Assembly (NCBI RefSeq): GCF_035046485.1
Contig: NC_085138.1
Span: 60,245,254 to 60,309,253, forward strand
DNA: 64,000 nt
From: Aedes albopictus
Taxonomy: Eukaryota > Arthropoda > Insecta > Diptera > Culicidae
Direction of reading: 5' to 3'
Within the stretch, counting starts at the first letter, position 1. Each line of letters starts with the position of its first letter. Of this stretch, positions 1 through 64,000 are shown piece by piece. Below the pieces are notes generated by a model. That model was not told where the DNA came from. It did no database searches and saw only the letters and a list, made by a program, of their open reading frames with translations. A program made the position numbers and the translations under genes.

Positions 1-1180
1 GAAAACACTGACACAGTAGACACCCGGCATTTTTTTTTCCTAAATCGAGAACCTCTGCTCTCAATCAAACAAGCTGACTGGAGCACCGAGAGGTATTGGT
101 TGGCATTGGATTGCTGCACTCGAGCCATCGACCGTCATCGATACGATGGATGGATGGATGGCTGGATGGACGGATGATTATGATGACGCGGTTACTATAC
201 CTTGGGCCGCCCGGGAATGACCTACATGTCATTCGAGAGTTTGCACGGAAAACTATGTTCCGTAAAACTTTTCCATCAAAAACATATCATCACCAAGCGT
301 TCGTTGTTGAATTGCTTCGGATCGCTGCTCGATGGTTGTGCTGTGTCGGTTTCAACCCGGTTCTGGGCGGTGACTTACCTGAAACAAGCGCGAGAGAAAA
401 CAAGGAAATCGTTTGTTAGAATTAGCGTAATCTAAATTGGGATCATTTTGGGGTGGGGAAAATGTTAATGGGCCGCTGGCGCTGCTGCTGCTGCAGACTG
501 AAGCAGCGCGGCAGCTGCGATGAAACTGATGCAAGCATGAATTGCCCTAATGGGTTGTTTAAAAAGTTCAAATCGTTCAAATTCAATAGAAAGAAAGAGA
601 TGGGGCATCATTTCCGGTAGCGTAACAACCGCGGGCTGTTAATGCGGAGGTGAATTCCAGGCAGATAAAACAAACGAACGAGAGTGAGGAGAACAACGTT
701 GAGAGGGGGAAGAAACAAAAAATTCTGGAGAACACTTAACCCCGTTTATCCGAAGTGCGGTGCGAATCCATTCGACACGTACTTTGCCCACGGGGTCTTT
801 AGACGGGCTCGAGTGAGACGGACCGAGCTTTCGAGTGTGTAATTAATTACAGCGAATTAGATGAAATTACCCACACGTCATTAACGTGCGGCCGACGCAG
901 CGCCGCAGATGAGCGATGGTTTGCTGTGTGCGATTAGAAGGAATGAGGAAATTAATCCGAGCAATTACATCACTTGGCAGTTATGAGCGGTCGGGTTTGG
1001 AACAGAAAATGAAAAACCGGATAAGAAGAAGTCATAATTTCTTTATGGGCAAGTGTTAATGAACTTTTTTTTTCTCATTTTTGATGCAATTTTATAGGAA
1101 TTAGTGATATTGAAATGTACAGATGGAAGAAAAAGTTGGATGAAAAAATGTTAAAAGAGCTGCTTCTAATATTTTTTTTG
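1..1180. other. Unique non-coding DNA with homeodomain-type sites
   Basis: No repeat or convincing exon is visible here. Short frames at 96-435 sit in a GC-richer patch and resemble no family I know. A TAATTAATTAC cluster near 840-850 followed by GAATTAG and CATTAACG is the kind of sequence bound by homeodomain proteins. The stretch could be intron or intergenic DNA with regulatory content. That role is inference; only the sequence motifs are seen. Confidence 0.4.
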
Positions 1181-1239
1181 CTTCATCTTGGCGAGACGTC
1201 CAATTTGGAACAGAGCCTGCTACTCAGTTTAGTGCTCTC
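1181..1239 (+). repeat. Interspersed repeat fragment (SINE/LINE tail type)
   Basis: The block with TTGGCGAGACGTCC followed by TTTGGAACAGAGC recurs in reverse orientation at 8621-8673. The two copies match over about 45 bases with several differences. It resembles the tail of a mosquito retroposon and has no coding content. Confidence 0.5.
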
Positions 1240-1284
1240 AAAATTCTCTGCACAGTGGTTCCTCATTCAATAAAGTTGCAGTTA

Positions 1285-2990
1285 ATGTTCCGTAATAAAT
1301 TCCGGGAGAATTATCAGTGAAAACATTTCCAAAATGAACTTCCGGGGGGATTGCATAAGGAGTGTAGAAATAGCTGGTTTAACACACATGAATAAAACAA
1401 AAAAGGAATTGCAAAAAAATCAGCAAAATTCCGTAAGGTATTCATTAAGTGTCTGGAGAATGCCCGGATGAATTTCATGGAAGAATTTCTGAAGGAGTTC
1501 CTGCAAGAATCTCGCATGGTGTTCTTGGGGGTATCTCGGATGGAAGTCCTGAAGAAATCCTAAAGGATACTTTTCGGTGCATTCTTGAAACAATCCTGAA
1601 AAAAAAAAAAACATTGCGAGTAGAAGCTTCTGAAGGAAAAGAATATATTCCGAGCAAAATTCCTGAAGGGATTGCAGAAGAAATTTCAGCTGAAGTGTCA
1701 GAAGAAAATCATGAAGGAATTCAAGATATAGGTATGGGTGGGGGGGGTGGTTGGGGTTTACACTCGTGAAAGAGCTCCTGTAGGAATCCTCGAAGGAGCT
1801 CTAGGAAGAACTCCTGAAGGAGTTAATGGAGGAATCCCTGAATAAGTTCCTGAAGCAAACGCAAAAAGATTTCCTGAATACAGAATTTCCAAGATGCAGA
1901 AAGAATTTAAGGAAAATCCCAGAAGGAACAACTTCAGGAATCTCAGAAGCAACTACTTTAGCATTCCCAGAAAGAACACCTAGAATAATCAATAAAGGAA
2001 TTTCTGGAAGTAGTCCAAATAGAACTCCTGAGTGAAACCACTAAAAAAAAAACTCCTGAAGGAGTCCCGCAAGGATTTGCTGGATGAGTCTGAGCATGAA
2101 TTCCGGGGACAATACCGAAAAAAAAACACTGAAACTTCTTTGAGATTCTCATCACAAAGAGTTCTTGAAACAATGCTGGAAAGGAACTTCTGGATAAATT
2201 AAGGAAGGAACTTCTGGAGGACTCATACAGAAATCCCCAAGTGAAATTTCTGAAGGTATTGCAGAAGAAATCCTTGCTGAAAATCACGAAGGAATACCAG
2301 ACATAGCTATGGGAGGAACTCGTGACAGAGCTCCTGGAGGAATCCTCAAATCTCGCTTTTTGTACTCAGCATTGGCGTGGTGCTGACGCAGGTAGTCAAC
2401 CGCGCGAGTTACGGAAGGTTCAGGAAATCCCAAAAGGAATAGCTTGAGGACTCTCGGAAGCAGCTACTTGAGGAATTCCAGAAGAAAAAAAAAACACCTA
2501 AAGGAATCTAGGAAGGAATTTCAGAAATAGAACCCCTTGGGAAGCTATTAATAGAATTTCTGCAGGAATCCCACAAGGATTTCCTGGATGAAACTTAAAC
2601 AGAATTCCAGAGGATCGGAAGAAATCTCGGAAGAAGTTTCTGATGGAATTCCTAAAAGAACCTCTTCAAAATTCTCATAAAAAACTTCAGGAATCATCTC
2701 AGAGGGAACTTATGAAGGAATCCTGAATAAAACCTATAAAAATCTCTGAAGGAGCCCCTTGACGAGTCAGCATAGAACTCCTGGAGGAGTCTTGAAATAC
2801 ATTTGTAGAGAAACCACGGAAGGAATTCCTGTAGCTACCCTTGAAAGAATTCCTGAGGGAATCTCAGAAGAAATCCCCGGGGGAATATCGGAACAAATTC
2901 CTAGAGGAATTTTGGAAGGAACTCCTGTTAAAACTTATAACAACTCCAAAAGGAATACAGGAAGGAACTCCTGTTTGCTTTTCACTGTTT
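1285..2990 (+). repeat. Degenerate 12-bp tandem repeat array
   Basis: Units of about 12 bp with consensus RGAATYYCNGRA follow one another through this stretch. Nine consecutive in-phase units can be read from 2822 to 2929. Translation gives a 4-residue rhythm (GISE, EIPG, GISE, QIPR), which explains the open frames at 1449-1769 and 2759-2995; these are not genes. All units point the same way, with purine-rich GGAAT on the plus strand. A foreign MITE fragment interrupts the array near 2350-2421. Confidence 0.75.
2350..2421 (-). mobile_element. Truncated piggyBac-type MITE end
   Basis: The stretch ends in CGCGCGAGTTACGGAAGG. This is the reverse complement of the left terminus of the 43481-43603 element and is close to that of the 8725-11471 element. 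The opposite terminus is not seen, and the base run after the end is TTCA rather than TTAA. It is therefore probably a broken copy inside the 12-bp array. Confidence 0.5.
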
Positions 2991-3180
2991 TATAAATCGA
3001 TGGAAAAGAATCTTCAAAAAAAGTTTGAAGCTTTTGACCATCTTGAGCTACTTGTAAAATATTGTGGCTGAAAGTCAGAAAAAGAGTAAAACAATAAAAA
3101 AATCGAAGAGAAAGGCTTTTGAAAAACTGAAATTATGTTATGTCTAACATTAGACTGTTTCAGAAATTTTAAATACACTC

Positions 3181-3294
3181 ACCAAGCCTTTAGTCGCATC
3201 GTGCTGAGGAGCGCGGGTTCGATTCCCGCCGCAGCTGTCAGGAAAAGTTTTCGGCTGTGCCACTGGGCGTTGCATGCTAGTCCGTTGTCTAGTG
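3181..3294 (+). mobile_element. tRNA-derived SINE fragment
   Basis: A pol III B-box (GGTTCGATTCCCGCC) at about 3209-3225 is followed by a SINE body with the CACTGGGCGTTGCATGC and TCCGTTGTCTAG motifs. The same body motifs occur in the SINEs at 5460, 15168, 40650 and 57488. The 3' part is cut by the TIR element that starts at 3297. Confidence 0.6.
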
Positions 3295-3296
3295 TA

Positions 3297-4230
3297 CCGT
3301 ATGCGTGATAATGTTTGCACCATCGTCAAATAAAATTCCAGTTTGACTTGTGAAGACAATGTATTGGTTTTATTTGCAGGCATTTAAGCTATTAATCATA
3401 TCCTAGTAGGCTGTGAATAAAAAGTGTTGATTTTCTTAGTTTTACACTTGCATAATGACTAAGTGGCAACCTAGCTCGTGATTTGTCCACGCGCAAATGT
3501 CGAAAAGTATCCGTGGTAGTGTCAAAGTCAAGATTAACAATTTTTGAATTTATTTTTTTATTTTGGCATTGCATAATGGTGTAGACATTGACACACAAAC
3601 AAAAGTTATAATAACTATTGATTCTGGAATTTGGTACGGATCGATAGTTTTTCGGAAATCGAAAAAAACGGAGGTTGCGTTCGGGCAAATTCAAGACTTT
3701 CTTATATGGCGCTACTCGTAGCTCCTGGATGCCATTGGTAATAATGTAAGTTTTTTTTCTATGGTCGAAGGATCATAAAGGCCACCGTAATTTTCCTTTT
3801 CGATATGCCATGCCGTTAAGTCGCTGATTTCGCATTTCTTTGCCATTTTTCTCATTGAGCGCATATAATTCACCCAAATCTTATTTTTGGTGGCAGCGAT
3901 AGCTTTCTTAATCCATGTTAACCTTGGACGACCAGTGGACACCTTCGGGAATAGTTGCCCTTGCTTTTTTTCGGTCGAAGACTGTTTTACGGTTCTCCTG
4001 AACACTCCTGAAATGTCTTTTTTAACATTTGCGCGTGGACAAGTCCCGACTACCGCTGCTACCCCTACATGGTGCAAATTTTAAACTTAAGAAATCGAAT
4101 TTTTTTTACCCGCAACCTACTGTGATATGAGTTAGAGCTTACGTACATGCAATAAAAACCAAGACATTGTGTGTACAGGTGATATGGGTACCTTATTTGT
4201 ACGATGGTGCAAACATTATCACGCATACGG
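3297..4230. mobile_element. TA-flanked 934-bp TIR element, family unknown
   Basis: Positions 3295-3326 and 4201-4232 are perfect 32-bp inverted repeats, including a TA on each side that fits a TA target duplication. The terminus therefore begins CCGTATGCGTGATAATG. Weaker inverted similarity continues inward to about 3380 and back to 4150. A second internal inverted pair (TGTCCACGCGCAAATGT) lies at 3485-3501 and 4026-4042. The element sits in the tail of a SINE. TA duplication suggests the Tc1/mariner/pogo group. It holds one 121-codon frame that I do not recognise. Confidence 0.7.
3712..4077 (-). other. Unrecognised 121-codon open frame inside TIR element
   Basis: This frame runs on the minus strand inside the 3297-4230 element. 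The product would be basic and Lys/Arg-rich, with a GRPRLTWIKKA stretch in the middle. It has no DDE/D catalytic pattern, no zinc-finger cysteine set, and is far shorter than a mariner or pogo transposase of about 340 residues or more. It may be a transposase remnant or a chance frame. I cannot assign a function. Confidence 0.15.
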
Positions 4231-4239
4231 TAGTGCTTC

Positions 4240-5459
4240 CTTCAAAGAGCAAATAGCTCACTGGAATGCATTAAACGTGTCCGTGTCTTTTTATTTAATA
4301 AAATGAATCTGTTTGATGATTTCTACCATCTTTCTTCACAATACAGCATATTGTGCTCTAGATTTTTGTATTTCCTTTCAATTGTCATGATATTTTGAAG
4401 AACAGTCGAGTTATCGAACAATTAACTTCATTCTCCAAATTTTAATTTGCACAAAGGTGTTTTTTAATGATTTCAACATTATTTATCACTAAATGCCTAA
4501 AATTATCTAACTTTTATCATATTCGCTTTCTTACCAAGTTGCCTAAGAAATGCCTTCATCAAAACCTGGGAAAAAATGATGAAGGCATTTCCACCACTTT
4601 TTTTCTGACATCATGTTTCTTATTTTTTGAGGATTTCTACGAAATATAAAAACTACCACACAGTTTCTTAGCTATTCTGAACACTTTTCATTGAAATAAA
4701 TTTATTTTTTTTTCAGTCCATTCGTTCCTCCAAATGGCTAAGTTTGTCATACCATAAAAATAATGCAGTAAGCAGTATTAAAGACATTCGTTTGCTTAAC
4801 GTTTGTCGCTGCCTGTGTTGTTGAGAAATTTGAAACAAAAATTTTTGCATTGAGTAGATCCGTAATGAAGGTTCTTGATCAAATATTGCAGTGAAAATTA
4901 CTTTTACCAATCGAGGAATATTTTTCTTATCGACACAGTAACTTTCTTTGTATTTGGAACTTGTATATTTTATTTTTGAGATTTTTTTTCCTTTTCTACT
5001 ATGATATATTTTTTACCACTTTGCACAACTTCAAAATTTAATCATCTAGTTTTCAGAGCTCTAGAGGATAGACTTTTACACGAAACATCAACAAAGTTTG
5101 TATTATTTGCTTCGTTAGAATATTTACTATAACAGCTTGGAGAAACTTTTTTTGGATATTGTGCACAAATTGAAATGGCAGTCAATGGTTAGTGTATTTA
5201 TAATTTCTGAAACAGTCTATAGATCCGCGATGAAGGTTACTCTCAGTTTTTATGTTCTTTAAGTCTTACAAATACCCTCAAATATCGTCGAAGACATCAT
5301 TACAATCCAACAAACCGTTTTTGGGTTATGATTTTTTGAAGAAGAAAATTAGCATTTTTTCACACGCCCTTTTAAAAAGTGAGATGAGCAAAAATGGTTA
5401 TGTATTGATGCAAAAGTAAATAATGCGCGATGAACAAAACCTCTTTCAAATGTTTACGA
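4240..5459. other. AT-rich DNA, nothing recognised
   Basis: This is strongly AT-rich sequence with T- and A-runs and only short frames. I see no inverted repeat, tRNA-like head or tandem array. Confidence 0.4.
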
Positions 5460-5665
5460 AGGCTTCGTGGTCGTACGGTTAGGGGCGTCAGTCGTCTAGC
5501 CGTCTCGTGTGGGTTCGATTCCCGATCCAGTCGGTGAAAACTTTTCGTGAAACGAAAAATTCTCCACTGGACTCCTGGGTGTTTCATGTGTTGTCCGTTA
5601 TCTCATATTAGTGCTCGTTAAGTCTGTGCAACCTCTAATTCAAGACGGTGTAGTGTCTTTTTTAA
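5460..5665 (+). mobile_element. tRNA-derived SINE
   Basis: The head carries an A-box-like GTGGTCGTACGGTTAGG and a B-box GGGTTCGATTCCCG. It is followed by the body motifs AACTTTTCGTGA, TCTCCACTGGACTCC and a 3' GACGGTGTAGTGTC before a T run. The same family, reversed, is at 15168-15380 and 40650-40828. It is not a functional tRNA, because the 3' side does not pair with the 5' acceptor strand. Confidence 0.7.
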
Positions 5666-5700
5666 TCAAGTCAAATATGACATATTTTTTGTGTTTTGGG

Positions 5701-5830
5701 CACGAAATGCTGTACAGAGAAAGCAGATAGAAAGATACAAAGTAGGAAGAAAGGGACAAGCTAGAGATCGAACCCAGGACCTTCTGCACACGAACCAGAA
5801 GCGGTAGCCATTAGACCACCAAGCTCGCCA
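5701..5830 (-). mobile_element. tRNA-derived SINE, second family
   Basis: Read on the minus strand, the head is GAGCTTGGTGGTCTAATGGC with a B-box CTGGGTTCGATCTC, then a body with TTTGTATCTTTCTATC. A related plus-strand copy lies at 52205-52325. The two SINEs at 5460-5830 are nearly adjacent and in opposite orientation. Confidence 0.6.
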
Positions 5831-7000
5831 TCTTAATGCGTTGTATCATTGTATTTTGACAGACTCCAAAAAAGCGTATTACAGTTGATTTGACCCTTTT
5901 GTTCCTGTTAATATCGCTACTTTCCAATCGACTACTCTATGCTGTGCACATTTTATACTGGAATTTCTGGTCAAACTTCTGGAAGAACTGAATCAGCTCC
6001 AAAATTATTATTGAGAACTTCTTCATAAACCATAAGGGATATTTAGCTGAAATTAGGACAAAATCGTACAGGTCATCCGAAAGAAATGTATGTATTATGG
6101 TGTAAGTGGAAAACATATTGGGAAAATTTATTTCAAGAAAATTATGTACAGTAGACGTGCTGACAAAATTTACCACGAAACATTCACAACAATTCATGAA
6201 AAGACTGTATTCTTGGAGAAACTACTTTTCGTTTGTCAGAAATCCAGACGTTTTATCTACATTCCCTTTTCAAAAGTTTCTTCTAGTATTCCACCAAAAA
6301 TTTCGAAGATCCAGCAGCAAACTTGATGAGTCAAGGTTTGATTATTGCTAACACCAATAGTAATACGTCAACTTGATATAGCTAAATAAAACTGGGTGTA
6401 TATTTTTTTTAGTATAGTGTATCAGCTTTACCTGAAATTCTATTAAAATAATAAGAATTGGATTTCTGGCTTAACTTTTCTTGAAATTCCAAGAAATCGT
6501 TTTTGTATCAACTTTAAGGGATTTTTTAAAGAATAATGGCCGAAAATTTATCCAACTACTTCAAGGGATGTCTTTCTGCACTTCTTTAGAAATTTCGCTA
6601 GAAATACAGAAATGTACATATATCCTTAACAATATCTCTAAACGTCCATTGGCAAATTTTCAAAACAAAAAAAACTGAAAGTTTTGACATATTTTTAGAA
6701 TTTTTTTAAGAATCACCAAAACTGATAAAAAAAAACTCCAGATAGTTACAACCAACTATCCAAATAGAAACGACGTTGAAGAGCTTAGTCAGAAAATTAC
6801 CAAAAAAAACTACAAAACTTATCCCAAGATTCTGCGAAAAATCATCTCAAGAAATTTGCAAGAAATTTCTCTAAGTTTTTAAATTATTGTGTTTAAAACT
6901 TTCTGAAAAATATTCTTATCTGTTTTGATCTAGCTAAATGCTGCTAATTTATCTTATTGTAATTGTAAAAAACCTTACCATCAAGAATTAAACAATTCCC
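5831..7000. other. AT-rich DNA with faint 12-bp-repeat character
   Basis: Phrases such as GGAATTTCTGGTC and CTTCTGGAAGAAC recur loosely, suggesting a decayed relative of the 12-bp array. No clear phase is left. Frames at 5937-6351 are short and look like chance. Confidence 0.3.
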
Positions 7001-8190
7001 TGGAATTTGATTTGAAACCTTAATTTTTGCGACCAAATGAATGCAGCCAGTTACGGCGAGAAGAGCACGACATCCAGCATCGTCCAGTATTTACAATGTT
7101 GCACACAACTTTTAAACTCGCAATTATCGTGTAAGTAAAACCACATTAAAAGCACCAATCGTATCTTCTAACAAATGGGAAACCACTATTTACAGTGTCG
7201 TGTGCCTTTCAGCGCAGGAACGCGACTGCAATTACTCCACAAAATCGCTAAATGAAAGTCATTTCATTAAAATCCTTAAACCGGCGATGCATCATCCGGT
7301 TTCTTGGTGCGCGCTTAGCCACCAGATAAGAACATCGCTGCTTTGCTTACTTCCACAAGACTTCACTACACAGTCTATTGCGGGGCCCCCAGACTGCACG
7401 CGCTCGCGCAATCATTCGCACACATTTAGGTATGCAAATTAGAGACGGTCCGGTTGATCCCAACATATGTTAGCTTGGCTCTTGCATGCGCTGCTGCAGC
7501 ACATACGGAAGGCGGCGACATTTTCTGGAGCCGAATCGGACAACCGGTGAAAAGATCTTTTCACCGGCGCGGCGCGCCTCTGTAACCAACGTTGCGTTGT
7601 GTCGTCGTTGTCGCCAATCTCCTAGGTGACAAAGTCATTTTTCTTGCAAGACCTCAACAGCAATAAGGACGCAATTCTAAGGTTCGGATTTCACTTGGTC
7701 GGTTGGTTGACTGGCGGCGCGCGCAACTGTAATCTCTTGGCTTGCGCAGTTGAATTTATTACGTTTATTAAGTTGATTAATTAAAATTTGTTGCCTGTGC
7801 AGTTCTGTGTGTGCCCAGTCAGTGTGCTCTGATTGCTTCTCAGGCAGCGAGTCAGCCAGCCAGCCGGTTGGTCGTCGGCCATCCGTGAAGTGACTTTCCT
7901 CATGCGAGGAAGGCGGACAATAAATTAGTCTCATGTGTGATGCTGGAGCGTTGATAAGGCATTGCATTGGTTTCACTGGGCTGCAATTACAAAGTGTCCG
8001 AGGTCAAACTAGATGGACAAACGGTTTGCCTGCATTCCGGGTGACCCATTAGCTTTTTCTTATGCAGATTGTAGCTGATGGGCTAATCGGGAGTCTCATT
8101 CATCGGTTAACTGATAGCCGATAGTGAAATAACTGTAGAAGTGTAGAACTAACCTAATGAAAGCTTCATTTTTGGAAAATTCATTTAAAG
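7001..8190. other. GC-richer unique island
   Basis: Base composition rises and no repeat is visible. The island contains GC clusters around 7560-7620, a perfect 24-bp palindrome and a TTGATTAATTAAAAT homeodomain-type cluster near 7774-7788. Frames at 7200-7442 and 7677-7976 have no recognisable domain. It is a candidate conserved non-coding or regulatory segment. Confidence 0.35.
7544..7567. repeat. Perfect 24-bp palindrome
   Basis: The half-site CCGGTGAAAAGA is followed directly by its exact reverse complement. There is no loop, so it is either a two-fold protein site or a chance palindrome. It lies at the edge of the GC-rich core of the island. Confidence 0.8.
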
Positions 8191-8193
8191 ACA

Positions 8194-8276
8194 TTAACCT
8201 TCACGTACCCGACCCGTTTGACGAAATGCCAGCATTTTGAAAATGAGTTGTCGGGGGTCGGATACGTGAAGATTAA
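8194..8276. mobile_element. Short TTAA-flanked MITE
   Basis: The 83-bp segment starts TTAACCTTCACGTACCCGAC and ends with the near-complement GTCGGATACGTGAAGATTAA. The TTAA on each side is the duplication type used by piggyBac elements. Internal sequence is non-coding. Confidence 0.65.
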
Positions 8277-8484
8277 ATAACATTTCTTTAGAACTGACGT
8301 TCCTGTGGTGTAGTTGTCCACGCTTTCGCTGCATAAGAATCGTCATGATTTTATTTCTTAGCCACCACCATAATCTTTCAGTCGTGCCTTTATTGATTTT
8401 TTCAAACATCAATTGAAACAGAGAGCCTGTAGTTGAAATATCCTAGACTTTCATGCTCACAGTTAATAACTGTGTAAGTGCCTC

Positions 8485-8617
8485 ACCCAAGTAACATTTT
8501 TTAGTAAAATAGAATAGAAAAGGTTCTTAGAACCATCATAAAATAAAAGGTAGAGGGTTTTATGACGGTTCTCAAAACGCATACAAAACTGATTAGGCAT
8601 CAAAATGTTACATGGGT
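8485..8617. mobile_element. MITE with CCCAAGTAACATTTT ends
   Basis: The ends CCCAAGTAACATTTT and AAAATGTTACATGGG are inverted repeats. The middle has GGTTCTTAGAACC and TTTTATGACGGTTCT. A relative at 52054-52168 shares both the ends and the TTTTATGACGGTTCT core, which confirms a dispersed family. Confidence 0.7.
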
Positions 8618-8620
8618 AAA

Positions 8621-8673
8621 AACACCAAGCTAAGAAGCATGCTCTGTTCCAAATGGGACGTCACGCCAAGAAG
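8621..8673 (-). repeat. Interspersed repeat fragment, reverse copy
   Basis: This is the reverse-complement relative of the block at 1181-1239, with GCTCTGTTCCAAATGGGACG. It directly follows the MITE at 8485-8617. Confidence 0.5.
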
Positions 8674-9375
8674 AACGAATTTATGTTCCCGTCCTAGTCA
8701 GGTCAAACATTCAATCGACCTCTATTAACCTTCCAGTACTCGCGCCTATTTTTGTAACGCGAGTAGTCGCGCGTTGTACTTTGTACAACACCCATACATT
8801 CTGAAATATCTAAGGATCCTGATTGTTTGGAGGAGGACTGTCTTCGGCAAAGTTGTTGTAAATTTCATGGGCTACTTGATGCTGACAAAGTTGATTCGTA
8901 ATACGTCCACTAGGCGGCGCTAGTGAGCAATATCATGTTTTATCTTATATCTCAGGATCCTGATGTCTTAGAAAGATGGTGTCTTCGGCAATGTTGTTTG
9001 GTAGGTAAACGGTTTACAGATTATTGGCCGTTTAATTGGAAATTCCACCACTAGACGGCGCTAGTGAGCAAATAAACTTTATATCCCATGTATCTCGGGA
9101 ACCTGATAACTTAGAAAGATGGTGTCTTCGACAAAGTTGTTTGGTAGGTCAAGTACTTACGGATGATTCGCAGTTTAATTTAAAATTTCATCACTTGGCG
9201 GCGCTAGTGAGCACGTAAATATTATATATTATGTATCTCTGGACCCTTATTACTTAGAAAGATAGTATCTTCGGCAAAGAAGTTTGGTATATCAAGGGCT
9301 TATAGATGAGTGACAGTTGCGCTAGTGAGCATGTAAATTTTTAATCTCATGTAGCTCAGGATCCCGATTAAAACG

Positions 9376-9520
9376 GCACGGGACACTGTCTTCAGCCAGA
9401 GGCTGTACAGACTGAACAGAAATTAACACTAGACCATGGACACGACATACATTACATGCACCAGTGGATAGCATGGTGCGGTTACACGCTTGGTAACGCT
9501 AACCGAACGGCCACGAAGCT
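9376..9520 (-). mobile_element. Decayed tRNA-derived SINE inside satellite
   Basis: The phrases GTCTTCAGCCAGAGGCTGTAC, split by differences, and CGGCCACGAAGCTCC match the minus-strand SINE family at 15168-15380. The central part is short, so the copy has an internal deletion. It interrupts a satellite unit. Confidence 0.55.
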
Positions 9521-9683
9521 CCACTTTACTCAGAAAGATGGTGACTTCGGCAAAGTTGTTTGGTAGATCAAAGACCAAATGGAGGAAAAGTTACCTCTCG
9601 TGCCGACCTTCTAAAAGATCGAAAACTTACAGATAGTTGTCCGTTTTAATCGTAATTTCACCACTAGATGACGCTTACCTTGC

Positions 9684-9898
9684 CACACCGAGAAAAATTT
9701 CTACTCAATGACTGAGTTGGCCTTACTCAGAAATCGAGAAATCCTTTGTTTTCTTACTCAGTTTCGGCTAAAAGTGGGACAACCCATTGGCAATGGGTTG
9801 TCCCACTTTTAACGGAAACTGAGTAAGAAAACAAAGGATTTTTCGATTTCTGAGTAAGGCCAACTCAGCCTCTGAGTTGAAATTTTTCCCTGTGCACT
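9684..9898. mobile_element. Near-perfect hairpin MITE
   Basis: The two ~105-bp arms are almost exact complements around a centre at 9790. They include CACTTTTA on both sides of CCCATTG/CAATGGG. The outer ends read CACACCGAGAAAAATTT and AAATTTTTCCCTGTG. The 14-bp CACTAGATGACGCT stands on both sides (9662-9675 and 9895-9908), which may be a target duplication. It lies inside the satellite array. Confidence 0.75.
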
Positions 9899-10429
9899 AG
9901 ATGACGCTAGTGAACATAAAAAAAATGTGTATGCAATAGTTCTCAGGATCCTGGTTACTAGAAGAGAGATGGCGGTTTCGGTAAAGTTGTCAAATAGGTG
10001 CATTTGGTTGATGGGTCGTTAAAATCAATATTTCGCCAGTAAGTGGTGCTAATGAGTCTGCAAATTTTATATCTTATATATCTCCGAGTCTGATTACCTG
10101 GGAAGTTGATATCTTTGGCAAGGTTGGTTGGTAGATCAAGGGCTTTCAGTTGATTGACCATTTGATTCGTGCTTCTGCCACCAGAAGACGCTAGTTGTAA
10201 ATTTGCAAAAGCATGTACGTGTTATTATTCATCTAGAAAAAAAATCAACGAGCTGTAAATTTTTATACTTCCGAAAGTTTTCAAAATTTGAAAATAACAA
10301 AACTAGTTGATTATAATTTGTTTAAATTTGCACTTGACTGATTAATTTTACATGAAGTTAATGCGCTTAGTAAAATATACAATATCTGACCGTCGTATTT
10401 CAATATACTCTATCTTAAGGTTGTCAATG

Positions 10430-11140
10430 TCACGGGATAAGTACATCCATCCTTTATCCATCAAACAACAATGTCGAAGACATCATCTTTGTAAGTAATC
10501 AGGATCTTGAGATATATGAGGTATAAAATGGGAATGCTCACTAGTGCCACCTGAATGTGAAATTGCACGTCATATTTGTCTTCATCAGTTAGTGTTTGAT
10601 CTACTAAACAACTTTTCAGAAGACACCATCTTTCTAAGTAATCAGGGTCCTGAGACACATGAGTTATAAAATTTGAATACCCACTAGCGCCACCTAGATG
10701 TGGAGTTTCAAATCATACGGTTCTCCATCAGTTAGTGTTCGATCTACTAAACAACTTTGCTGAAGACATCATCTTTCTAAGTAATCAGGATCTCGAGATA
10801 TATGAGTTATAATATTTGAGTACTCACTTGCGCCATCTGGATGTGGAATTCCACATCATACTTGTCTTCATCAGTTAGTGTTTGATCTACTAAACAACTT
10901 TGCAGAAGACACCATCTTTCTAAGTAATCAGGGTCCTGAGATGTAGGAGTTATAAAATTTCAATACCCACTAGCGCCACCTAGATGTGGAGTTTCAAACC
11001 AAACGGCTCTCCATCAGTTAGTGTTTAACCAACCAAACAACTTTGCCGAAGACACCATCTTTCTAAGTACTCAGGATCCTGAGTTATATGGGATATAAAA
11101 ATTACATGCTCACTAGCGCCGCCTATCGGTTGAAATCTGA
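10430..11140 (-). repeat. ~143-bp satellite, minus-oriented array
   Basis: About five units occur in reverse orientation, with GAAGACACCATCTTTCTAAG, AATCAGGATC and CACTAGCGCCACCTAGATG as markers. AATCAGG positions near 10497, 10640, 10784 and 10926 give about 143 bp. These units are more alike to each other than those of the plus array. Confidence 0.8.
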
Positions 11141-11471
11141 ATTTCTCAGATCACCTCGCAAAGGCCCTTGATATCCCAAGTAACTTTACCAAAGACACCA
11201 TATTTCTAGATCATTTAGATTTTGAAATACATTAATTCACATTCAACTGTCTATCTTATCTTAAATATAGTACGTTCTTCATATTGCGATTTTCAATTTT
11301 CCGCATTATAAGAAGTTATACTGTTTTCAAAAAAGGTCTTATAATATTCCAAATAAGATTCCTGTAGAATACATTTGGGGTTGACATCGATAGAAAAGAT
11401 GGTTTCAAAGTAATAGTCGATAATTCTCATGTGTTGTACAAAGTACAACAGCGCGATTAACGGAAGGTTAA

Positions 11472-12530
11472 AGGATCAAAACTTTCTCCGCAAACATCTT
11501 TTACTTTTCTCAGCTAGAAACACCCACAAAACCATGTTCGCACATATTTGTGCGTTTTTTTTTGTCTTCGCACTCGCGACGACAGCCTTCGAATGGTGTA
11601 ATTAAACTCACAATTTATTTCCCATCAAAATACCAACAAATTGTCCCAGCAAAACGATGTTCACTCGGCGGGCAAAATGAAATATGTACACACTTGAACC
11701 AACATCATCATCATCACCATCATCTCATTGCGCATCTTGTGGTTCATCTCATCAGTCTCTCAGAAAAGTCCACCCTTCTTCGGTGGTAGAAAGTGAATCG
11801 TCGACGAAGACAAAGCCCAGGTATGGGTTCAGATGCGCTGCCATTGCAGCCAGCGTCGCCATCGCAACTCAATTAAAATACCTGCGAGGACTTAACACTG
11901 AGCAGCGCATCTCACCATTGCATCGCACCGCGACTTAATTGCCAATTGGTGCGCCATGAAATCTCGGCGCTGCGTCGCTGAAGACGGTGCTTTGCAGAGG
12001 AACTAATGATGCCGTATGCGATGAGAAATAAACACGAGGTTCAAACAGTACGGATAAAAAAAATCCAAACAAATCCGCGTGGAGGAGGCGATTTGTCGAT
12101 GATGGTGCACAAGCCTTCGAATAAAGATGCTGGTGTGCACGATCTAATTAGTGTGCCGGAGAAGGAGCAATCATTTCTCTCTAAATCGTTCAAATAAGTT
12201 CAGTATTGTTTGGCTGTTTTTTACTTTTTTGAGAATAGGCTATTTACTTGCTTCAGTCCAAGTGCATTGCAAATTGCATTTGATTTCGTGAATTGTTTAT
12301 TATTGGTACATCTTGAAGGTTCTGCGGAAGTTTCTTATTTGTACTACTTTTCAATAATTAGGGCAAAACGCTAGACTATGGTTGTTTTTTTTTTCGGAAA
12401 TGTCTTTACCACGAGGCCTATTCAACTGCACCTCTTTCGGATGTTTTTTTAAATTAATTTCCGTACGAATACAATCAAGGATTTGAAAACAAAATCTAGG
12501 AATATTTTGAATAATAAGCATAATTCCTAA
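11472..12530. other. Unique DNA with short CAT run
   Basis: No mobile element is seen. A CATCATCATCATCACCATCATC microsatellite, slightly imperfect, lies near 11704-11726. A mildly GC-rich patch runs at 11780-12020. The frames at 11550-11938 overlap in different frames and have no recognisable domain. Confidence 0.35.
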
Positions 12531-13880
12531 AGGAATGCCTTTAGAGAAATCTCTCAAGGAATCTCTGAGAAGGAATTTCTGGAAAAACCTCTAGAAATTT
12601 CCTAGAGGAATCACTGGAGAAATACTGGGTGAAACTCTAGATAAAATTCGTGGAGAAATTCTTGGAAGAATTTCTGAAGAAATTACCCGAGGAACTAAGG
12701 TATCAGTAGGTTGGTTCCAGAGGCAAGTTCTCCTCCATTTAGGAAATGTGTACCATTTGAGGAACTGCGGTACGAAACCTGAAAGGAATTCCGAATTAAA
12801 TTCGGTATAAACCTCTATCAAATTTCCCAGATAAATCCTTAAAGTTATTTCTGAAAGAATCCTTATTGTAATCTCCAAAGAGAGGAATCCTTAAGGGAGT
12901 TCTTGGATGAATCACTGGAGACTAATCATTGGAGTAATTCCAATATCATTTCCTAAAGATACACGGAGGAATTCCCGAAAAAAATATGAAGCAATTTTCA
13001 GCGGAATCCCAGCAGAAACAACTTGAGTTATTCTAGCATGAACTCACCGGAAATTTCCAGCATTAATTTCTAGAAGTATTTTTGCAAGAAGTATTTTTAG
13101 AAGAAATCATAAAAGAAATTCTCAAAGCAATAGCAAGACATTTTCCTGTAGGAATATCAAGAGGAACCTACATCAAGAGATCCATAATAGAAGCTCTAGG
13201 AAAATCAATACGGGAATCCTGGAAAATTTCCACAGAAATGCGTTGATATTTTTTTTACGAATTCATAGACAAATAATTGAAGGCCGAAATCTCTGGATGA
13301 ATCCTCGATAGAATTTCTGGAAGAATTCTTGTAAGAGTCCATAGGAAACCCCCAGACCGTGGAGTGATTGTAGTAGGAATAAGAGAAATCTCTACGGAAA
13401 ACTCTGAGTACATTCCTGTCAACAATCCTGGAAAAAGCTTTGCACGAATCCTAAAAAAGACTCATAAAGATATCACAGGAGGTAAACGTCTGAAGAGATT
13501 TTTTTCAATTTCTTTTATTAGTGATTTATAACTGATTGCTTATTCTTCACGCAGGAAAGATTCTTGTAGAAAATTAGCAAGAATTTCTGGGGAATTCCGG
13601 GAAGCATTCTTGGAGGAACACTAGGAGGAGGAATTCCAGGAGGAGTCGCAGCAAGAATTTCTGGATGATTCCCACCACGATTTCCTGAATGGCTTTCAAT
13701 GGAAATTCTGGGAGAAAACCTAAGAAGAATTTATAATGGAATCTCTGGAAAAAAAATCCAGGAGAAATCGCTGGAGGCAAATTGGATGAAATCCCTGGAA
13801 TATTCCTGGCAGCAATTCCTGAAGCAATCCGAACGAATATTCCCGGAGGAATCCCGGAAGGCAGCTCTGAGAACGCTAAT
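12530..13880 (+). repeat. Degenerate 12-bp tandem repeat array
   Basis: RGAATYYCNGRA-type units occur with the GGAAT strand on plus. They are clearest at 12585-12700 and 13560-13880 and decayed between. The frames at 12591-12878 and 13574-13902 are products of the repeat, not genes. Confidence 0.65.
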
Positions 13881-13981
13881 ATTACCTACTCATACTGAAT
13901 GATCGAAAAATTTATTAGCTTAGTGACAGTAGGTGATAACAACACTTTTCTCCACAAAGATGCCTTCAGAAATTCATCATA

Positions 13982-14180
13982 TAGGGTCTGGGACCAGTTG
14001 AGAAGGTGTACCTATTTTGGGCACTTGCTGCTATAACTCGGTCAATTTCAAACCGATTGGCAAGAATTTTTGCACATGGCTAGATACTGTGCGTATCTGA
14101 TCGTGTTGCAACAATCAAGTCAATCGGTTTAAAATTGACTTGAGCTATGGCAGCAAGTGCCCAAATGGTTTCAGACCCTA
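13982..14180. mobile_element. 199-bp hairpin MITE
   Basis: The ends TAGGGTCTGGGACCA and GGTTTCAGACCCTA are inverted, as are the internal GGGCACTTGCTGCTATA and the complement of GCCATAGCTCAAGTCAAT. A related but incomplete sequence is at 22205-22380. The element separates the plus-oriented 12-bp array from a short minus-oriented stretch. Confidence 0.7.
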
Positions 14181-14189
14181 TTTATATTT

Positions 14190-14525
14190 TTTTTCAGACA
14201 CTTTGAATTTCTCCAGAGGTTTCTTCAGGATTTACTCCATTTATTCAAAAATTCCTTCAAAAATACATAATATTTTTTAAATACATAATTTTTAAATATT
14301 CATTTGTATCTATCTAGGCATTCATCCTGGAATTGCTCCAAAGGTGTCTTCAAAAATTGCATCAGGATTTTTTGTCCGGCAATTCCTCCAGAAAATTTTC
14401 TAAAATGTCTTCTATGAGTTTTCAAAAGCATCTCCGGGAGTTTTCAAGCGATTTCTTGAAACAATCCTTTAGGGACATATTAGAAATTACAGCTACAGAA
14501 TTCTTCATTAATTTTTGTGCAATTT
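14190..14525 (-). repeat. 12-bp repeat, reversed segment
   Basis: Pyrimidine-rich units such as TTTCTCCAGAGG and AATTCCTCCAGA are the complement of the repeat on either side. The 14333-14530 frame is a by-product. Confidence 0.55.
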
Positions 14526-16400
14526 CTTAAAGAACTTCTGAAAAAATCGCTGGAGGAATATCTGAACAAATTCTGCAGGGAGCTTTAAAGATATTTTAAG
14601 AGATATTTATGATGAAACTGTAGGTGCAATTTCTAAAAAAAAATCCATGTAGGAACTTCTACTGGCATCTCTAAAGGAATTTCGCAAAGAATGCTGTGAA
14701 AAATTTTGGAAAGAATTTTCAAAGGATTCCTTGTGAAATTTTTAAAGATTTTTTAGGGAAACTCCACGTCAGAAATTTTGATGAAATGTATTGCTGACAT
14801 TCCGGTAGAAAGCCCTTAAATTTTGTAGTCCCTGGAGATAAAAATATCACCAGGAGAAATCCCAGCAGTGATTTCAGAATAAATCTTTAGTAGAATCCCT
14901 GTGGGAATCTGAGAAATTGCTTTTGTACCCTCTTCTAGGAATATCTGAAACAATCCCAGGGAGATTCTTGAAGGAACCTAAGGAACGATTTTTTTAGGAA
15001 TTTCCTGGATAAATATTTGGAAAAACTTCTCGGGAAACTCTTAAATAGTGTAATTTCTGGGAAATAAAATTTTGAGGAATTTATAGGAAAATTACCAAAG
15101 ATTTTGTATTTCTGGAGAAATGTGTGAATGAATTTTTGAAGAACATCCTGTAGGAATACTTTAAAAAGACACTACACCGTCTTCAACCAGAGGTTGCACA
15201 GACTGAACATTCACTAACATTAGGCAACGGACAACACGGAACGCCCAGTGGACCAGTGGAGGATTTTTCGTTTGACGAAAAGTTTCCTCCGGCTGGAGCG
15301 GGAATCGAACCCTCACTCCGTGGCACTCACAATACGCCTAAACGACTGACGCCGCTAACCGCACGGCCACGAAGCCCACTTGACGCGTCTGCAAAAATTC
15401 CTCAACAAAATAAGTAATAATTCGAGAATCTCTGGAGGATTTTTTGCAGGAATTTCTGGAAGAATTCATGATGAAATTCCTAGAGCCATTTAAAAAAAAT
15501 CTCCGGTGGACTCCCTTAACAAATATCTAAAAGAATATCTGAGGGAATCTATTGCAAATTTTCTGAAGTAACCATTGGAACAATTTATGAGAGAATGTTT
15601 TAAAGAACTTCAATTTCTAAAAGAATTTCTTAAGAAAATTTCGATGAACTTTTTAAACGAATCCCTGGAAGATTTTTTTTATGTATTCCTATTAAATTTT
15701 AGCAACGAATTCTAGGATTTTTTTCTATTCGTGAGTTTTAGTACGGTTAATCCTTCACACCAAATTCCAGGGGTAATTTCTGCAGGAATTTAAGAATAAA
15801 TTTTGGAAGAAATTCACAGAAGATTTTTTGTACTTGGTATCCTATGACTTATTTATGGAGGAACCGTATTAGGAATGTTTGAACGAATTTTCAGGGATAT
15901 TTCTAAAAGAATCCCTGGAAAAGTTTTTGTAGGAGTTTTTGCAAGGAATTCTGAAGGAACTGCGAAAGATATTCTAAAGAACTTTTTGGAGAAATTTCGG
16001 ATGGAATCTTTGACTTTCTAGAAGGGATCCGGGGATGACTCCTAAAAGATTTGTCGTACGAACTCCTGAAAAAAAAAATCATGAAGGAATATTTAAGGAG
16101 ACCCTTCTTTTTCCTTTGTTGTTGTCGAGGGAAGGTCATTCGTCCCTTAATTAAGGAGACCCATGAAATGGTCGTTCAACAAAATCCTTCGGAAAGTTGC
16201 TGGAGGAATCTCTCAAAGAATTTTTGAAGAAATCATTAAAGGATTTCTAAGGAAATTCATGGGAATATTTCTGAAGCAATCTTTGCTAGATTTTCTTAAA
16301 AAACATCTGCTGACAAATTTCGGAGAAATAAATAGTAAAATATCAGAATTAATCTCTGTGAGAAATAATAGAAATACTTGATCAAAATTTTCGAATGAAA
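14526..16400 (+). repeat. Degenerate 12-bp tandem repeat array
   Basis: The array returns to the GGAATTTCTGAA orientation and is interrupted by a SINE at 15168-15380. Unit phase drifts, so the array is old. The frames at 15903-16139 and 16163-16638 derive from it. Confidence 0.65.
15168..15380 (-). mobile_element. tRNA-derived SINE, near full length
   Basis: On the minus strand the head is GCTTCGTGGCCGTGCGGTTA with a B-box GGGTTCGATTCCCGC (about 15300-15316). The body and the 3' GACGGTGTAGTGTC end match the copy at 5460-5665. It lies in the 12-bp array. Confidence 0.75.
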
Positions 16401-17100
16401 CTGATAGATTTTTTATAGAGTCCATAGAGGAATTTGAGGGGATATCAGTGAATAAATTTCTGAAAAAAAAACCGAAATAAAAAAAAGCACAGACAATATT
16501 TAGGAAGATAAATTTCCATTCCATCCTACACTTTTGAAAAGTGTTCAAGAAGTAGCGAACATTGGTCCGAATTTCGACTACCAATTTTTGAAAAATTATG
16601 GTTTTCATCAATATCAATATCAATATCATCAATATCAAATGACGGTTAAAAGGTTTAAAAATCTATTTGACGAAAAAACGACAACTATTTAGAATCCTTG
16701 ATAAAGATCCAATATGGATCGAATCGTTGGAGAAAGAAATCAAACCGTAGTTTTTGATTTTTACGAGAAGACTGATACGCCGAAGAGATCCCAAGAGTAT
16801 AACTGCAACAGTCGTGATTAAAGCAATTAAATCGCTTGCACCAACTATAGGTACACGGTTCCTATTACGGTGGTAACATTTAAAATTGGTTCCTATAGTG
16901 GCGCAATCCATTGAATTCTTATGGAACTCACCACTATTGGAACACTGCCACCACTCTAGGTGCAAAGGAGCGACAAATTTAAGGAAAATAATTGTTTAAA
17001 ATAGGGTTTTCGACAAATACCGAACACAAAACTTAAAAAAAGTCATTAACTAAGCATAATGCGTCTATTAAAAATATCACTTGCAAGCTTTCTCTATGAA
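16401..17100. other. AT-rich DNA with ATC repeats and CCACTATTGG motifs
   Basis: An ATCAATATCAATATC microsatellite lies near 16608-16636. Between 16837 and 16965, short forms such as GGTTCCTATTACGGTGG, TTCCTATAGTGG and CACCACTATTGGAA recur in both directions. They suggest a decayed hairpin element, related to CCACTATTGG at 18026-18060. Confidence 0.35.
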
Positions 17101-17103
17101 ATA

Positions 17104-18013
17104 GAGTAAAGTGGGGCAAAAGTTCGAGTGGGGCAAGAGTTTCTTTTTAGGTTTTTGAGCTTAATTCAAATTATTTCTTTCGGGTGTCAAGGTTGTTCGA
17201 ACCCTTTTAAAAAAAGAGTCTTTCACTCCAAAAATTATAAAAATTGATCAATATTTCGAGAAGTTATGACAAAATGTTGGTTTTTGATCAAAAAATTGTA
17301 ACATGCGATGGCCCTTCCAACGCATGAAATGAAATTTTAATGAAATCGAATTCGATATTTTATTTTGAGGCGTAACTAGGTATGTTTTGAAGATGCTCTA
17401 GCATGTATAACTTTTTGTAAAAAAGATTTGGAAATCGTATTTTACACATAGTGGGGCAAAAGTTCGAATTGTGGGGCAAAAGTTCGAGTCATGTGGCAAC
17501 TTTAGGTATAAACCTAAAATTCTGCAAAATGTACATATTATCTCTAAGAGTGATGGAATTAGTGAGAAAATTCGATTAAAGTTGAAAAAAAATGTTGTTT
17601 TATTTGAATTTGGCGGAAAACTACTAATTTTTGGTGTAGTAAATTTAACCCTGATTTGGGTATAATCCAAATCGAATTTTAAAGTGTATACCAGTTCTAA
17701 CATCAAATATTAAGTGGTTTCAGGTATTCCTATTACCAAAGTATCAAAATAGTGTGCTACGGTTAGCGAAATTCCTCAAACACTTGATTCGAACTTTTGC
17801 CCCAGTGGTGGGGCAAGAGTTCGAATAAAACACACATATACAAAAAGTGTTGTAACTCAAAATTGAAAAGACATTTGGCGTAACTTTGTTCAGCAAAATT
17901 TTAGCTCATGGATGGTAGAATCACCGCACGGTATTTATTTATTTTTATCTGCTTCGATTTTTTTAAATAGGTTGAATTTTCAACTAAGGTCGAACTTTTG
18001 CGCCACCTTACTC
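17104..18013. mobile_element. 910-bp TA-flanked element with GTGGGGCAAAAGTTCGA repeats
   Basis: The inverted ends are GAGTAAAGTGGGGCAAAAG and its near complement, each next to TA. The motif GTGGGGCAARAGTTCGA also occurs inside, near 17131, 17451, 17471 and, inverted and direct, at 17788-17825. Such subterminal copies are typical of transposase binding sites. The interior is AT-rich and non-coding, so the element is non-autonomous. Confidence 0.75.
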
Positions 18014-18071
18014 TAGTGCTAAATTGCCACTACCACCACTATTGGTAGTACCTCCACTAAGGGAGCGTTTA

Positions 18072-18513
18072 CCCTATAACTAATGGTACAACTTTTGATC
18101 GCATCAAAATGACTGATTTTTCAACCAGCAAAAGTATATTATGTGATGCCATAACAATGTCATTGGAATCGTTTAAGTATTAGCGGAGATATCTCCGATG
18201 TGAGAGTGTTAGATTTTGGGAATCTTGTACACTCAATCTGAACTTTTCTCATTTACTTTTAGTTTGTCAAAACTTCTGCAAATGTAACTATGATTTCTCA
18301 ACATAATAAATAAATATTAAGTGGCGACATTTTCATATATTTCTGTTGAGTCGTTATTTTTCTGGAATCCAAAAATTTTTAATCAATTTTTGTGCATACA
18401 TACGCCATCATCATACATGCATCATCTACACATAATAAACTATTGCTTGTTGGAAAATCAGCCATTTTGATGCATGCAATCAAAAGTTATACACTATTTT
18501 TGTGTACACCCTT
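18072..18513. mobile_element. MITE-like inverted-repeat element
   Basis: The arms at about 18090-18131 (ACTTTTGATCGCATCAAAAT) and 18443-18490 are inverted with several mismatches. The outer ends ACCCTATAAC and GTGTACACCC are only loosely paired. The exact borders are uncertain. Confidence 0.5.
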
Positions 18514-19060
18514 TAGGTGATTTCATTATATTCAGGAAGGCGAAATAATAATTCATTTTACGGAACCTCTTCTTCTTCTTCTAGTTCGTTACGGCGAAAC
18601 CAGCGCAAAAGTAGAAAATGATTATAAACGTTGTAATTCTTTGATTCATCTTAAATTTCCTTAATTCTTTTGCATGGAAATCCCAGGTGAGATCCTTGCT
18701 TAGTACAGTACTACTAATAGTACTATTGGGACACTAGTTTACATCGCGAATGTAGCTAACACCGAGCTGTTGGTTTATTTAATGTGTACACTGGAAAACA
18801 CAGCTGCGAACGGTAGATCGTGCTCATACTTAGCATCACACTGCAAATTACATACCTGTAACAAAACAAAGAAAATAGGAAAAACATTAATAGTTGTTTG
18901 AAATTATTTTTGATTTTAAATCACAATGGTTTTCTTCAATGACAACAGAATGTTTTGATACTGATAACATTTAAACAGAAAAATCACTCCGAACGCTAAC
19001 ATAACAATGTTTTGAATGGGAGTCATACCAGATATCTTTTGACACTTTCCCATCGATTAG
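18514..19060. other. AT-rich DNA, nothing recognised
   Basis: Apart from a short TCTTCTTCTTCTTC run near 18578-18592, which may be the tail of a lost Feilai-type SINE, I see no feature here. Confidence 0.35.
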
Positions 19061-19920
19061 AAGGAATTTAATATCTATGTTTTCAGTCCCCTGCAACCTA
19101 AAAATTGTACTCCACCAATCGAGACTTTCGCCGCTTCCGATATGTGACGATTCACGGTCAATTCCGCCCACCGGATACGCACCGATTCAACACAAAACAA
19201 CCGACAATCAATTCATTTCCAATCGTAACACTTCACCAACGCCCAACAATAGCCGACGACGAGAGCGAACCAACCCAGAAAAACAAATAAACAGGGCCGT
19301 TAAACACCCAACGCCAAACCAACTAAACAACAAGTCCACCTATAAAGACTCTCATTTCATTTCAAGTGCATCTCGCCGGAACATGGACATCATCGCACAT
19401 CCATTCATAGATATAGGTACGCATCGTATCGGCATCATTGGAAAGCAAGAGAACGAGATCGAACGTAAACATCCGATTCGATTTCGTACTTCGATTGATG
19501 GACGATCATCACCACCACCAATATCCGGACGAAGGGGAGCCCACCCGCTCGACACGACATCGTTCGTGGAACTCTTTTGATACCGATGAACGGACGACGA
19601 CGCGACGCAACGATCATGACCGATGCAGTGTTTCGTTTCCGCGAACAAGTGCGAAACAGAATCGGAAACGGTGTGGTGGGATCATACGACGACATGCCGG
19701 CATCCAAATGATAACATTGATATCGCATGGGTGCTTTCTTTGGTCGTTCGGTTCGGTCTCGGATGGACGATGCGTTTTGGGTGTCTCTGCTGCCCATGTA
19801 TTTCCCACAATCAACGATGCGTTACAAGCGATAATTGCGATCATTACTCGCCGCTAGCGGGCTAGTAGGACTGGGCGCGGCGCGTGGTTGATAGTTGAGT
19901 AACGGGGCCGATCGAGTATT
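19061..19920. other. GC-richer unique island with overlapping frames
   Basis: Open frames of 167, 139 and 120 codons overlap on both strands here. That pattern is expected where GC content removes stops. The 19077-19580 frame is rich in Ser, Pro, Asn and Arg and matches no domain I know. There is no clear splice pair or codon bias. The island could be a conserved non-coding element or an untranslated exon. Confidence 0.3.
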
Positions 19921-20290
19921 GGAAGAAAGCTGAAGCAGCGCACGCGATAGCCATCAGTTATCATTATTATTAGGTTATGCTTTGATCATCAAAATGACCA
20001 AAGTAGACTAAGTCTTCATTAGCTGAGTAAAACTACAACTCCTATCACTGAAAAAATAAGACATTTACCTACAGAATAGAAAGAATTTAGAAAGAATCGC
20101 GATATTGCAACCACAGTTGTAAGTTATAGGATAACAGAATGAATACAAATTGGTGAGCTCATTTCATGCAATTATTTCCAGCAGTGCCTGATAACAATCT
20201 CAAATCAACTCTGCATCTCATTCAAAATACAATTAATTTCAAAGTTTAAACATTACAATAGTGTTCTATAGCATTCCCTTTAGAAGGCAA
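19921..20290. other. AT-rich spacer
   Basis: No recognisable feature is present between the two GC-richer islands. Confidence 0.35.
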
Positions 20291-20299
20291 ACAATCAAT

Positions 20300-20900
20300 C
20301 AATTCTATTTTTATAAGTGACCCACTTTCCGGGTTCGTGACTACCAGCGCACCGTTCTCCGAAAGAAATTTCTCTAAAAATTCCCACAACCCGCCCACTT
20401 CAGAACAAATCGCTCAATCAACTGTTGCGAGACAAATTTCATCATACACCCACTAGGAAAATGTTCCACGGGAATTATAAAAACAGCTGTTCAAATTACC
20501 GTCAACGGCATCCTCCTCATCGCCGCCGCTTCATCCATGGATGATGATGATGATGATGCAACACGGAACGGCTGAAGACGGCGGCGACAGCCGTTGTCAA
20601 GTCAATTTCTTCGTCAAGAACAAGTCAGTTTCAGTTTTCGAAGCGCTTTGCTCGTGTCCATCCATACCGTTCAAGTTCCCGAGATTTTCGTTTTTCGGAC
20701 GACGACGTGCAGGGAAAGAAGCATTTCTTCATCGGTGTCAGTTTGCAGTTTCTTCGCGTGTTCTCGACGGCTGGGCAATACCGTTTGTCGTTGTCGGTCG
20801 TCGTTTTTCATCATGCAATGTTGCGCAACATTTGGCCCGTTATGGGGGAACGTGTGGATGAGAAGTATCGTTCGAAGTGGTATCTACCAGCTACCAATAA
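20300..20900 (+). other. Island with possible 5' untranslated exon
   Basis: The plus strand is rich in TTCGTTTTTCGGACG and TCGTCGTTTTTCATC phrases of the kind seen in insect 5' leaders. It has a GAT run at 20541-20555. Frames of about 104 codons overlap in three phases, so none is credible. A TATA box and Inr-like sites lie upstream; see the separate entry. Confidence 0.25.
20474..20632 (+). promoter_or_regulatory. Candidate promoter (TATA and Inr-like)
   Basis: TATAAAA stands at about 20476-20482, with an E-box-like CAGCTG just after. TCAGTTTCAGTTTTCG, containing the arthropod initiator TCAGT twice, lies at about 20626. The initiator is too far from the TATA box to belong to it, so these would be alternative start sites. 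A downstream promoter element is not convincing. Confidence 0.2.
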
Positions 20901-21051
20901 TAGGTTGAGAATTTTATGAAAAAGACCCTAGACAAAACAACTTAGTAAAATAATTTCCATTCGGCTTAAGTTTTTGAAGAATAGCTTGAACATATTTCCA
21001 CATGGCTGCTAGTCAGCCATAGCAAAATCAAGAAATTGACATTTAAACATA

Positions 21052-21960
21052 CAGGGGATGGCCAAAATGTTTGGGATAGGCAACTTTTTTATCTCACAAA
21101 AAAGTTCAACATGCTATAACGTATAACTTTTCATGGAGTGTATCAAAAAATCTCAAATTTTAACTGTTTGTCAACCTATTATATGTGCATCATTATTGGT
21201 ACAAATTTGGGCTCGATTGATTAATCTTTCGCAAAGTTAGAACCGTTTTCAGACAACTCATTTTTGAGCTGTCATATCTCGGAAACCAGTGAACCGAATT
21301 GAATGAAATTTTGAACGTACACTAACAATATGTAAATGTCTCACGAACTATTAAAACATAGGTAGTTTTTAAACGTTGAAAAAAGTTATCATGGATTGAC
21401 ACTTTTTGGATTTTTCTCGAAAAAATGACATCAATGTCAATAAATTTTAGTGTTGATATCCAAAGATTTTCCACTTCTGTTCTCAAATTATCTCTTATCA
21501 GATATATTAGAGCCTATTTAGATTGAAGGAAGAACGCATTTTATAATGATTGTGTGGTACATATTGTAAATTTGACTTATTTTCCTCTATATGGGTAAAA
21601 ATTTCAACCCGGTTTAACTTATTTCGCCGTGAGAAAATATTACATTTTATAACGTCGTATTAAGTATCAATATATTGTTGATTAACGTTAAAAAAATTCA
21701 TTCAATTCGGTTCACTGGTTTCCGAGATATGACAGTTCAAAAATTAGTTGTCTAAAAATAGTGTTTTACCCGAACGGTTCTAACTTCGCGAAATATTAAT
21801 CAATCGATTCCAAATTTGTACCAATGATGCACATATAACAGGTTGACAAACAGTCTAAATTTGAGATTTTTTGATGCACTCTATGAAAAGTTACATGATG
21901 TTGATTTTTTTTTGTGGGTGAAAAAAATTTGCCTATTTCAAACATTTTGGCCATCCCCTG
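21052..21960. mobile_element. 909-bp TA-flanked MITE, copy 1
   Basis: The ends are CAGGGGATGGCCAAAATG and its exact complement, flanked by TA on both sides. Long internal inverted repeats (AACCAGTGAACCGAATTGAA and its complement near 21702) make the whole element nearly palindromic. A second copy is at 61593-62516. The TA duplication and the absence of a transposase point to a non-autonomous Tc1/mariner-type element. Confidence 0.85.
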
Positions 21961-21962
21961 TA

Positions 21963-23111
21963 TGCCGAAGTCTGACGCAGTTCTAGCAGTATTAACTAGA
22001 ATATTGACTGATTGATTTGTCTTTGTTATAGAGAGCCCTTGACTGGTTCTTCTCTTATTAACTAGAATAGGTTCCTTATGAAATTCATGGATTCTCTTCT
22101 GTTAGAATTCTTTGGTAAATCACTGGCAGCTAAACTATGATGCAATTTTCAGGAGAATACTGAATTGTCGACAGGCTTTTTGAGCAGTGGCTTCTATTTT
22201 AGGTACTTGAACTGTACTCAGTTAATTTTGAACTAATTGACTTGACATTTTGTATCCGGCTAGATAATATACCTATCTCACCTCGTTTTAAAAATGGTGT
22301 CAATTTGTTTCAAATTGACTGAGTTATACCGGAAAGTGCCCAATAAAGAAGCTACTGCCCAAGTGGTTCGATACCCAATTTCAGCAAGAATTGGTTTCTC
22401 CGGGATTGCGCTCTTTATTGCCCTCAGCACCTCATAAAATGATACGTACAAAAAAAATCTCCGAGAATTTCTGAAAATCTCTCTTAATCTTCATTAGAAG
22501 TACCTCGTGATTCTCTTAATAGCTAGCTTAAGGGTAACACCAGCCATTGTTTCAGAAATTCCGGCAAAAAAAATCTGATATCCTTATTCAAAGAAATCCG
22601 CTATTATTAACCGAAAATTTCTGTCTGAATTTATGGATTTATGGAATTTATGGTCTGAATATATGGATTATCTAGAAATTTCAAAATTATCTAATAAATT
22701 GGTGATAGAATGACTGCATGGTTCAATTTTTCGCATTTCAGCAATGCGGTGTTTATTAAATCAAACGATTTTAGTTATTGTTTCAACCAGACTCGACAAT
22801 TACAGAAAATTTCAGATCAAAAATAAGTTAGAAAAACTGTAGCTTAAAACCCTTAAAAACATTCTCTTAAATACCTGTACTTATAATTTCAGGAAAAATC
22901 GACTTACTGAAGAACGCTCTGAAGCGATCATAGACCACTAGCAGCTAACACTATGATGCAATTTTCTTTTAGACGGACCTTTCTGGAGATAGTTTTGACT
23001 TGGTTCCAAACAAAATTTGTAGACTCTTTTTATTCCGGTAATCCGGTATACTATTGACGCAAATAATGGTAGAGCACAGAAGTCTGGAAGCTTTCTCAAC
23101 AATATCGTTTG
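21963..23111. other. Unique DNA with a decayed MITE
   Basis: Between 22205 and 22380, ACTCAGTTAATTTTGAAC pairs with GTTTCAAATTGACTGAGT. AAGTGCCCAAT follows, resembling the hairpin MITE at 13982-14180. Nothing else is recognised. Confidence 0.4.
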
Positions 23112-23372
23112 AAAGGGGTCTCCAGTTAGCCTAGTGGTTAAGGCTATGGATCGCCAATCCGGAGACGACGGGTTCGATTCCCGTTCCAGTCGGGAAAATT
23201 TTCTCGACTCCCTGGGCATAGTGTATCATTGTACTTGCCTCACAATATACAAATTCAAGCAATGGCAGGCAAAGGAAGCCCTTCAATTAATAACTGTGGA
23301 AATGCTCAAAGAACACTAAGTTGAAGCGAGGCAGGCCAAGTCCCAGTGGGGACGTAGAGCCATAGAGAAGAA
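23112..23372 (+). mobile_element. Feilai-type tRNA-derived SINE
   Basis: The A-box region TTAGCCTAGTGGTTAAGG and B-box GGGTTCGATTCCCG stand about 45 bp apart, as in a tRNA. The body then runs through CTCCCTGGGCATAGTGTATC and ends in GACGTAGAGCCATAGAGAAG followed by a GAA run. This structure matches my memory of Feilai SINEs of Aedes. It is the most complete SINE in the window. Confidence 0.8.
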
Positions 23373-23639
23373 GAAGAAGATCGTTTGAAAGTCTTTAAGA
23401 AAATATTTCTAGAATTGCCCTGGGAATCTTTCTAGCATTGATCTCAACAACTCCAAGTATGTCGCTAGAAATTCTATAAATAAGAAGATACATACTCTAT
23501 CGTTGAAAAACATCCTAAGAATTTCTCAAAACATAACATATTACTCCAAATCATCATAAGAAATAATTAATGTGACTTCAACAAGGGTCACAACACAACA
23601 ACATATTTGTTTCAGAAATTCCGACAAAGAGCTATCTGA

Positions 23640-24760
23640 AATCTTCCTTAAGAAATCCACTGAAAATGGCTCCATTGCAATGGGCTTTCAGAGGCGTTTC
23701 AGGATAGTGCAAGAGCCTTTAAAGGGCGTCCCGATAGGTTTCATTGGTGTTTCATAATTGTTTCTGGAGCGTTTCAGAAGCCTTTCGGAGAGTTTCAGGG
23801 GGTTTCAGGAACGTTTTAAGGGCCTTCCGAGAGGTTTTAGAGGCGTTTGATAACATTTCATAGGCGCTTAAAACGGTTTCATTCAAATGGATTACTGGGC
23901 TTTTGGGAGAGTTTCAATGGGGTATGGAGGGGCGTTTTGAGGTAATAAGGGGCGTTTCAAGTGATACAAAGGCTTTTTTATAGAATGTTTTCCGGAGTTT
24001 GAAGTCGATCAGAGGGGCGAGAGACGAACCATCCAAGGGCTGAAAGTCTCTTTAATAAAGACAAATCAATCGATCAGAGGAATTTCAGAAGGATAACGAG
24101 CGCCCAAAGACCCCCTGGAAGTTCACTGTAACCTTTTGAAACATCCTGAAACTTCCTGAAACGCCCTTGGGACGTCCGGGTCACCCCTGAAACGGTTCAA
24201 AGACCTATATACACCCCTAAAGACCCCTGAGGTTTCTTGAAATGCCCCGAGCCCCCCTAAAACTCTCTTGGGACCCCCTGTAACACCTCTAAGACCCCAT
24301 GAAGCGCCCCTCAGACCCTCTAGAACACCCTTCCAATTCCCTGAGACCCTTTGAAACGCTCCTGAGAAGCCCAACTATCCCTCTGAAACCACCTGGAACC
24401 ACTCAAAATGCCCCCAAGATCCTGTGGAATGTCCCTGAGACCTCCCAGTGTCCCCTGAAACCCCTGGGACCACCTTCAAACGCCCTCGAGATCTCATGGT
24501 ACCCCCTGTCACGCTCCAGAGAACTTCTGGACCCTTGGAACCCCCTGAAACTCCTTGGATGTGCCCATGAGGCCCCCATGAACCTCCTCGATGAGACGCC
24601 CTGAAAGTCCTGTAAGCCTCTTAATATCCCTGAAACCACCTGGTAGCCCTTGAAATCCTCTGGGATCTCTTGGTACTTCTCTGAAATCCATTAGAACTCT
24701 CACAAATGCCTCTACAACCTCCTTTGACATTCCCGTATAAACGCCTTCACCCATAGTTGC
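23640..24760. repeat. GC-rich 12-bp repeat array with strand switch
   Basis: Up to about 24000 the plus strand reads GGCGTTTCAGGGG-like units. From about 24100 it reads the complement, such as CCTGAAACGCCC. The minus-strand frames show a 4-residue rhythm (AFQG, VLGG, RFRG), which proves the 12-bp period. A SINE tail lies at the switch point. The frames at 24123-24769 are by-products. Confidence 0.7.
24006..24065 (+). mobile_element. SINE 3' tail fragment
   Basis: GAGAGACGAACCATCC, GGGCTGAAAGTCTC and TTAATAAAGACAAATC form the tail that also occurs at 45566-45610 and 56264-56315. The head is missing. Confidence 0.5.
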
Positions 24761-24920
24761 CGTCATCATTACAATTGCTTACGCACACTATTGTTTTTCT
24801 ATCGATATTCATGGTCATGGTGAATATCAAGTGGCATTTTTCGATGATAGCCCGTGGCATTTACCTTAAACATTAAAAAAGAAAACAATCCGTGACAGGT
24901 CTAGCCGAACAAGTTGAATA

Positions 24921-25286
24921 CACTGAAGTTTTTTTTTACGCGGTTTTTTTTTACGCGGTTTTTTTTTACGCGGTTTTTTTACGCGGTCCGTCCTAAAAAA
25001 AAACCGCGTTATTTCAAGACCCGTCGTAAAAAAAAACCGCGTTATTTCAAAAACCGTCGTAAAAAAAATCCGCGTTTTTTCAAAAACACGCGTAAAATAG
25101 TCAGCACCACATCTAACGTGACTTGACTTTTTTTACGACGTTTTTTGAAATAACGCGGTTTTTTTTTACGACGGGTCTTGAAATAACGCGGTTTTTTTTT
25201 ACGACGGGTCTTGAAATAACGCGGTTTTTTTTTACGCGGTTTTTTTTTACGCGGGACCATTACCGTCGTAAAAAAAAACTTCAGTG
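24921..25286. mobile_element. 366-bp foldback MITE built of ACGCGG/poly(T) repeats
   Basis: The ends CACTGAAG and CTTCAGTG are each next to TA. Both arms are stacks of a 15-30 bp motif, TTTTTTTTTACGCGG or TTTTTTACGACGGGTCTTG, pointing inward. They give long complementary arms around a unique centre near 25090-25120. All three frames here encode repeats of KKKPRYFK type and are not proteins. Confidence 0.8.
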
Positions 25287-25329
25287 TATATACCATATGC
25301 TCAGGTTCAGCTTCCAAAATGAGCTGTAG

Positions 25330-26170
25330 GTGGTTGAATTTAGATATGTCGAAATGACATTTTTAGCACTGATCATGCCGATGAATTTTGTGATTTTCTT
25401 GGAATAAGCTGTCCCATGTTATGCAGATCACATTATCCCAAGTCGAGCTGACGAGCTGTCTCATGTCTCATCATTAGCTCTCACGTGTTAAACTTCACGA
25501 AGGCCACGAAGGCTATCAAAACTCCCGATGGATGTCTAGGAGTCTCAGAGATTTTTGGCAGAAGTTTCGGAATCCTTAAAGAATTGTCAGAAATTCCGGC
25601 AAATATTTTGAGTATAAGCAACTGCTTACTTCTCTCTTCTCAATCCTTGCTTATCACTCATCGCTGCTCAATGTTCACTATTAACTTCTCACTGCTTCAC
25701 ACTCCTGACAGCTCACTTCTTATTTCTCACTCTATACTACATTACTTTCACTGCTCTTTCCTCACTCCTCGCTTACGGTTATGCATTGCTCACATCTCAC
25801 TAATCACAGATCACTCCTGGCTAATCACTCCACACTCCTTACCTATCGCTTCACATTGTTCACTTGCCAATTCTAACGGCCCCACACTCTTCACAGCTTA
25901 CTTCAACTCTTCTCATTCTTCACTCCTCGTTTCCCTTTGCTCACTCTTTACTCCTTATTGCTCATTTGACACTCTTCATCATTTGTGGGACAGCTTTTTA
26001 TGCGTATATTGTGCACATGGGACAGTTTTTGCGACAAAAACAAATGAACATGGGACAGCTTATGCTGGCCAAGCTGCGCATGGGATACATTGGCTTGATG
26101 TTGTTTACATGAAGTGTCCGAACAAAGTATGTATACTAACCGAGACCGGTTTCTCACTGAATATGTAAAA
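25330..26170. repeat. TCACT-rich degenerate array with CATGGGACAG blocks
   Basis: From about 25630 to 25985 the plus strand is almost continuous TCACTNCTCACT-like text, with a unit of about 7-8 bp and no A/G-rich counterpart. On both sides GTCCCATGTTATG and CATGGGACAGCTT blocks recur (25405-25415, 26015-26060). The 227-codon frame at 25485-26168, the longest in the window, is Ser/His/Leu-rich because of this repeat and is not credible as a gene. Confidence 0.6.
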
Positions 26171-26928
26171 ATAGACTATTTGGCGAAAAAAGTCTAAACC
26201 TTCAAAAAGGAACAAATTGCGCGCAAGATTTCTCAAACTACTCTAAACCCTTGAGCCATCAATGGTTAGACAGCCCCCAAGGTCCCAAAATTCCTAACAG
26301 GAAGGCATCCAAGAGCTCTTGAATCATTCGGATATGCTGAATTTCAAACAATCAAAGGAAAGATATCAGACGAGCTTCTGTTAGTCCTACCAGTGTTGCC
26401 AGATATTGAAATATGCATTATAATGTGGTGGTAATTGGTTCTTATTTTCAGTACACGGTTGCTAGAGTTCAAAGAGAGTCTCCACAATAGCCACCGTCCT
26501 CCATTCTGCTCGAGTTTTATTAAGTACAAATAAATTCGAATTGATTCGAAATTGCTACTCGCTTCTGGCTTATTCACTGGTGCTAAACAGGTCTTCGAAT
26601 ATAAAAAATACATACTCGGAAAGTCAAGTGCTACACTCTCATATAAATATTTAAAGCATTATTTAGAACCGAGTTTCTAAAAAAAAATATTTGAATTTTT
26701 GAAAAAATGCTAAAATAAATCAATTTTTCCTACAAGTTTTTAAAGTTTTGAATTTTTACAATTGTATTTCATAAAATATTGAATTACAGTAGCTATGTAA
26801 GTCGCTGTTTAGGAGAATAAAGCGAAGTTAAATTGCCATCTGAAGCCAGAATTTCTAAAAGTTACCTTACCTTCATCAATAGGGTTTTTTTTAAATCTAA
26901 TTCCCGTCTAACTAAGCACCGACCAATA
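26171..26928. other. AT-rich DNA, nothing recognised
   Basis: There are no inverted or direct repeats, tRNA-like heads or convincing frames in this segment. Confidence 0.35.
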
Positions 26929-27607
26929 ACACAAGTTTACAAAATAAAACGAAAGTCGTGAACTTCTGTCAACGACCAAAATTTTTGAAGCACAATTTAG
27001 TGCTGATTTCAAAACCGACCTTCAAAAAAATTAAAGTAGAACAGTTTTTGAGTTTTACCTCAATATCGAGTTTTGTAAATTTTCAAAATATGTAATTTAC
27101 TAAAATTCAAATATATTGCGTTTTGTTCAATCAATTTTAAATCTTTTTCCATAAATTGAAAGCTGAATACAATACCATTCGATCATCTGAATACAGGTTT
27201 TGCGTCAGATTGATGAAATTCAAGATGTTGGCGAGTTTTGGGGACGATCTTCTTAAATTTTGGCAAAATTCCCAATTTTTTTTGAAGAAATGTATTTTTT
27301 TCAATAAGAAAAAAACAACTTAAAAATTCTTTCTCGACGTTTATTTGACATATCATATGTAGGCGAGTTACAGTAAAAATTTCAGCTCAATCGGAGCATT
27401 GATTACGAAGAATGAGATGTTTGAAGTGAGCGACTTTGCTTAAAAATAGAACAAAAAATGATTTCAAATCATCAACGTTGTATGGGAAGTCGAAAAATTT
27501 TCCGCTCTACTGTAATTTTTTTCCTTCGCGTTTTCGAATTCAGGGCATGATTCTACACCAAAAATGATCATCAGCTTACCGAGTTCAAAAATGCTGTAAA
27601 CTAGTGT
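26929..27607 (+). mobile_element. 0.68-kb MITE, copy 1
   Basis: Ends ACACAAGTTTACA and TGTAAACTAGTGT are inverted. The whole element is about 90 percent like the copy at 28117-28800, by eye. Non-coding and AT-rich; no transposase. Confidence 0.75.
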
Positions 27608-28116
27608 AATGATTGAGTTGCACCTCGCGTAATGTCTCATGTCTAATTTGGTATCAATTACTGATTTAAAAGTAAGCTTCCATATCATGTGAAAACATAT
27701 TGTGAAAGCAGTTTAATTTCCTTCAAATAATAAAATTGAATAATTGTCCCTCGATTTCTGTTTCCTTCTAGTCCACGTTTATTTCGGCTACTTCCTGAAT
27801 TCAATTCCCGTCATACCTTCTACGTGACTCTATGGTACCTAGAACGTTCAAAATTATGATTTGATCGTAGGTGTATATTCGAAAACTCGGTCATACGCAC
27901 ACATTTGCATGCATCCTCCCTAGATGAAGACAACTTGTTGCTTAAATTCTACCAATGGGAAAAAGTGACTTATTCAATTAATTAAACAGCTTTTGCTGCA
28001 TATCGCAGCAGTGAAATCCAACTTTGAAGTTCCACAGAGCTTTAGTGGAGTGTGAATTGAAGGTTGTTTCAACACGTGAATCTGGCAAAGTGCAAATCGA
28101 TCGTAGACGAAGAATA
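27608..28116. other. Spacer between two MITE copies
   Basis: Unique, non-repetitive sequence with no credible frame. Confidence 0.4.
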
Positions 28117-28800
28117 ACACTAGTTTACAGAATAAAACGAAAGTCGTGAATTTCTGTCAACGATTAAAATTTCTGAAGCAAAATTTAGCGCTGATTTCGA
28201 AACCGACCTTCAAAAAATTTTAAGTAGAACAGTTTTTGAGTTTTAGCTCAATATCGAGTTTTACAACTTTTCAAAATATGTAATTTACTAATATTCAAAT
28301 ATATTGCTTTTTGTTCAACCAATTTTAAATCTTTTTCCATAAATCAAAAGCTGAATACAATACCATTCGACCATTTGAATACAGGTTCTACGTCAGATTG
28401 ATAAAATTCAAGATATTGACGAGTTTTAGGGACGATCTCCTTAAATTTTAGCAAAATTCTCAAAATTTATTGAAGAAATGTATTTTTTTTTTTTCAAAAA
28501 GAAAAAACCAATTTAAAAATTCTTTCTCAACGTTTATTTGACACATCATATGTAGGCGAGTTACAGTAAAAATTTCAGCTCAATCGGAGCATTGATTACG
28601 GAGAACGAGATGTTTGAAGTGAGCGACTTTGCTTAAAAATAGAACAAAAATCTATTTCAAATCATCAACCTTGTATGGAAAGTCGAAAAAAATTCTGCTC
28701 TACTGTAATTTTTTTCCTTTGCGTTTTCGAACTCAGGGCATGATTCTACACCAAAAACGATCATCAGCTTAGCGAGTTCAAAAATGCTGTAAACTAGTGT
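28117..28800 (+). mobile_element. 0.68-kb MITE, copy 2
   Basis: The ends ACACTAGTTTACAG and CTGTAAACTAGTGT are perfect 14-bp inverted repeats. It is a direct repeat of copy 1, about 510 bp away and in the same orientation. The target duplication is not clear. Confidence 0.8.
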
Positions 28801-29670
28801 AATTTGGCTAGCTTTGGTGCGGTTGCCCTCGTCGATCGTAAAACGTAAAAAAACAGCTCGTAAGTGGAGTGAAATTGACGCGTTAAATTTTACGTAATTA
28901 TTCTATTTCCAGTGCTATAAGGGCTAGTTATTGATAGTCTACATCTTTTTGCATCCATCGGATGAGCCATTGGCAAAGGGAAGTTGGAATATCTGTAATT
29001 ATTGGTTATTTCCTGTCTGATATGACGGAAATCAGCGCATACGACGAAGTAGATTTCTACCCTACTTACAGTTTGCTGTACATTCGACATCTTATGTTTG
29101 CAAGTTATATTTTTCAATGAGGGATATAATAATTGTTGAGAATTTTTTTTCTCTCCCTCTCTCATCACGAACTTTTTTACCCCTCGTTCCCCAACACGTC
29201 AGCAAGGCGAAAACGTCACATGGCGATTAACTACAAGACAAGGAAAAACTGCGCTCGCCCCGCTTAGAGGACAATCGCCGTGATGATCTTTTCCGTGACG
29301 ACAACATCGCGCTGCCGCTGTAGGTCACTGCAATTTACATGCCCTGACGGGGAGGGAAATTTACCTGACGGAATAAACCACGACGCGACGCGACGGACGG
29401 ACTTCTGCCACACGAAAGGTTAATGAACCCACCACAGCCCATCACCACCGGCAAGCGACCAGGAAAGGAGAAATAGTGCGCGCGAGGAAACTGATCCGAT
29501 GTTGTGATGAATGCGATTGATGACGCTTTGGATGGTTATTATCATTCGGGTGGAACACCTGTCATAAGCGTTCATAATCGTGTCAGAGGGGGAACTTTCT
29601 ACAATTGACCACGACTGCGACCCAAGATGAATTGTTTGATTGGTCATGGATTTGTTTTGACGGGAATACA
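28801..29670. other. Unique DNA with GC-richer island
   Basis: From about 29150 to 29480 the sequence is GC-richer with many CGACG-type phrases and no repeat. There is no convincing frame or splice site. It is a candidate conserved non-coding segment. Confidence 0.3.
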
Positions 29671-29676
29671 TTTTAC

Positions 29677-29711
<35 letters not shown>

Positions 29712-29714
29712 GAT
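29671..29714 (-). repeat. Poly(T)28 with 10-bp flanking duplication
   Basis: A run of 28 T (29681-29708) is flanked by TTTTACTGAT at 29671-29680 and again at 29705-29714. This is what a reverse-transcribed poly(A) tail with almost no body would leave after target-primed insertion. Slippage on an existing T-run is the alternative. Confidence 0.5.
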
Positions 29715-32085
29715 TGTAAAACTAAAATCGTCGAAGAATGCATTTGTGTATCAGTTTGAGCATGGTTAATTCATAGTTGCTACTCTGCAGTATCACCAGA
29801 TCGGCTACACTTATACAAGAAATAAATGAGATAACTACTTGAGACAGACTAATGTTGTCAATCTTCGAATTTTAGATGAGAATGGTGTCTGCTACGTCAA
29901 ATTGCAGTAAGTGTAAGTCCACGGTAGAAATGATTGTTCAGCACAGGTTCACTTCCGTACGTGGATTGTCGTACGTCAGGTATATCAAGATTACTATAAA
30001 GAAGTTTTTTTTTTAAACTGTGAATCCTAACAAAGGAACATTACTAGGTAGGCACGAGATCAGTTTGCGTTAACCCTTGGAACTGTGCTGAAGTACACCA
30101 CGAAGGTTCATTGCATATCGTTTAGGACGCAATTAACACCAACACGTCATTCCATTAATACCTCATAACCTATCGTCGTCCATCCAGGTTTTCTACCGTC
30201 AATTACCCACCAATAAAGATAGACTCGCCACACCACATACGATGATCGCTGATTGCTGATGAAAATTTCTGATTTATTGTGGCAGTAAAGGTAATAAACC
30301 CACGCAATCCGTTGTCGTGGATCGATGCCTTCCTAGTGCCGATGCTCAGCTGACTGAAGACCGACGCGACGATGACAGTAGTGCGGGGGCGCAATCATGA
30401 CAGTAGCTCAATCTCAATGCTCGGAATGGAACCACATTCAGGTAGTCTCTATCGATTGTACTTCGTCATCGTCACCGGCCATATCCAATGATGATTTATC
30501 CATCCCATCCATCTCTCCCCCACGGAACGAAGACGAGGAATGGGTGCAGCAGCAGCGCAGTCGACCGCAGTCAGCTGTGCCGCTTCGAGCTGCGAGCTGC
30601 GAGGTGTTTGGTCGTTGACCTAAAGGCGTGTGAGAGTGAGAAGTTCTGGTTTGGTCTGGTCTGGCCTAGCCCTAGCCTTGCACCTCTCCCAGGGTGCAGT
30701 AGTAGTAGGAAAATACTGCACCGCATGGTCTTCTTCTGTACAAAACCATTACACTACTCTGTACTGAGGGAAGGTTGAAGTTTCCCCATTAAAATAGTGG
30801 TCTATTTTAAGACTTCTTATGCACCTCACTATCACAGTTCGATTGCGGCTGGCTGTAAACATTCGTCTTGCCCGATCTGACGACCCGGATAAAAATAACC
30901 ACAAATATTTTTTTTATTGTTCAAACCATATGAAAAAGATACAACAAATGGTTCGTGGGTAAGACTTGTTCCAGAAAAAATACAAGTTTTATATTGTTCC
31001 GATAATTTACAATATAAAAATAGTAAAATGTTTAGTTATGATACATCGTATGGTACATAACGATAAGTAATATTGTTATTTTACTGTTTTTATATAGTTA
31101 TCACAATAAAATGTATTGTAACGATATTTTCTTTCGGATTTGCATTTCGCATTTACCCGGATAGTTTCAGCTCAATGTTTGGATTAAGAATTCCTTCACC
31201 AGCGATTTCAGAATCGCCTCACCAATCCGGCTGGGCAACACCAGCCGCGTGGCGCGGAAAGCATGCATATTGCATATGCAATGCCATAGTAATTTTAACA
31301 CGAAATATGGTAATTTTCCACCAGTGGTCATGAATGAAGTGATGGTGTTTTTGTTGGACGGTAAAAAGAAAACCGGTAGTGACAGGCCTCCGCCGGCCTG
31401 TTCGCTGCTAAAAAAAACACAGTCTGGAAAGTTGGTCTGTGAGTAAATTTGCTAACTACAAACGTAAAGAACACACGTGGAACATGGCCTGGCTAACCAA
31501 CCTGAAATGCATACGGTCTTCGGTCGGCATACGGGAATTGCAACCTCGGGTTGGGCAGTCGTTTAGCTTCGGCAAAACGATTTACGTGACAATGAACTTT
31601 CTTGCGGAAGGAAAGCCGACTTTAGCGGTTACCGTCTCTAGGTGGTCAGGTTCTTTTGTCGCTCTTTTCAGAATGACTGTTACATAATTTATAGGTGCAT
31701 AGGAATGATTGACTGCACATGTCATATGTTGAAAGCTTTCCAATCAGCATGCTATCTGTTGAGTCATCATTACATTCCTATTTTCATCAGAAGAAACCAG
31801 ACTGTGTTGGTCTTTAGATAAAACTGATGGGTCCATTCAAAACAGTATTGCATGTTAGACATTATACAAATTCGTCAAAAGGCCAGTCACAATAATAGTG
31901 ATCTAGATATCATGGCGTTATCAGCTTGATATTGATCGATTATCAATGATAATGACGGTGGTGCGATATCAGCTGTCAGTGACAGAAATGATATTGCACA
32001 GCTCTGCTCCTAATTGTATCGCTGTGTAGCAACGGATTTTTTAGACATAGATCCATAATACATGGTATAATACATAATACATAAT
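29715..32085. other. Unique DNA with GC-richer island at 30060-30760
   Basis: The island has short overlapping frames (30397-30778) without recognisable domains. The rest is unique sequence of mixed composition. A short AGGCCTCCGCCGGCCT palindrome lies near 31385-31400. ACACAGTCTGG at 31420 and CCAGACTGTGT at 31798 are inverted but isolated. No gene can be supported. Confidence 0.3.
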
Positions 32086-32089
32086 ACTC

Positions 32090-34010
32090 CTTTGAAAATG
32101 TCTCCGAGGATTTACCTTGGAATTCATTTATGAATTGCTTTGAAAAATCCTTTACGAATTGCTTCCAGGAATCCCTTTTGCTAATCCTCAAGGGGTTCTT
32201 CCTTAGGAAATTTCGAGATTCGTGACAAGCACTTGATAGTGTGATTATTGGTTGTGTTGTATTTGCCGAACGACCTTTTTGTACGAGTAGTGTAGGTATG
32301 TACCGCTATCTGCTCGGTCGGCTTTTGTTGCAATTCTGCGGTGCTAAATAAAAGTAAGTGAACCCGGAGTTTTCAACTTCATTACGAAGGTCTCCGAAGA
32401 AAACTTTCTAAATCAAATCATCATGATACAGATTATTTCGGAAAATCTTCCATGTGTTCCTTCAGAAGTGTCACTAAGAATTTTTCCACGAAATCTGGCA
32501 TGAATTGCTTCAACATTTCCTCCATGATTTTTCACAAATCCTTTCAGAGATTGTTTGAGAATTATTTCAGAAAATCCTCTGGATATTTATTCAAAATTTT
32601 CTCTAGGCACTCCCGATTCCTTTTACAAAAATGCCCTAAGAATTTATTCTTAAAAATCTTTCTAAAATAATTCTTTAAAAAAAATTTCCAATAATTCGGC
32701 CAGAAATTCCCTCACGGATTCTTTTAAAAAATCTTCCATCGATTCATTCGGAAACTTTCATCAGGGATTTGTTTAGAAATTCCCCATATTTCACAAATTT
32801 CACAGAGAATTATTTCAGAGTATCTTGCATGATTTATTTCTGAATTCCTCCATTTTTTTTTTCAAAAAATTATCCATGAATTTGAGCAGGAATTCCAGAA
32901 ATTTTGAAAATAATATCAACAACAACTTCCCCAGGTGTCTTTTTACAATACATTCCTATCTATACATTTCTTTGGAAATTGATCCTCTAGAGATAAAAAT
33001 CTTTTTTAGTGATTTTCCTTGAGACTTTTTTGGAATTTCTCAAAAATATCTCAAAAGATTTATCTTGAAACTGGTTCATGGATTTCCTCAGAAATTCTGA
33101 GAATCTTCAAGGAATTCTTTGAGATTCCTGCATGGACTGCTGCATAAGTTCATGCATTTATTTTTTCAAACATTTCTGAAGGGATGTCTCCAGAAATATT
33201 TGAAGAATTTTCTTCAAAAGATTTTCAATGTGATTTTTTTCAAAAAATCTTTTTGAAATTTCTTAGAAAGTCTTTTAGGTTTTTCTCCAGGGGCTCTCCA
33301 GGGGTTCTCCAAGTGTCCAGAAATCCTTCCACACGTTTGTTTTCCTTCAAAAGATGCAATTTCAGGACGTTTTTATTTTCGCAGAGATTCGGAGACTCCT
33401 TCAGAGGTGGTTTTCCTTTAGAAATTAAGACAATTTTCCAAAAACTACAGTTTGTCCTTTTATTTTTCAGGATTCTTTCGTTATTTCATTTCTGTTCAAT
33501 TTTGCTGATCTCCAAACAGTTTGTTTCTGTTTCTGCAGGTATCGTGCTTAAATTGCTTCAGGTAGCACTTCAGAAGTATCTTCAGCAGTTCCTCCAAGAA
33601 TTGCTTAAAAAATACTGCAGAAATCCTCAGTAATTTAGTAACATATTGCTCAATATTTCCACCACTACCTTTTTCCGTGATTTCTGTACCGGTTTCTACA
33701 GACATTCATGAAGATTTTTTTTTCAGATTTCTTCAGGAAATTCTCAAGCATTATTGTCTGGGAATCCGTTGCAGAATTCCTCCAGAGACCTAATGTTTTT
33801 CTTTTTCTAGGAATTTAGGAAGCATCTTAAGGAGTTTCTTTGGGTCTTCTCCTAGGTATTCAACAACGAATTGCTTCAGAGATAACTTTAGAAGTTGCTT
33901 CAGAAATTTTTGTCTTTGAATCTCTCTACAAAATTTTCAAGAATTTCTTCTAGAAATTTCTAAAGCTATCTTCAGAAGTTTTTGAGAAATTTCTTGAGAT
34001 ATTGCTGGAT
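32090..34010 (-). repeat. 12-bp repeat array, reversed
   Basis: Pyrimidine-rich units such as TTCAGAAATTCC and TTTCTTCAGGAA run through this stretch. They are the complement of the arrays at 1285 and 14526. The frame 33184-33633 of 149 codons is Phe/Leu/Ser-rich because of the repeat. The 5' portion to about 32450 is a weaker match and includes unique DNA at 32218-32440. Confidence 0.6.
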
Positions 34011-34019
34011 GAGTACGAC

Positions 34020-34190
34020 AGGCATATATTGATTCCGGAATGCTGGCTTTCTCAGTCTTGGGTAAATCAGAACGGCAAGTTTTGCTTTTCCCGACGTTTC
34101 GGCTTTTTATTAAGCTTTTTCAAGGGGTAACCATAAAAATAGGACAAATTTAAAAAAGACATTAAATTTGTTCTAACTTTGTATTCCGGA
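34020..34190 (-). mobile_element. Penelope/hammerhead-like motif fragment
   Basis: Minus-strand text with GAAAAAGC and GCCGAAACGTCGGG at about 34091-34125 recalls the CTGAAGAAG...CGAAACGTC motif of the foldback elements at 41736 and 53151. It sits between two oppositely oriented 12-bp arrays. Confidence 0.35.
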
Positions 34191-34194
34191 ATCT

Positions 34195-35195
34195 TGAGAT
34201 ATTCCTACAAGGATTTGTTAAGAAATTCTTAAAGGAATTTCTCAAATTTTTATCAGTATTTTTGTACAATTAATGGAATTGCAATTCTAAAAAAAGTTAT
34301 ATGCAGAAATTCCAGCAGATATACATGATGGAATTGCAGAAGCAATTGCTTAAAAAAAATTGTTGTAGTTTTGGCGGAATTCGATGAAGAATTGGGGAAT
34401 TCTTGTCAAAACCCTTAGAAGAGTTTCTGAAAAAATCCCTGTAGGATTTTAAAAACATGTTAGGAAAATTTAAAAAAAACTCCTTGGAAGAACTTTTAAA
34501 GAAATTCTGTGCTGTAATTCCGGTAAAATTCCTGTATTTCTGAAAAAGTCTCAAGATTTCAAGAAAAAACATCTTCTTAAATAAATGTCAGTATGAATTT
34601 CTGAAAGAATCCCTGCAGAAAATTCTGCAGATATCTTCAGTAGATTTTTTTAGGGACAAAGAGGGGAAGCTGTTTTGCTTCTGGAGAAATTTCAGAAGCA
34701 ATATTAGGAGGAATTCTAGAAGAAATATTAGGATGAATTCTGGGAACCATTCAGTATGCCGGAAGGATCCCATAAGAATTCCCAGAAGGAATCACAGGAA
34801 GATTTCCGGAAAGAATCATAGAAGAGAATCGCAAAAGGAGTTCCGGGGAGAACTCCTGGAGGAATAATAGGAGGAATTCTAGAAGGAATATTGAAAGGAA
34901 TTCCATAAAAACTTTAGTAGTTATTCTGGAATTCTGGAAACCATCTCAAAAAGAATGGCGGAAGGAATCTTAGCAGGAGTTCTGGAATGAATTCAATAAG
35001 CAATTCCGGAAAAGTAACTGTAGAAATCATTGAAGGAATCCCAGGAGCAATCCTGACGGAATCTAGTGACGAATTCCGGGAGGAATCCCCGAAGTAATTC
35101 CGGAAGAAATGCCTGAAGGAGTTCTGAAAGGTATCCCTTGGGAAATTCCGGAAGTAATATTAGAAGGAATTCCAGAAGGAATTTTAGGATCAAAT
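34195..35195 (+). repeat. 12-bp repeat array, plus orientation
   Basis: Units such as GGAATTCTAGAA, GGAATCCCAGGA and GGAATTCCGGAA occur in good phase, especially at 34780-35190. The frames 34297-34773 and 34993-35193 are products of the array. Confidence 0.7.
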
Positions 35196-35217
35196 ATGGA
35201 AGTAGTCATTCACTCTT

Positions 35218-35345
35218 AAATTCAGTAATTGATCTGGATAAACCGTTTGCCGAAAATTCAACAGCTGATATCTCGGTGAAATATTTACTGATTCTCGGTA
35301 AAAATTTTACAAAGATTTCGGTAAACCATTACCGAGTCTACCGAA
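35218..35345. repeat. CGGTAAA-rich insert
   Basis: A short segment with CTCGGTGAAATATTTACTG, TCTCGGTAAAAATTTTAC, TTTCGGTAAACC and TTACCGAGTCTACCG stands between opposed 12-bp arrays. The repeated CGGTAAA in both directions suggests a small foldback repeat. The family is unknown. Confidence 0.4.
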
Positions 35346-36900
35346 AATTCGATCAGAGATTGCTTCAGAAATTTCTCCAGAGATTCCTTTAGAAGAACTT
35401 ACAGAAACTATTCCAGAGTATTTCAGAAAATGTTTCAAAAGTTCCTAAAAAAAATGTATTGGCGTTTGTAAATTCTTGCAAGGATTTCACCAGAAATTCC
35501 CAGAAGAATCACCAATTTCTTCAGAAATTCCACAAGGCATTCCTCCAGAAATTTTACAAAGAGTTGTGTAAGAAAATTGTGTATGAGTTTCTGCGGAAAT
35601 ATCCCCAGGTATTTCTTTAGAAAATCCTTCAGATGTTTCACAAGTTTCCGAAAAAAATCTCCCAGAGATTCTTAAAGAAGTTCTGTCAGGCACTACTTTG
35701 GAAAGTCTTCTTTAGATTTTCTTTAGAAAATAATCGAAGAAATCCTAAAGAAATTCAGTCAGAAATTATTTCACAAAATCTTCTGGGGATCCCTTTAGAC
35801 GCCAGAAATGTCTCATCGAATTCCATAAAAAAGTGTTGTACGGATAGCTTCCAAAAATGTTGCATGGAATTGTTTAGAAAAAACTTCAAGAAATCCTTTC
35901 AAAAAATCTTTCATTGATTGTTCCAGAAATACATCTACGAATTTCTTCAGATTTTTTTTATCTTGTAGATTCCTCCAGAATATTTTCTAAGCACTAACCT
36001 GGAAAACCTTTAGAAGAAATCACTCAAAAATACTTTCCAGATTAGATTAAGAATCAGAAATTCAGAAATCCTTCGAAATTTTCTCAGAACCTTTCTAAAG
36101 AATTTCTTTAAAAATTCTACATGAGATTATTAAGGAAATGCCCATAATTTCTTCACAATCCTTTAGATATTCCTTCAAGGCATTTCTCATTCAGAAATTG
36201 CTCTTGACTTCTTAAGGAAGTCTTAGAAAATTCTCTGAGGATTTTCTTCATATTTTTTTCTACATGTTCTTTCAGAGATTTTTATAAGAGTTCTTACGAA
36301 AAGGCTGGGAGACATTATTGCAGAGATTTCATCGGAAATTCCGCCGAGTATTCCGAGTATTTTCTTAAAAAATTTTCCAGGATTTCCTCCAAGCGTATCT
36401 CTTAAAATTTCTCTACGTATTCATCCAGGAAATCTTAAAAAAAAATGTTTAGGATTTTTATTAGGAGATTTTTCCAGAATTATTTTTTTCAAAAAAATAT
36501 CTCAATAGGAGTTTTTCCAGGAATTCTTTCAGGGAGTCTAATCGGCATTCTCTGAAGGGTTCCTCCCGGAATTCCTCGTGAATATTCGTATGGGATTCCT
36601 TTCGGGATTGCCTTTAAGATTTACTTTTCACGTGTTCTTTCATTGAAGCATCCGGAATTCTTTTAGGGATCTCTCTAAGCAGGATCTCTGCTTTCAGGAA
36701 TTTTCCCCTTCCAACGTCTTTCAGGGATTCCTCCTAGAATTCCTTCACGGATTCTATCAGAGATTCTTCTCGGGATTCATGTATTTTTTTCTTCGAGATT
36801 TCGTCAAGGATCCCTTCCGTGATTTCTACCGGCATACCTCCCGGGATTTTTCCTAAGACTAAATTCCTTCACATAATCTACCCCGGATTCCTGCGAGGAT
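35346..36900 (-). repeat. 12-bp repeat array, reversed
   Basis: TTTCAGAAATTC and GGGATTCCTTTC-like units continue to about 36900. The frames at 35435-35917 are by-products. With 34195-35195 and 32090-34010 this gives a minus-plus-minus order. Confidence 0.65.
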
Positions 36901-37433
36901 TACTCCATGAATAGAAAAAGAGGAGTTTTCAATAGTTGAGTAGTTTGACGAGCCACGTATGATTAAAAAACTACGACTTCTTTTTATAGATTCTCCCTTG
37001 GGAAAGAATCTGGACCGACTAGAAACCAAACCCTGACACGTGGAGGAATCCTTGAAAAAATACAGGCAAGTACCCCGAAAGGAATCTCTGAAAGAAACGC
37101 TTTTGTTTCAAAATTTCTCATCAAAGTTGTCTGCGAACCATCTTAGTGCACGAAAAATACGCGTCTTCAATTGCTCTACAAGTGTTTCTTGGGCCAGTTT
37201 GATGAAAAATCGAAAACTGAAAAAGTAAATGCCAGAAAAACTGGTTGTTCTTGAACCACCCTAAGCTTATTCAGAAAAATATCTCTAGATCGGTCAATTT
37301 TAAAGCTACATAAAAACTGTATTCAACAAATTTGCTCAAAATTGATAGATCTACAACTTTCCCGAAGAATGCATGTAGTTAAAAAGCTTGGTTTCCAATT
37401 TATTTAAATATATCGACCACCCTTATTTTCATG
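36901..37433. other. Unique DNA, nothing recognised
   Basis: No repeat, tRNA-like head or credible frame is visible. Confidence 0.35.
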
Positions 37434-37435
37434 TA

Positions 37436-37879
37436 CAGGTCAGACTCGATTATCCGGGGGTTCAATTAACCGGGGGCCCGATTATCCGGGGCTCGATTAT
37501 CCGGGAAAAATGGCTCGATTATCCGGGGAAAAGTTTGTTTTTGCTTTGTTTACAAATTTTAAGATTACAATATGTCAACAAATGTGATAAACATCAAATA
37601 CAACACCTGTAAGTAGGATTTAGCCTATTTAGAAATTGTTTTTTATTTTTTCACATTTTTCAGCTAAAATTTCATTTTCAAAAAACATGGTTGTAATATT
37701 ACTAGACGTTGAGTTTAGGCACTACAACGTTATGTATGTTAGCTTCTATGTTTAACGAACAGTTTTTGATTGAAGAACATCAAAAATAAAAGAAAAGAAG
37801 CATGGCTCGATTATCCGGGTGATTCGATTATCCGGGGTGAAATCATTTTGGAGTCACCCGGATTATCGAGTCGGACCTG
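37436..37879. mobile_element. 444-bp pogo/mariner-type MITE
   Basis: The ends CAGGTCAGACTCGATTATCC and its near complement are flanked by TA on each side. CGATTATCCGGG recurs four to five times near the left end and three times near the right, as expected for transposase-binding repeats. It is non-coding inside. A shorter relative is at 45280-45462. Confidence 0.85.
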
Positions 37880-37984
37880 TACATTAGAGAGAGGGCCTTA
37901 TTTTTAGGGACAACTTTGTAGAAGACCAAATTTGTCTAAAAATCATTTGAAGGCGCTGAATGCATTTTTCCTTGTAAATCTGTT

Positions 37985-38260
37985 TCGTGGACCATTGTGC
38001 AGTGATGGTGTCTGGGTTCGATGCCAGGCTCCAAAATCTCACCGTAGTGGTAGAGTGCCTTTAACTTAGAGTGGCGTCAATGTCAAAATTGGAACAAACA
38101 TCCATACAAACGCGCGTTCCAAACGAGCAGGAGACCTGTCAAAATCGGAATATGACGCCACTCTCCCTTCCAGTCACTCTACAGTGGTTATTTTCTTGAC
38201 TACCCAGGGCGTATGGTATCGTCGTGCTTGCAAAAATAAACAATTTGCTTAGCAAACTGA
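37985..38260 (+). mobile_element. Decayed SINE split by a small MITE
   Basis: A B-box-like GGGTTCGATGCCAGG lies near 38012-38026. After the 38068-38164 insertion, CTTCCAGTC, TGACTACCCAGGGCGTATGG and TGCTTGC follow the order of the Feilai-type body at 23180-23245. Confidence 0.5.
38068..38164. mobile_element. 97-bp MITE nested in SINE
   Basis: The ends AGAGTGGCGTCA and TGACGCCACTCT are perfect 12-bp inverted repeats, with AAAATTGG and complementary CGATTTT just inside. It interrupts the SINE body, so it arrived later. Confidence 0.65.
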
Positions 38261-38264
38261 AAAA

Positions 38265-38425
38265 AAAACTTGTAATTAGAAGGTACGAAATGTTGCTAAT
38301 TGACAAATTGAGAGATAAAATTGCTGAAAAAAGGTTGTCACGTGTTCTGTTGGGATTTAAACCCACAACTCCGTACTCGCTAGATTGGCGCTTTAACCAA
38401 CTAAGCCACAGAACGCGAGTGTGTT
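38265..38425 (-). mobile_element. tRNA-derived SINE, left arm of inverted pair
   Basis: On the minus strand GTTCTGTGGCTTAGTTGG begins at about 38417, followed by a B-box GTGGGTTTAAATCCC and a tail with TTGTCAATTAGCAAC. The same order appears on the plus strand at 38526-38685. The two copies diverge from a ~100-bp centre. Confidence 0.65.
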
Positions 38426-38525
38426 GTTGTTTGGCATCTAAGCCGAAAGAGAGATGGGTTTGTGAAAAAGGAGCGTTCACGGTGTGGCTTCGGAGTCAGT
38501 TGGGCTTTCTATTCCGCAGAAATGT

Positions 38526-38685
38526 TACTTGTTCTGTGGCTTAGTTGGTTAAAGCGGCGGTCTAGCGAATACGGAGTTGTGGGTTCAAATCCCACCAGAA
38601 CGCGATTTTTATCAAATTTTATCTCTGAATTTGTCAATTAGCAACTTCGTGAATTCTAATTACAAGTTTTTCGACTTTGTTTCAG
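38526..38685 (+). mobile_element. tRNA-derived SINE, right arm of inverted pair
   Basis: The head can fold with a 7-bp acceptor stem (TGTTCTG with CAGAACG), a D stem GCTT/AAGC and a T stem GTGGG/CCCAC, so it is very tRNA-like. The anticodon stem does not pair well. The sequence shared with the left arm continues for about 80 bp past the tRNA 3' end, so this is a SINE, not a tRNA gene. Confidence 0.65.
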
Positions 38686-38689
38686 ACAT

Positions 38690-40640
38690 ACCAGCAATTA
38701 TAGTAAATGCCAGTAAAGGGAAAATAAAGTTTCACCTTTCAATAGAATTAGTCGGACCTCTGAGCAACAGATCAATTTATCATCATCGACAACAGGTTCA
38801 AATGTAGAAAACATGATCAAAACAGCGCCCTCAACTAGCTACAACACAAATCAATTACACTTATCTCAATGAAAAGCAGTAAGAAGTCGATGTTCGCATT
38901 TCCCAGAACATAAACACATACTTACCGCCGCCAACTAAACCATCGTCCATGCATCGTGTCATGTTGCAGCCCGCTGGACCGTGGAGGTGGTCTTACCAAG
39001 CAACTTTCTCCGCGATGCTTCGCTGTGAGTTGCGCTGCGTGCTTCGTGAATTTGACGGAATCAAGTGCTGTGCTGTGGTAGCAGCCGCAACAGCCCTTTT
39101 CAGATGTTTTTCGTGGTCACAAGGGCGGAAAATTAAAATTTGGACATTCCTGAAAAACAGCTCCAGGCTAGTCGGGCCCGACAACGCCCGGCGATCAACT
39201 GTTGTGGACTATAAATCTTGTCCCATCTCCTACCTACAACATAGAAATAGCTGAGTACCGCTGCTGCTGCACCGACCGATGCAGCGGTAAAATATTCGGT
39301 AGGCCGCGGCAGATGGAATCTGGACATGCTGCATAACCGTTTTGATATCTGCTGTTTACGATCACGCCGCCGCGCCGGTTTGGATCTCCAACACATCAAA
39401 CCGGCTTCTGGGATTGGAAAAGTGCGAGGGAGGGGCCACATTCTCGTGACTTACGGTTCACGCTGGCGATCACGATGAGTAGTAATATTTACATTATGGG
39501 GCTTTCTTTAGAACCTGAGCTGTTATAAGATTGGAAGTTGGGATGGTACTTTCTAGGAACTTTTTTTTATGATGATGGCTTCGTGGAAATGTTCATCTCC
39601 AGACATGGTACTAAACGAACGGTTCTAATTTGTTGAGGCACTTTGATGTCCTATAAATTTAAGCCCAAGTCATTTCTCGTTTGAAACTGATGACGAAATT
39701 GCTTTAAAGTGTTTTTGCATTCTGTGAAACTTTTGTTAGTCTTCTGGAAATTCCAGCGAACTAGAGCTGAAGGTTTTGCCATGAATTACCATTCTCCATA
39801 CACATCAGTACTGCACATCAGTGATGTGCATTCTTTCGAGATGAAAACTTTCTCGATTTCTTTGAGCATAGAGTAAAACCATCAATAAAATATTCCGCAC
39901 ACGACAGTGACATAGTCACCACGACAGCTCGAGCAAGATGTTTGCGGTCAATATCGAATGATTAGCTTGGATCATCCATCCATAATGTGAGGAGACACCC
40001 AATCGAATGCTCGCCAATTTGCTCGGAAATACACTGGGTACATACACGCTTCACGGCTTGTCTAAATCCATTAGCTGTTCCACCGACATAAATTTCTTCA
40101 AAACCACCATTCCATTCCGTTCCGTCTAATCCCATTAGGGTCGTCTACGTCGCTGCTGCGACCAATGCGCCGATGTCACATGATGGATAAGCCCTTTCCC
40201 CATCATCGCGCCAGGCCAATGTTTCCAGTCCATTCGGAAGAAAGGTGACCAGCTTCGGGTAATTTAAAACCAATCGACCTCCTTCCTCCTAGTCTAGTGG
40301 ACTAGAGCAGGCGGGGGAGCGATCCCCGGCGATTGGTCATGCATGTCAGAGCTCTCATTTGGCATGTCATGCACCCACTCATCGCCACTGCCCATTTGAA
40401 ATTGCTCCATTGAGGAGCCGTTGGCACTCATATGGGTTCACCCCTTGGTTCGTCAACCCTCAATGTTGTGGGGATTATCCGCAGTGGATGTTACTTATGC
40501 TTTCCAGACGGTATGGCTGCATTCCAAATAACGTCATATTGGTGCATAAAGTCGCCTAAAGCTCTTCGCTGTGAAATAATGTCAATGTTCTTAAAATGGG
40601 TGAAATTCAAGACTTTTCAAGTTAGAATTCAGAGGCTTAA
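38690..40640. other. Unique DNA with GC-richer islands
   Basis: Islands at about 38900-39480 and 40000-40560 contain only short overlapping frames (38949-39441, 40359-40647). A small inverted pair GCCGGTTTG/CAAACCGGC lies at 39373-39410. No exon can be supported. Confidence 0.3.
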
Positions 40641-40649
40641 GATTTAAAC

Positions 40650-40828
40650 TTGCACCGTCTTCAGCCAGAAGGTTACATAGAATGAACAAGTAGAAAGTAC
40701 TATAGACAATGGACAACACCCAGTGGAGAATTTTCTGTTTGACGACAAGCTATCCCTGACTGGAGCGAGATTCGAACTCCCACAAGCTTACGAAATGCCC
40801 AGACGATTGACGCACGGCTACGAAGATG
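40650..40828 (-). mobile_element. tRNA-derived SINE
   Basis: It is reversed relative to 5460-5665, with CACCGTCTTCAGCCAG at the tail, CCCAGTGGAGAATTTTC in the body and GGAGCGAGATTCGAACTCC at the B-box. The head is shortened. Confidence 0.65.
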
Positions 40829-40933
40829 ATAGAGATACAGGGAAATCATGCTTCTCCAGTTGACCTACACGACGGATTGGCAGAGTTTTTCCTATGGTTG
40901 GATTTTCGATCAGGATAAATTATACGGAAGGTA

Positions 40934-41733
40934 CCGTAAACCGGGGTCAAATTGATCAGCGGGGTGAAATTGATCATTCGAGTACTACATTGTAATTCCA
41001 TACTAGGTACTCTTAAGCGTCGTAATAATTAAAACTTTTTACGTCATCTGGTTCGTAGATGTCTAGAGATGAGCATGGACTTTTATTTTTTTTAGAAAAA
41101 AGTTAGTTTTGCCTTATTTTTTAAGGAATTTGCAATGTATTTCTCATTTAGCTGAAATCATTGCTACTAAACAATCGATTGCTTATAGGACTTACCGTGA
41201 ATTCCCTGTTTTACAATTTTTGTGGAGCCTTGGTTGGGAAGTTATGTAGCTAATCAGAACAAGACATAGTTAAAAAAAAGTTCATTTTATGATTAAATAG
41301 TCATTTATTGTGATACACATTACTTATTTTAAATGAAATTGCCTACATTTAGGCGTTTAAGGGGGAAATTTAAAAATTTAATTTTGCATTTTAAGTATTA
41401 AATTCACTAGTTGTAAGATTTTGAACGCGTTATTCAGTTTTAGAAGAGCAAAATTAAGCGGAGAAGGAAATTTTCCTTTCCAACCGATGCTTATTTGTAT
41501 ACTGATCAATTTCGCCCCAAAGTGGCATTTCCAATTTTTGATTTTTGGAGTTATTTAACTTAAAGTTTGGAGTTATTTAACTTAAGAATTTGTTGAACAA
41601 AATTCTGTCACATGGTTCCATGGAGATCCACTGGGTACTGGTTTTACAGAAATTCTTTTAGCAATATTTGAATTGTCACTGATGTTATCCGCAAACGTTG
41701 TTTTAAAGTGATCAATTTGACCCCGGATTACGG
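40934..41733. mobile_element. 800-bp TA-flanked TIR element
   Basis: The end CCGTAAACCGGGGTCAAATT and its near complement at 41709-41733 are both next to TA. A subterminal GGGGTGAAATTGATCA follows the left end and TTTCGCCCCAAA lies inside. It has no transposase frame. Its terminus resembles that of the 17104-18013 element in the GTAAANNGGGG pattern. Confidence 0.8.
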
Positions 41734-41735
41734 TA

Positions 41736-41958
41736 ATACTATTTCATCTGACGTTTCGGCCCTTGGTTTGGGCCTTCTTCAGGGTGGTTATAGAGATTTC
41801 GCTAGATTTTTGTCGCCGGTAGCTAGACGTTGGGTTCTCGGGTTTGGTGGATTTAGAATTGTGATGGCTGTTTGTGCATCTACAAAAACGTGATACCGCT
41901 AAAATCTCCCTGAAGAAGGCCCAAACCAAGGTACGAAACGTCAGATGACATAGTATCA
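41736..41958. mobile_element. Foldback with Penelope/hammerhead-like arms
   Basis: The left arm (41736-41786) and right arm (41908-41958) are near-perfect complements containing CATCTGACGTTTCG and CTTGGTTTGGGCCTTCTTC. Read outward, each arm carries CTGAAGAAGG...ACGAAACGTC, the pattern of minimal hammerhead ribozymes known in Penelope-like retroelements. It starts one base after the TA of the preceding element. Confidence 0.6.
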
Positions 41959-41959
41959 G

Positions 41960-43480
41960 ACCGCTTATAATTTTCCTAATTAAAAAGCAAACCAAAGAGG
42001 GATAACTCTACTCAAACATTCTTCAGATGAAAGTTTATCGCAAGCAGGGACATGCAATTTCGAAAGGAAAACATGACGCACGAAAGCTGTAGCAAATCGT
42101 TTCCCATGCGACGGGACTGCTGCGATGCTTCATAACTCATACTGCAACACGCTCGTTCATTATTGCTACTGAAACAAGTGTGTTTGAAAATTGAAGTGAT
42201 ACACTTTGGATTTTCGTTTCAATTGTGGGTCATTGAAAAATTTCAATGTGCTAAAAACACTATTTAAAACAATTTTTCAAATAGTGGTGCACGCCAATAG
42301 AATGATCATTATGTTTTATGAAAAAGGAACACAAGTTTGACCGCTTGTATCGAATTAACCGGCGCCTGTAACCATTGAGAGACTAACGTGCAAGAGTGAG
42401 ACACTATTGCTCTGCCGAGTGAAGCACAAGCAACGCCACCCCGAAGAGAGACTACCGAGTGCTACGATGAATGAGAACGTTTTCCGAATCGAAAAGAAAG
42501 ACTCGAATAGTGTGTCAAACAGATAAAGTGACTCATTCAAATGTTGCATGAAAGTGTCTCATTGAAACGAAATTAAACGCCCCTGATTGCAAGTTCTAGC
42601 TAAAATAATTCTAAGAAATATAGTGGGGGAGAAGTGAGTCATATGTAAATCATATAAAAAATAGGCGTTTCAGAGTGTCCACGTGAAAAACTTGAAACTA
42701 CAGTGTAGTCAATCTAGGAATTATTATTCATTGCAATTACAGATTGATTTTATATTTCTATGCTTATGCTTGGGGTTTTGAAATTATTTGAAGTTTTTTG
42801 AAGCAATCATTAACTTAATTTAAATTGAGTTTCTCGGTTCTTGAAAGAATTAAGAGAATTTTGAACTTTATTTCTAACAAAATTTCCTTAGATGTCCATA
42901 GTATAATTCGCTGGAATACGTGGAGAGCATTCCTGTCAACCAGTCATAATTTCTAAACAAATCCTTTTTCGAACCAGAATTAGAAATAAGGGGATTCGAA
43001 GCAGAGGGGTTTAAAGTAACGAAAAACCTCCTTCGAGAAACGTTTACGAAACGAAGTTTTTCACCATTTTTTCTTTTCATGCAAAACATGTATATGGAGC
43101 TACAAATTCAACTCAAATTTCTCCGATTTATTGTAATTTCTCTATTTTAAGTTTTGAAAAGCTTGGAATCCGAAGAAATTTTTGATACACCAAATTAAAT
43201 TCGACTAAAATGGCACTCAAACCATTATGCATCTAGGCTTCTCTAATGAGAATTACGACGATTACAAAAGATTTTTAACAGAATTGTAATTGAATATCAT
43301 ATTTAAAAAATCAACTTGATGTTTATCTCTATAGCAATAGCGCAACAGACAGAAATTGTTCTTTAAGAGCTTCTGGCTGATCAACAAAAGTATTTGACGT
43401 AGTTCCAGTTGAATTATCAGTAGAACTCTTGAAGTATTTTATGGTTTAATGAATCAATGAATGTTTGGTAGACAAATTCG
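41960..43480. other. Unique DNA, nothing recognised
   Basis: Mixed composition, with short chance frames only. There are no repeats I can identify. Confidence 0.35.
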
Positions 43481-43603
43481 TTAACCTTCCGTAACTCACG
43501 CGGTTGTCTACCACCGACAGCACCGTGCTGGTGCTGTGTACAACAAGTGAGCATTTTTCAGAATGTTGTACAAAATACAACAGCGCGACTACTAGAGGGT
43601 TAA
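43481..43603. mobile_element. 123-bp TTAA-flanked piggyBac-type MITE
   Basis: It starts TTAACCTTCCGTAACTCACG and ends GCGCGACTACTAGAGGGTTAA, without the last base. TTAA stands on both sides. Inside, TTGTACAAAATACAACAGCG matches the subterminal part of the 8725-11471 element, so both belong to one family. Confidence 0.7.
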
Positions 43604-43889
43604 AAGGTTAGTATTGAAATTTTGTTCTTATTTGTTTCGTAATAATTTTACGATAGTAGAGTAACACTTGTTGAACCTCTGGATCCAATCATTTCTTATA
43701 CTTTCCATTGAATTTTAATTCATTAAATTTCATATTCTAAAAGAAAATAGAACATTTGTTTCGAAAGACTAAAACCCAAATGTTGAACACATTCTTACCC
43801 GAGTGCATTCTTATGTTGGCTAATTCTCGCTAATTGTGGAGCGCTCACTCCGGTAACCGAAATTTTAAATTATCTGTTACTGATGTGTC

Positions 43890-44530
43890 AGATTTTCATT
43901 TTCAAATTTCATTGGGGCTTCAGAAGGGTGGTTATTGGTTTGGTGGTTCCTTGGATTTTAAGGGCATATCAGGGATATTTCATAAGAATTTCGAAGCGTA
44001 TCACGGCTTGTCATGGGGGTTTCAGGAGGAGTCTAAAGGGGTTTATAGAGGATACAGCGGGTATTTAGACTGCTTTCAAGGAAGGGTCAAGGGGTTCCAG
44101 AGTGATGTTAGAGGGAGATATTTCAGGGTTTAGATGATATCAGGTATATATTACTTAGATTGTCCTTAAAACCCCATAAAATCCCATTTGCTCCTGGACC
44201 GACTCCAAAACCCTCTGGGACCCCTTGGAACGCTCCTAAAACTCCCTGGAACATTCTAGAACATCCATGGAACCACTCCCTGAAACCCCAAAACACTCCT
44301 AAAATCCCTTGAAACCATATGGAACGCCCACGAACTCCATGGAATGCCCTTGAAACCCCGTAAACACTCCTGAAGCAACGTAGAATGCCCATGGGAGTCC
44401 CTAAACTCCTTGAAACCCCCTGGAACGCCTCCAAAGTTCCCTGAAACCCCGTGAAATCCCACGGAACTTCCCTCAGGAATGCCCCTGCAGCTCCTTAAAG
44501 ACCCCTGGAATGCTCCCGAAACGGTATGAG
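43890..44530. repeat. GC-rich 12-bp repeat array with strand switch
   Basis: To about 44120 the plus strand reads GGGTTTCAGGAGG-like units. From 44160 it reads CCTGGAACGCCTCC-like units, the complement. The minus-strand frame shows GVLG/AFQG/VPEG repeats, that is a 12-bp period. It is the same class as 23640-24760. Confidence 0.7.
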
Positions 44531-45277
44531 TGTGTTTATGTTTTTCATTGGAATGCACCAGTTGTAAAGGTGTTCAGAATGATCATCATAAGGGCTCAAG
44601 GGAAAATGCATTTAGGGGAAAAAAATCCTTGGATACATTTCCATATGAATTTCTCAACACTGATGCATCATTTTGAGGATACGCTGGATTGATTTCTTAA
44701 GACGTAGGTATGCCATTAATTTCCTTTAGGTTTCATAAGGGTGTCCACTGATCATCGAAAATAAAATTCTTTGATTTTTCCAGGTTCTTAGCAATTTTTC
44801 CAGGTACCGAACAAATACTTTAAAACCGTTAAGATGTAAAGAATGTTAAAGTAGACAAGCAGGAAGAAGGTAAGTATTTAAGAATAACTTTTTGTTGATA
44901 TTGATGGATATATAGAGAATTTTATTGTCGAAGCTCAGACAAATAGAAGCATCTCTAAAAGAAATTTTCAACAAACTCTAGATAAATTATGACAAAAATC
45001 CTATGAGAATGTTTCTTTCTTAGGGCTGAATTCAATTCAATGGGAATCCTAATAGAGTGTTTTAAGAAAAGCTGACCAAAAATCCTGGATATTGATGAAA
45101 CCCAGAGAAAAGTGTTATAATTCATGAAAAAGCGGTAGAAATGTCTAATACAGAGTTTTTGTAATTTCAAGTTTTCTTCCTCGAAACAGTAAAAAAATCC
45201 TTTTAAAGTCCTACCAAAAATTCATTCTGATTTGAAACATAATCATAAAATATCGCTTCTGTGATTCAGCTGCAAAT
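44531..45277. other. AT-rich DNA, nothing recognised
   Basis: No features are visible apart from chance frames at 44510-44692 and 44955-45170. Confidence 0.35.
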
Positions 45278-45279
45278 TA

Positions 45280-45462
45280 CAGGTCGGACTCGATTATCCG
45301 GAGTCGGGTTCTGAAGTTTGCAAGCATATATCTAGGGAGCATAATGTTGTATAAGGATGAAATTTTGAAACTTTAATTAACAACCAGTAAAATTTAAGCT
45401 TTGTACATCATTCCGTTTGCCAGATATATGTTTTTGAAGCTTCAGAACCTGTGCCCGACCTG
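45280..45462. mobile_element. 183-bp pogo-type MITE
   Basis: The ends CAGGTCGGACTCGATTATCC and CCCGACCTG are flanked by TA on both sides. The inner arms TTCTGAAG...AGATATA are inverted. The left end matches the 37436-37879 element. Confidence 0.75.
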
Positions 45463-45565
45463 TAATCACAAATAATATTGCCTGCAGGTTCATCGAAAGC
45501 TTCCTGGATACATACAAGTGAATTACTAACAATCAAAACGTGAATTAGGATCTTTTCCTTTATTT

Positions 45566-45610
45566 GGAGATGAACCAGCCACGGGCTGAAAATCTCCTAA
45601 AAAAAATAAA
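45566..45610 (+). mobile_element. SINE 3' tail fragment
   Basis: GAGATGAACCAGCCACGGGC and TGAAAATCTCC match the tail at 24006 and 56264. No head is present. Confidence 0.5.
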
Positions 45611-45694
45611 ACGAGATATTGGTTTGGGACACAAATCTGAAAGCAATGACTAAAAATTGTTCCGTAAACAATTGACAAATAACAAAATTTGGAA

Positions 45695-45833
45695 TCTAAC
45701 CCATTTGACATAACACCGTTTGGCATAATGTCATTTGGCATAACGGCCATACGAAGAACAGCCTTCTGGATAATAATGTTCATAATCCATGTTATGTCGA
45801 ATGCCCATTATGGTAAATTGCATCATACCAAAT
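45695..45833. repeat. TTTGGCATAA palindromic repeat
   Basis: CATTTGACATAAC, GTTTGGCATAATG and ATTTGGCATAACGGCC stand in tandem at 45702-45745. Their complements (CCATTATGGTAAATTG, CATACCAAATGG) close the segment. It is a small foldback repeat with no coding content. The 20-bp target duplication of the next insertion starts at its right edge. Confidence 0.55.
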
Positions 45834-46065
45834 GGGGTAGATCCTGGCTGCAATTTTTTTTTTTTTTTTTTTTTCAAAGTGATTACGGCGGTAGCAACAC
45901 TGTGCTTATGTTCTACACCGCACCCTTTCCCTACATTTGCTTCTAGGAGCCTCTATTTTTGTTTCAACACACAGAAGTACGTAGGCGTGTGTGGCCCAAG
46001 TCGACACTGTTTGGCCTGCGTTGAACAAAAATAGTTTTACTAAAAGTTTTCCCTTTTTTCTTTTT

Positions 46066-47124
46066 GTCAAATGGTTTTTTAGTATGGTTCATGTAATTAG
46101 TTAGGTTCTTGTCAATTTGTCAGTTATTCGAAGTAGATCTCCAAGGTAATAGTCAATTAAGTCATTCTGATCTGTTCTATCATAGCAGCTTTAGTCTTTG
46201 CTTTATTGAAGTGTAGTTTTATTGGAAATATGGTGAATGTCGTTATTGAAAAGATACGTCTAGAACTGTGTCCTGCTAGTTGTTCCGTCATGTACATACG
46301 TCATGTCCTAATAATGCCTAGGAGATTAACGAAAACACGTGTGTTCAGTCAGATGTCCACAGCGTAGAAAGTCAAGGAAAATAGTTTTCTTTATTGTCAG
46401 TTGTTATGTAAGCCTCGCTTGAAGCACTTCCCGTGAGAACCCTGTCATCTGTACACCAACCAATCCGTATCTTCGTACACAGCTAAATACTGTACTGTCA
46501 ACCGGCGAAAAGCCTACGGGTAAATTTAAAAAAATGAATAATAATGCTGTCTAGCGCATTGTTTCCTATCGGCCATTATTGTAGTCTAGTCCCAACTGCA
46601 AGCTTTTTTCCAATCTTAGCGTCAATTGTCTTCTAGATACTTCTAGACAGATTCATCGAATCAGTCGAACCCGTATGTTAAAATATAGTCGATTCTGTGT
46701 CAAATTGTTTTCTTGATTTTTACTTCTCTGTGTTCATCTCTTGTGTCCTTAAAATGCCATCGGTCCAAAACCTACAGAAACATGTAACTGAACTTCTGAT
46801 ATTTTTTCTGTTGGTGTCATAACATCATCTAAGAGATAAACAAAAATTGCTTGTCAACTATTATGTATTCATCCCCCTACAAATACTATGAAAAATATTC
46901 AAATTCGTTCTGTCCTATCGGTCCTATCAAAATAAACCATGTCATTTTCTCATGCGTGGCCTAGAAATGTCAACCTAGTCATACAAAAGTAACGTTGTTC
47001 AATTAATAAAAAGCAGTCAGTTTTTTGTCCAGTCCAAACTGTCACGTCAAGTGTTCGCACGTTAGCTTCGAATCTATCAGCACAATTAAGTGCTGCAAAT
47101 CTCCTTCCCACTATTAATTTTGTC
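46066..47124 (-). repeat. Segment with 41 GTC and 1 GAC on the plus strand
   Basis: I counted 41 GTC trinucleotides and a single GAC (near 46646) in about 1060 bp. Chance expects roughly 16 of each. Most are in TGTCA, AGTC or TGTCC context. Spacing is irregular (mean about 26 bp) and spread over all three phases, so this is not codon bias. No clear tandem unit is seen. Confidence 0.6.
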
Positions 47125-47254
47125 GGTTGATTTTAATTGCTTTATTTAAATAAAATATAATAAAGTATAACATTGTAGAAATTCGAAAAAGCGACTATGA
47201 CATTAATAAATTACTAATCAAAATCAACTGAGAAACGTGGGAAATAGAGCCCAA

Positions 47255-47395
47255 ACAACATTTTGAAGTCAGCTGGCTGTAAAAGGTTCCAAAACCAGTC
47301 ACAAATCCTATAAAACTTTTATTAGGATTTGTAACGATCATCAAAACCTTCTCAAATCCAACCGATTTGGAACTAATGCTTGGGAATAGACTCTA
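47255..47395. mobile_element. Possible MITE related to the CCCAAGTAAC family
   Basis: CCCAAACAACATTTTG and GCTTGGG edges, an AAAAGGTTCC block and a hairpin AAATCCTATAAAAC/TAGGATTT recall the 8485-8617 family. The match is loose. If real, it lies inside the retro-insertion. Confidence 0.3.
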
Positions 47396-47629
47396 CTGAG
47401 CCCTGGCGGTTCCTCCGTGTTTATCGAGCATGTCTGATGCATACGATCAGCCATACTCCATCTGCAGCAGCCGGTTCGTGATGAACCGTTGGAGGCGCAT
47501 TAAAGTGTTGAAAAGGTGATATGTTTCACTAAAGAACACTACATTACAATAATCAAAATGAAACTCCTTTACTTTAATTCCGTCAACCCCTGCGAACTTG
47601 GCCAGGGGGGTAGATCCTGGCTGCAAATT

Positions 47630-48738
47630 TTCCAAGATATTCTCCTGCAACATTGTTAATGAATTTACTAGAGAAACTCGTAAGAAGATTAAATACTGGA
47701 GTGATTTGTAATAATAACAGATCCAAAGAATTTGCGAGTGAAGATTACAACTGCCATACAGTCACTCTGTCAAAATAATGCTTGATAGAAACATAATCAC
47801 CAGCGGACAGCCAATGATGTCACATCTCAAGTGGTGCTTTTCGATCACAACTGACCATACCACGTCGTGGCGACGACCATCATAACCACAACGGGACATG
47901 ATTTTCGCATGAGTGACACATTTGCGTCCGCTCACCAAGGTAATTAGATCCATTTAACCGCACGCTTATTTCGCACCTCATTCAACTGAGCCACCCATGC
48001 CATGGTTGTATCTGGTGCTAGTTTATGGCAGCCAGCAATTTACGAACATCATTAGTGAGGCTCTTTACTACTTTTAGAGTTTGAAGAGCAGGTTCCCCCG
48101 CCTCTCACTCCAAACTCCTCTTCCCTCAAATTTTCCACGCACGTCTAAAGTTTCGCACTACACTCGTCGTTCGTTGGCTTCTGGCGGCCGGCCGGGTTCT
48201 TCCCGCCCCGGTGTGTTTTCTTTCCGGCGAGGAAGGAAGTTTTGACAGCTGCTAAGTGGCGCTGATGGGTATAGGTTTCACGGTTTCATCGCTGCTGCCC
48301 CCACGTAGATACCTAAATACTACGGACGTATGTGACTATGGCAGAGGGCACACAGTTGGAGACAGGTTACGGCAACGGGATACATACCTGAAACGAGAAC
48401 GGAGAAAGTACACGCCGTGATTAGTCAAAACGTTTTTTGTGTTTCGATAGCATCAGTTGACTGACGCAGGAAACGAACAGTAATTGTTACAATCAAACAA
48501 AACACTCGAAAGCCATAATTATTAAAGCTCGGTTGGACAAACACATTCCCGGACGCACTAAGGCTTCACTCGGTCGGTGGGCCATAAACCTAATTATAAT
48601 GCGCAAAGCCTCTACGATTGTGCGGAACGACACACATTATTTTTTGATCAAACAAAAAACAACTGTTTTATCGACTTCAAAGGTGTGTGCTGCACGGACA
48701 CGACGGGTAACAACCGCAGTAAAATTGTCATTTGACTA
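47630..48738. other. GC-richer unique island
   Basis: From about 47880 to 48730 the sequence is unique, with GC clusters such as GGCGGCCGGCCGGG at 48184-48197. No domain-bearing frame is present. It is a candidate conserved non-coding or promoter-proximal region; no TATA or initiator pair stands out. Confidence 0.3.
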
Positions 48739-48741
48739 GAG

Positions 48742-48790
48742 CAGGGGTTGACAAACTGCGGCTTGCGGGACACGTGTGACATTTATTTTT
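48742..48790 (+). mobile_element. hAT-like terminus, uncertain
   Basis: CAGGGGTTGACAAACTGCGG resembles hAT (Charlie-type) ends. A possible partner is the reverse complement CAGTGGTTCCTAAACTGG at about 49467-49486. The 8 bp outside these ends do not match, so they may be two unrelated solo ends. Confidence 0.25.
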
Positions 48791-48898
48791 TCTCTGTTGA
48801 GTACATCCAATAAATTACAATGTTGGAATGCTTTGACATTCATGTACAGAAATGCGTAACTGATGAACGAATAAAGATTTAAATTGCGAAACAAAAAT

Positions 48899-48985
48899 CA
48901 TGCGGTCCGGTGGGTATCGAACCCACGACTCCCATTTCACTAGACGGTTGCTTCTATCCCTCCAAGCTACGGAGCCACTTGACTA
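48899..48985 (-). mobile_element. tRNA-like SINE head
   Basis: On the minus strand GGCTCCGTAGCTTGGAGGG and the B-box GTGGGTTCGATACCCACC form a tRNA-like block. No good acceptor or anticodon stem is present. Confidence 0.55.
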
Positions 48986-49146
48986 CCACCGTCACCAGAT
49001 GACGTAGAACTGAACTCGATTCCACTATTGCATATGGTTTCCATTTTTCACATGCTAAATCTTCTTCGGGTGGGAGCGGACCTGGTGTGATTTTTTTTTT
49101 TAGCTTTTATTTATGTGTATTTTAACTTAGATGCTAATTCTACACT

Positions 49147-49312
49147 CACCTGGTGTGATGGTTAGAACACTTGACCATCACGCCGAGGATCTGGGATCCA
49201 ATCCCACTCCCGACAAACTCGCAAAATGTGAGTTCTTCCTTCGGAAAGGAAGTAAAGCGTGGGTCCCGAGATGAACTAGCCTAGGGCTAAGAACCTCGTT
49301 AATACAGATAAA
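49147..49312 (+). mobile_element. tRNA-derived SINE
   Basis: GGTGTGATGGTTAGAACACT is the A-box side and GGGATCCAATCCCACTCCCG the B-box side. The tail has CTAGCCTAGGGCTAAGAACC and an A-run, resembling the 24006/45566 tail type. The T-rich segment 49088-49145 just before it may be another SINE tail. Confidence 0.6.
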
Positions 49313-49346
49313 AAAAATCTTCTTCGGATTAGAGTAGATGGACATC

Positions 49347-49989
49347 TCAGTAGTAAAAAGAGTTGGCTGAAATTGTTCGTAATTGTTCATTGTATCGCCT
49401 CAGAGCTCTATCACTTTGAAATACTTCACAAAATGCGGCTCGATTGCAGTAGTAGTCATCCAGTTTAGGAACCACTGGAACTAATCGTTCCACGTGCAGA
49501 CAGCCGTAACACTCGAAATCATAACTTCGCGTCGATACGTCGATTCCCGGGCCGTCGTCCGCTAATTGCTCAATTGAATTCCCGCGCACCGCACCGGTCG
49601 GTGACCGGCGGCCACCCGAAGCAATAATGGTGGTTATGGAACGTGCCATCTATGTCAACTCTATCCACAGTCAGTTGGCGGTTCCAGCCGAAAACCTTTT
49701 TGCTGTATTATATTGACCCGCGGGCGGGCAACTGGTGCAACTCCATAGTTACGGTGCGGCACGGTACGGTGGGATACCTTTCTCCCAGGTTGGGACCTCG
49801 TCGTCGTGGTTGGTTTGGTTTGCTGCAGTAGCGATACCGAGAAACAAGCGGAACACTACATCGAACCACCGCCGTGATAGACAATGATTCCGCTGGTTGC
49901 TTGCAGCAACAACAACAACTGAGCGCGCGCGGTGTATTATTAATCATGTATGTTATCGTGATTTAGGTTTCTTGTGGCGTGTGCCACGA
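49347..49989. other. GC-richer unique island with overlapping frames
   Basis: Frames at 49347-49649 (minus), 49643-49831 (plus) and 49708-49947 (minus) overlap. The first has a stretch rich in Tyr, Arg and Asp but no recognised domain. No splice-site pair supports any of them. The right edge of the island is the target site of the Transib-type element. Confidence 0.3.
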
Positions 49990-49994
49990 CGACG
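49990..49994 (+). repeat. 5-bp target duplication CGACG, left
   Basis: It is identical to 51789-51793 on the other side of the element. A GC-rich 5-bp duplication is the Transib and RAG transposition pattern. Confidence 0.75.
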
Positions 49995-50033
49995 CACAGT
50001 GGCGGGGCTCCATACAAATGCCGGACAAAACCT
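49995..50033 (+). promoter_or_regulatory. 23-RSS-like recombination end
   Basis: Heptamer CACAGTG, spacer of exactly 23 bp starting GCGGGG and ending CCGG, nonamer-like ACAAAACCT. The heptamer abuts the flanking DNA as in an RSS. Confidence 0.75.
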
Positions 50034-51760
50034 AAAACTTTCTCCAAATGCGCTGAAATTCACATGTCTAGATAATTTGGGTGTGCTGAATCTATTTCTG
50101 GCATCAAAATTTACATAACTTGCATTATTTTTGTATAAAAGTAGGTTTAAAGTATTAAAATAACCTTAGTTTTAATAAAAATAATAAAAAGCTCATAATA
50201 AATAAGCTGGCATCATGTTTATTTGTTTTGGAATATAGTTTTAGTGCTCTATGTTACAAAAAAGATTGGATGATATGTTAATCTACATAGTTTTCTTGAT
50301 GAAGCATGTAGAATTGTATAAAAATGCGAGTTAACAAGGCAAAAATGCTACACACTTTTTATTACTTAAGTGAGGGTTACATTCTATTCATCATGTCACA
50401 CAGCAAAAAAAAAACAATGACCATACCTCATACCACATCTAGGTAAAACAAAAGTCGACAATACAAGCTCATAACACAGACAAACAGACATCTCATGCTA
50501 CTCACTTCCCATTGATCCTCTTATTAACAGTTAGATCAAATAATCGGTAGTTCGTAAGTCGCACGCTCATGGCTCTCGCATAATTTTTGCTCCTGTTTGA
50601 CGTTTGTTCACTACCGCCACCTAGTTATGAGATTGCAAAACATTGGCATTGATAACCGGTTTGATTGGCATTGAGCGATTATGTTCTTGTGACCATTATT
50701 TAAATCGCTATTTGTTCGAAGTGATACGTCTGTTTGTCTGTGCGTTGGTCTGCGGTCACCATTTCAGTGGCTTTTTTGAGTCGCCGAATTTCCGAGAACG
50801 TAGTTTAGCAAATGAAACCTTGGATGATTAGTTGATAAAATAATAATTATGCATAATGTAAGGTATATTCGTTTTTGAACGTACAAGAAATCCGTTATTT
50901 TATTAAACTTATTAAAAGGTAAACCAAATATAGCTACTTACTCTAATATAATCGATGAAAATACAGTATATCACAAAACCATTCAATAACCGCTCTGTTG
51001 TGTTTGCTCAAAAATGCACTTGTCGAATACTGTACCAACGTAATGCTGTCTCAAGAGATCGAATGCGCGACAATAAGCAGGTTAAAACCCCTTCCCAGTA
51101 CATTCTGCATAAGTGATAACGCAACATATCAATATACTACAATGACTTTTATATTCTGGATGGAAATTTTAAAAGATATTCTCTAAGTTTACGTTCGAAA
51201 ACAAAATTCATATATTTTCGACTGTTCCGCAACCATGCGTCGCCATTACAACTTTTATTCAAAAAAGTAAATTATTCGTTCTTAGCGCAGTTTTGCGCAG
51301 ACAGTGGCGTATATCCCCAAAAACTAGACAAGATTGGGGGTTAGATGCAACACACCTGATCGTTCCGAACTGTTTCATTAAAAAGTACTAGATCAATGTA
51401 GCCTGAATTCATAATCAAAAAAATCAGTAAAAGTTATATTTTTTGAATGGTTTAAAAGACAACAAATGTAAGCAAAGATTAAGATTAAATGTTGTAATGC
51501 TGAGGTTAAATGTATCCCAAAACAATAACAAAATTCATGGATTTCAATATCAGCTACATGTTACACACTGCGACATTGAAATTATGGTTTTAAATTATGA
51601 TGATAAAAACAAATTATTCAGTACATAATTGTTCAACTTTGAAAAATTCCCCTGGGCTCAATTTTGATTCAATTGACCTGAAATTTTGGATTTATCTTAG
51701 TTGAAGTATTTATAATAAAAGAAAAATATCAAAGCAATGAAATTTTGAGATGAAATTTTG

Positions 51761-51788
51761 AGGTTTTGTCCGGCCTCCGGCCACTGTG
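51761..51788 (-). promoter_or_regulatory. 12-RSS-like recombination end
   Basis: Same heptamer and same nonamer-like motif as the left end, separated by exactly 12 bp (GCCGGAGGCCGG). Sequence similarity to the left end resumes past the nonamer (AAAACTTTC against AAAATTTC). Confidence 0.75.
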
Positions 51789-51793
51789 CGACG
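51789..51793 (+). repeat. 5-bp target duplication CGACG, right
   Basis: Perfect copy of 49990-49994. Confidence 0.75.
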
Positions 51794-52053
51794 GTGAAGA
51801 AGGTGAGTTGGTGGTCTACTGGAGAGTCAGTTATAGGGCACACGTTCGATTTCGATTGTCATGGAGTCGGGGAAGGAGCTGAATCGAACAAGTCACTACC
51901 GGAATGCAAGTCACATTCGGTGGAAATTGATTCCAGGAAAGACTAACTGCATGAACCGTTCAGGACAAGCCTAAATGATTTTATAATTTGTCAGATGTTG
52001 CAATACTCCAAGTACTTTTTTCTTTTTCACGATTTTAAGATTTCCGAAGAACA

Positions 52054-52168
52054 CAGCCAAAATAACATATTTTAGTCAAATAGACAACCAAAACATAAGA
52101 TATTAGGTTTTATGACGGTTCTGAAAACCTCTACAAGACTAAATAGTCATCGAAATGTTACTTGGGAG
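52054..52168. mobile_element. MITE, CCCAAGTAAC family, second copy
   Basis: It shares TTTTATGACGGTTCT and the right end CGAAATGTTACTTGGG with 8485-8617. The left end (CCAAAATAACAT) is more diverged. Confidence 0.6.
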
Positions 52169-52204
52169 CAAGAATCTGTTGAACTGACATTGAATGAAAG
52201 TGCA

Positions 52205-52325
52205 AACGGCCCAGAAGAGACGAGCTTGGTTGTGTTTGAGCTACCATTTCTAATTCATATGTAGATGGGACTGGGTTTAATTCCTGGCTAGTCTTCTTTT
52301 CCAACTTTGTATCTTTGTATCTATT
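52205..52325 (+). mobile_element. tRNA-derived SINE, second family
   Basis: GACGAGCTTGGTTGTGTTTG, the B-box-like CTGGGTTTAATTCCTGG and the body TTTGTATCTTTGTATC match the reversed copy at 5701-5830. The B-box is decayed. Confidence 0.55.
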
Positions 52326-52329
52326 TTTT

Positions 52330-53150
52330 TCCTTCTCTTTATTATCAAATCCTCATATTTCTCTACACTGATTAGAAAACTGAATTAGCTAACAATCGAC
52401 CTTGATTGGAAGTATGTAGAAAACCACCAATAATACACAGATGATTTGTTTGTTTCTTGTGTAAGTAGATGTACGATGTTGTTCGGTTAACACAGACATA
52501 AAAAATAAAAATTTAGATTTATGTAGGGTATGTGTGCCATCAGTAATCTCACGATCCCATATTCATCCCATTCGGAAACAAGCGATTACGGCACCGATTG
52601 ATTCCGTTCTTTTTGTTTTCATGGGTGCTCACTTCTAACAAAAAAATACGAAAATAAGAAATAAAACAAACAGCGCTTCAATCCTTTGTTTTTCGTAGGA
52701 TGAAAATGGGAGCCACATGCTTAAGAAGGGAACCAATACCCTAACTAGTTACTATGAATTTTCCATTCTTGAATGCAATATCTTCTAAAATATGTGGCAA
52801 AATTCAAGTTACTCATTATAAAATAACTATTCAGATTACACTTGAATCCCTTAGTTCATTCTGCCAGTATACCAATCGAAAAGGATATTACACGTTTCAC
52901 CGTAGATTATCACGCATAAATGTTCGAAATCTCTCATAGATCGTCACCAGTACATCATATCATGTTCTTGTCTTCAAAAATAAGTGCGGAAATTAGCTAC
53001 GGATTGACCGCGCAGAAGACACTAAAACGGTTAAATGCAACCGCGCATATAAATAAACTAAGAGGACTCACTAAACAATTTAAATTGCTGCGTAAGCCAT
53101 AATTTTCTATTATTTGAAATGTTTAATAAAATTGCGAATGAAATAATCAA
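52330..53150. other. AT-rich DNA, nothing recognised
   Basis: Only short chance frames (52754-52939, 52920-53102). No repeats noticed. Confidence 0.35.
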
Positions 53151-53578
53151 ATAGCTACGGAGTTTTTCGGCTTTCAATCACGGGAAAAAGCGTTGATAAT
53201 TTTATATCATTGTCAACGTTTCGATCCTTGGGTTGGATCTTCCTCAGGGCTCGATCTTAATCAACTTGTAAAGATCGTACTTTGCCCGAACGGCGATTGA
53301 TAACAGCCACATTCTTGTGTTCCGCTGATTTCTAGTTTTCGAATTTCTCCCGATTCGTACCACCCACCCAACATCCTACTGGGGTGCTGGTGATGAACGG
53401 AAAAGGTGCAGTGTTTTATGGAATAAAAACCAGACAAACGATCGTGTGCAAAGTGCTATCTTTACAAGTTGATTAAGATCGAGCCCTGAGGAAGAACCCA
53501 AGGATCGAAACGTTGGCAATGATATAAAATTATCAACGCTTTTTCCCGTGACTGAAAGCCGAAAAACTCCGTAGCTAT
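53151..53578. mobile_element. 428-bp foldback with Penelope/hammerhead-like arms
   Basis: The arms 53151-53275 and 53460-53578 are near-perfect complements. They run from ATAGCTACGGAGTTTTTCGG inward to TAATCAACTTGTAAAG. Each arm, in one direction, carries CCCTGAGGAAG...GGATCGAAACGTTGG. CTGAGGA and CGAAAC fit the two conserved core boxes of a hammerhead, with GCC/GGC able to pair outside as stem I. Such motifs are established in Penelope-like element repeats. The inner unique part is 180 bp. Confidence 0.65.
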
Positions 53579-53769
53579 CAAAAATCCCAGTCGACTATTT
53601 TTCCCAAGAAATAATCAAAGATTGCCTTGGGGATAGCGACGTTTAATCAGAATAAACTTAAGCAGTTTACGGTGTTAAGTGAATCCCCCTACTAAAATAA
53701 TCAAATAGACGTAAAACTTGATGTATCTGAAGGCGTGGATACGTTTAATTGGAACACTGAGAAATCAAT

Positions 53770-53850
53770 TTGTGAGATTCGAACCCACGACTCTGTACCG
53801 CTTGCCCGGTGCTTTAACCAACTAAATCACAGAACCGTTGCCGTGCCTTC
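53770..53850 (-). mobile_element. tRNA-derived SINE head
   Basis: On the minus strand GGTTCTGTGATTTAGTTGG and the B-box CGTGGGTTCGAATCTC are close relatives of the 38265/38526 SINE heads. Confidence 0.55.
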
Positions 53851-54838
53851 TTTGTTGCCTATTTTTCGCTTGCGGTGCCATATTCTTCGTACACTGATCA
53901 AGATTCGAACGACCGAATAGTGAAATAATTGCCGGTGCTACGCCATCCTGAGAAGAAAATTGTGAACGCTCAATAGTTTCGGTTGTGATTTTAATTGGGC
54001 TCCTACTTTCAAGTTCCAGTGTATTGGAAATGTATAATCAGCATTACGAGAAGAAAACAGCAATTAGCCCGGAAGCTACAATCGAAAACGGTCACGTATT
54101 TTCTCGCTTCAAAGTGACTTAATTCATCGGTTTGGCCGACGAAAGTTTAACTGAATGGCTGAATTTTCTGTGAAATTGTTTAAAAAGCGATGAACTAGTG
54201 GGTGAAATGGTGTTCCTAGTAATTGAATCTTCTTCAGAGCGCTGCTTAAACAAAGAAAAGCTGAAAACTGGCGATGGCGATGTCTAATTTTGGGATTATT
54301 TTTTTCGTTTTCAACTACCTCAAGACCCACTGCTGGAAGGATACTGGAAGTTTGATTATTTGGTGAGATATTCCTTATTTCTATGAGATGCCTCGATGTT
54401 GGAAGTGTGAGCCTGTAAACATTTCACAGTTTATAATTTGATTGTTTTAGTATAACCGGGGAAGGGATCAAAATATGATTATGTCGTTTCAGAGAGCGAG
54501 CAATGGCGCTTAAGCCTAGGCTTTCTAGCCCGGGCATATGGGGAAATTCCTATGTCCCATCCCAGGAGGAGCAGCCTTGACGGAGTGACATTAACTTTCT
54601 TAGCAAAGTCACTCCCAACGTTTTTGCTTAACTTCTATACCAAATAGGAGCGGTTGGTACGAGAAGTCCCCGTTCTATGGTTTTAATTTTTATTCAATGA
54701 CGCTGCACAGTAGGCCTGGCCGCTTCAATACTTGTAATGCATCACTGATTCACTGCAAGTATTGATAATGACAAGAAAAATCATAGAAGTAGTCGATTCT
54801 ATCATTTTCAGGATTCTTCCTAGTGATGGCTGTGTATG
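53851..54838. other. Unique DNA with a possible retroelement fragment
   Basis: The stretch 54475-54660, with GCCTAGGCTTTCTAGCCCGG, GGAGGAGCAGCC and TTGACGGAGTGACATTAAC, looks unlike the surrounding AT-rich DNA and may be the end of a dispersed retroelement. I cannot name it. Confidence 0.3.
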
Positions 54839-54873
54839 TGTAGACTAGACTAGACTAGACTAGACTAGACTAG
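54839..54873 (+). repeat. (TAGAC)n microsatellite
   Basis: About seven tandem copies of TAGAC follow TGTATGTG. No further role is seen. Confidence 0.9.
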
Positions 54874-54959
54874 AACACTCAAAATTCTAGATCAAATTTT
54901 TCACTTAAATTTAAAACAATTTGGGAGTGATTTTTTTTTTAATTTCCAATTTCAAAGCC

Positions 54960-55030
54960 GGGATCCAAGGCATAGTTGACAGCACGTTCGACTCTTAAGT
55001 GAATGAGTCTCAGTCCCGGCAGGTACAACT
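54960..55030 (+). mobile_element. Decayed tRNA-like SINE head
   Basis: CATAGTTGACAGCACGTTCG followed by GAGTCTCAGTCCCGGC gives a faint A-box/B-box order. Weak evidence. Confidence 0.3.
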
Positions 55031-56263
55031 TTTCTATTAGTCGCACTTCTCTCCATAACGACACAATAACATTTCCATACTCTTCCTTTTATCATGGGTT
55101 ACAATGTGCATAAATTCAATAAGATCATCCATACTATATTGTGATACGATTTTCAAGTAAGCTGTCTCAGTGGCTTAATTTGCAATAGATCATTTTTGTA
55201 ATGAATTTCAAATAAAAAAAACACAAAAAATAATTTTTAATTAAGTTTCCAATCACCGAAAATGTTCTTCAAATTTTCCTGTGCATTCCGGGAGTTTTGG
55301 AAGTGTAGAGCAATTCTTTGATAGATCCCGATTTTGTAGAATGTTCTAGACAGCGTCCAGCGTTAGTACGTTGAAGAAAGAAAAGGTGTATGATCATTTT
55401 AATTGATTTTCATTTTTTTTTACCACTGGTTCTTGTAAAATCTTTACGAAATTTTCCAGCTTTTTTTTTTCGGGAAAACCTTCCACAACATTTTTTTTAG
55501 ATAAAACAACTTTCTGAAGAGTTATCTTAATATTTATTTTGCAATTTCTCGGGATGTACCATAAAAAGTCTCCACTTTTTTTTAATCATGTTTATTCATT
55601 TTTTGTTTTCCAATTTTTGCATCTAAGATTTCTTTTTCTTTATTAAATAGTTTTCAAAAAACATTGAAGAAGTATTTGGAAAAAAAATCACAAAATTTTA
55701 AAGTTGTTGAATTAGATTTTATTTTCAGAAGGTAATATAAATTACATTCGGTGCTAAATATCTTAATTGCTATGGGAATACATCCATACATTTTTTTTAT
55801 TGACCCACATTTTTTACGAGTTTGATGAAAAAAATCTTTCTAAAATTATTTTTTGTCCAGTCTTGTAAAATGTCAAAATTTTTGAAAACGCAAAATTCTC
55901 ACTCCTTTTTTTAAAGAGTAATATGAAATATGTTTCATCAACCTTCAGTGACCTAAAAATGGTAATAAACCTTGAAGTCACTTGTAATTGCGATATTTGA
56001 CAACACTGGTCATGAATGCAGTTGAAAAATGTTTCCGAAATTATTTCAACCACTGCAATAAAATCTACACTAAAAACTGATCCTGCAATTTCGGAAAACA
56101 TCTTTACAGTTTCAATTAAAAATGTCTCAAAATCTTGATATGTCATATTTTCACTCAAAAATTTCCAAAAAATGTGATGACATATTCTGTCAAGTATTAA
56201 ACAAAAAGTCTCTTCAATTTACAATAAGTGCCGTAAATGTAGTATTTTAGAAGTGTTTCGATA
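55031..56263. other. AT-rich DNA, nothing recognised
   Basis: Long T-runs. One 114-codon minus frame (55814-56158) has no recognised domain and no supporting context. Confidence 0.35.
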
Positions 56264-56315
56264 CAGAGATGAAGTAGCCCCGGCTGAAAATCTCTCTTAT
56301 AGAGATAAATAATAA
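56264..56315 (+). mobile_element. SINE 3' tail fragment
   Basis: AGAGATGAAGTAGCCCCGGC, TGAAAATCTCTC and ATAGAGATAAATAATAAAT match the tails at 24006 and 45566. Confidence 0.5.
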
Positions 56316-56384
56316 ATATTATAAGCATTCAGACAATAGAATCTTTTATACATCAAAAACGACGAATGATCCATGAAAAATTTC

Positions 56385-57070
56385 CAAATGATCCAACATT
56401 TCAATATTCCAAAGAAGCATATCAAAAAACCATAAAGCAGTCATTTGGATCCACGAAACATTGCCGAATCTTTTCGTCAAATTTAGCAATAAAAAAAATC
56501 CTGAATTTCATTAATTGCGCTATAAAATACCTGAAACGATTCATAGAATGATCCATGAAAAATAGGAAACGATCCATAAAAAAAAATTAAAATGATCCAT
56601 AGAAAATAGAAAAATGATCCATAGAAACTTGGACAGCGATCCATAAAACATAAGAAACGTCCAATAAAATTTTGGAAACGATCTATATTTTTTTTATATC
56701 CATAAAATATGGTTCCAATAAAACCGTGAACGACTTTTTCGTAAAATTTTCACTGGATTATGGATCAATTTCTATGATTTATGGATCGTTCTCATATTTT
56801 CTAAGGATCATTTTTCATATTTTATGAATCCCTTTAAAATTTTCTTCGGATAGTTTTTCTATTTTCTATGGATCATTTTCAGTTTTTTAAGGATCGTTTC
56901 CTATTTTTCATGGATCATTCTATGCATCATTCTATGGATTGTTTCAGCCATTTTATTGTGTGAATCATGGAGTTCAGGATTCAGGAGGACAATGTTTCAT
57001 GGACCCAAATGACTGCTTTATAGTGTTCAGGTATGCTACCATGGAATATTGAAAAGTTATCAATGGATAA
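56385..57070. repeat. ~690-bp foldback rich in ATGATCCATGAAAA
   Basis: The left arm (about 56390-56640) and right arm (about 56800-57066) are complementary with mismatches. Shared landmarks are TTTCAATATTCC, TAAAGCAGTCATTTGG, GAAACATTG, AGAATGATCCATGAAAAAT and GGAAACGATCC. Inside, GATCCATARAAA units repeat every 20-30 bp. Transcription would give a long hairpin. No transposon ends or target duplication were found. Confidence 0.65.
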
Positions 57071-57079
57071 TTTTTAAAG

Positions 57080-57487
57080 TTTTACGGGGCAAACATTCTG
57101 CTGCCAATTTAAAAAAAAATAGTTGACTTTTTTATGAAGAAGCTTCAGTATACATTTTTAAGTAAATTCTGTGTTACTATTTCAGATGCGTTAAAGGTGA
57201 AAATTTTTGATGTTTTTTTACGAAATGTAGAATAATTATTTATAAAGATAATTGTAGATAACTTCAGATCCAGACAACTGAGAGATCTACATCTCAGGTA
57301 TGAGTAGAAAAGTTGAGTGTTTGGGAGATCTAATCTCATCAGCATCCCTTACTCGCATGAGCCTTAAATAGACGATTAAGTAAAAAAAAATCCTTACTCA
57401 AGTTTTAAACGATGGTTTCTAGTGATATTTTTGAACATATTCTACGTAAGAAGATTATTAAATGCATTTTTATTTAAACTAAAAGAA
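57080..57487. other. AT-rich DNA, nothing recognised
   Basis: No feature seen. Confidence 0.35.
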
Positions 57488-57700
57488 CGTGGAGCCTCGT
57501 AGCCGTGCGGTTAGGGTCACCAAGCTTATAATCGCACCATGCTATGGGGTGAGGGTTCGATACCCGCTTCGGGCGTTGAAACTTTTCGTGAGAATAGTTT
57601 CTTCCCCGTTTCCACTGGTGCATGCTCCGTTGTCCGTTGTCTAATGTTAAGTTTAAAACAGTATGTACAGCCGAAAGCTGAAGACGTTGTCCGTGGCATT
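57488..57700 (+). mobile_element. tRNA-derived SINE, near full length
   Basis: Head GAGCCTCGTAGCCGTGCGG, B-box GAGGGTTCGATACCCGC, body AACTTTTCGTGAGAATAG and CCACTGGTGCATGC. The 3' part has CAGCCGAAAGCTGAAGACG. Same family as 5460-5665 and 15168-15380. Confidence 0.7.
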
Positions 57701-58660
57701 TTTTAAAAGAAAAACAAATAGCAATAATAAAAAGCTTAATGATGTTTTGCCTTATTTTCTCAAATATTTTTATTTTTGGATAATTTTCTCCATAATATTT
57801 TCCATATTTCAAGAGTATATTTCCGAAAAAAAATAACACAACTTGACTGAAATCGAGAGAAATTTTCTCTCTCTTTCCAAGAAAAATATAGTTGCAAAAT
57901 TTAGAATTGTATCATACGCAATCATAGTTTCTCTTGGACTTGGACTAAATTCCTGAAAAGTTGTTAGACAATTCGTTGATTCAGTTTTTGACTGATATCC
58001 AGAATTAATATCAAATATGATCAATGTTATCCTGTCAGAATTTCATAAAGGATACTATTCGAGAGAAGGTTTTGGGTTTATTTCAGTAAAACAAAATAAC
58101 TCAAGAATTTTCTATCTACCTCTTGACGACTTTTAAAGAAATGATAGATTATTTTGTTTGGCATCCTTTTTTTAGTCGGCAGGGACATCTTGAAAATGTT
58201 CAGGTGAATCTCTAGGAGAAATTTTACTGTTCTATTTAAAAGAAAACCTTGGAAGTTAGTTAAAGCTAGGAATTGAGAGATAAAAAAATAGTTCTTCCCA
58301 ATGAGAACAACAAATGTTGTTTTGTTAGAAAATCCAAGAGTTCTGGAGAGCCAAAGTTGAGCCATTTGTATGGAAATTTCACCTTTTTTGCGCTCCCTCC
58401 CGAAAGGGATAGAGGAAACTAATTCTAGAAGTTGCTTCTATATACCACTTGAAAGGCGCTTTTGAGAGATTTTTTCGGAGAAACATTATTACCTATTGGT
58501 TCAAGAACTATCTGTTAGTCCTTAGGAAATCCATAACTATAGACACTTATAGTAGCATGCTTCTCAAATTATCTTTGAATATTTTTAAAAAATCGCACAC
58601 CACGATTCAAACCTGTTCCAGCTTCACCTAACTGTTCGATATAAAAAATCGATGATAGCA
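57701..58660. other. AT-rich DNA, nothing recognised
   Basis: Short frames only. A faint AGGAGAAATTTTAC phrase recalls the 12-bp array but is isolated. Confidence 0.3.
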
Positions 58661-59370
58661 CCTTGTTCACACTTGTACTGACCATGACGGTCGACAGCAT
58701 TCTCGGTAATAATGAGCGTGGGTCGTGCTCAAACAATTCCGCCCTTTTGCCCCTTTGTGCCTACTTCAACCTGAATCCCTAGCACCAAACGCCGAGACGA
58801 ACGCGCAAAGCATAATCGATTTCACACAGGCCATCAACAAAACACATGATAGGAGGTGAAATGTGGAAATCGCCAACCGCACTTCCGCGCCCAACCCACC
58901 CAGAGTCGACAGGGGTCACTGCATAGAGTCCCGGTCGGTCCGTTCCAACATCGTGGATAAGTATTAACCTGCATCGTCACTCACTTGTTTTCCGAATTAA
59001 TCGAGCAAAGAAATGTGGGTGATAATTAATTCCTTCCAACTTGGCGCGGTGCGGTCATCGCGGTAAATCGTCGTAACTCAAGAATTAATCCTTAGGAAGC
59101 AGCTTTCTTCACTGAACCAGATTCGTACCGACGACGACGACGAGGACGACGACGAAGGCAATAAAACAATACTGGCTCAAGGTTAATTGTTACAAATCGC
59201 CGCCCAGATTGGTATCGCGACGACTACGACGGAAAGTGGGTGTTGGCAGCCACCAGGTCGCGGCCACTTCTGATTTGAATAGGAAAATTTCCTCGAAACA
59301 ATGCAGCGAAACAGGCTGCCCTCGGCTTGGTAGAGTTTCCCTTTCTTCAATCAAATCACGCATAGCTGTA
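58661..59370. other. GC-richer unique island with homeodomain-type sites
   Basis: Unique sequence with GAATTAATCGAGC and GATAATTAATTCC near 58996-59033 and a GACGACGACGACGAGG microsatellite near 59130-59156. The frame 59209-59424 runs into a SINE head and is not credible. Candidate regulatory or conserved non-coding DNA. Confidence 0.35.
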
Positions 59371-59378
59371 TTGTTTAG

Positions 59379-59445
59379 GGGTTTACTTAGCTCAGTTGGT
59401 AAACATGCCGGAATACTACCATGAAGATGGCTGGGTTCGAATTCT
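59379..59445 (+). mobile_element. tRNA-like SINE head
   Basis: TTTACTTAGCTCAGTTGG and the B-box GCTGGGTTCGAATTC stand about 45 bp apart. The 3' acceptor does not pair, so it is not a tRNA gene. Confidence 0.55.
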
Positions 59446-60190
59446 TTCTTACAAGGGGTCCGAAGAATATAACTGAGAAATGGGTTCTAAACCACAAAAA
59501 AGAAGAATTTTCGAACGGAACCTTCAACCGAAAATAATTCCATTCATCTGAGTCGTCATCCCACTGTTTCATTATTCTATGTAGGTACCGACTTCAACAT
59601 GATTCTTGGCTGAAGATTATGGAGAAACGCACCTTCCCCACAGTTGGACGTTGTCGTCCACTTTCTCGTTGACGTTGACGACTACGACGACGATGATGGT
59701 TGCTCATTAACATGTTTCTTCGTCGCCGACATTTGGAATTCGTTCTATCCGAATCGGGCCCAGGCATGGGCTACCAAAATTAAACTGGGCTCCAGAGGAA
59801 ATAGACACAAGGTCAACACTGCTGCTAACTGTGTAGACCGAAATGGGTAGCCAAAGGCGGTCACTTGGCTGAAAATGACGAACAGGGGCACTATACAATG
59901 TTGTTCGAAATCAGACGAAGGACACATGCGTATGACTTGACCCGACGCCCGGTATGAATTACGATTGGCTGTGTGGAAGAACGTAGTCTGGGAATTGTTC
60001 AGTGGGGCATCGCGTTAGGCGGAGACTAATCGATACGATACATTTGATTGGGATCTAAATTGATTCATGGATTCCGTTGAACCGAGGGATAACAAATAAA
60101 AGAATAACACTTGACATAATGTAATCCAAAGATTGAAGAAGATTATATTGTATTTAGCAAGACCATGCTGATTGTTGATCTAATGACTAC
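59446..60190. other. Unique DNA, mixed composition
   Basis: Short overlapping frames at 59644-59927, with a GACGACTACGACGACGATG run near 59678-59698. Nothing recognised. Confidence 0.3.
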
Positions 60191-60194
60191 GATG

Positions 60195-60226
60195 GTTTTG
60201 AACCCAGATGGTTCTGGGTTCAAAAC
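60195..60226. repeat. Perfect 13-bp stem-loop
   Basis: GTTTTGAACCCAG, a 6-base loop, then its exact complement. It could be a B-box-like palindrome from a SINE remnant (TGGGTTCAAAA). Confidence 0.7.
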
Positions 60227-60229
60227 TTG

Positions 60230-61180
60230 GCCCAACTTTGTATTCGATAATCATTTTTCCATTCCATACTGCTTAGTTACAAGTCTCACCTCAATCACGA
60301 GCAAAAACATAATTGATCTCGAATAAAGTCATAAAACGTTTTGCTTGTACCAGTGCCAACGAGCTGTAATCTGGACCAACAGTCAGTGTAACCCAGTGCA
60401 TCATGCTCATCAATCTCGATTTTATGATGCCTCATGTCCACATCCCTAAAAGACTCCGTTGATCCTGAGCCAACAGATGACCCATAACAGAAAACCACAT
60501 ATCCCACCCAGGGCACAGCTGTTCGCTCCCAAAACCTATAAGCAAAATAAATATGCTGATTGAGGACGATAAAATCCCCTACAATCTAGCGGGGTGATAT
60601 TGGACAAGCCATCCAATAAATTTCCCCCAAACAAATCTCTCACACCGACAGAAGGACGTCAACGGACACTCTTCTAGTGCTGGTACATAACCGCACTGCA
60701 TCAGACGTCGCCATATGTAGGGGATGGACGTGCGCCAGATTGCGCGCGCGACCTAATCGATATAATTAATTCATAATTTCTGAACACGTTGACACCATCG
60801 AGCACCAAGGTAAGAGCCGACAATCGACAACTTTCGTTGTGCATGCATATACCTATGTACTGTAATCTGCCAAGAAAGGGAGGTCATGTGCATCATCATC
60901 TTCATTCAACGGGGCAGCGATATGCACAGCACGTTCCACGTTCCCAACAAACGGGGGCAAACGAGCTCAAGGTCAGCACCTGCACAACACAACCAACAAC
61001 GGTGCTTCCCAGCATCGCCGTCATCGTCATCATCGAACGAAACTCTGCTTTCTTCGGATAGTGACCCGAGTAGGAAGGGAAGGCAAATTACGAACGAAAA
61101 AAAAACAGTTTTCGGAATGCCATAGTAATAATTTTTTTGTTCTTCAATTGCAGCACATCTTGATCGAAACCAAAAACAAA
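60230..61180. other. Unique island with homeodomain-type cluster
   Basis: ATCGATATAATTAATTC near 60756-60772 follows a GCGCGCGCG run. The minus frame 60295-60516 is open upstream to a TTGCTTATAG acceptor-like site near 60538, but it matches no family. The frames at 60789-61190 overlap on both strands. Confidence 0.3.
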
Positions 61181-61189
61181 AATATAGCA

Positions 61190-62770
61190 CAAATCCATCT
61201 ACAGCCTTTTGCTGAAAACTTCAATCCTTTAGGATGCATTGCGGGAACCCTAGAGTGTCATATTGAAAGATAAAACCTATCTAGATCAGTTACAGCTGAT
61301 CTAGATGAAAATTAAATACATGAAACTGCTTTACGAATCAATCTAAAATACTGGATGCATATCAGAAACACAGGAGTGTTATATTAAAGATAAAACCTAC
61401 CTAGGTTAGTTAGAGCAGACCTAGATCTAAATTAAATATACAAATCTGCATTACGAATCAATCTAGATCACTTTGCTGGAAACTTCAACTCTCTAGAAGG
61501 CGCATCGAGAGCATTAGAGTCTCATATTGCAAGATAAAACTTATCTAGATCAATTATAGCAGATCTAGAACCAAACCAAAGATATAAAGATACAGGGGAT
61601 GGCCAAAATGTTTGGGATAGGCAACTTTTTTTCTCCCACAAAAAAATTCAACATACTCTAACTTTTCATAGAATGCATCAAAAAATCTCAAATTTTGACT
61701 GTTTGTCAACCTATTATATGTGCATCATTGGTACAAATTTGGACTCGATTGATTTATTTTTCGCGAAGTTAGAACCGTTTGGGTGAAACACTATTTTTTA
61801 GACAACTAATTTTTGAACTGTCATATCTCGAAAACCAGTGAAGCGAATTGAATGATTTTTTCAACAATTATCAACAATATATTGATACTTAATATGACGT
61901 AATAAAATGTAATATTTTCTCACGACGAATTAAGTTATACCGGGTTGAAATTTTTACCCATATAGAGGATATATAAGTCAAATTTACAATACCACACAAA
62001 AATGATTAAATGTGTCCTTCCTTCAATTTAAATGGGCTCTAATATATCTGATTAGAGATAATTTGAGAACAGAAGTGGAAAATCTTTAAATATCAACACT
62101 AAAATTTATTGACATTGATGTAAAAAAAATACATTTTTTCAAGAATAATCCAAAAAGTTTTAATCCATGATAACTTTTTTCAATGTTTGAAAAGTACCTA
62201 TGTTTTAATAGTTTGTGAAGCATTTACACATTGTTAGTGTACGTTCAAAATTTCATTCAATTCGGTTCACTGGTTTCCGAGATATGACAGCTCAAAAATG
62301 AGTTGTCTGAAAAATAGTGTTTTACCCGAACGGTTCTAACTTTGCGAAATATTAATCAATCGAGCCCAAATTTGTACCAATGATGCACATATAATAGGTT
62401 GACAAACAGTCAAAATTTGAGATTTTTTGATGCACTCTATGAAAAGTTATAGCATGTTGAACGTTTTTGTGAGAGAAAAAAAAGTTGCATATCCCAAACA
62501 TTTTGGCCATCCCCTGTAGTACAAACTAATCTAAAGAACTTTGCTGAGGTCTTCAACCTTCTAGGATGCATAACGAGAACTTAAGATTGAAAGTTTATAC
62601 TTATCTAGATCAGCTATTGCAGATATCGAACGAAATCAAAGACAAGTGTAGCACTAGTCAATCTAGATCGCTTTGATGAAGGCTCTAGGATGCATATCGA
62701 GAACACTGGAGGGTTATATTGAAAGATAAAACTTATCTAGATCAGTTACGCCAGATTGATCTAGTTCAAC
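61190..62770 (+). repeat. ~125-145-bp tandem repeat, about five units
   Basis: Units are marked by AGGATGCATNNCGAGAAC, AAGATAAAACYTATCTAGAT and CAGATCTAGA. The markers stand near 61230, 61352, 61495, 62562 and 62687. Removing the 924-bp MITE restores a spacing of about 125-145 bp. Confidence 0.7.
61593..62516. mobile_element. 924-bp TA-flanked MITE, copy 2
   Basis: It has the same ends as 21052-21960 (CAGGGGATGGCCAAAATG), flanked by TA. It is about 90 percent like copy 1 by eye, with an extra segment near the left third. It splits the tandem array, so it inserted after the array formed. Confidence 0.85.
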
Positions 62771-63110
62771 CAAGACATGCTTAGCAAGATCAATGGAGCG
62801 CTTATACGTCGAGAGCTGCATTTGTTTGCACCTAGAAATGATCAAGATAATTACGCAGATTTCTGATCACTGTATTCCGTGATAACTTGGTATTTAGAAA
62901 ATATTGGTTTTAAGAAAATCCCTCCGATATAATATACTCTATGATTTTAACTACACAGTTTGAAATTGTTACATCGATTTCGCTGTAACAAAATGACCAC
63001 CATCGCTTTCAACAAATTCTCCATCGGTAAGGAGCTTGTTCACAACTTTGCGTGCAAGAAATTCTTTTGTGTAAAATCGAAGGAAATTAAATAGAAATAG
63101 GGTGACAAAG
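62771..63110. other. AT-rich DNA, nothing recognised
   Basis: No feature seen. Confidence 0.35.
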
Positions 63111-63281
63111 GGTATTAACGGCAGGTTTGTTCTCTTCGTCATGGGGGGTTTTTGTGGGCCAAATTGTCTGGAATTTGGGCATATAACTCAGCTTGGTTGG
63201 GAAGGATTTAAGGCCAACTTTGAGATCAACAGGTTTCAAAAAATCCCCCATGACGAAGAGAACAAAACTGCCGAAAATACG
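63111..63281. mobile_element. ~170-bp foldback MITE
   Basis: The arm at 63119-63153 (CGGCAGGTTTGTTCTCTTCG, then TCATGGGGGG) is complementary to 63238-63273 with one to two mismatches. Frames on both strands here share the residue string FVLFVMG because the arms are inverted copies. They are not genes. Confidence 0.7.
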
Positions 63282-63284
63282 ATA

Positions 63285-63690
63285 AGTTCCCAAATTAACG
63301 TTTTAATATTTACGTTAGTTTTCAGAATTTCTTCCTGTGTAAGACATTATTTTGTAGAAATTTCATAGCAAGATAAATAAATTTATTCCAGACTTACTTC
63401 CGAAGACTATTACAAAATATATCCTGAATCTTTATCAAAAAATTCTACAACTGAGTACCTCTAAATGGAGCTTTAACAGCTTAGCCTTATTATTATAACT
63501 TATTCTTTCTCTTTGAACTATTTTTAGCTAGCTCCGGAAGTTTCACAAATAAAAATCTCCAGAAATTTCTTAAAGAATTCTATCATACAGCTTCCACAAA
63601 TTTCATTACCAAAGATTTATCAGCTGTCCTTGAATATTTTTTTTTTCTGGAATAACTAAACAAATTCTTTTCGCAAGTTATCGAGATAAT
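63285..63690. other. AT-rich DNA with traces of 12-bp repeat
   Basis: TCCAGAAATTTC, TTAAAGAATTC and similar phrases occur near 63560-63610. Nothing else is seen. Confidence 0.3.
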
Positions 63691-63693
63691 AGT

Positions 63694-64000
63694 AGGGGAG
63701 ACTGGGGAGACTTGATCCCTTTTTCTTAATTTGCCTATAACTTCAAGAAAAACACAAAACTTGATTCGTTTTTCGTACAGAATGGAAGGTTAACATCTAT
63801 TGCAAGTTTATACCCAACAGAAGGACTTTAAATTATTGTTAAAGCTTTCAAAACAGTGTTTTTATGGAGGCATGTCTTATGATGTATTTTTCAAAAATGG
63901 GCCACAATTGATCCCCTTTTGAGCACATGGTTAATTTAAAGGGAAAATAACTCCAGAAGCTTCCTTATCATTTTCATTTCAAGTTTTCTTGTATTTTTGA
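63694..64000 (+). mobile_element. Partial TIR element at window edge
   Basis: TAGGGGAGACTGGGGAGAC followed by TTGATCCC, and a second TTGATCCCC near 63909, resembles the left end of the G-rich-terminus elements at 17104 and 40934. The other end lies outside the window, so this cannot be confirmed here. Confidence 0.4.

Follow-up and report, generated by a model that had tools for sequence, protein, structure and literature searches.

End structure of the element in the window

Does a mosquito genome hold a transposon whose two ends are built like the 12-RSS and 23-RSS of V(D)J recombination, and what would such an asymmetry mean for its family? The question is raised by the window, the whole stretch of 64,000 nucleotides of Aedes albopictus DNA analyzed here, in which a CGACG-flanked element of 1,794 bp without a transposase gene occupies positions 49995-51788. 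An initial annotation had described ends that both start with CACAGTG, spacers of exactly 23 bp on the left and 12 bp on the right, and a CGACG duplication outside. All three statements were borne out: the heptamers lie at 49995-50001 (forward strand) and 51788-51782 (reverse strand), the spacer lengths are exact, and CGACG is found at 49990-49994 and 51789-51793. The features are as follows.

49990..49994, no strand: target-site duplication CGACG, left copy
49995..51788, forward: Transib-type element, non-autonomous, 1794 bp, without transposase gene
49995..50001, forward: left heptamer CACAGTG
50002..50024, forward: left-end spacer, 23 bp
50014..50022, forward: second nonamer-like box ACAAATGCC within the left spacer, separated from the heptamer by 12 bp, 7/9 to consensus
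50025..50033, forward: left nonamer ACAAAACCT, 7/9 to consensus
50475..50742, no strand: internal inverted-repeat element with CACAGACAAACAGAC ends, a separate repeat family with further genomic copies
51737..51762, forward: 13-bp tandem unit, two copies, adjoining the right nonamer
51761..51769, reverse: right nonamer ACAAAACCT, 7/9 to consensus
51770..51781, reverse: right-end spacer, 12 bp
51782..51788, reverse: right heptamer CACAGTG
51789..51793, no strand: target-site duplication CGACG, right copy

Both ends share CACAGTGGC and GCCGGACAAAACCT, and the 11-bp difference in their lengths sits between these two blocks. Because the longest stretch between stop codons is only 75 codons (74 to 77 in the eight whole copies described below), we take the element to lack a transposase. 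To gauge chance, we looked for exact CAC-heptamer pairs whose 5-bp flanks are equal. The window holds one such pair, which has a 14-mer as its inner shared word; its 200 dinucleotide-shuffled versions together held 38, and among these the longest inner shared word was 9.

Other repeats were seen in the window. The small inverted-repeat family with CACAGACAAACAGAC ends has members at window 50475-50742, L021 8243-8495, L017 3295-3554, and L025 338-592; by eye, 7-bp repeats flank the L021 and L017 members, the L025 flanks have one mismatch, and the window copy has no such flanks. One repeat occurs twice, at 26926-27611 and 28114-28803, and also lies in L016 and inside the L013 element described below (element positions 881-1566). 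Two facing tRNA-like stretches at 38342-38603, one of them called as tRNA-Arg, are probably SINE-derived. A Pfam search of 10 open frames of the window gave no host gene above the cut-off.

Copies of the family and their empty sites

The host genome comprises 1,344,132,971 bases in 1,494 contigs, the first three of 338, 519, and 450 Mb. We searched it for copies of the element, scoring 40 of 2,085 candidates, and obtained at least 53 match rows. Ends were taken from eight whole loci, one of which is the copy in the window itself, and from 52 short stretches, using only rows that reached an end, and each spacer was measured to the best match to ACAAAACCT within 5 to 35 bp. With the window included, the spacer was 23 bp at all 30 left ends and 12 bp at all 38 right ends, so copies with the same ends and variable spacers were absent from the 68 ends read. 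CAC opened every one of these ends, with the exact CACAGTG in 65 and the exact ACAAAACCT in 63. A perfect 5-bp duplication flanked 25 of the 29 two-ended copies; three of the other four (L044/L045, L056/L057, and L060/L061) had, by eye, a 1-bp indel at the right boundary, and the fourth (L070/L071) had one mismatch. The duplications gave the consensus CGWCG, with C at position 1 in 26 of the 29, G at position 2 in 19, C at position 4 in 20, and G at position 5 in 26. The spacer asymmetry (68/68), the heptamer, the nonamer, and the GC-rich 5-bp duplication (25/29), which the initial annotation had proposed to look for elsewhere, are common to the other copies read.

Pairwise identity among the eight whole copies was 92.7 to 98.4%. 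Spacer substitutions were shared between copies with different duplications (L076/L077 versus L078/L079, and L064/L065 versus L066/L067), which suggests that ends carrying altered spacer letters stayed mobile. Two copies, at G000:C2:170888778-170891228 and 170927721-170930169, lie 39 kb apart and have common left-end substitutions and differing 5-bp duplications.

Searches with the end pattern gave 0 matches in viral_contigs and none among plasmids or phages. The six matches in genome_contigs (L001-L006) were fewer than the roughly 12 estimated by chance from 20 fixed bases, a 26-fold variable gap, and 257 billion bases, and we took them as chance.

To test for empty sites, we fused the two flanks of each of the eight whole copies, leaving out one duplication, and aligned them to the sampled DNA stretches and the window. 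The L033 site was unoccupied at L022 1235-1443 (97% over 209 bp, with TGATG for CGATG) and also at window 3295-3179, and the L032 site was unoccupied at L026 1434-1733 (82%, with a single CATGG). Empty sites therefore exist for two of these eight copies, as cut-and-paste movement in the Transib superfamily predicts. The expectation of an empty site with a single target held for L033 and L032; for the CGACG site of the window element, no empty counterpart turned up in the DNA compared. A chance arrangement of an inverted repeat, which the single copy in the window would allow, is refuted by the shuffle controls, by the 25 of 29 two-ended copies with both 23/12 spacing and a perfect 5-bp duplication, and by the empty sites, and we consider it vanishingly improbable.

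A sister family with 23/12 ends and a symmetric family in the same genome

The pattern CACAGTGN{5,35}ACAAAACCT matched the host genome 939 times (454 + 485), versus 55 times for the reversed pattern. Among the 100 matches listed, which all come from one chromosome and include one spacer-12 row from an unrelated repeat, the spacer was 23 bp in 46, 12 bp in 42, 11 bp in 9, and 5, 24, and 33 bp in one each. Facing neighbors within 30 kb among these listed matches were 12/23 in 35 of 35 cases; 34 of the pairs span 1.8 to 6.1 kb, and the remaining one, at 23.4 kb, may not be a single element. Judged by spacer letters, most of the listed matches come from a sister family. It keeps the 23/12 spacing, and its two aligned members, L091 and L092, share 74 to 78% identity with the window family over the terminal regions. 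Among the three longer 23/12 pairs that we read, the CGACG duplication was perfect at L091 only, and the flanks were unmatched at L092 (CGTGG/CGCTG) and L090 (CGGTG/CAAAG).

We also scanned the window, twenty regularly placed 10-kb stretches, and 1 kb of chromosome end for elements of this type and found two more. The first, L013 2637-5516, is symmetric, with 2,880 bp, CACAGTG at both ends, a CGACG duplication, and inverted repeats of about 655 bp. The second, L022 1922-3525, is a near-complete palindrome of 1,604 bp with CACGGTG, identical ends, and a CATCG duplication. The inner shared words of the three real elements were 14, 21, and 25 long, versus a maximum of 13 in 30 shuffle rounds of the same DNA. 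Two stretches scanned later (L028 and L029) held no element of the kind.

The L013-type pattern, CACAGTGN{5,35}TCAAAACCT, had 544 genomic matches versus 40 for the control. Its spacer was 22 bp in 86 of the 100 matches listed and 12 bp in four, which by their letters are other repeats. The 35 facing pairs among these listed matches span 1.1 to 13.9 kb; 30 are 22/22, and five pair a 22-bp spacer with one of 21, 23, or 24 bp. Ends of this symmetric family have an A-rich stretch near 12 bp (6/9) and CAAAACCT near 23 bp. One heptamer thus serves both symmetric and asymmetric families within one genome.

A separate repeat, for example at G000:C1:13992409-13992504, carries the exact consensus heptamer and nonamer 11 bp apart (CACAGTGACTTCTGCGCA-ACAAAAACC). 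Its pattern matched 1,374 times versus 37 for the control; by eye, all but three of the listed rows have 11 bp, and several listed pairs face inward with starts 69 bp apart. We rejected it as a 12-RSS family, since nearly every listed row has a spacer of 11 and its close pairs face inward. Its existence means that near-RSS strings occur in other repeats.

Superfamily assignment and the search for a transposase

The window family has the CAC-initial, RSS-heptamer-like terminal inverted repeats of the Transib superfamily (CAC in 68 of 68 ends, CACAGTG in 65), and its GC-rich 5-bp duplications (25 of 29 perfect, CGWCG) match those of the superfamily. The 12- and 23-bp spacing, within 1 bp, of asymmetric Transibs is present at all 68 ends and in all 35 facing pairs listed. 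Ends and duplication therefore fit a Transib-type element across copies, as the initial annotation had it.

CAC-initial ends also occur outside Transib. Target duplications are 4 bp long in Chapaev, 3 bp in Chapaev3 and CACTA, and 8 bp in hAT. The CAC-initial ends found outside Transib would admit an origin of the window element in another such superfamily (Chapaev/CACTA-like or hAT), an origin that we regard as very improbable: the 5-bp GC-rich duplication of 25 of the 29 copies stands against the 4-, 3-, and 8-bp lengths of those groups, and CACAGTG with an A-rich box fits Transib as described in the source excerpts.

Both the 5-bp duplications and the relation between RAG1 and Transib are covered in excerpts of PMC7204232, PMC4411706, PMC6941560, and PMC11844651. 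From the ends and the target duplication alone, we infer that the window family is linked to RAG1. The window feature is very likely to be one copy of a non-autonomous Transib-superfamily family whose movement depends on a RAG1-like DDE transposase supplied in trans from elsewhere.

An autonomous copy encoding a transposase with a RAG1-like core, which the initial annotation had suggested seeking, was not found among the elements and long copies read. Neither the window element nor L013 has a long frame in any of six frames, and the longest open stretch is 105 codons in L022 and 92 codons in L090-L092. The PF12940 profile had no match in the host genome, and likewise none in 14 control genomes. 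The mouse RAG1 core fragment versus the Transib structure 6pqn gave an E value of 0.0087, and a RAG1/RAG1L profile gave 2e-7. A protein search with the mouse fragment listed 12 proteins, which were RAG1 or RAG1-like where named; none was named Transib.

End structure, copies, target duplication, target preference, and empty sites were seen directly for the family. By analogy with the superfamily, the transposase would bring together a left end of the 23 type and a right end of the 12 type and would cleave at the CAC of each heptamer, leaving hairpins on the flanks. The blunt ends would then be inserted 5 bp apart into CGWCG-like targets, which would yield the 5-bp duplication.

Comparison of the ends with V(D)J recombination signals

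The V(D)J consensus is given as CACAGTG-N12/23-ACAAAAACC in an excerpt of PMC9723617. The heptamer of the window element equals this consensus at 7 of 7 positions and its spacers are exactly 12 and 23 bp, like those of vertebrate 12-RSS and 23-RSS; its nonamer, ACAAAACCT, matches ACAAAAACC at 7 of 9 positions at both ends. A score of at least 7 is reached by 452 of the 127,984 9-mers of the window (0.35%). The ends had been called a canonical 23-RSS/12-RSS pair; this holds for heptamer and spacing, whereas the nonamer, at 7/9, is not canonical. The window element differs from the vertebrate signals in further ways: its ends are part of a mobile element, the sequence of its left spacer is itself largely kept, and its 23-type end has a second box at 12 bp.

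That second box, ACAAATGCC, likewise scores 7/9 against the consensus nonamer. Among the matches listed there are 18 distinct 23-bp spacers; 15 have ACAAA at the place of the 12-bp box, and the 9-mer there matches the consensus nonamer at 7/9 in nine, 6/9 in six, and 5/9 in three. In both 23/12 families, the left end thus carries one nonamer-like box at 12 bp and another 11 bp further in, at 23 bp, and the right end carries the 12-bp box only. From this layout in two related families, the 23-type end might be a 12-type end extended by one helical turn, with a second nonamer box further in, a reading that we consider improbable.

Inheritance or function of the asymmetry

At the right end, the copies differed in 2 of 604 heptamer and nonamer cells and in 17 of 456 spacer cells (Fisher p 5e-5, a value that is too small because the cells share ancestry). 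At the left end there was no contrast, with 6 of 480 heptamer and nonamer cells versus 12 of 690 spacer cells. The aligner placed one indel inside the left ends, a 2-bp insert in the L036 nonamer, and three inside the right ends, each of whole 13-bp tandem units adjoining the nonamer. From neighboring indel rates, about 0.4 spacer indels would be expected without constraint over all left spacers and about 0.6 over all right spacers. Because this amounts to only about one indel, constancy of spacer length is uninformative within the family; as proof of selection it is ruled out, and constant length among the copies is mostly inheritance.

The N in the names TransibN1-N3 is taken to denote non-autonomous elements. 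An excerpt of PMC8355894, citing Kapitonov & Jurka 2005, lists Transib5 of Drosophila melanogaster and Transib2, N1, N2, and N3 of Anopheles gambiae as 12/23 asymmetric and others as symmetric with spacers of 20 to 22 bp. Compared by description only, these five resemble the window family in insect host, 12/23 spacing (within 1 bp), and heptamer and nonamer-like boxes. Ends of this kind are therefore already published, and the window family is not the first case; the same excerpt uses 12/23-ended Transibs in arguments on the origin of V(D)J-signal asymmetry. Ends are symmetric in most Transib families according to an excerpt of PMC8289069, and Subgroup II Transibs include both symmetric and asymmetric members in an excerpt of PMC9435367. 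HzTransib of Helicoverpa zea (PDB 6pqn) shares the CAC-start heptamer and Transib-type ends, but its ends are symmetric, with little or no nonamer similarity in the excerpt of PMC8289069, versus 23/12 here. ProtoRAG and AanRAGL resemble the window family in their asymmetric bipartite ends and GC-biased 5-bp duplication but have spacers of their own, 27/31 (PMC8289069) and 4/13 (PMC9435367), and carry RAG1L and RAG2L genes, as far as these excerpts go.

It is quite possible, if short of probable, that 23/12 spacing is a family accident, in which a founder had a left end longer by 11 bp and its descendants inherited it; heterotypic pairing would then be unneeded and the vertebrate match coincidental. 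Such an accident is compatible with Transib identity and opposes only a functional reading of the asymmetry. It gains from the symmetry of a CACAGTG family with a near-identical CAAAACCT, in which 30 of the 35 listed facing pairs are 22/22 and five lie within 2 bp of that, and whose member L013 has the same CGACG duplication. The third element, L022, with CACGGTG and identical ends, points the same way, as do the 0.4 plus 0.6 indels expected over all spacers read and the 1,374 matches of the separate repeat whose exact consensus heptamer and nonamer stand 11 bp apart. One founder in this genome fails to explain, however, why 23/12 was retained across two families 74 to 78% identical at their terminal regions, why all 35 listed facing pairs are 12/23, and why comparable families are reported, in the excerpted literature, in Anopheles and Drosophila.

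The initial annotation had proposed that this insect element follows a 12/23 asymmetry with an exact vertebrate heptamer. The asymmetry stands at 68 of 68 ends; it yields no general 12/23 rule, because the symmetric 22/22 family in the same genome has the same heptamer. The asymmetry is a trait of one lineage, not of all Transib-type elements of the genome, and any functional role for it is putative. Caution is therefore due, since asymmetry in one family is no basis for a general rule.

The A. albopictus genome offers hundreds of matched ends, a large sample from nature: among the facing pairs listed, two diverged families are 23/12 without exception, and beside them stands a 22/22 family with the same heptamer. 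Whether a Transib transposase requires 12/23 pairing or tolerates it becomes a question answerable from natural ends. If both left-end boxes are bound, the genome would keep a step from symmetric Transib ends to a 12/23 pair. Should the two-box reading be true, the symmetric family, A-rich near 12 bp and with CAAAACCT near 23 bp, would represent the alternative state, and natural elements within a single genome would allow a test of how the 12/23 rule arose.
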